Assembly: GCA_022843405.1 (NCBI GenBank)
Contig: JALHNQ010000031.1
Span: forward strand, 5,905-39,645
Reading direction: 5' to 3'
From: Methylocystis sp.
GTDB taxonomy: Bacteria; Pseudomonadota; Alphaproteobacteria; Rhizobiales; Beijerinckiaceae
Length of the DNA: 33,741 bases
Positions within the stretch are counted from its first letter, which is position 1. Every line of letters begins with the position of its first letter. Position numbers and translations under genes: made by a program. Under the pieces are notes generated by a model. That model searched no databases and had not been told where the DNA came from. It was given only the letters and a program-made list of their open reading frames with translations. Positions 1 through 33,741 of the stretch are shown here, one piece after another.

Positions 1-1013
1 GGATCGAAACCCAATTTCTCCATCTGCCGCATCATGTTGACGTGATGCGGATCGACGATGACGCGCTTTTCGTCGATCATGAGAATGTTCATGCTGAGCC
101 ATTTGCCGCACATCGACGTGATCGCCAGAATGCGGTCGTTGATCGGATCGGGCTCAGGCGCGACGAGAATGTCCCATTTCTTCAAAATGTCGGGCAGCTC
201 ATCGGGATTGATATATTCCGGATTGATCAGCAGCCGGCCCGGCCCCAGCGGCAGAATCGTCGTGTCGATATGCATCGGGTTCGGGCAACGGCTCTTGATT
301 TCGTGAATGCGATAGCCCTCGCCGAGATGGCGGCGCAGCCAGTCGATGCCCATGGCGTTCGTCACATTGGAGCGCGTGACGAAAATGTCGCGGCCGCAGC
401 GGAAGAAATCGGCGGCGTCGAACACCGGCTCGAATTCGGTGAGAATGTAGCGGATCTCCTCGCCCTTCTCCGGGAGTTTGAAATCAGGGTCGAAGAGTTC
501 GTCGGTGAGCTGGGGCTTTGGCGCCGAAGTCCAGCGCGCGCCACGGCGAAAATAGTCCTTTAGGATTTCGCGATAGGAGTGGGTTTCGAAATAGCGGCAA
601 GGCCAGGCCATTGGCGTTTCAAGAATCTCGTCGCCGAAAACAAGCATGGAGTCGCGCGGACAGGAATTGCAAAAGCCGCGTGACGACCAGTGCGGCGTCG
701 AGAATTTCGCCTTGTGGTTGACGGCGTTCGGTCGCGTTACCGTGACGCCGAGCGACTCGAGCAAAGCGACAAAGCCATCGAGTTCCCGCTGCGCCGGCTC
801 GATCATGAATTTCGGAAAGCGAAATCCGGCGGCGAGCGACTGGGCGCGCGCGGCCATGCCGGGAATGTTGCAGGTGACGACCGGATGGTCGGACGGAATG
901 GTCGAGCCTTCGAGGCGCCCGACGATGATCTCCTCCAATGGATCCCATTCGTTATGAGAATTGACCGGACATTCCGCAGCAATCGCGGATCCCACAGATG
1001 CATGGATATTCAT
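1..1013 (-). CDS. Glycine/arginine amidinotransferase (AGAT family), 3' end cut by window
   Basis: Reading the minus strand from the ATG at 1013 gives 337 residues that run off the left edge. The sequence aligns by eye along its length with vertebrate GATM and bacterial AGAT-like enzymes: NEWDPLEEIIVGR near residues 21-33, FDAADF at 198-203, NPMHID at 245-250 and GKWLSMNILMIDEKR at 303-317. Asp199 and His248 keep the 49-residue spacing of the human catalytic Asp254/His303; the nucleophilic Cys would lie beyond the window. The family moves an amidino group from arginine to an amine such as glycine, and bacterial members often serve specialised metabolism (the CyrA and AmtA type). The acceptor cannot be told from sequence. 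The gene is divergent from rpmI with no visible partner. The family is clear, the substrate open. Confidence 0.88.
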   Translation of the reverse strand, partial: MNIHASVGSAIAAECPVNSHNEWDPLEEIIVGRLEGSTIPSDHPVVTCNIPGMAARAQSLAAGFRFPKFMIEPAQRELDGFVALLESLGVTVTRPNAVNHKAKFSTPHWSSRGFCNSCPRDSMLVFGDEILETPMAWPCRYFETHSYREILKDYFRRGARWTSAPKPQLTDELFDPDFKLPEKGEEIRYILTEFEPVFDAADFFRCGRDIFVTRSNVTNAMGIDWLRRHLGEGYRIHEIKSRCPNPMHIDTTILPLGPGRLLINPEYINPDELPDILKKWDILVAPEPDPINDRILAITSMCGKWLSMNILMIDEKRVIVDPHHVNMMRQMEKLGFD

Positions 1014-1146
1014 AATGTCGCCCCGGAATCGTTTCCAGCGAGAGACTTCTAGCGCTTTTGGACTGTTCTTCAAGTCGTGGGAAAAAGCGTCCGATTTCTT
1101 AGGTTTAACGATGCGCCGGCGGAAGCCTTACTCGTTTTGTTCTCGG

Positions 1147-1176
1147 TTGAAGCCCCTTTTTGCGGGCCGACTATGT
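1147..1176 (+). promoter_or_regulatory. Candidate sigma-70 promoter of rpmI-rplT
   Basis: TTGAAG at 1147-1152 and CTATGT at 1171-1176 are separated by 18 nt, a fair match to the alphaproteobacterial housekeeping pattern. Initiation here would give a leader of about 190 nt before the rpmI ATG. This is by eye only; no start-site data. Confidence 0.35.
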
Positions 1177-1263
1177 CGCCAAGAGCGGGCGCAGTCCACT
1201 CCGGACGCCCCTTTGCGACGACTTGTCTTTTCCTGCGCATTGCGAGATAAGGCGCGCTTCACA

Positions 1264-1304
1264 GAACCGCCCGGCCAGTGATGGGCTGCCGTGGCGGTTC
1301 TTTC
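1264..1304 (+). terminator. Hairpin with short U-run in the rpmI leader (candidate attenuator)
   Basis: GAACCGCC at 1264-1271 pairs perfectly with GGCGGTTC at 1293-1300 and is followed by TTTC. It lies between the candidate promoter and rpmI, so it could act as an attenuator of the L35-L20 operon. In other bacteria L20 represses its operon through leader RNA; that this applies here is inference. The long loop (21 nt) and short U-run make it a weak terminator. Confidence 0.4.
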
Positions 1305-1375
1305 GCTCGCGCGAAGCTGCGCCGGCCGATCGGGCTGGCGCTTAAGAACAACGGGCGCAGGCCCAGGAGAGCAAA

Positions 1376-1576
1376 ATGCCCAAGCTGAAGACGAAATCGG
1401 GCGCGAAAAAGCGCTTCAAGATCACCGGAACCGGGAAAGTGGTTTACGCCCAGCAGGGCAAGCGCCACGGCATGATCAAGCGGACGAACAAGCAGATCAG
1501 GAATCTGCGCGGCACGAACGTCTTGTTCAAGACTGATGGCGACAACGTCAAGAAATACTTCCTGCCGAACGGCTGA
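1376..1576 (+). CDS. rpmI: 50S ribosomal protein L35
   Basis: The 66-residue product starts [14 protein letters not shown], the signature of bacterial L35, and has the usual length and strongly basic composition. It is a small structural protein of the large ribosomal subunit. AGGAG at about 1367-1371 stands just ahead of the ATG at 1376 as ribosome-binding site. rplT follows 35 bp downstream and is almost certainly cotranscribed. The operon has a long structured leader, so autogenous control is plausible. infC is missing upstream and pheS downstream, so the classic infC-rpmI-rplT-pheST cluster is split in this genome. Confidence 0.98.
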
Positions 1577-1611
1577 TCCGCAGCACGCTTTTTCCGCAAA
1601 GGAGTTTCGTC

Positions 1612-1977
1612 ATGGCTCGCGTCAAGCGCGGCGTCGCCGCTCACGCCAAACACAAGAAGACCCTCAAGGCCGCCAAAGGCTTCTACGGCCGCCGCAAGAA
1701 CACCATCCGCGCCGCCAAGGCCGCCGTCGACCGCTCGATGCAATATGCGACGCGCGATCGCAAGGCGAAGAAGCGCACCTTCCGCGCGCTATGGATTCAA
1801 CGGCTCAACGCCGCCGTGCGCGAGCACGGCCTGACTTATTCGCGCTTCATCGATGGCCTCGCCAAGGCCGGCGTGACGGTTGACCGCAAGGTCCTGTCGG
1901 AACTCGCCATCCATCAGCCGGAAGCCTTCGCGGCGATCGTGGCGCAGGCGAAATCGGCGCTGCCGCTGGCGGCCTGA
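1612..1977 (+). CDS. rplT: 50S ribosomal protein L20
   Basis: The 121-residue product matches L20 throughout: the basic N-terminal extension ([16 protein letters not shown]), FYGRRKN at about 23-29, and the C-terminal globular half with [14 protein letters not shown]20 binds 23S rRNA early in large-subunit assembly and in several bacteria represses its own operon through leader RNA. AAAGGAG lies 8 nt ahead of the ATG. It is the second gene after rpmI and is closed by a strong hairpin with a T-run at 2004-2033, so the operon is just these two genes. Confidence 0.98.
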
Positions 1978-2003
1978 AGACTGAGATCGCGAACAAATGA
2001 GAG

Positions 2004-2033
2004 CCTCCCGTAGCTTTGCTCCGGGAGGTTTTT
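2004..2033 (+). terminator. Rho-independent terminator of rpmI-rplT
   Basis: CCTCCCG (2004-2010) pairs with CGGGAGG (2022-2028) across an 11-nt loop and is followed directly by TTTTT. It begins 26 bp after the rplT stop. Confidence 0.85.
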
Positions 2034-2170
2034 GGTTTTGGAGCGTTTCGAATTCCTTTCGCACTGAGGCGTTTGGCGCTTCGGCGGCTTGCTCGGAGCC
2101 CGTCTGGAATGGCGTCGTCTCGCTTCCGCGCCAGGTCGCTCTATAATCTCGCGACGATCTAGGGCGGAGC

Positions 2171-3610
2171 ATGACCGACACATATGATCTCATCGTCATC
2201 GGCGGCGGTCCCGGCGGCTATGTCGCCGCGATCCGCGCCGCGCAACTCGGGCTGAAGACCGCAGTCGTCGAGCGCGAGCATCTCGGCGGCATTTGCCTGA
2301 ACTGGGGCTGCATCCCGACGAAGGCGCTGCTGCGCTCGGCCGAGGTCTATCGGCTCGCCAAGGAGGGCGAACGGTTCGGCGTTTCCGAAGGCGCCCCCAA
2401 AGCTGATGTCGCGCGCATCGTCGCGCATTCGCGCGAAGCGGCGGCGCGGCTCAATGGCGGCGTCGCCTTTCTTCTCAAGAAGAACAAGATCGACGTCATT
2501 TGGGGCGAGGCGACGATCGTCGCAAAGGGCGAGGTCCGGGTCGGCGCGTCGACCAAGGCGCCAATGCTGCCGCAATTGCCGGCGCCGAAAACGACGCTTG
2601 GGGATGGGCTCTATCGGGCGAAGCACATCATCGTCGCGACCGGCGCGCACCCGCGCGTTCTGCCGGGGCTCGAGCCTGATGGGCGACTGGTCTGGACTTA
2701 TTTCGAGGCGATGAAGCCTGAGAGCTTTCCCAAATCGCTGCTCATCGTCGGCGCGGGCGCCATCGGCGTCGAATTCGCCTCATTCTATCGGACGTTCGGC
2801 GTCGAAGTGATTCTCGTCGAAGCGCTGCCGCATATTCTCCCAAGCGAAGACGAAGAGATCGCCGCTCTGGCGCATCGATCGTTCAAAAAGCAGGGGATCG
2901 ACATCCGCGTCGCGACGACGGTGACGGGCGTCGAGAAGAAAGCCGACAGTCTCGTCGTCAGTCTGAAGGCTGCAAATGGCGAGACTCAGACGCTCGAAGT
3001 CGAGCGCGCGCTGTCGGCAATCGGCGTCGTCGCCAATGTCGAAAGTCTCGGATTGGAGGCGCTCGGCGTCGCCCTTGAGCGTGGGGTTATCAAGATCGAC
3101 GGCCTGGGGCGCACCAATGTCGACGGCGTTTACGCGATCGGCGATGTCGCCGGCGGTCCGATGCTCGCCCATAAGGCGGAGCATGAGGGCGTTTCCTGCG
3201 TCGAGGCGATCGCAGGATTAAACGCCCATGCGCTCGACAGATCGCGCGTGCCGGGCTGCACCTATTGTCACCCGCAAGTCGCCTCGGCCGGCCTGACCGA
3301 AGCGAAGGCGAAAGAGCAGGGGTTTGAAGTGAAGATCGGCCGCTTCCCCTATCTCGCTAATGGCAAGGCGATCGCTCTCGGCGAACTCGAAGGGCTGGTG
3401 AAGACGATCTTCGACGCCAAGAGCGGGCGGCTGCTCGGCGCGCATATTTTTGGGGTGGAAGCGACGGAGCTGATTCAGGGCTTCGTCATCGCGATGAATC
3501 TCGAGACGACCGAAGAAGAGCTGATCCGCACGATCTTTCCGCATCCGACGCTATCGGAAACGATGCATGAGAGCGTGCTCGCCGCCTTCGGCCGGGCGAT
3601 TCACGTTTGA
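2171..3610 (+). CDS. lpd: Dihydrolipoyl dehydrogenase (E3)
   Basis: The 479-residue flavoprotein reoxidises the dihydrolipoyl groups of 2-oxoacid dehydrogenase or glycine-cleavage complexes, passing electrons through FAD to NAD+. Visible features are the N-terminal FAD-binding GGGPGG (11-16), the redox-active disulfide GGICLNWGCIPTK (Cys42 and Cys47), the NAD-binding GAGAIGVE loop near 195, the second FAD motif (YAIGDVAGG) and the C-terminal catalytic dyad His458-Glu463 in HPTLSE. Length is normal for E3. The ATG at 2171 follows AGGGCGGAG closely. No E1 or E2 genes are adjacent, so this may be a shared or second E3 and the partner complex is unknown. It sits between the rplT terminator and a palindromic repeat. 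Confidence 0.95.
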   Translation: MTDTYDLIVIGGGPGGYVAAIRAAQLGLKTAVVEREHLGGICLNWGCIPTKALLRSAEVYRLAKEGERFGVSEGAPKADVARIVAHSREAAARLNGGVAFLLKKNKIDVIWGEATIVAKGEVRVGASTKAPMLPQLPAPKTTLGDGLYRAKHIIVATGAHPRVLPGLEPDGRLVWTYFEAMKPESFPKSLLIVGAGAIGVEFASFYRTFGVEVILVEALPHILPSEDEEIAALAHRSFKKQGIDIRVATTVTGVEKKADSLVVSLKAANGETQTLEVERALSAIGVVANVESLGLEALGVALERGVIKIDGLGRTNVDGVYAIGDVAGGPMLAHKAEHEGVSCVEAIAGLNAHALDRSRVPGCTYCHPQVASAGLTEAKAKEQGFEVKIGRFPYLANGKAIALGELEGLVKTIFDAKSGRLLGAHIFGVEATELIQGFVIAMNLETTEEELIRTIFPHPTLSETMHESVLAAFGRAIHV

Positions 3611-3629
3611 GATTCGCGCCAGCACGGAT

Positions 3630-3735
3630 GTCATTCCCGACGCGCGCTTCGCGCGCGATCGGGAATTCAGACTCATAACAAATGTCCTAGATGTTGCTCT
3701 GGATCCCCGATCGCGCTCGCGCGCGTCGGGGATGA
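3630..3735. repeat. Pair of GC-rich intergenic palindromes between lpd and phaC
   Basis: Two hairpins stand in mirrored orientation. 3631-3666 reads TCATTCCCGACGCGCG.. to ..CGATCGGGAAT; 3701-3735 reads GGATCCCCGATCGCG.. to ..GCGTCGGGGATGA. The second is close to the reverse complement of the first, so the whole can fold as one large structure. It separates convergent genes and may serve as a bidirectional terminator; a dispersed REP-like family is likely. Confidence 0.7.
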
Positions 3736-3775
3736 CCCGTTGGGACGGAATGCATGTAAGCGTTATCTCTGCGCG

Positions 3776-5659
3776 TCAGCTCTGCAACACGTAGGTTCCC
3801 GGCGCGTCGCAGAGCGCCTGGCCGATCGCAGGCGGCGCAATCGGCGGGCCGGAACGCGCGGCGAGCCAGGCGATCCATTCCGGCCACCATGAGCCTTCCC
3901 TCACCGTCGCGATCTTCACCCATTCGTCGGGGTCGGCGTAATGTTCGTCGTCGACGCGCGTCGTGAAGCGATAGCCGCCGCGCTTCTTTTCCGGCTCGGA
4001 AACGATGCCGGCGTTATGCCCGCCGCTCGTCAGCAGGAAGGTGATTTCGACGTCGGCGAGCAGGTGAATCTTGTAAACCGAGCGCCAGGGGGCGACATGA
4101 TCGCGCTCCGTGCCGACAGCGAAGATCGGCGCGGAAATTTCGTTAAGTGCGACGGCGCCGCCATTGGCGCGAAGCCGGCCCTCAGCGAGATCATTGTTGA
4201 GGAAGAGCCGGCGCAAATATTCCGAATGCATCTTGTAGGGCATGCGCGTCGTATCGGCGTTCCAGGCCATCAAATCGGTCATCGGCTCGCGCTCGCCCAT
4301 CAGATAGGACTTGAGCGCATAGGACCAGACGAGATCGTTGGAGCGCAGGAGTTGGAACGCGCCGGCCATTTCCTTGGAGTCGAGAAAGCCGTGCTCCCAC
4401 ATCAAATCTTCGAGGAAAGCGAGCTGGCTCTCATTGACGAAGAGCGTCAGTTCGCCGGCTTCCGAGAAATCGGTTTGCGCCGCGAGCAAGCTCACGCTCT
4501 TGAGACGATCGTCATTGTCCCGCGCCATGGCGGCCGCGGCGATGGCGAGCAGCGTTCCGCCCAGGCAATAGCCGGCCGCATGAATCTTGCGGTCCGGCAT
4601 GACCCGCGAGATCGCGTCGAGCGCGGCCATCACGCCGTGTCGGCGATAGGCCTCCATATCGAGGTCCCGATCTTCGGCGCTCGGATTGCGCCAGGAAATC
4701 ATGAACACGGTGAAGCCTTGCTCGGTCAGATAGCGGACGAGCGAATTATGAGGCGAGAGATCGAGAATGTAATATTTCATGATCCAGGCCGGCGTGATGA
4801 GCACCGGCTCGGGCCGCACCGTCTCGCTCGACGGCGCATACTGGATGAGTTCGATCAGCCGGTTGCGGTAGATCACCTTCCCAGGCGTGATTGCGACGTT
4901 CTTCCCCGGTACGAAGGCTTCGGCGCCGACCGGCCGCTTACCGCCGGCCCGCCGCTCCATGTCTTCGAGAAAATTCTGCAAGCCGTAGAGCAGATTGACG
5001 CCGCCGGTCTCGAATGTTCGCTGCAGCGCCTCGGGATTGGTCAGCAGGAAATTCGACGGCGAGAACATGTCGAGCAATTGCCGCGAGGCGAATTCGACGA
5101 CATTTTCATGCTGCTTGGTGACGCCGCCGATGCCCGTCGTGGCGTTGTGCCACCATTGCTGATTGAGCAAGAAAGCCTGGTAGAGCAGCGCATAAGGCCA
5201 GGTCCGCCACGCTTCGCCGGAAAACCTCTTGTCTTGCGGCAGCGGCTTGATGCAGGGCGCGGTGTTCGGCTGCAGCGCGCAGCGCCAAGCGTAACTGGCG
5301 AAGCGCCAGCTCTTGCGCGCCGCCTTTTCGGCAAGCTGCATTTGCCTTCCCGGCGAAGAGGCGAGATGCGCCGCCCAGTCCCAATATGCGCCCGCCATGG
5401 CGGCAGGCGAAAGGCCTCCGGTCAGATGCGCGACGCTCGCATGAAGCGAGCGGTCAATGACGTCGCCGAGCGCCGCGTAGCCGTATGAATCTCTGTCGGT
5501 CGCGCGTTCCGCCGCCAGAAAAGCATTGGGCCAGGCCTCGACGAAGGACTTCGGCGCGAGCTGCGGAAAGCCGTGAACCAGGTTGGGTTGGACGGGGATG
5601 GAGGATGTCTGCCCTGCGCGCGCCTGATCGGGCGGCGCGATATTCGCGATGGTCATCAT
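3776..5659 (-). CDS. phaC: Class I polyhydroxyalkanoate synthase
   Basis: The enzyme polymerises (R)-3-hydroxyacyl-CoA into PHA on storage granules. The 627-residue sequence has the conserved N-terminal region (KSFVEAWPNAFLA) and an alpha/beta-hydrolase core with the lipase-like box GYCLGG, in which Cys365 is the nucleophile. The catalytic Asp520 is in TERDHVAPW and His548 in SGGHNAGIV; WWPEW near 592 is typical of the family. Length fits class I (about 590-630). AAGGGAAGG lies just upstream; ATG at 5659 or the next ATG at 5656 both fit, while a GTG at 5662 sits too close to the Shine-Dalgarno. No phaE, phaR, phaA or phaB is adjacent. It diverges from a peroxiredoxin. Confidence 0.95.
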   Translation of the reverse strand: MMTIANIAPPDQARAGQTSSIPVQPNLVHGFPQLAPKSFVEAWPNAFLAAERATDRDSYGYAALGDVIDRSLHASVAHLTGGLSPAAMAGAYWDWAAHLASSPGRQMQLAEKAARKSWRFASYAWRCALQPNTAPCIKPLPQDKRFSGEAWRTWPYALLYQAFLLNQQWWHNATTGIGGVTKQHENVVEFASRQLLDMFSPSNFLLTNPEALQRTFETGGVNLLYGLQNFLEDMERRAGGKRPVGAEAFVPGKNVAITPGKVIYRNRLIELIQYAPSSETVRPEPVLITPAWIMKYYILDLSPHNSLVRYLTEQGFTVFMISWRNPSAEDRDLDMEAYRRHGVMAALDAISRVMPDRKIHAAGYCLGGTLLAIAAAAMARDNDDRLKSVSLLAAQTDFSEAGELTLFVNESQLAFLEDLMWEHGFLDSKEMAGAFQLLRSNDLVWSYALKSYLMGEREPMTDLMAWNADTTRMPYKMHSEYLRRLFLNNDLAEGRLRANGGAVALNEISAPIFAVGTERDHVAPWRSVYKIHLLADVEITFLLTSGGHNAGIVSEPEKKRGGYRFTTRVDDEHYADPDEWVKIATVREGSWWPEWIAWLAARSGPPIAPPAIGQALCDAPGTYVLQS

Positions 5660-5806
5660 CACCTTCCCTTAGGCCGAGGCGTTCGGCGCCTGAGATTCTA
5701 TTTTAGATGATGCTGCGCCGCAACATGGGCGTTGGGCCGGACTTGGCGGGGCTGCGAGCGTTACCATCTGCTCGTGAAGACATATCGACCGCTTAGGGAG
5801 GCCGTC

Positions 5807-6349
5807 ATGAGAGCTATCGCCGCCGCCATGCTGACGCTCGTTTCCACCGCCGCGCTCGCCGCTCTCCGGCGCGGCGACGCCGCGCCGGACTTCACTCTGC
5901 AGGCGGCGCAGGGCGGCAAGGAATTCTCCTTCTCGCTGCGACAGGCGCTCGCGACGGGACCGGTCGTGCTCTATTTCTATCCAAAGTCGTTCACCAGCGT
6001 CTGCACCGTCGAGGCGCATGAATTCGCCGAAGCCATGGAGCAATTCACCGCTTTGGGCGCAAGCGTCATCGGCGTGTCGAGCGACAAGATCGCCACCCAG
6101 CGCGAATTTTCATCGAAGGAATGTCGGGATAAATTCCCGGTCGGCGCCGATCCAGACTTCCAAGTCATCAACGCCTATGACGCGGCCTTCAAGGTCCCGA
6201 TCGCCGGGGCAATGTTCGCCAACCGCATTTCCTATGTGATCGCGCCCGACGGACGGATTCTGTCGGTCGTCGAGGATTCCGGCGCGACGATGCACATCCA
6301 GAATGCGCTCGCCGCCGTGAAGCGTTGGCGCGAGGCGCAGGGGAAGTGA
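5807..6349 (+). CDS. Exported peroxiredoxin (AhpC/TSA, BCP-like)
   Basis: This 180-residue thiol peroxidase would reduce peroxides. The ATG at 5807 follows AGGGAG by 6 nt and opens a clear signal peptide (MRAIAAAMLTLVSTAALA), so the mature enzyme should act in the periplasm; an upstream in-frame start would bury it. The fold signature is APDFTL (26-31), then YFYPKSFTSVC with the peroxidatic Cys66 in the usual TxxC position. A second Cys follows in SSKECRDKF at about 101 and may be the resolving residue. VGADPDF and the C-terminal part match AhpC/TSA. Most BCP-type proteins are cytosolic, so export is the notable point. It is divergent from phaC. Confidence 0.85.
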   Translation: MRAIAAAMLTLVSTAALAALRRGDAAPDFTLQAAQGGKEFSFSLRQALATGPVVLYFYPKSFTSVCTVEAHEFAEAMEQFTALGASVIGVSSDKIATQREFSSKECRDKFPVGADPDFQVINAYDAAFKVPIAGAMFANRISYVIAPDGRILSVVEDSGATMHIQNALAAVKRWREAQGK

Positions 6350-6364
6350 GACCGCGTCCTGCAA

Positions 6365-6724
6365 TCAACGGCGGCGAATCAGCCAGCGCAGCAGAACGAT
6401 CTGCGCGAGCAGCGCGGCGAAATGCGTGTTCCAATTGACGAAGATTGCGCAGGGCTCGTTCTCGTCGCCGCAGCCGAAGCTCTTTTCGAGCGGGGGAGCG
6501 AGGAGCCATCCGAGGGGCGCGCCGAGCGGAAAGGAGAGCGCCCGCATCGCCTCGCGCGCGAATCGCCCGGACGCGCGCAAGCGCTCCGACAGATCGTAAT
6601 CGTCATAAGCTGTGACATAGATCGCCAGAACGGCGATCGAGAGGGCGACAGTCGCGATCGCATAGGCCAGCCATGCGACGCGCAGCAACCGTTCTCGCCC
6701 GTCTTGCGGCGGGCCGTCGCTCAC
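6365..6724 (-). CDS. Small membrane protein of unknown function, coupled to irr
   Basis: I do not recognise this 119-residue protein. It has one strong membrane segment at about 15-38, a second hydrophobic stretch at about 70-80 and a third at 98-116, with the C-terminus ending in RWLIRRR (positive-inside). Two cysteines frame an acidic loop (FGCGDENEPC), which could form a disulfide outside the membrane. Its ATG overlaps the irr stop region by 4 nt, so it is translationally coupled to irr and probably shares its iron-linked expression. A role in iron or haem handling would be inference from this linkage alone. Confidence 0.7.
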   Translation of the reverse strand: MSDGPPQDGRERLLRVAWLAYAIATVALSIAVLAIYVTAYDDYDLSERLRASGRFAREAMRALSFPLGAPLGWLLAPPLEKSFGCGDENEPCAIFVNWNTHFAALLAQIVLLRWLIRRR

Positions 6725-7203
6725 CCCTTCTTCGGGCGAATGCGAATGATCACGTCGCAGCCGACGATTTCCATCCCCTCGGGCGGCGCCGGCAGTCGCG
6801 CGAATTCGACCGAGCCGTCGGCTGCGTCGAACATGCGGCCGGACCCTTCATCCATGAAATGATGGTGCGGCGAGATGCGCGTATGGAAGTAGGTGCGCGG
6901 CCCCTGCACGGCGATCTCGCGCAACAATCCCGCTTCGGCGAACTGGTTGAGCGTGTTGTAGACCGTGGAGAGCGACATGGTCAGACCGGCTTCGCGCGCC
7001 TCGGCGTGCAAGGCTTCGGCGCTCACATGGCGGTCGCCATTGCCGAACAGCAACCGGCTCAGGGAGAGACGCTGAACCGTTGGACGCAGACCAGCGGCGC
7101 GCAGCCGCGTTTTGAGGTCCGAGACCTTGGTCGCGCTTTCGGGGGATTGATCGCGCAGTTTGATCGAGCGGCCGAAACTTGTAGTCGAAGGTTGATGAGT
7201 CAT
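6721..7203 (-). CDS. irr: Iron response regulator Irr (Fur family)
   Basis: This 160-residue protein has the Fur winged-helix layout: LRAAGLRPTVQRLSLSRLLF (35-54), then GDRHVSAEALHAEA and the recognition region SLSTVYNTLNQFAEAGLL (78-94). The dimerisation half contains the His-rich SPHHHFMDEG (111-120), with HHH at 113-115 marking it as Irr rather than Fur, Zur or PerR. Irr represses iron-consuming and activates iron-saving genes in Rhizobiales according to haem status. No N-terminal Cys-Pro haem regulatory motif is visible, unlike Bradyrhizobium Irr, so haem sensing would rely on the HHH site (inference). A membrane-protein gene overlaps its stop. Confidence 0.9.
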   Translation of the reverse strand: MTHQPSTTSFGRSIKLRDQSPESATKVSDLKTRLRAAGLRPTVQRLSLSRLLFGNGDRHVSAEALHAEAREAGLTMSLSTVYNTLNQFAEAGLLREIAVQGPRTYFHTRISPHHHFMDEGSGRMFDAADGSVEFARLPAPPEGMEIVGCDVIIRIRPKKG

Positions 7204-7257
7204 TCTTCGTGACAGGCGAGCATCACTCGCTCCCTATTCCTACATTAAGCTTTTTTT

Positions 7258-7286
7258 AGTAGAGGGCAGCGCCCGTCCCCTGTCAA
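7258..7286 (-). promoter_or_regulatory. Candidate promoter of irr
   Basis: On the minus strand TTGACA (7286-7281) is followed after 17-19 nt by TCTACT/TACTAA (about 7263-7256), then an A-rich run. The perfect -35 box makes this a good candidate; the -10 is only fair. No clear palindromic iron-control box was found around it. Confidence 0.45.
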
Positions 7287-7338
7287 ACGAAATGGCGGAA
7301 GGTGTAATATTTCCAAAGAAGCAGCAAAGGACCGGCTA

Positions 7339-8562
7339 ATGACGCGGCGCCTTGAGCCAATACTCTGCGCAAGCATCGATCGACGTCGATTGCTCAGCGC
7401 GTCGATTCACGCTGTCGGCCCACTCTGGCTCCTTGCGGGAGCCCGCGCTAAAGCCGACTCGTTTGAGGCGTTTTTGCAGGGCCTGTGGCCGTCGGCGCAG
7501 GCCGCCGGAGTCTCGCGCGAAACCTTCGACGCGGCGATCGCCGGACTTGCGCCTGACCCGTCGATTTCGACGAAGCCGCGCGCGCAGGCCGAATTCATCG
7601 TCTCGATTCCCGCCTATCTCGCCGGCGCTGTGACGAATGGTCGCGTCTCGCGCGGCCGCGCCGTCGCCGCTGAGCTCGCCGGTCCCTTGGGTCGAGCCCA
7701 GGCGCGCCACGGCGTTCCCAGCGAAATCGTCGTCGCCATTCTGGGCGTCGAAAGCAATTTCGGAACGGCGGCCGGCGGGGCCGACGCGCTGCGCGTCTTG
7801 GCGACGCTCGCCTGGCAGGGCCATCGCGCGGAAACTTTCATCGACGAATTCGTCGCGGCGCTGGTCATGCTCCAAAAGGGCTATGCGACGCGCGCGCAAC
7901 TGCGCGGCTCCTGGGCCGGCGCGATGGGCCAACCGCAATTCATGCCCTCGGCCTATCTTAAATATGCGGAGAGCGATGAAGGCGGCGGTGCGCCCGACAT
8001 CTGGCGCTCGCGCGCCGACTCGGTCGCGTCCATCGCCAATTTCCTGGCGAAGTCCGGCTGGGTCGCCGGATTGCCGGCGGTCATCGAAGTTCGACTGCCG
8101 GAAGGTTTCGCCTATGCGGCGTTCGATCTCGACTTCGCCCGCTGGCGCCAACTCGGCGTCACGCGCGCCGACGGCGGCGCATTGCCGGCAAGCGGCGCCG
8201 CCAGCCTCTTTCTGCCGGCGGGCGCTAGCGGCCCCGCCTTTCTCATCACCGACAATTTCGAAGTCATCCGCCAATACAATACTTCCGACGCCTATGCGAT
8301 GTCGGTCGCGCTGCTCGCCGACCGCATCGCCGGGCGCGACATTCCGCTTACGCCCTGGCCAAAGGTCGCGCCGCTGTCGACCGCCGACGTCAAGACGATG
8401 CAGCAGCTCCTGAGCGCGCGCGGACTCTATCAGGGAACCTTCGACGGCAAGCTCGGCCGCGCGAGCCGCAACGCCGTCCACGCCTTTCAATTGAGCGCGG
8501 GCATTCAACCCGCGGACGGCTTTGCGACCAAAGAGGTTCTGGCGCGGCTGCGCGGCCGTTAG
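7339..8562 (+). CDS. Lytic murein transglycosylase (MltB type) with peptidoglycan-binding domain
   Basis: The enzyme cleaves the MurNAc-GlcNAc bond to give 1,6-anhydro-muropeptides in the periplasm. The 407-residue sequence starts with an export signal containing DRRRLLSAS and a hydrophobic stretch to about 39, which resembles a Tat signal but could be Sec. The catalytic domain follows at about 41-320: ILGVESNFG holds the catalytic Glu138, and GAMGQPQFMPS is the conserved family box. The C-terminal 55 residues (KTMQQLLSARGLY..AVHAFQ) form a PG_binding_1 repeat. AAAGGA lies 7 nt before the ATG. It converges with the patatin gene. Confidence 0.92.
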   Translation: MTRRLEPILCASIDRRRLLSASIHAVGPLWLLAGARAKADSFEAFLQGLWPSAQAAGVSRETFDAAIAGLAPDPSISTKPRAQAEFIVSIPAYLAGAVTNGRVSRGRAVAAELAGPLGRAQARHGVPSEIVVAILGVESNFGTAAGGADALRVLATLAWQGHRAETFIDEFVAALVMLQKGYATRAQLRGSWAGAMGQPQFMPSAYLKYAESDEGGGAPDIWRSRADSVASIANFLAKSGWVAGLPAVIEVRLPEGFAYAAFDLDFARWRQLGVTRADGGALPASGAASLFLPAGASGPAFLITDNFEVIRQYNTSDAYAMSVALLADRIAGRDIPLTPWPKVAPLSTADVKTMQQLLSARGLYQGTFDGKLGRASRNAVHAFQLSAGIQPADGFATKEVLARLRGR

Positions 8563-8609
8563 AGCATTCTTCACTGAAAGGATACCGGTTGGGCGTGGCG
8601 GCGTGCGCC

Positions 8610-9779
8610 TCAATCGCTCAACTCATGTTCGCGGTGCACGTCATGGATGACGACGCCAGTCCCTTCCGGCGGCATGCGCAACCAGTCGCGGCGCGTCAGC
8701 GTTCGCTTCGTGTCGTCGTAACCCTCGCGCCAATGCTCGCGCATCGAGGTTCCCGAAAATTCGTGATCTTTCGACGCCCCTTCATAGGCCTGCTGCTGAT
8801 AGATCAGATGCACGATGGTGATATCCGGAAGCTTACCGAGCTTGTCGCGCAGCTTGCGGTCGTCTTCAGACAATTTGTCGTCGGGGACTTTCATCAGCGC
8901 GTGATAGGTTCGCGTCTTCCATTTGCGCAGAAGGCGATAGACGTCGGTGTTGTATCGTGTTCGCGAGGCGTATGTGATGTCCTTCTGGCGCGACATCACG
9001 TCCTGAATGTCGCGCGGCAGCGCGCCGCGTGAGCTGAACAGATCAACTTGGAAGATCATCATGTTGTGCTCGGTGTCATATTCAAGAATGTGTTGTAGCG
9101 GCGTATTCGAGACGATTCCGCCGTCCCAAAAATAATCGGTGCCAATTTGCACCATTGGAAACGACGGCGGCAGGGCTCCGCTCGCCATGACATGTTCGGG
9201 CCCGACAATCATGTCGTGATTGTCAAAATAAAGGAAGTTTCCGGTCCGGACATTGACGGCGCCGACGGAGAAGCGGGTCTTGCGCGAATTGATCAAGTCG
9301 AAATCCACTAGTTCCAGCAAGGTCTCGCGCAGGGGTTGGGTGTCGTAGTAGCTGAGCGCGTCCTTGGCGCCCGCGAAGGAAAGCCACGGATTGACTTGGC
9401 GGGGCGAGAAGAAACCTGGCTGGCCCAGCGTATGGGTCAGATAGGCGCTGTAGGTGTTGCGCATCTTGCGGAACACGTCGCCGTCAGGGGTGTGAAACCA
9501 GATTTTGCGGTCGGTGATCCGCTCCCAGAAGGTGCGCAGACGTTGCACGCGACGTTCGGGCGGATTGCCGGCGATGATCGACGAATTGATTGCGCCGATC
9601 GACACGCCTGACACCCAGTCAGGTTCGACGCCGGCCTCGTGCAGCGCCTCGAAGACCCCAGCCTGATAGGCCCCCAGCGCGCCTCCGCCCTGCAGAACGA
9701 GCGCGATCTGGTCACACCCTTGGGGCCGCCACCCGTATCCTTGGGCGTCTCTGCTATCGAAAATCGGTATTTTCGTCAC
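8610..9779 (-). CDS. Patatin-like phospholipase with DUF3734-type C-terminus
   Basis: The family hydrolyses acyl esters of lipids with a Ser-Asp dyad. Visible are the oxyanion loop LQGGGALGAYQAG, the nucleophile elbow GVSIG (Ser60 from this start) and the catalytic Asp219 in FWDGG. The C-terminal third, with SRQKDITYASRTR and YEGASKDHEFS, resembles the DUF3734 extension found in bacterial patatins. I prefer the GTG at 9779 because GGAG lies 9 nt ahead; an in-frame TTG at 9824 would add 15 residues but has no good ribosome-binding site. No signal peptide is seen, so it is likely cytosolic or membrane-associated. In related bacteria such genes often accompany PHB metabolism; here phaC is 3 kb away. 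Confidence 0.88.
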   Translation of the reverse strand: MTKIPIFDSRDAQGYGWRPQGCDQIALVLQGGGALGAYQAGVFEALHEAGVEPDWVSGVSIGAINSSIIAGNPPERRVQRLRTFWERITDRKIWFHTPDGDVFRKMRNTYSAYLTHTLGQPGFFSPRQVNPWLSFAGAKDALSYYDTQPLRETLLELVDFDLINSRKTRFSVGAVNVRTGNFLYFDNHDMIVGPEHVMASGALPPSFPMVQIGTDYFWDGGIVSNTPLQHILEYDTEHNMMIFQVDLFSSRGALPRDIQDVMSRQKDITYASRTRYNTDVYRLLRKWKTRTYHALMKVPDDKLSEDDRKLRDKLGKLPDITIVHLIYQQQAYEGASKDHEFSGTSMREHWREGYDDTKRTLTRRDWLRMPPEGTGVVIHDVHREHELSD

Positions 9780-9935
9780 AGGCGCATGCTCCGGTCGACA
9801 CGCTGCTTTGTGGACGTGACGCAACGATGACGCGACGCTCGCGGTTCACTATGCTGGCGTCGGCTCGAATTGCTGCTCTTCCTGGCGGAGACAAGGGATA
9901 TTGTGCGGCGCTCTAGCTGTGCGCCTGCAATAGCT

Positions 9936-10718
9936 TCATATGTCGAGATCGCGGTAGACGGACACTTCCCTTTCGCGCGCGGTTCGCGCCGCGTCGCCGG
10001 CGCGAACCGCGCGCCACACGTCGAAAGCCATCACCAGCGTCGTGAACAGCCCGGATATTTTTCCGATGATGAAGCTGAAGGGAAAGATCAGGCGATCCGG
10101 CGGAATGATGAATTGCCCGCCAAGAAAGATGAGGGCGGCGTTGATGAAATAAGCCGGCCGAAACAGCGATTTTTCCTCCCACGCGCTTTGCGCATAGCTG
10201 CGCGAGTTCTTCTTGACCGCGCGGTTATAGGCGGGATTTGAAAACAGGCCGCCGAACCGCCGTTTGGGGGGAAGCGCATTGGGTCCCGCGAGCAGCGCGC
10301 GATAGCTCTGACGCACCGAGGCGTGCGCGAGCAGTGCGAGCAGGACATTGGCGAGCGTGAACGCAAATTTGAGGTGGACAAAGGAGAAGGAAAGCTGCGC
10401 GGCGAGGTCGACGAAGAAGAGATGGGTAAATGCGTTGAGCACGAAAGCCGAGCGATGATAGCTCGCGCGGTTGATGTCCTGCGTCTTCTCGTCGATGAAG
10501 GCCGCGCCGGCCTTGGTTTCGGCGCGTTCCTTCAGCACCAGACGGTCGTAGTCGTCGGTCTTGAAACGCCTTGCGATTTCTTCGATCGTCTCGTTTGGCG
10601 CGCCGCGCTTGATCTTGAAGGTCGCCTTGCTGAGGAAGGCGGAAATCCGCGTGAAGAGGCCACGCGCCTTGGCGTAATGCGCTGTGACCGAAGTGAGAAA
10701 ATCGGGCTCTCCCGCCAT
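9936..10718 (-). CDS. Membrane protein of unknown function
   Basis: I do not recognise this 260-residue protein. The N-terminal half is hydrophilic and basic (LSKATFKIKRGAPNETIEEIARR). Hydrophobic segments lie at about 95-110 and 113-130 and again near 205-240 (LIFLGGQFIIPPDRLIFPFSFIIGKISGLFTTLVMAF). The ATG at 10718 is preceded by AGGTG; a GTG nine bases upstream is also possible. It stands alone between the patatin gene and divergent pepF. Confidence 0.7.
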   Translation of the reverse strand: MAGEPDFLTSVTAHYAKARGLFTRISAFLSKATFKIKRGAPNETIEEIARRFKTDDYDRLVLKERAETKAGAAFIDEKTQDINRASYHRSAFVLNAFTHLFFVDLAAQLSFSFVHLKFAFTLANVLLALLAHASVRQSYRALLAGPNALPPKRRFGGLFSNPAYNRAVKKNSRSYAQSAWEEKSLFRPAYFINAALIFLGGQFIIPPDRLIFPFSFIIGKISGLFTTLVMAFDVWRAVRAGDAARTAREREVSVYRDLDI

Positions 10719-10885
10719 TGCGCGCACCTAAGCTGAATCTCTCGTCGCCACATTTATAGCGGCATCGCGCGCCGGCGCCGACCCTCGCCGAAGGTTGATC
10801 CGGTTCGGTCTCTTGCCCTATTTAAGCTTCTCTGATCCTCGCGCCTCCGCGTCCAGGAGTCGCCCACCCCTTGAGATATCCCGCC

Positions 10886-12727
10886 ATGTTCAGTGCTTTT
10901 TCGACGCCTCGCTCGATCGCCGAAGCCGCCGCGCCCGCCCAGGGGACGGAAGCGTTGCCGGAATGGAATCTCGCCGATCTTTATCCGGCGACCGATTCGC
11001 CGCAGGTCGCGGCCGATCTCGCCAGGGCCGCGCAGGAGGTCGCGCAATTCGGCAAGGAATATCGCGGCCGGCTCCAGTCGATTGCGCAAGGCGCCAACGC
11101 CAGCGCCGAGCTTGGCGCGGCGGTCGAGCGGTATGAAGCGCTGCAGGACTTGCTTGGTCGGCTGATGTCCTTCGCCGGCCTTCTCTATAGCGGCGATACG
11201 ACCGATCCTGTACGCGCCAAATTTTACGGCGACGTGCAGGAGAAAGTCACCAACGCCTCGGCGCAGCTTCTCTTTTTTCAGCTCGAGCTCAATCGCTTGG
11301 ACGACGCGACATTGATGGCGGCGGCGAGCATGGCGCCGCTGTCGCGCTGGAAACCCTGGCTGGAAGACATCCGCAAGGAAAAGCCTCACGAACTCGAGGA
11401 CAAGCTGGAAGAGCTTTTCCACGAAAAATACATTTCAGGCGCGGCCGCCTGGAATCGCCTCTTCGATGAAACGATCGCCGCTCTGCGCTTCAAGGTCGGC
11501 GGCGAGGAACTTGCGATCGAACCGGTGCTCAATCTCATGCAGGATCAGCGCGGAGAAACTCGGCGCGAAGCGGCCGAAGCGATCGGCCAGACGCTGAAAA
11601 GCAATCTGCGCACCTTCTCCCTGATCACCAATACTTTGGCGAAAGACAAGGAAATCTCCGATCGCTGGCGCGGCTTTGAGGACGTTGCCGACTCGCGCCA
11701 TCTCTCCAATCGCGTCGAACGAGAGGTCGTCGAGGCGCTCGCGCAGGCGGTGGAGGCTGCGCATCCGCGCCTGTCGCATCGCTATTACAAGCTCAAGGCG
11801 AAATGGTTCGGCCAGGATGCGCTCGACTATTGGGATCGCAGCGCGCCGCTGCCGGCTGCGCCCGCGAAGCGCTATTCCTGGCCCGAGGCGCGCGAAATCG
11901 TGCTTGACGCCTACAATGGTTTTGCGCCGCGCATGGCGGAGATCGCCGGGCGTTTCTTCGAGAGAAACTGGATCGACGCGCCGGTGCGCCCCGGCAAGGC
12001 GCCGGGCGCCTTCGCGCATCCGACGGTTCCGTCCGCCCATCCCTATGTGCTGCTGAATTTTCAGGGAAAGACCCGCGACGTGATGACGCTCGCGCATGAG
12101 CTCGGCCATGGCGTGCATCAGGTGCTTGCGGCGCGACAGGGCGCCTTGATGGCGCCGACGCCGCTCACGCTCGCCGAGACGGCGTCGGTCTTCGGCGAAA
12201 TGCTGACCTTCCGCGCGCTCATCGCGCAGGCGTCGGACAAGGCGCAGAAGCGCGCGCTGCTCGCCTCGAAAGTCGAGGACATGCTCAACACCGTCGTACG
12301 GCAAATGGCGTTCTACGCCTTCGAGCGAAAGGTTCATAACGAACGGCGCGAGGGCGAACTGACCGCCGACCAGATTTGCGAATTATGGATGAGCGTCCAG
12401 GGCGAAAGCCTCGGCCCTTCGATCCGGCTGGGGCCTGGCTATGAAACCTTCTGGGCCTATATTCCGCATTTCATCCATTCGCCGTTCTATGTCTATGCCT
12501 ACGCTTTCGGCGATTGCCTGGTGAATTCGCTCTATGGCGTCTACCAGAAGGCGCATGAAGGCTTCGCCGAGCGCTATTTTGCGTTGCTCGAAGCGGGCGG
12601 CGCCAAGCCATACGCCGAGCTTCTCAAGCCCTTCGGATTGGACGCGCGGGATCCGGCGTTCTGGAACATCGGCCTCGAAATGATCGAGGGCCTGATTGCC
12701 GAACTCGAGGCGATGGAGGACGCGTAA
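10886..12727 (+). CDS. pepF: M3-family oligoendopeptidase F
   Basis: This 613-residue zinc metallopeptidase would cut oligopeptides in the cytosol. The zinc site is LAHELGHGVHQ with His404, Glu405 and His408, and the third ligand Glu431 in LAETASVFGE, which is the M3 spacing. The N-terminal helical domain (PEWNLADLYP at about 23-32, a common PepF opening) and the C-terminal LGPGYETFWAYIPHFIHSPFYVYAYAFG region complete the fold. I chose the ATG at 10886, with TTGAGA 9 nt upstream, over a TTG at 10871. It is monocistronic and closed by the hairpin at 12758-12783. Confidence 0.93.
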   Translation: MFSAFSTPRSIAEAAAPAQGTEALPEWNLADLYPATDSPQVAADLARAAQEVAQFGKEYRGRLQSIAQGANASAELGAAVERYEALQDLLGRLMSFAGLLYSGDTTDPVRAKFYGDVQEKVTNASAQLLFFQLELNRLDDATLMAAASMAPLSRWKPWLEDIRKEKPHELEDKLEELFHEKYISGAAAWNRLFDETIAALRFKVGGEELAIEPVLNLMQDQRGETRREAAEAIGQTLKSNLRTFSLITNTLAKDKEISDRWRGFEDVADSRHLSNRVEREVVEALAQAVEAAHPRLSHRYYKLKAKWFGQDALDYWDRSAPLPAAPAKRYSWPEAREIVLDAYNGFAPRMAEIAGRFFERNWIDAPVRPGKAPGAFAHPTVPSAHPYVLLNFQGKTRDVMTLAHELGHGVHQVLAARQGALMAPTPLTLAETASVFGEMLTFRALIAQASDKAQKRALLASKVEDMLNTVVRQMAFYAFERKVHNERREGELTADQICELWMSVQGESLGPSIRLGPGYETFWAYIPHFIHSPFYVYAYAFGDCLVNSLYGVYQKAHEGFAERYFALLEAGGAKPYAELLKPFGLDARDPAFWNIGLEMIEGLIAELEAMEDA

Positions 12728-12757
12728 TCGGCGCGATACGACACGCGCGCCAAACTA

Positions 12758-12783
12758 AAACGCCGGCGTTGAGCCGGCGTTTG
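12758..12783. terminator. Terminator between convergent pepF and the small exported protein gene
   Basis: AAACGCCGGC (12758-12767) pairs with GCCGGCGTTTG (12773-12783) around GTTGA. The A-run before and T-rich stretch after make it work in both directions. Confidence 0.8.
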
Positions 12784-12809
12784 TTGTTGGAAGAAGCTGT
12801 GTCAGGCGC

Positions 12810-13181
12810 TTAATTCTGGCCGCCTCTGATCACGATTATTTCGCCGTCGCAGGCAGCTTCGCCAATATATACGTTGTGGGCGCCCTCGACGGGCTTACCG
12901 GTCCATACGCAATTCTTCTTGGAATCGGTGCGGTCCACGAGTTTGATCTTGTAAGCGCCGCCCGCGAGTTCGCCCTCAAGCTTGTAGGTCAGCACGGAGC
13001 CGTTATCGAGTTGCAATTCGCCCTTGCCGGAAACCTTGTCGCCTTCCGTCGCGACAGTCCAGGTGCCCTGCGCGCGCTTGATGCCTGCCTTATTCGCTTC
13101 GGTCACGTTCCACTGCGCGGCATAGGCCGATGCGCTAAAGGCGACGGCGGCAAGGGCCGTCGTCAAAGCAAGCTTGATCAT
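12810..13181 (-). CDS. Small exported protein of unknown function
   Basis: From the ATG at 13181 the product has 123 residues, starting with a signal peptide (MIKLALTTALAAVAFSASAYA) cut before AQWNVTEA. GGGAG lies about 9 nt upstream, which decides this start over the ATG at 13196. The mature part looks like a small beta-rich domain: WTVATEGDKVSGKGELQL, then YKLEGEL. Two cysteines (KKNCVWTG and GEAACDGE) probably form a disulfide. I do not recognise a named family. It converges with pepF and shares its terminator. Confidence 0.75.
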   Translation of the reverse strand: MIKLALTTALAAVAFSASAYAAQWNVTEANKAGIKRAQGTWTVATEGDKVSGKGELQLDNGSVLTYKLEGELAGGAYKIKLVDRTDSKKNCVWTGKPVEGAHNVYIGEAACDGEIIVIRGGQN

Positions 13182-13385
13182 TTTTTGTGCTCCCATAGAG
13201 TGTTGTGATGAGCAGCATATCGGCCGCAGCGCCAACTGGGGCTTGTGAAATGCGGCTATCAAGCCTTTTTTTGCGTCCGTGCGTTAAGACGCGCGAACGA
13301 CGGCGGCACCTCACGTGATATGCCACAGGAAGTCAATTAATTTCGCCTAGACTAACGTCAAGCGCTCGGCGTCAAGGGAAGTCAA

Positions 13386-14051
13386 ATGACCGAAGAAAAC
13401 TGGCGTCGTGTGGACGACTATATCGCCGCGGCGCTGATTTCCGAAGAAGAAGCACAGGAAGAAACGCTCGCCGTCAATGCGCGCGAAAATCTTCCGGCGA
13501 TCGACGTTTCGCCGCCACAAGGTAAGTTGCTGCATCTGCTCGCCTATGCGATCGGCGCAAGACACATTCTCGAAATCGGAACGCTCGGCGGCTATTCGAC
13601 GATCTGGCTGGCGCGCGCGGTGGGCGACGGCGGCATGGTTGTCACCTTCGAAGTAGATCCGCGGCATGCGGAGGTCGCCCGCGACAATATCACGCGTGAA
13701 GGAATGAGCGCGCGCGTCGATCTGCGCGTGGGTCCGGCGCTCGCAATGTTGCCGCTGCTGGTGGCCGAGCGTCCGGAGCCTTTCGACCTCACCTTCATCG
13801 ACGCCGACAAGCCCAACAACGCGGCCTATTTCGCCTATGCGCTGAAGCTGTCGCGGCCAGGCGCGCTGATCATCGTCGACAATGTCGTGCGGGAAGGCGC
13901 GGTCGCCGACCCTTCGAAAACCGACGGCGGCGCGCTCGGCGCGCGCGCCTTGTTCGAGGCCGTGGCCGCGGAAAGGCGAGTCGAGGCGACGGCGGTGCAA
14001 ACCGTCGGCGCCAAGGGGTGGGATGGCTTCCTTATCGCCCGCGTCACATAG
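13386..14051 (+). CDS. SAM-dependent O-methyltransferase (family 3, COMT-like)
   Basis: The 221-residue protein matches the caffeoyl-CoA/catechol O-methyltransferase family. The SAM-binding motif EIGTLGGYST is at 63-72, the acidic SAM ligand region FEVDPRH at 88-94, and the metal-binding residues are visible as Asp139 and Asp141 (FIDADK) and Asp165-Asn166 (IVDNVV). The family methylates vicinal hydroxyls with a divalent cation; the substrate here is unknown. GGGAAG lies 5 nt before the ATG. Downstream a 10-bp hairpin closes the gene. Nothing next to it suggests a pathway. Confidence 0.9.
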   Translation: MTEENWRRVDDYIAAALISEEEAQEETLAVNARENLPAIDVSPPQGKLLHLLAYAIGARHILEIGTLGGYSTIWLARAVGDGGMVVTFEVDPRHAEVARDNITREGMSARVDLRVGPALAMLPLLVAERPEPFDLTFIDADKPNNAAYFAYALKLSRPGALIIVDNVVREGAVADPSKTDGGALGARALFEAVAAERRVEATAVQTVGAKGWDGFLIARVT

Positions 14052-14064
14052 CCGCCGGGCCACG

Positions 14065-14095
14065 CCGCCTTTGGACGCAGTCCGCCCAAAGGCGG
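14065..14095. terminator. Hairpin between convergent O-methyltransferase and repeat-protein genes
   Basis: CCGCCTTTGG (14065-14074) pairs perfectly with CCAAAGGCGG (14086-14095), loop 11 nt. There is no T-run, so termination is likely but not certain. Confidence 0.5.
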
Positions 14096-14133
14096 ATAAC
14101 GCGCTCAATCACGAGCGTCGGCGGCAACCGCTT

Positions 14134-14586
14134 CTAGACGCTTTCGAAAGCCCTTTTCGGGCCGCGCCGTTTTCGGGGCAGGGGCGCGCCGTCGGCGCCG
14201 AAAAACGCCGCTTCGACCTGGTTGCCGCGGTCGTCATAGCGCCAGGAGATCCGGGCCGCGCCTAAATCCTTGCGGACCGTCGGCTTCCCTTCGGCGTTAA
14301 AATAGGCCTCTTCGACCTGATTGCCCTTGGCGTCATAGAAGCGCGCCACCCGGGCGGCGCCCAGGCTCTTGCGCTTCATCGGGCGCCCGTCATGGTCAAA
14401 ATAGGTCTCGACGACCTCCACCCGTCCGCGCGTCGGCGCCGGGTCGGCGATGGCTTCGGGCGTCACGCGAATGTCGCCGTCGCTTGCGGCGGTGAGCTTC
14501 CCGTTCTGGGAGCAGCGCCGCTCTCCTGAGCCGGCGCGACGCGTCGTCTTAACGAGGCGCGTCGCCGAATGAGTTTTCTGTTCCAT
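14134..14586 (-). CDS. Tandem-repeat protein of unknown function (33-residue units)
   Basis: The 150-residue product (ATG at 14586; an in-frame ATG at 14619 is an alternative) has a basic N-terminus and then a tandem repeat. Units start at about 60, 93 and 126, the last one partial, and share the pattern YF..(E/D)G.P..RK.LGAAR...YD..GNQVE. The short YD/GN motifs recall RHS/YD-type or WG-like beta repeats, but I cannot assign a family. No signal peptide or membrane segment is seen from this start. The C-terminus is strongly basic (RKRRGPKR). Confidence 0.65.
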   Translation of the reverse strand: MEQKTHSATRLVKTTRRAGSGERRCSQNGKLTAASDGDIRVTPEAIADPAPTRGRVEVVETYFDHDGRPMKRKSLGAARVARFYDAKGNQVEEAYFNAEGKPTVRKDLGAARISWRYDDRGNQVEAAFFGADGAPLPRKRRGPKRAFESV

Positions 14587-14755
14587 GATCCCAAATCGCT
14601 GGGCGGTCCGATGGCTCATCGCTGCCGCCAGTCTGAAAACTGAGCGGCGCATGCGCGCTAGACGACGCATGCCGACAAACGACGGAAACGCTGTTCTGAC
14701 TCCCCGGCGCCGCTTGCCGGCGCATCGGGCGTTAGGCCGCAGACTGCGGCAAGCG

Positions 14756-15154
14756 TCAGATCAGGACCGGAGGCGCGCGGGAGCCGAGAGGCGGAGTCGA
14801 CGCCTCGGGGGACAGGGAGGTCTCGTCAAAGGCGAGCTTGATCGTCGAAAAGGACGCCGGCGGATGAGTCTCGCCCACGAAGGCCGAGGCCGCCGTCGCG
14901 CCGCCAAACGACGCGCAATGCACCACGCAACAGACGTCGCCGCCTTGCCGCGCCGGGCGCGCCGGCGTCGCGGGATCGCTAGAAAGCGGTCCGGATGATT
15001 TGTTGAAGCAAATGGCGTTGGCGAAAAGGCCCGAAGCGCGCCCGCTGAACGAGACGCCAATTGCGAAGCCTTGTAAAACAAGCATATAGGCGACGAGCAG
15101 GGTAACTGCCGTCGATCCACACTGCCATGTCTTGACGTCGCCGCGACCGCTCAT
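14756..15154 (-). CDS. DUF2946-like small membrane protein
   Basis: This 132-residue protein has an N-terminal membrane segment at about 17-36 and a Cys-rich middle (GGDVCCVVHC at 71-80). It ends in GSRAPPVLI, close to the R-x-PP tail of DUF2946 proteins, which are often found near copper or other metal genes. No metal transport genes are adjacent, so a metal role is only a family hint. The Cys-Cys-x-x-His-Cys cluster could bind metal. The call rests on layout, not on a clear motif, and the ATG at 15154 lacks a strong Shine-Dalgarno. Confidence 0.6.
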   Translation of the reverse strand: MSGRGDVKTWQCGSTAVTLLVAYMLVLQGFAIGVSFSGRASGLFANAICFNKSSGPLSSDPATPARPARQGGDVCCVVHCASFGGATAASAFVGETHPPASFSTIKLAFDETSLSPEASTPPLGSRAPPVLI

Positions 15155-15204
15155 AGCGGGTCAAGCTATTCACTGAATCTGTTAAGGTCAATGGCGGCGC
15201 AAGA

Positions 15205-16894
<1,690 letters not shown>

Positions 16895-16929
16895 TCAACG
16901 CTCCAAGCGACATTCGGAAATATTGGCCC

Positions 16930-16977
16930 AAAAGCCGTTAAGGAGAACGTTCTCCCTATCGGCCCATCACGGCTTTT
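16930..16977. repeat. Nested palindrome between rpmA and the GNAT gene
   Basis: An outer inverted repeat AAAAGCCGT (16930-16938) / ACGGCTTTT (16969-16977) encloses a perfect 14-bp palindrome GGAGAACGTTCTCC (16942-16955). The outer arms with their A and T runs look like a bidirectional terminator. The inner palindrome could equally be an operator for a dimeric regulator. Confidence 0.5.
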
Positions 16978-17079
16978 CCGGACATCTCGCCTGGAACGTT
17001 TCCCGCCTGGATCGCCAGCAAGCGGGTCGAGACGACCGTCATCCGCCGAAATGATCGGCGGCAGGTCGTCCCCTACCGC

Positions 17080-17343
17080 CTACTCCGCGGCTGGCGTCGG
17101 GGCTACCGATACGCTCGAACGTCCGCCGCTTGACTTAAATTCGACGACACCTTCGACCAGGGCGAAAAGCGTGTGGTCCTTACCCATGCCGACGTTGCGG
17201 CCGGGATGCCATTTGGTCCCGCGCTGGCGCACAATGATATTGCCGCCGACGACCGATTCGCCGCCGAATTTCTTGACGCCGAGGCGCCGCCCGTCCGAAT
17301 CGCGGCCGTTGCGCGACGAGCCGCCTGCCTTCTTGTGAGCCAT
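17080..17343 (-). CDS. rpmA: 50S ribosomal protein L27
   Basis: The 87-residue product starts [16 protein letters not shown], the classic L27 opening that reaches the peptidyl-transferase centre, and continues with GVKKFGGE and [20 protein letters not shown]. Because it starts at MAHKK, it lacks the cleavable N-terminal extension found in Firmicutes. It is 60 bp downstream of rplU on the same strand, the universal order. Confidence 0.98.
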
Positions 17344-17403
17344 TGTTTCGCTCCGATTGTCCTATGCGGCTGCGCCGCTTTTTGCCTGTGTCGCGAGAGG
17401 ACG

Positions 17404-17712
17404 TTAGCCCTCGATCGCGGTGATTTTCACAAGCGTCAGGTCCTGACGATGACCGCGCTTGCGCTTTGAATTCTGCCGCCGACGCTTTTTGAAAGCGATC
17501 GACTTGGCGCTGCGCGTCTGCTCGGCGATCTCGCCCGACACTTTCGCGCCAGCCACCGTCGGCGCGCCAATCCTGGGGCTGTCGCCGCCGAGCATCAGCA
17601 CTTCGTCGAAAGTGACGGCGTCGCCCGGCGCGCCGTCGAGCGCCATGACGGTGATCACGTCCCCGGCGGCGACGCTATATTGCTTGCCGCCTGTTTTGAT
17701 GACTGCGAACAT
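17404..17712 (-). CDS. rplU: 50S ribosomal protein L21
   Basis: The 102-residue protein matches L21: [18 protein letters not shown] at the start, then [10 protein letters not shown] and the basic C-terminal [16 protein letters not shown] segment that binds 23S rRNA. It is the first gene of rplU-rpmA-GNAT-obgE. A promoter with a perfect -35 box lies about 140-165 bp upstream and two hairpins, one with a T-run, stand in the leader, which suggests attenuation. A transposable element sits immediately beyond the promoter. Confidence 0.98.
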
Positions 17713-17810
17713 CTTTTTGTCCTGTGTTCGTTCCGGCTCTGGCGTTTCCGCCGGCCGGCTTCTTGGCAGTTGATTTTATTTCGCTTCGATATTGCGCAAA
17801 GGCGCAAATG

Positions 17811-17833
17811 AAAAACGCGGCGAAACCGCCGCG
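17811..17833 (-). terminator. Intrinsic-terminator-like hairpin in the rplU leader
   Basis: On the minus strand CGCGGCG (17833-17827), loop GTTT, CGCCGCG (17822-17816) is followed by TTTTT (17815-17811): a textbook intrinsic terminator. It lies downstream of the apparent rplU promoter and about 100 bp before the ATG. A second small stem, TTGCGC/GCGCAA (17807-17792), follows and could take part in an alternative fold. Confidence 0.6.
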
Positions 17834-17847
17834 CCGAAGCGGAGAAC

Positions 17848-17876
17848 ATCTACTCTTGAAAGGCGGCGGCTGTCAA
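17848..17876 (-). promoter_or_regulatory. Candidate promoter of rplU-rpmA-GNAT-obgE
   Basis: On the minus strand TTGACA (17876-17871) is followed after exactly 17 nt by GTAGAT (17853-17848). The perfect -35 and ideal spacing are convincing; the -10 is fair. The target duplication of the neighbouring insertion element begins only 8 bp upstream, at 17884. Confidence 0.6.
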
Positions 17877-17883
17877 ATTGTCG

Positions 17884-17891
17884 GCGGCGCG
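17884..17891. repeat. Target-site duplication, left copy
   Basis: GCGGCGCG directly precedes the left terminal inverted repeat and is repeated exactly at 20727-20734 beyond the right end. Eight base pairs fits the IS1 and IS1595 families and indicates a transpositional insertion. Confidence 0.85.
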
Positions 17892-17910
17892 GGTAGTGTC
17901 TCAGTTTGAA
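17892..17910 (+). repeat. Left terminal inverted repeat of the element
   Basis: GGTAGTGTCTCAGTTTGAA matches the right end (20708-20726, inverted) at 19 of 19 positions. A further partial match, ATTTC, follows on both sides with one base shift. Confidence 0.9.
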
Positions 17911-18788
17911 ATTTCTTCGAGCGTCCTTTTATAAGGACCGCGCTTCTTGGCCGGCTGGTCCGCGTCCATCGCGTCGACAATCTGCTCCCAAGTCACGATC
18001 GTATCGGATAGGCCAGCGGCCATCGCAGGCGTCACGCGCAGCGTCTTATGGATGCGCAGGAAATTATACCAAACCGCATAGATCGCGACCATGTGCGCGT
18101 GGTTTTCGAATTTCTTCGAAAAGGCATTCGTGAGCCTCGTAAAGCGCCGGTTCGCCATGCGCATCGTCAGATTGGAGCGCTCGACGTAGCTTGTCGAAAT
18201 GTGCTTTTCGTCCGGTTTGCCTTCGATCTTCGTTTTCTTGATCCCTGTGCATTCGGCGGGGCTGTAGCGGCCTTTGAAGAATTCCGGCGCGTTGCCATAG
18301 AGCTTCACGAGCATGGCGTAATCAACGTCAGCTCCGAACGCGCCTTCAACGGCTTCAAGGTAGGACTTATGGCCGTCGCTCGTAAGCTGAATGCGCGTGA
18401 TCACTCGAGACGCTACATCGTCCATAAACCACTTGGCGCACTCGCCATCGCGACCGCCGCAGAAATGCGAAATGAGAAGCTTGGTGTCGGCTTCGATCGC
18501 CGTCCAAGTCCAAACGTCGCCGGCGCCGTCTGGAGCGGCCTTGGCGCTTGGGACGTTCTTTTCTTTGGCGTAGCAGAACGCCCACGCCTCATCGACTTGG
18601 ACGCGCTTGGCGGCGACGCCGCGCACCTTGGCGTCATGAAATCCCGCGCAGAAGCGGCCTGCGTCAACAAGGAGCTTCGACACGGTATTGATGCTCGTAT
18701 TCGTGAGGCGCGAGACCGAACGCATCGAAGCGCCTTCGCAGAGCATGGCGAGGATTTGGGCGCGCGTTTTCGTGTCGAGCTTGTTCAT
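17901..18788 (-). CDS. IS1-like DDE transposase
   Basis: The 295-residue transposase starts at the ATG at 18788 (MNKLDTKTRAQIL); upstream in-frame sequence looks non-coding. A helix-turn-helix lies at about 10-42 (ILAMLCEGASMRSVSRLT..INTVSKLL). The catalytic acids appear as Asp66 (QVDEAW), Asp138 (TSDGHKSY) and Glu203 (SYVERSN), with the IS1-type tail RRFTRLTNAFSKK..HAHMVAIYAVWYNFLRIHKTL. Proteins of this kind are named IS1-family in alphaproteobacteria as I recall; IS1595 is the alternative because of the 8-bp duplication. It looks intact, with no frameshift or internal stop. It is transcribed toward the left end, divergent from the passenger genes. Confidence 0.9.
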   Translation of the reverse strand: MNKLDTKTRAQILAMLCEGASMRSVSRLTNTSINTVSKLLVDAGRFCAGFHDAKVRGVAAKRVQVDEAWAFCYAKEKNVPSAKAAPDGAGDVWTWTAIEADTKLLISHFCGGRDGECAKWFMDDVASRVITRIQLTSDGHKSYLEAVEGAFGADVDYAMLVKLYGNAPEFFKGRYSPAECTGIKKTKIEGKPDEKHISTSYVERSNLTMRMANRRFTRLTNAFSKKFENHAHMVAIYAVWYNFLRIHKTLRVTPAMAAGLSDTIVTWEQIVDAMDADQPAKKRGPYKRTLEEISN

Positions 18789-18808
18789 GGCGCGACTATA
18801 TGAACTTT

Positions 18809-18828
18809 TATGCTTACCATCAAGCATA
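18809..18828. promoter_or_regulatory. Inverted repeat between transposase and toxin genes (candidate operator)
   Basis: TATGCTT (18809-18815) and AAGCATA (18822-18828) form a perfect 7-bp inverted repeat with a 6-bp spacer, in the control region shared by the divergent transposase and toxin-antitoxin genes. This geometry suits a dimeric HTH protein such as the XRE antitoxin downstream. That pairing is inference. Confidence 0.4.
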
Positions 18829-18931
18829 TGAGATGTTATTGCATTGGGGCAGACATTCTTCGTATGGTTGTGGCCGATATGCGACAGTTTTCCGCGCTGT
18901 TGCCTCTTGCTATTAACTTTTGTTGACTTAA

Positions 18932-19426
18932 ATGGCAACACCGATAGAGTTGGATCGAACTGGCGCGCTGTTCAAGCTTGACGCGCTGGACCAAGCTATT
19001 CAGGAGTTTCGGCAATTCTATGCATCTCCCCAACTTCACAAATGGATCAACGATGTGCTGCCGACGCTTAGTTCCTCTTGGAATCTCGAACTCGCACCGC
19101 TCGAACAATTTGTTGATCTCATGGAAACATTTTGCGCCGGCGAGCGGCTCATGTATGGGCTGCAATTCAAGCCGTTGGTGCATATAACGGATGGCATATG
19201 GGAGCTCAAAACAGCGGATGTTCGAATCTTCGGATGGTTCCAAAAGAAGGACTGTTTCATCGGCGCGGTTGCCGACGACGCAACAAGGATCAAAAAAATC
19301 GACCTATATCGCGGTTACGCGAATGTCACGACGAAAGGCTTCCTGGAAGCACTTGATTTAGATGACCCGAAATACGTTCCCGGAGACGATCCCCATGCCG
19401 TCGTTTCAAATTTCGATTACTCCTAG
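18932..19426 (+). CDS. RelE/HigB-like toxin candidate (passenger gene)
   Basis: The 164-residue product has a helical N-terminal part (1-90) and a C-terminal part resembling RelE/HigB or phage Gp49-like ribonuclease toxins: GIWELKTADVRIFGWF at about 87-102, then FIGAVADDATRIKK. In that family a W-E-L-(R/K) strand followed by R-(I/V)-(F/L) is typical; Arg97 and the downstream Lys/Arg cluster would be the active or RNA-binding residues. It is longer than most RelE proteins. The next gene encodes an XRE protein overlapping it by 32 bp, the HigBA order of toxin first. The ATG at 18932 has no good Shine-Dalgarno, so a leaderless message or later start is possible. Confidence 0.7.
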   Translation: MATPIELDRTGALFKLDALDQAIQEFRQFYASPQLHKWINDVLPTLSSSWNLELAPLEQFVDLMETFCAGERLMYGLQFKPLVHITDGIWELKTADVRIFGWFQKKDCFIGAVADDATRIKKIDLYRGYANVTTKGFLEALDLDDPKYVPGDDPHAVVSNFDYS

Positions 19427-19775
19427 TCGTCGCGTAGCTGCCCGATTTGTCTCGGGCGTGCGGCGCGCTCTTTTGAAGGCGCTGGAGGAAGAAAACAAGA
19501 AGAGCGGCCTTAAGCAGGCAGACCTTGCGCGCGCCATTAAGGTCCACCGCTCTATCATTAATCGTGAGCTGCGCGGCCAGAAGGACATGACGCTAGGCCG
19601 CGTTGCAGAGCTATGTTGGGCTTTGGGCCGTGTTCCGACTTTTAGCCTCCCCGAAGCCAAAAATGGCAACGGGTCAAATTTGCCGCCGCCGAAAAGTATC
19701 GATCTTTCCGCCGTGCCCAATACGGCAACCACAGACCATCTTAGCGTGCTGGTGTTCGAAAATGCTCCAGTTTAG
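19395..19775 (+). CDS. XRE-family antitoxin/regulator candidate (passenger gene)
   Basis: From the ATG at 19395 the product has 126 residues. A lambda-repressor-like helix-turn-helix fills about 34-75 (LKQADLARAIKVHRSIINRELRG..MTLGRVAELCWALG). The tail is Pro/Asn-rich and probably flexible. It overlaps the toxin-like gene by 32 bp and is overlapped by the following gene by 14 bp, so all three are translationally coupled. In HigBA-like pairs the XRE protein neutralises the toxin and represses the operon; here this is inferred from context. Some XRE domains of this type could also regulate transposition. Confidence 0.78.
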   Translation: MPSFQISITPSRRVAARFVSGVRRALLKALEEENKKSGLKQADLARAIKVHRSIINRELRGQKDMTLGRVAELCWALGRVPTFSLPEAKNGNGSNLPPPKSIDLSAVPNTATTDHLSVLVFENAPV

Positions 19776-20190
19776 TATTAAAGCTGCTGTTCTTTGCGAT
19801 GAAGTCCGACAGGAAATTAACGGCAAGCATATTCTTATCGGCGCGTATAATGGCGCTGTTATTGTGCCAGATTTCCCAGCAAACATTCAGGTTTCTTGGT
19901 GGATTCAGTTGTTTCCTAAAGAAATTGGAAAATTTCATTTAGATATTCAGATCATAAAGGACGGAAAAGATACATTGGTAAAAGCGGCCATTGGATATGA
20001 GGTGCACGCCAAAGATTGGGCATCCTTGGTTCTTCCGAAAATTCCCATGCAGATTCATGGACCAGGAAAATTTGAGCTACAAATGAAGGATCAGAAGGAA
20101 GAGGAATGGTCGGTGGTTCACTCCTTCGAGGTCCGAAAAGGTGACGTCACGGTTGGTATACCGCCCACGAAACGTAGGGCGGTCACCTAG
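19762..20190 (+). CDS. DUF6941-like protein of unknown function (third passenger gene)
   Basis: The 142-residue product opens MLQFSIKAAVLCDEVRQE, then NGKHILIGAYNGAVIVPDFP. This resembles the DUF6941 pattern of a beta-sandwich domain that starts with a statement like .LCD..R.E.NGK..LIG.Y; I am not certain of that name. It is rich in alternating hydrophobic strands and has no signal peptide or membrane segment. The AT-rich codon use differs from the host genes. It overlaps the XRE gene by 14 bp, so it belongs to the toxin-antitoxin transcript, which is unusual for a two-component module. Its stop codon overlaps that of the convergent next gene in a CTAG. Confidence 0.65.
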   Translation: MLQFSIKAAVLCDEVRQEINGKHILIGAYNGAVIVPDFPANIQVSWWIQLFPKEIGKFHLDIQIIKDGKDTLVKAAIGYEVHAKDWASLVLPKIPMQIHGPGKFELQMKDQKEEEWSVVHSFEVRKGDVTVGIPPTKRRAVT

Positions 20191-20423
20191 CTCTTTTTCC
20201 ATCTGCCCCGCGCAGCTTTTTTCGCGATCTCTGATCGTTGTTCCGGCGTCATGCTTTCGGCGCGTTTCTTTCCGCCCTTGCGGCCTAGCTCGGCGGCAGC
20301 TTGGTTCTTGGCTGGCGCGTTGCCGTAATCCTCCGGCTCTTCGCCAGTGAGGATGCGCATTACCTTCACGGCGCGGGCTATGGCGTCTGCGGGGCGCTTT
20401 TCGCCTTTAGGTCCGGTCGGCAT
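20187..20423 (-). CDS. Small basic KGG-like protein (passenger gene)
   Basis: This 78-residue protein starts MPTGPKGEKRPADAIARAVKVM and ends with AAAELGRKGGKKRAESMTPEQ..IAKKAARGRWKKS. The LGRKGGKKRA..MTPEQR..IAKKAA pattern is common in small stress- or RNA/DNA-associated bacterial proteins related to the KGG repeat type; the function is unknown. The ATG at 20423 is chosen because the conserved start is MPTGPKGEKRP and it overlaps the upstream gene by 17 bp, as in a coupled pair. It is convergent with the DUF6941-like gene with a 4-bp overlap of stop codons. Confidence 0.7.
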   Translation of the reverse strand: MPTGPKGEKRPADAIARAVKVMRILTGEEPEDYGNAPAKNQAAAELGRKGGKKRAESMTPEQRSEIAKKAARGRWKKS

Positions 20424-20631
20424 TTTCAGCACACTCCGGATATATCCTAATAGACGTATAGCCGGTCTCCCTGCCAATAAGATCATCGAGATCGCGGGAG
20501 AATTCGTCTAGGGCTTCATTGTCTGTCGAGGAGATGTCCGTCCAGACGTGAAGAACCCATTGGTCTCCAGCCTCAATATACAATTTCGCAGTCTTCACAT
20601 GAGGCCGATTTAGTTCAATGTCTCGGTGCAT
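20407..20631 (-). CDS. Small acidic protein of unknown function (passenger gene)
   Basis: This 74-residue protein is not recognised. It has an alternating-strand middle (AKLYIEAGDQWVLHVWTDI) and an acidic helix (NEALDEFSRDLDDLIG). A strong GGAGG lies 6 nt before the ATG at 20631. It overlaps the following KGG-like gene by 17 bp, so the two form an operon inside the mobile element. The acidic protein paired with a very basic partner suggests, but does not prove, that they bind each other. Confidence 0.65.
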   Translation of the reverse strand: MHRDIELNRPHVKTAKLYIEAGDQWVLHVWTDISSTDNEALDEFSRDLDDLIGRETGYTSIRIYPECAENADRT

Positions 20632-20707
20632 GCCGCCCTCCGCTGCTTTGCGCTTAGCATATCACGGGATAAGGACACGGCGTGAGCGCGCGTCAAGGGC
20701 CTCGAAA

Positions 20708-20734
20708 TTCAAACTGAGACACTACCGCGGCGCG
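20708..20734 (-). repeat. Right terminal inverted repeat and right target duplication
   Basis: 20708-20726 is the inverted copy of GGTAGTGTCTCAGTTTGAA; 20727-20734 is the second copy of GCGGCGCG. Confidence 0.9.
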
Positions 20735-20754
20735 GGCCGGCGCTATTTCTTCGG

Positions 20755-21126
20755 TCAATTGAAGCAACCGCTGGCCTGCATCTGGGCGAACCAGACGGCG
20801 CAGGCCGCCTTGGCACGTTCCTGGCGGCGATAACCGCCATAGCCGGGGCCGTTGCCGCCATAGCCGCCGGGTCCACCGCCGCCATGGGGGCCATAGCCTC
20901 GACCCGGGTAGCCGTCGTAATCCTCATCGTCCCCATAGGGGCCGCCCGGGTAGCCGTGGCCGTGACCGTAGCCGCGCCGATAGGCGAACTGGTTTTGGCG
21001 CACGCAATTATTGTAATTCTGCGCGATGGCGAGGCACAGCGGCACATTGGCCGCTTTGGCGGAAGGCGAAGTGAATATCGCCGCAGCGCAAGCGGCGCCT
21101 ACAAGAGTCCAGGTGATAAGGCGCAT
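20755..21126 (-). CDS. Small secreted Gly/Tyr-rich protein
   Basis: From the ATG at 21126 the product has 123 residues. It opens with a signal peptide (MRLITWTLVGAACAAAIFTS, cut near PSAKAAN), then NVPLCLAIAQNYNNCVRQN, a low-complexity Gly/Tyr/Pro/His stretch from about 49 to 98 and a short conserved end AACAVWFAQMQASGCFN. Four cysteines, two on either side of the low-complexity part, probably form disulfides. AAGGA lies about 10 nt upstream of this ATG. I know no function; a surface or periplasmic role is likely. The mobile element inserted just 3' of it. Confidence 0.75.
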   Translation of the reverse strand: MRLITWTLVGAACAAAIFTSPSAKAANVPLCLAIAQNYNNCVRQNQFAYRRGYGHGHGYPGGPYGDDEDYDGYPGRGYGPHGGGGPGGYGGNGPGYGGYRRQERAKAACAVWFAQMQASGCFN

Positions 21127-21229
21127 GGAGGCGCGTCCTTGAATGCGCCCCACAGGGCGTTGGTTGCCTCGCCAACTTGACCGGACGCCGCTTAAAGCAA
21201 GCTGAACGGCCTCCGTCCGGCCGATCGAA

Positions 21230-22483
21230 TCACCAGCCGGCGATGCGTTTGCAGGAGGCGTCTCCCGCGCCGAAGGCGTAATGGTCGCCGCAGGCGAAGG
21301 CCACCGGCGGTTCGCCCGACTGTTCGAACATGTCGTAGCCTTCCTTCAGGTTTTTCCAGAAGGCGGTCCAGTGTTCATAATTGCCGGTCGCGCCGACAAA
21401 GGCGAGCCACCCGCCGCCGGTTTCGCGCGCGAGCGCCTGCTCGGTCATCCGGAAGGGGAAGATGTGCAGTTGCACTTCCTTCTGCCCGGCGCGCAGCGCC
21501 GCCTCGACGAAGGCGTAGATCTCCTCGATGCCGCGGTCGGTCATCGCGAAACAGCCGACCGATTTGCAGGCGCCATGCACCATGACAAGGCCGCCGGTCC
21601 GGCCGTTCTGACGGTCGAAAGCGTTGGGATAGCCGACGTTAAAGGCCCGATGATAGTTGGAATTGGGATGGAGCTGTTTCGCCGAAACGCTATAGAAGCC
21701 TTCCGGCGACTGGTAATCGGCTTCCTTGACCTTGGGTCCGAGCCGGCCCGACCATTTGCAGATCGGGTAGGTCTTGTAGAGCGTGAAGCGGGCGTTGCTC
21801 TTTCTAAGCCAAAGCTCGAGCTGCCCCTCCTGCTTGAAAATCCGCACGAAGACCTGATCCCCCATGCCGTAACGGATCGGGGCCTCCTGCTGAAACGCCT
21901 CGTCAGGCGCTGGCCGCAAGGTCGGCTCGACGGCGCGCGCTACCTGGGTCGGCTGCGCTGATTCGGCCGGACCCGTCGGCGTGGTTTCGAGCGCGGCGCG
22001 CGCCGACGGTTGCTGCGGCCCGGTCGAGGGCGGAGGCGCCGCCGCAGGGACCACGGCGGCCGGCGTCTGATCGGCGGGCGTCGCTGCGGCGATCTCCGCG
22101 AACTGCTCCGCGAGCGCGGCGAGATTGGCCGGTCTGGACGGCGGCAGCGGCGTGGGTTTCTCGGCGGCGGGCGGCGCGACAGGGAAGGAGATCGAGCCTT
22201 CGACGCCATCGGCGGCCGGAGACGTGAGCGGCATTCCCTCCACAAGAAGCGGCGGCGCGATCATTGTGGCGGGCGGCGGGGCGGGAGGAAAGGCGCCGGG
22301 CTGCATCCGCATGGCGACGCGCATGCCGGTCGGCAGGGCGCCGCTCCAGGTCTTGCGCGCGGCCTCGCTGCGGGCGGGCGGGCTGTTCCCGACGGCTGAC
22401 ATATAGCGCAGCGCCGCGACTGCGCCGACGAGCGCCACGACGGCGATCGCCGCCAACGCCAAATGGGTCCGTCGCGGCGTCAT
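21230..22483 (-). CDS. L,D-transpeptidase-family (YkuD/ErfK-type) protein
   Basis: The 417-residue protein begins with a single membrane anchor at about 8-28 (LALAAIAVVALVGAVAAL), then a long Pro/Ala-rich linker to about 195. The catalytic domain follows, with VFVRIFKQEGQLELWL and the active-site motif HGACKSVGCFAMTD, in which Cys311 is the nucleophile. L,D-transpeptidases cross-link peptidoglycan or attach proteins to it from the periplasmic face. This version, with GPKVKEADYQSPEGFYSVS before the active site, belongs to the larger YafK-like group, some members of which act as hydrolases, so the exact reaction is open. Confidence 0.88.
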   Translation of the reverse strand: MTPRRTHLALAAIAVVALVGAVAALRYMSAVGNSPPARSEAARKTWSGALPTGMRVAMRMQPGAFPPAPPPATMIAPPLLVEGMPLTSPAADGVEGSISFPVAPPAAEKPTPLPPSRPANLAALAEQFAEIAAATPADQTPAAVVPAAAPPPSTGPQQPSARAALETTPTGPAESAQPTQVARAVEPTLRPAPDEAFQQEAPIRYGMGDQVFVRIFKQEGQLELWLRKSNARFTLYKTYPICKWSGRLGPKVKEADYQSPEGFYSVSAKQLHPNSNYHRAFNVGYPNAFDRQNGRTGGLVMVHGACKSVGCFAMTDRGIEEIYAFVEAALRAGQKEVQLHIFPFRMTEQALARETGGGWLAFVGATGNYEHWTAFWKNLKEGYDMFEQSGEPPVAFACGDHYAFGAGDASCKRIAGW

Positions 22484-22508
22484 GCGCGCAGTGCAGCCTC
22501 TCCTGCTA

Positions 22509-22557
22509 GATCACGCCGCATTTGGGCGGAATCGCCCCAATGCAGATAACGTGATCG
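22509..22557. repeat. Long nested intergenic palindrome
   Basis: Outer arms GATCACG (22509-22515) and CGTGATC (22551-22557) enclose GCATTTGGGCG (22518-22528) and CGCCCCAATGC (22533-22543), which pair at 10 of 11 positions. It lies between apt and the L,D-transpeptidase gene, both on minus, and is probably a dispersed repeat. Confidence 0.55.
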
Positions 22558-22660
22558 ATTCCAAAAGTTTAGAGTGTGCTCCACGAAAAAAACCGGACCC
22601 CACTTTTTCGCGAGCCGCGCTCTAAAGCCTGGGCTGAGCAAAGACATGAAAAAAGGCGGT

Positions 22661-23188
22661 TTAGTGGCCTTCGAAGGCGACCAGCGCGCGCACCGGCACG
22701 CCGAGCGCCTCGAGCCGCTTCACCCCGGCAAGATCGGGCAGGTCGATCACGAAACAGGCGGCGACGACGTCGGCGCCGCCCTGGCGTAGGAGCTTCACTG
22801 CGCCTTCGGCAGTGCCGCCGGTGGCGATGAGGTCGTCGACGAGGATGACGCGCTCGCCGGGATTCACCGCGTCTTCATGCATCTCCATTTCGTCGACGCC
22901 ATATTCGAGTTCATAGGAGACCGAGACGGTCTTGTGCGGCAGCTTGCCCTTCTTGCGGATAGGGATGAAGCCGGCGGAGAGCTGATGCGCCACGGCGCCC
23001 CCTAAGATGAAGCCGCGCGCCTCCATGCCGGCGACTTTGTCGATTTTCGTTCCAGCCCAGGGCTGCACCAGTTCGTCGACCGCCTTGCGGAACGCCTTGG
23101 CGTCGCCGAGCAGGGTGGTGATGTCGCGAAAGAGAATGCCCTTCTTGGGATAGTCGGGGATGGTGCGGATCGCGGCGGCAAGCGGCAT
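22661..23188 (-). CDS. apt: Adenine phosphoribosyltransferase
   Basis: The 175-residue enzyme converts adenine and PRPP to AMP. It starts [23 protein letters not shown] (7-29), the Apt hallmark, and carries the PRPP-binding loop [14 protein letters not shown] at 114-127 and the EARGFILG segment at 57-64. Length is standard. It works with MtnP, encoded 1.2 kb upstream on the same strand, to recycle adenine from methylthioadenosine. An orphan gene and a palindromic repeat now separate the two. Confidence 0.97.
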
Positions 23189-23350
23189 GTGGGGCTCTTG
23201 GATCGGCGGCGCGGGCGGCCGCGAGTGGGGGACATGGCGAAACCGCCACGGCGTGAGAGAGATACACGCATGGCGGGGGAGGGCGCAAATGGGGAGTGCG
23301 CAACCAGAGCAAGAGAGATGAACAACGAGCCTTTGTGGTCAGCGCGAAAT
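23189..23350. other. Spacer upstream of apt
   Basis: I see no gene here. It should hold the apt promoter, but no convincing -35/-10 pair was found by eye. Confidence 0.4.
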
Positions 23351-23512
23351 ACCTCCCCCTTGCGGGGAGGTCGGCGGTCTCAGCCAAGTTTACGCAGCCT
23401 GCGTAAACTTGGCTGAGACCGCCGGGTGGGGGTTCTTGACGCACCAGATCAGTTGGATGTCACCCCACCCGACCCCGCTTCGCGGGGCCACCCTCCCCGT
23501 AAAGGGGAGGGA
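23351..23512. repeat. Composite palindromic repeat with a 53-nt near-perfect palindrome
   Basis: The centre is 23372-23424: two 26-bp arms, perfectly complementary, with a single base between them (left arm starts CGGCGGTCTCAGCCAAG, right arm ends in its complement). On the left is CCTCCCC/GGGGAGG (23352-23370); on the right are CCCCGC/GCGGGG (23473-23487) and CCCTCCCC/GGGGAGGG (23491-23511). The outer hairpins belong to a family also seen after atpA (29249-29269). The long central palindrome should extrude as a cruciform or a strong RNA hairpin. Beyond it, 23513-23607 holds nothing I can identify. Confidence 0.8.
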
Positions 23513-23607
23513 TTCGCAAACGCCCGGTCTTCGCGCCTGCCTATAGAGACTCCACTGCAACAGCCTTACCCATTGTAATGAGTCCATGTGCCAGGACGCG
23601 AAAATGC

Positions 23608-24327
23608 TCATCGAGGACAAGCGTCAACTATCTCATTGAAGTCTGGCTTATAAAGAATGACGCGTTCGAAAGTTTGCGACGTTAAAATAGGAACATTGAC
23701 CGTGATTTCCTGATCCTGAGCGCGATCAACCCAGTCAACGATGATCAAAAGCCAGTATGCATCACATGGCTGGTATTCTAGAGCCTTTGCTTCTTTCTCG
23801 CGGAGAATGTCAGTCAAAGTTTGCGGAGAGATAAAGTCGAGCGCGTAAACCTGAGTAATTGGCCATCTGGGATCGGGATACTCCCGCGCGTTCAGATACA
23901 CGGTCAGCAACTCAGGAGAGGTCGCAAAAACTTCAGGGTCGATAGGTCCTGTTGGTTGTCTTTCGATCCGACTCGCAAGGTCCGCCAATTCAGTGGTCAG
24001 GGCAGCCATACGCCGGGATCGTATGGGGGATTTTGCGTTGAATTGAATTGTAAGCTCGAAGTCGCGGCCACCCATTTGGCGGTAGCGGCTCTGCGCAGCG
24101 GCTACAACCTTCGTTCGCCGCTCTCTTTGGCGCTGTTCGCTGGCGTCGTCGGAGCCGGGACGAATGTAAAGATTGGTGATCTCCACACCGATTTTTCGGT
24201 CGAGATGAAGGATCACATCCGGCTTGTCGCCATAGTCGGGAATAGCATCCAAACCGGATGCTTGTCGAAAGAGTTCAAAGTAAAATTTTTCGGCTTCTTG
24301 TTGTGATGCAAGTCGTCGAAAATTCAT
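23608..24327 (-). CDS. Orphan protein of unknown function, possibly nuclease-like fold
   Basis: The ATG at 24327 (MNFRRLASQQEAEKF), with GAGGG about 9 nt ahead, gives 239 residues. Nothing matches a family I know. An early stretch, PDVILHLDRKIGVEITNL at about 36-53, has the D-x(n)-E-x-T shape that can appear in PD-(D/E)xK-type nucleases, but Lys is replaced by Thr, so this is weak. The middle is helical and charged (QRQRERRTKVVAAAQSRYRQ); the end has strands such as YWLLIIVDWV. Codon use is less GC-rich than the neighbours. It is inserted between apt and mtnP. Confidence 0.75.
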   Translation of the reverse strand: MNFRRLASQQEAEKFYFELFRQASGLDAIPDYGDKPDVILHLDRKIGVEITNLYIRPGSDDASEQRQRERRTKVVAAAQSRYRQMGGRDFELTIQFNAKSPIRSRRMAALTTELADLASRIERQPTGPIDPEVFATSPELLTVYLNAREYPDPRWPITQVYALDFISPQTLTDILREKEAKALEYQPCDAYWLLIIVDWVDRAQDQEITVNVPILTSQTFERVILYKPDFNEIVDACPR

Positions 24328-24373
24328 ACTGCCCGCCCTCAAACCTGTGCTCCTGCGCCGTTGTAAGCGCTGC

Positions 24374-25258
24374 CTACACTGACTCTCCCCCATTCACCCG
24401 CTTCATCACCGCGTCGAGCTTCTTCAACAACTCGGGATCGCGCGCGTCGGGCGCGGTGAGAATCGCGTTGTCGAGCGCGCGGTCGGAGCCGACCGGGCAG
24501 GGCTCATGTTCGCGCGGGAAGTCGGCCAATATGCGCGCCAAGAGCCGCGCGACGGTCGCCGAATTCTTCTGCACGATCGCGATCACCGCGGCGACGTCGA
24601 CATTGTCATGCTCGGGATGCCAGCAGTCGAAATCCGTCACCATGGCGACGGTGGCGTAGGAAATTTCCGCTTCGCGCGCGAGCTTGGCTTCGGGCATCGC
24701 CGTCATGCCGATCACGTCGTAGCCGGCGGCCTTATAGGTGAGCGATTCGGCGTAGGACGAAAATTGCGGGCCTTCCATGCACACATAGGTTCCGCCGTCG
24801 GCATGAGCGATGTTTTCGGCCTTCGCCGCCGCGGCGATCCGCGCTGACAGCAGCGGCGCGATCGGATGCGCCATCGACACATGGGCGACGCAGCCGTCGC
24901 CGAAGAAGGAGGACTGACGCGCGAAGGTGCGGTCGACGAATTGATCGACGAGCACGAAGAGGCCGGGAAAAAGCTCGGATTTGAACGAGCCGCAGGCGGA
25001 GACCGAAATCAGATCGGTGACGCCGGCGCGCTTTAAGGCGTCGATATTGGCGCGATAGTTGATCGTCGAGGGCGAGAGCCGGTGGCCGCGCCCGTGCCGT
25101 GGCAAAAAGACCGCCTGCGTTCCGCCCAATTCGCCGAAGCAAAGCTCATCGGAAGGGTCGCCCCAGGGCGTTGCGACGCGCTCGCGGCGAATGTTGGTCA
25201 GTCCCGGCAAATCATAAACGCCTGACCCGCCGATAATGCCTATAATGGACTTGGTCAT
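24374..25258 (-). CDS. mtnP: S-methyl-5'-thioadenosine phosphorylase
   Basis: The enzyme splits methylthioadenosine with phosphate to adenine and methylthioribose-1-phosphate, salvaging products of polyamine synthesis. The 294-residue sequence has the purine nucleoside phosphorylase motifs IIGGSGVYDLPGL (8-20), PRHGRGHRLSPSTINYRANI (about 53-72), the substrate Met in MTAMPEAKLAREAEI, and TDFDCWHPEH for the purine-site Asp pair. Length is normal. The adenine goes to Apt, encoded on the same strand. No mtnA or other methionine-salvage genes are in the window. Confidence 0.95.
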   Translation of the reverse strand: MTKSIIGIIGGSGVYDLPGLTNIRRERVATPWGDPSDELCFGELGGTQAVFLPRHGRGHRLSPSTINYRANIDALKRAGVTDLISVSACGSFKSELFPGLFVLVDQFVDRTFARQSSFFGDGCVAHVSMAHPIAPLLSARIAAAAKAENIAHADGGTYVCMEGPQFSSYAESLTYKAAGYDVIGMTAMPEAKLAREAEISYATVAMVTDFDCWHPEHDNVDVAAVIAIVQKNSATVARLLARILADFPREHEPCPVGSDRALDNAILTAPDARDPELLKKLDAVMKRVNGGESV

Positions 25259-25478
25259 GACGCCGATCTCTTCAATTTGGCGTAATCGGTATGCGTGTCA
25301 TGCACGCGCTTGTCGTGGGCATCCACGTTAGACTACCGTGGAATGCGTCGAGTGATGTCGCATCAAGAATCGCCAGAACAAACGAGGCTATGGCGAGCCG
25401 TAGGATAAAGCCGAAATAAAATACTTTCAAATGCGCGGAATTAGCAACTAAGCTATGCCGTTCGTATGGAGGTCGCGC

Positions 25479-26792
25479 GTGAAAACATCCATATTGATTG
25501 ACAATTCTACGTATTTTTCGTTTCAGGGTTTAATGGAGGGCGGCGAGCTGGATGCGGCGTCACTTTACAATGCAACAAAGTTTATTGAGGCTCTTGTAAC
25601 CGTCGATGAACTCCATACAGCCCCGACATCGTGTTGGGAGCCAGATGCACATGATACGCTTTTTTCGATAGGAGTTTGTCGGCAGATCGTTGCGGATGAG
25701 ATTGGCTATTCAAATCTTTCAGAAATTTTTACTAAATCAATCCAATCAGCCCTGCGGGATATTTCAGAGCCTACTGTGCGCTCGATGCTGGGTATCGATA
25801 ATGAGATATACGGATTATGCCTGCCAATTCTTGAAGAACTAAAGCGTAAAGCTGAAAATCCAATCAATTTTTTCGATTATTATTCTGGGTCCGTTTACAT
25901 CACCGACGCTAATAGCGGTGCGAAGGTCCAGCGTACGGGCTCCGGTCTCGACCCGGATGCTCCGAGGGAGCGACATTTAGTTCAGTATCTCTTGCGAACA
26001 AACGTCGCGATGGAACTCGCGGCCGCAACTAACAATTTTGTGGGGATGCCCTACCATCCCCATTCTCACCGAACAAATTATGTTGTCGACAAATTGAAAC
26101 GTGAGCGGTCTCGCGTCCGTTTTGACCCTGATTTCTTGTTACGATGCACGAGTGAAGGCGTGGCAGCGCGCAATCGGGAGCTAAGTGGATCGTTCGGTTT
26201 TTCTGAATCGGAGGCGCATAAACCGCTAATTATGACGGCAATGAGCGGGGCAGCTTCCAGGGAAGATATTCTAACGCGAGCATTGGAGTTGCGTGATCTC
26301 TCCGAAGCAAGGCTGTATAGGAAATTTGTTGCGGAACTGATGAATGCGTTTGAAACTGGCGATGTCCAGGCGCGGGTAAAAGCCGAACACGACCTGAATG
26401 AGGCAAAGGCTGTTCTCATGCGCGAACTCGACAAGTTATACGGCAAAAGACAAGATGATGGTATCGGAATTTTGCCCGAAATGATTGGCGGTGCAGTAGA
26501 GGAAATTACTTCAGATGCCATTCAAGATATGGATCCATCGGATAGCGCTGAAAGGGTTGCCGCAAAATTAGCGGGAAAAGCAACAGGAGTAGCTATTTCT
26601 AGAATCATTGGTAGCAAAAAAGAGATAGCTGGTAAGCTAAAAGGGTTTTTTATCCGAAGAAGAATTGCATTTCTGCTTACGCTGGCGCGGCAAGACGGGG
26701 GCAACAAGGGAATTAATGACTTGCTTCGTCGATCGTTTGGACAAGAGTTGTCGCACGAGCAGATGGACCTTTTTAAAAAAATGAACGGGTGA
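25479..26792 (+). CDS. Orphan protein of unknown function in AT-richer DNA
   Basis: The start is decided by GGAGG at 25468-25472, 6 nt before the GTG at 25479; the in-frame ATG at 25455 has no ribosome-binding site. The 437-residue product begins VKTSILIDNSTYFSF, a hydrophobic strand followed by Asp as in PIN-like or HAD-like folds, but I cannot confirm either. The central part is a charged, helical stretch at about 265-325 (LTRALELRDLSEARLYRKF, then long Lys/Glu helices). No membrane segment or signal peptide is clear. Base composition is visibly lower in GC than mtnP and atpH on either side, a sign of transfer. It stands alone. Confidence 0.8.
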   Translation: MKTSILIDNSTYFSFQGLMEGGELDAASLYNATKFIEALVTVDELHTAPTSCWEPDAHDTLFSIGVCRQIVADEIGYSNLSEIFTKSIQSALRDISEPTVRSMLGIDNEIYGLCLPILEELKRKAENPINFFDYYSGSVYITDANSGAKVQRTGSGLDPDAPRERHLVQYLLRTNVAMELAAATNNFVGMPYHPHSHRTNYVVDKLKRERSRVRFDPDFLLRCTSEGVAARNRELSGSFGFSESEAHKPLIMTAMSGAASREDILTRALELRDLSEARLYRKFVAELMNAFETGDVQARVKAEHDLNEAKAVLMRELDKLYGKRQDDGIGILPEMIGGAVEEITSDAIQDMDPSDSAERVAAKLAGKATGVAISRIIGSKKEIAGKLKGFFIRRRIAFLLTLARQDGGNKGINDLLRRSFGQELSHEQMDLFKKMNG

Positions 26793-27147
26793 CCGGAGAC
26801 TCATGATCCAATTGAGTTCAAAGAAAATCGTCATCACTGCATAAGAGGATGCAGGCGCGACGTTATGGCTCGGAGCTTCGCCCCTAGATTCGCGCTGGTC
26901 ACTCTGACCTCAATTGAAGTCCTGTTTCCTGCCGGCGCGCGCGGGCGCCGAAATTCGCGGCATCGTTGCAGGGTTGCGCCTCCAAAACGCCTGTGTTAGG
27001 GGACGCTCGCCTTGGAGCTGGGGCGCAGCCGCCCCCGTTCCTTTTCCTACAGCATCCATCGGTTGAGGCTAACCGCTTATCGTCGCGACCGCGCGATTTG
27101 CACTGCGGGCGGCGTCTCCAGACGATGTAGATTGACGAGCGAACCAG
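26793..27147. other. Intergenic region upstream of the atp operon
   Basis: No convincing gene is seen. TTGCGC at 26974-26979 with TTAGGG at 26996-27001 is a weak promoter candidate for atpH. A hairpin GGGGCG/CGCCCC (27020-27035, loop CAGC) followed by a pyrimidine stretch lies in the probable leader. The first 60 bp remain AT-rich like the orphan gene; the region becomes GC-rich after about 26930, so the boundary of the foreign segment is probably near 26850-26930. Confidence 0.5.
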
Positions 27148-27710
27148 GTGGCTCACGACGGAGATTCCTTATCGGGCGTTGCAGGTCGCTACGCCTCCGC
27201 CCTCTATGATTTGGCGACGGAAAAACACGCCGCCGATGACGTCGCCGCCGCTCTCGACAGGTTTCAGGCTTTAATCGACGGCAGCGATGATTTGAAGCGT
27301 CTGGTGAAAAGCCCGGTGTTCTCCGCAAAGGAGCAGATCAAGGCGCTCGACGCCGTTCTCGACAAGGCGCAGATCTCCGGAATCGCCGCCAATTTCATCC
27401 GCCTCGTCGCCGCCAAGCGCCGTCTCTTCGTCATCTCCAACATGATCGTCGCCTACCGCCGTCTCAATGACAAGGCGAAGGGCATCGTGCGCGCCGACGT
27501 CACGGTCGCCGGGCCGCTGAAGCCAGATCATGAAGCGGCGCTGCGCGAGGCGCTCACCGGCGTCACCGGCGGCAAGACCGTCAATCTCAACCTCAAGACG
27601 GATCCGTCGATCATCGGCGGCCTTATCGTCAAACTCGGTTCGCGCATGGTCGACGCTTCCGTTCGCGCCAAGCTCAACGCAATCCGCACACGCATGAAAG
27701 AGGTCGGCTG

Positions 27711-27711
<1 letters not shown>
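27148..27711 (+). CDS. atpH: F1 ATP synthase subunit delta
   Basis: The 187-residue subunit belongs to the stalk that fixes F1 to the membrane part. The sequence matches OSCP/delta: [17 protein letters not shown] (10-26), then [20 protein letters not shown], and the C-terminal [31 protein letters not shown]. The start is the GTG at 27148. The stop and the atpA start share a base in TGATG, so the two are translationally coupled. It opens atpHAGDC, the F1 operon that alphaproteobacteria keep apart from the F0 genes. Confidence 0.97.
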
Positions 27712-29240
<1,529 letters not shown>

Positions 29241-29248
29241 TTCATTTC

Positions 29249-29269
29249 CCTCTCCTCGTCGGGGAGAGG
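29249..29269. repeat. Hairpin repeat between atpA and atpG
   Basis: CCTCTCC (29249-29255) pairs with GGAGAGG (29263-29269). It resembles the outer hairpins of the composite repeat at 23351-23512. It lies 9 nt after the atpA stop and ends 26 nt before the atpG ATG, so it may tune mRNA stability or partial termination within the operon. Confidence 0.5.
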
Positions 29270-29295
29270 CGGCCCTCTAGGCAAGAAGCAAGCCC

Positions 29296-31630
<2,335 letters not shown>

Positions 31631-31643
31631 CTTTTAAGAAGGC

Positions 31644-31715
31644 GTCATGGCCCGGCGTGTTCCGGCCATCCGCTGATCGGTTTTCGTGGATGGCCGGGTC
31701 AAGCCCGACCATGAC
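31644..31715. repeat. REP-like palindrome between atpD and atpC
   Basis: Two 28-nt arms, 31644-31671 (starts GTCATGG) and 31688-31715 (ends CCATGAC), are imperfectly complementary, with the best-matched part GGCCATCC/GGATGGCC near the loop. The arms can form one long stem. It fills most of the 118-bp atpD-atpC gap. Sequences like TCATGGCCGGG.. are widespread repeats in alphaproteobacteria, to my knowledge. Confidence 0.7.
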
Positions 31716-31748
31716 GGGCTGGAACGTAGAGCGCCGTCGGAGAAAGTC

Positions 31749-32150
31749 ATGGCCGCATTCCACTTCGAACTCGTTTCTCCCGAGAAGCATCTCTTCTCCG
31801 GCGAGGTCGAATCGGTCGTCGCGCCCGGCGCCGACGGCCAGTTCACCGTGCTCAAGGACCATGCGCCGGTCATGACCACGCTGAAGGCCGGCGTCGTGAC
31901 GGTCGCCGGCGGCGACGGCAAGGTCGAGAAGCTTTTCGTGCGCGGCGGCTTTGCTGACGTGAGCGCATCGGGCTTCACCATTCTCGCCGAACAGGCGATT
32001 CCGCTCGCCGAAATCGACGTCGCCAAAGTTGACGCCGATATCCAGGACGCGCGCGAAGACATCGCCGACGCCACGTCCGATGACGCGCGCCTCACCGCGT
32101 CCGACAAGCTCGCTCAATTGCAGGAACTGCGCGCGGCCATCGGCGGCTGA
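31749..32150 (+). CDS. atpC: F1 ATP synthase subunit epsilon
   Basis: From the ATG at 31749 ([20 protein letters not shown]) the product has 133 residues. The N-terminal beta-sandwich contains [19 protein letters not shown] and [18 protein letters not shown]; the C-terminal helical part ([19 protein letters not shown]) is present, so it could act as the inhibitory domain as in other bacteria. A further upstream in-frame ATG at 31686 lies in the repeat and would add an atypical extension. It is the last gene of the operon. Confidence 0.97.
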
Positions 32151-32158
32151 TCGGCGCG

Positions 32159-32176
32159 CGCTGCGAAAATGCAGCG
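32159..32176. terminator. Hairpin between convergent atpC and channel genes
   Basis: CGCTGC (32159-32164) pairs with GCAGCG (32171-32176) around GAAAAT. No T-run follows on either strand, so it is a weak terminator candidate in a 30-bp gap. Confidence 0.35.
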
Positions 32177-32180
32177 TGGT

Positions 32181-33425
32181 CTATGCTTCGCTCACTTCGT
32201 CAGATTGCGCGGGGTCCTTGAGCTCAGCGTCGATCATGTCGCCATGCCGTTCCGCCGGAGCGAGTTCGGATCGCGATTGAGCCACCTCGCGTATCGCGTC
32301 GCCAATTTCCGGATTTCGCTTAGTTAGCGTCTGTAGATCATAGGCGTCGAGAACAAGGAGCTTCGTTGGGGCCATCGCCCGCACGTCGGCCGAGCGCAAT
32401 GTTTTTTGCAGCACGGCCATCTCGCCGAAAAACTGCCCTTCGCCGAGCCTCACATTCTGCTGCGCCAATTCGACTTCGACTTCCCCTTCGGCGATGAAAT
32501 ACATCGAATGGGCGGGATCGCCCTTGCGCACGATCAGCGCGCCTCGCGGGATCGACTGGGCCCGCAGATAGCGCATGATTTCGGCGATTCCCGAAGCGTC
32601 GAGGCCGCGAAACAGCGGCACGCTCGCGACCATCGTCCAGGTGACGACGAATTCACGGCGATGGATTTCTTCGGCGAAGGCGGTGGCGAGAATGCCGACC
32701 GGCAGGCCGAGCAGCAGGAAGCCCGTGACCATGGCGAAGGAGGCGATGAGCTTGCCCGCGAGAGTCAGCGGAATCACTTCGCCATAGCCGACGGTGGTCA
32801 CGGTTTCGATCGCCCACCACATGGCGTCGGGAATGGTGCCGAACTTTTCCGGCTGCGCCTCATGTTCGGCGAGATGCATGGCCGTCGAATAGAAGAGCAC
32901 TGCGCCAAACAGCAGGATCAGCCAGGCCAGAAGCGCCTTGCGCTCCGCCTCGATCACCGCAAGCAATGTGCGAATGCCCGGAGAATAGCGCGCGAATTTG
33001 AAGAACCGCAGGAGCCGCAGCATCAAAAAGACGCGCAGATCCGATGAAAAGTAGAAAGAAAGATAGAAGGGCAGAAAGGCGGCCAGATCGATCATCGCCC
33101 AGCCAGACCGGATGAAGGCGAGCCGCGCCGACATCGGCGAGCGATCAGCGAGAAACGCTAGTTCGGGCGCACACCAGACGCGCAATAAATATTCGAGCGT
33201 GAAGGCGGCGACCGCGACATATTCGATGGCGTCGAAGACAACCGCATAACGGTCGCTATATTCAGGCACCGATTCAAAAATCACCGAAACGACCGACAGC
33301 AGGACAAGGCCGATCAGCGCGCGATGAACGATGCGCGCGATCCGGTCGTGACTACCGCCGTCAAGGACGATATGGAGGCGCCGCCGTAACAACGTCAGAC
33401 CGCGCCGCCGGTCCGGCGGGTTCAT
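32181..33425 (-). CDS. Voltage-sensor-type K+ channel with C-terminal cyclic-nucleotide-binding domain
   Basis: The 414-residue protein has the layout of MloK1-like bacterial channels: S1-S4-like segments at about 38-145 (S4 weakly charged, [18 protein letters not shown]), S5 and the pore helix at about 165-210, the selectivity filter TVGYGE at 211-216 (Glu where many channels have Asp), and S6 at about 224-252. A cNMP-binding fold follows at about 265-385, with GEVEVEL, the phosphate-binding cassette FFGEMAVLQ and Arg344-Ser345-Ala346. This suggests gating by cAMP or cGMP at the inner membrane. Its ATG overlaps the alaS stop by 4 nt (ATGA), so it is coupled to alaS. Confidence 0.92.
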
Positions 33426-33741
33426 GGCGCCGTCGCTTTGCCGCGCAGCGCGTCCTCGACGGAGGCGAGCGCCTGATCGATGGCGGCGGCGTTGGGGCCG
33501 CCCGCCTGCGCGAGATCCGGCCGGCCGCCGCCGCCCTTGCCGCCGAGCTTGACGCTGGCGACGCGAACGAAGTCGACGGCGCTGTATTTTGCGGTGAGAT
33601 CGTCGGTGACGCCGACGACAATGCCGGCCTTGCCGTCGGGCGAGGCGCTGGCGATGGCGACGACGCCCGAGCCGATCGCCTTCTTGGCGTCATCGACCAT
33701 CGACTTTAAGTCTTTCGCCTCGATGCCTTCGACCGCGCGCG
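33422..33741 (-). CDS. alaS: Alanyl-tRNA synthetase, C-terminal end (5' part outside window)
   Basis: Only the last 106 codons are present. The reading frame [20 protein letters not shown], then [33 protein letters not shown] and the Gly-rich [16 protein letters not shown], is the C-terminal DHHA1/C-Ala end of alanyl-tRNA synthetase. The enzyme charges tRNA-Ala and edits Ser and Gly; the catalytic and editing domains lie beyond the right edge. The stop overlaps the ATG of the K+ channel gene. Confidence 0.93.

Follow-up and report, generated by a model that had tools for sequence, protein, structure and literature searches.

Positions 17892-20726 of the window, the whole 33,741-nucleotide stretch of Methylocystis sp. 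DNA that was analysed, hold a complete IS1-like element of 2.8 kb. Its terminal inverted repeats span 22 nt and are 95% complementary (21/22), the repeat on the transposase side (17892..17913, plus strand) pairing with the one on the transposase-distal side (20705..20726, minus strand), with the outer 19 positions matching perfectly. The element is flanked by an identical 8-bp target duplication, GCGGCGCG, seen in the sequence as a left copy at 17884..17891 and a right copy at 20727..20734. Shuffling 4.6 kb of sequence 20 times never produced a perfect inverted pair of 19 bp, and ends of the 17892-17913 type are also present in relatives. IS1 family elements typically possess inverted ends of about 20 bp and generate duplications of 8-9 bp, a norm that the ends and the 8-bp duplication described here fit. 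The corresponding site is empty in all four relatives aligned across both flanks, with a spacer length differing from that of the window (23-25 bp extra in three), and the host genome contains one match of the whole element. An origin from two unrelated ends was rejected because relatives show paired ends as well and kin have the site unoccupied. The first-pass annotation had described a complete IS1-like element with 19-bp perfect inverted ends, an identical 8-bp duplication and an intact DDE transposase, a description that is borne out throughout.

The IS1-like DDE transposase is encoded on the minus strand, with its start most likely at residue 52, a methionine, of the longer ORF 17901-18941, yielding a protein of 295 aa at 17901..18788. 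Residue 52 is methionine in 60 of 63 elements, and D117, D189 and E254 (numbering of the 346-aa ORF) are conserved in 63, 62 and 62 of the 63, respectively. The protein matches IS1/IS6-type transposase models only, namely NCBIfam NF033558 (E 1.3e-14, 54.7 bits, below the curated cut-off of 100) and Pfam PF03400 (E 5.2e-05, 24.0 bits, below the curated cut-off of 24.1), and its close homologues on plasmids carry the annotation 'IS1 family transposase'. On the basis of these matches a Tn3 or Tn7 remnant was rejected; the other ORFs of the element gave no recombinase match beyond an insignificant one (E 0.068).

The window's cargo is an operon of three plus-strand genes, comprising a 164-aa putative toxin (18932..19426), so named from its operon position only, an Xre-type HTH protein that is a putative antitoxin or repressor (19395, or 19362, to 19775), and a 142-aa DUF6941 protein (19762..20190; PF22091, 41.1 bits, cutoff 27). 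The HTH assignment is based on Pfam matches below their cut-offs and a PHROG match with E 6.1e-09. The overlap of the first two genes (18932-19426 and 19395-19775), both small and one with an HTH, corresponds to a type II toxin-antitoxin layout, consistent with the toxin-antitoxin-like module proposed earlier for this mobile element. The putative toxin showed no match in Pfam, PHROG or PADLOC and only insignificant ones in NCBIfam, no solved relative in a PDB sequence search, no relative in viral_contigs searches, and negligible similarity to a Gp49-type toxin in a profile comparison. Against PADLOC the window cargo gave only weak HTH matches, the best (3.3e-05) to a candidate model, and the operon matches neither the RosmerTA nor the PD-Lambda-2 models. 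The same three-gene operon is found on plasmids without the transposon; seven plasmid records contain its first gene, and among the four inspected, two of them unannotated, the gene order is conserved on the two annotated plasmids.

Beyond the cargo lie two minus-strand ORFs, a 78-aa KGG-motif protein, the hallmark of the lineage (20187..20423), whose stop overlaps that of the third cargo gene, and a 74-aa ORF in a variable left slot (20407..20631), which overlaps the start of the KGG gene and lacks a convincing family match. The KGG ORF is present in 59 of 63 elements. In 199 family genomes, 24 KGG matches have E <1e-20, of which 19 adjoin the transposase and 5 an element end. Among the matches examined from a 385-genome class sample, 31 of 35 lie beside the left end or the transposase and 4 beside neither, compared with 1/700 shuffled windows for the end. 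Weaker matches numbered 25 in the family sample, with 4 of the 11 inspected having no end nearby. This sequence comparison places 20187-20423 among the core genes of the lineage, since strong matches in other genomes nearly always adjoin these same ends or the transposase, and an origin of the gene as a picked-up host gene was rejected on the same grounds. For the KGG protein, profile searches gave no recombinase match and no solved relative among PDB sequences. Five further ORFs do exist and overlap as the first-pass annotation stated, but its count of five passenger genes includes one that belongs to the core.

Two copies of one palindrome, both putative operators, accompany these genes. The first, TGCTT-N6-AAGCA at 18811..18826, lies just before the transposase and overlaps a -35-like hexamer, while the second, TGCTAAGCGCAAAGCA at 20644..20659, lies near the left (transposase-distal) end, beside a promoter recognised by eye only; a promoter scan returned sites no commoner than chance (2 vs 2.1). 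A palindrome scoring at least 9/10 occurs at the left in 23 and on the transposase side in 28 of 62 elements, a further one being left out for want of a labelled transposase ORF; the corresponding rate in 1240 control windows taken from within the slots is 0.6%. Both places carry it in 15/62 elements and neither in 26/62, and it is absent in all nine PD-Lambda-2-type carriers. That many members have it both near the left end and in front of the transposase suggests one core-encoded regulator, which stays putative.

The window element belongs to a family that occurs in many bacteria and was compared with 62 related elements, giving 63 in total, mostly from metagenome-assembled genomes, some of which may be mis-binned. 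Among 108 distinct loci, 65 have paired ends as judged by the ends alone, and an exact 8-bp duplication flanks 59 of these 65, attesting to independent insertions. Three of the 63 elements lack an exact duplication (L065 with 7/8; L078 and L141, admitted on ends alone), and a 512-bp copy, L158, has none. Duplicate loci L111, L113, L117 and L129 were removed before counting, L002-L031 were omitted in favour of wider stretches, the window's two script-picked ORFs were replaced by its three cargo genes, and alignment A3 omits cargo ORFs below 85 aa, one KGG ORF (L098) and one L124 ORF. None of the delineated relatives is a transposase-only copy of the kind that would have marked the cargo as optional, so carrying cargo seems to be the rule in the lineage.

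The cargo itself differs widely among these elements. Ten cargo classes placed on the transposase tree require 27 changes (minimum 9; shuffled mean 32.2), with 27 or fewer in 2/200 shuffles, indicating clustering slightly above chance, due mainly to the grouping of PD-Lambda-2-type carriers. Where two transposases are at least 85% identical, which applies to 17 pairs, the cargo differs in 12. In the pair L050/L056 the common blocks are 93-95% identical and the cargo is unrelated. These changes, together with unrelated cargo between flanks about 93% identical, exclude the five genes as a single fixed cassette, near relatives keeping the ends, core gene and transposase with other cargo. Comparison shows that the lineage has a conserved core, made up of the ends, some 75-110 bp of DNA at the left end, the KGG gene, and the DDE transposase together with a little sequence in front of it, including in many members the two palindrome copies; the slots between these parts hold genes exchanged among closely related elements.

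Recognised toxin-antitoxin or anti-phage type genes, including RosmerTA, PD-Lambda-2, Panacea, Fic, HicB, GmrSD, Schlafen and others, occur in 28/63 elements, the remaining 35 carrying cargo without such a match, among them the window's own type (4). Family searches with 118 cargo proteins identified 16 ImmA-type peptidases, 5 HigB-like toxins and 3 Panacea proteins, and PADLOC identified 9-10 RmrA and 10 PD-Lambda-2_B proteins. The 77 flanking proteins searched in the same way gave at most two members of any Pfam family and at most one of any PADLOC family, although this control comprises script-picked ORFs, one or two per locus from L034-L104 and not all verified genes, which lowers its hit rate and may affect the cargo set likewise. 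All six carriers checked of cluster C4 (Xre-ImmA-type) have RmrA at the element, and all six checked of cluster C5 have PD-Lambda-2_B. By this comparison the slot genes are rich in predicted toxin-antitoxin and anti-phage types.

The element is best filed as an IS1-like transporter IS with a distinctive fixed-core, variable-slot architecture, of which literature searches returned no description; its IS-like ends and transposase enclose genes unrelated to transposition, as in that class. Its nearest IS1 family members, we assume, are of the single-ORF type such as the ISMhu11 group, for which a literature search found no paper. IS1 family elements are under 1 kb in size. The lineage resembles them in a DDE transposase with matches to the IS1 models, ends starting GGT and 8-bp duplication, but it measures about 2-4 kb, has an extra core gene and cargo slots, and its transposase scores under the curated cut-offs. 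Transporter ISs likewise enclose unrelated passenger genes within IS-like ends (PMC9330008, PMC7986276, PMC3129680), whereas members of this lineage also have an accessory gene in common, a palindrome that recurs among them, and cargo that is exchanged systematically throughout the lineage. Toxin-antitoxin genes of several kinds, from several acquisitions, also occur within the Tn3 family, whose members encode a transposase of about 1,000 aa and a resolvase, with the toxin-antitoxin pairs abutting the res site (PMC7157771); the present element shows no resolvase, and its operon is flanked by the KGG gene on one side and the transposase on the other. Tn7-like transposons also have cargo in which defence and toxin-antitoxin genes are enriched, with ImmA the most frequent toxin-antitoxin among the table rows listed (PMC8649781), but have a different transposase set, compared with the single transposase, about 2-4 kb and mostly one to three cargo genes found here. 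RosmerTA (RmrA models; PMC10440598) and PD-Lambda-2 (PADLOC model) are carried by other elements of the lineage, and the window operon matches neither.

Taken as a whole, the element is probably a compact cargo-carrying IS1-like transposon with a fixed core, exchangeable slots, a putative regulator and cargo that aids its persistence. The transposase would act at the ends, insertion producing the 8-bp duplication, while the palindromes may be bound, and the core promoters kept down, by the KGG protein or by the HTH within the transposase itself. When two elements meet in one cell, homologous recombination between their conserved islands could exchange the slots, and the cargo, here the putative toxin/HTH antitoxin/DUF6941 operon, may favour persistence through addiction or phage protection. 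An ordinary transporter IS that captured a neighbouring operon by chance, with unsystematic carriage, belongs to a known class (PMC9330008, PMC7986276, PMC3129680, as cited above) and would agree with the occurrence of the operon on plasmids; this reading is unlikely and already weakened, as the delineated relatives include no bare copy, the cargo is skewed to toxin-antitoxin and defence types relative to flanking genes, and nearly all elements have the KGG gene in common.

Control of transposition could instead lie with the cargo HTH protein, silencing the divergent transposase gene and tying transposition to the toxin-antitoxin state, an arrangement compatible with the divergence of operon and transposase over 143 bp and with a first script-picked slot gene pointing away from the transposase in 36/56 elements. 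The palindromes nevertheless accompany cargo of unrelated kinds, among them the SDH-protease and AAA types, in which no HTH is matched (L035, L040), and we regard such control as rather improbable. Site-specific exchange, with the KGG protein acting on the paired palindromes in cassette fashion, would account for a left conserved block ending at position 83-87, roughly where the left palindrome stops, in five compared pairs, and for a transposase-side block often starting near the other palindrome. It is nonetheless most improbable, given that the left block reaches 75 or 110 in other pairs, that further break points fall some 20-54 bp ahead of the start of the transposase and, in close pairs, inside the KGG gene, that searches with the KGG protein gave no match to a recombinase, and that one or both palindromes are missing in 47/62 elements.

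Extending the favoured reading of a fixed core with exchangeable slots, we tentatively raise the possibility, short of an even chance, of an undescribed two-gene system in which an IS1-like transposase and a KGG DNA-binding partner on twin palindromes bracketing the cargo form a delivery platform for interchangeable anti-phage and addiction modules, some of them as yet undescribed, like the toxin/HTH/DUF6941 operon. If the overall reading is right, very small elements take toxin-antitoxin or anti-phage modules singly from one bacterium to another, and undescribed modules may be sought in the slot that separates the KGG gene from the transposase. Testable questions raised are the role of the conserved KGG protein and the means of the fast cargo exchange between near-identical elements.

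The element at 17892-20726 carries 22-bp ends with one mismatch, is flanked by an 8-bp duplication, and holds five tightly packed, overlapping ORFs besides its transposase, features that bear out the first-pass annotation of a real, complete element. The transposase, probably starting at 18788, is transcribed towards the left side of the window stretch, and its catalytic D-D-E is kept across relatives. Ends and duplication are those of IS1; the transposase resembles the IS1 models but scores under their curated cut-offs, and we regard 'IS1-like' as the safe name because these cut-offs are not reached. The element works like a transporter IS. Tn3 transposons are known to carry toxin-antitoxin passengers (PMC7157771), and Tn7-like transposons to carry defence cargo (PMC8649781). 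A literature search, limited for subscription papers and without ISfinder, returned no published description of this lineage or of the KGG gene, which encodes a 78-aa KGG-motif protein.

The whole element has one match within its own genome. The left flank is matched in 38 of 39 genus genomes, the own genome and its trivial match included, and the element is absent from all four relatives aligned across both flanks, in which the spacer length differs. The neighbours are genes that we take by eye to be rplU/rpmA-like on one side and an unnamed gene on the other. The element lies about 180 bp (17712-17892) upstream of the rplU (L21)-like gene, also recognised by eye, and may cut the rplU-like operon off from an upstream promoter.

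Transposase matches at E 1e-10 or better occur in 42 of 199 family genomes, with at least 79 matching loci in the species-genome collection, mostly Pseudomonadota by title, the matches listed also including MAGs labelled Nitrospirota, Acidobacteria, Actinomycetota, Chloroflexi and Bacteroidetes. At this threshold 15 plasmid records (72,556 screened) and a single phage record (50,697 screened; 31% identity) also match. Ends were paired blind to the duplication, accepting pairs at 17/22 or better, which yielded paired ends at 65 of 108 distinct loci. An exact 8-bp duplication flanks 59 of these 65, evidence of independent insertions; duplication-flanked elements span about 2.1 to 4.0 kb. Transposase-only copies, proposed earlier as a sign that the cargo is optional, were not found among the relatives delineated by their ends, in a search that permitted them; a 1.35-kb end pair at one locus (L096), lacking both the duplication and the usual end sequence, is probably due to chance. 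Among shorter copies, one of 512 bp (L158:4581-5092) retains part of a KGG gene between its two ends, without transposase or target duplication, a possible non-autonomous derivative, and one of 1.7 kb (L159:4519-6221) has both ends, only a transposase remnant, 7 bp common to its flanks and a P63C-like reading frame bearing its own KGG motif. Three end-like sequences with 2-3 mismatches in the window's own genome (contig positions C1:47258, C4:66311 and C32:37398), with no clear KGG gene or transposase close by, are possibly solo ends or chance occurrences.

Of the 63 elements compared, 59 encode a small, basic protein bearing a motif that resembles GRKGGKARA...EIAKKAAxxRW; its gene is a stand-alone small ORF in 56 elements and lies at 20187-20423 (minus strand) in the window. 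KGG pairwise identities track those of the transposase (r 0.44; none of 2000 permutations as high). All 24 matches at E <1e-20 in the 199 family genomes lie beside a transposase (19) or an element end (5), the latter five at contig breaks or in remnants, one of those ends having 3 mismatches. Among 11 of the 25 weaker matches inspected, an end is nearby in 7 and absent in 4, and in a class sample of 385 genomes a left end (the KGG-gene side) or transposase accompanies 31 of 35 inspected matches. Because of this prevalence, co-variation and genomic association, the KGG gene is, as judged from sequence comparison, a hallmark gene of the lineage and not a passenger. The count of five passenger genes thus holds for the number of non-transposase ORFs, but 20187-20423 belongs to the element itself. 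At 20187-20190 its stop overlaps the converging cargo-gene stop by 4 bp, and 18 of 36 convergent elements, diverse in their cargo, share this 4-bp overlap. Large P63C-domain cargo proteins at five loci (L034, L053, L078, L084, L115) have the KGG motif N-terminally, looking like core gene-cargo fusions. A related sub-lineage (L132 and L133), with ends GGTAGTGTCCTAATTTGA and GmrSD- and Schlafen-type cargo, has a common 99-aa ORF close to the left end and no KGG ORF by clustering.

Pairwise DNA comparison (17 pairs) delineates four conserved blocks: one at the left end, commonly reaching to about position 75-110; one covering the initial portion of the KGG gene; one made up of the transposase and some dozens of bp ahead of it; and one at the right end. 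Between them, pairs with different cargo show little or no similarity, also when block identity is as high as 90-95% (L050/L056, L058/L091). Where two transposases are at least 85% identical, the cargo differs in 12 of the 17 pairs. On a quick-method transposase tree with 46 classified rows, ten cargo classes require 27 changes, the least possible being 9 and the shuffled mean 32.2, with 2 of 200 shuffles reaching as few as 27.

The exchangeable slots between these blocks encode 118 proteins, whose Pfam counts, drawn from the best 25 of 44 families, comprise HTH_3 (21), Peptidase_M78/ImmA (16), HigB-like toxin, SDH protease, P63C and AAA_22 (5 each), Panacea and DUF6941 (3 each), Fic (2) and, among the families listed, GmrSD, Schlafen AlbA_2 and HicB (one each). 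PADLOC RmrA models match 9-10 of the 118 (best 4.9e-183) and PD-Lambda-2_B matches 10, assigned by position to an Xre-ImmA cluster and to a second, three-gene cluster, respectively, in 6/6 carriers inspected for each. Toxin-antitoxin or anti-phage type genes occur in 28 of 63 elements by sequence cluster, or 32 counting the window's operon type, including RmrA (9), PD-Lambda-2 (9), Panacea (3), Fic (2) and HicB, GmrSD, Schlafen, AbiEii and Gp49-Xre (one each); the AbiEii and Gp49 matches do not reach the curated cut-offs. As a control, 77 proteins from script-picked ORFs beyond the element ends gave at most two members for any Pfam family and a single member for each of 12 PADLOC families.

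In the window, the genes for the putative toxin (18932-19426), HTH protein (19395-19775, or from 19362) and DUF6941 protein (19762-20190), all on the plus strand, overlap and point away from the transposase; what suggests a toxin is the gene order of the operon and the partnership with an HTH protein. The same order recurs in three other elements (L037, L044, L056), the third gene of L056 being sequence-related yet under the DUF6941 threshold. The operon also occurs on Bosea and Rhizobium plasmids, adjoining curli genes, and the transposase and ends are absent from all four operon-bearing plasmid stretches inspected.

A palindrome, TGCTT-N6-AAGCA (18811-18826), a putative operator, lies just before the transposase and overlaps a -35-like hexamer; a second, differing by one change, lies near the left end (20644-20659), where a putative promoter is recognised by eye. 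The promoter scan gave no more promoter-like sites than chance. Counted at 9/10 or better in 62 elements, the palindrome is present at the left end in 23 and before the transposase in 28 (both in 15, neither in 26), against a background of 0.6% of 1240 control windows within slots and 0.5-1.4% of shuffles. It is absent from all nine PD-Lambda-2-type carriers, and the spacing agrees in 14 of the 15 elements with both copies. The palindrome recurs alongside unrelated cargo, so a core-encoded protein would be expected to read it; we infer that the KGG protein or the transposase would act on both palindromes as this regulator.
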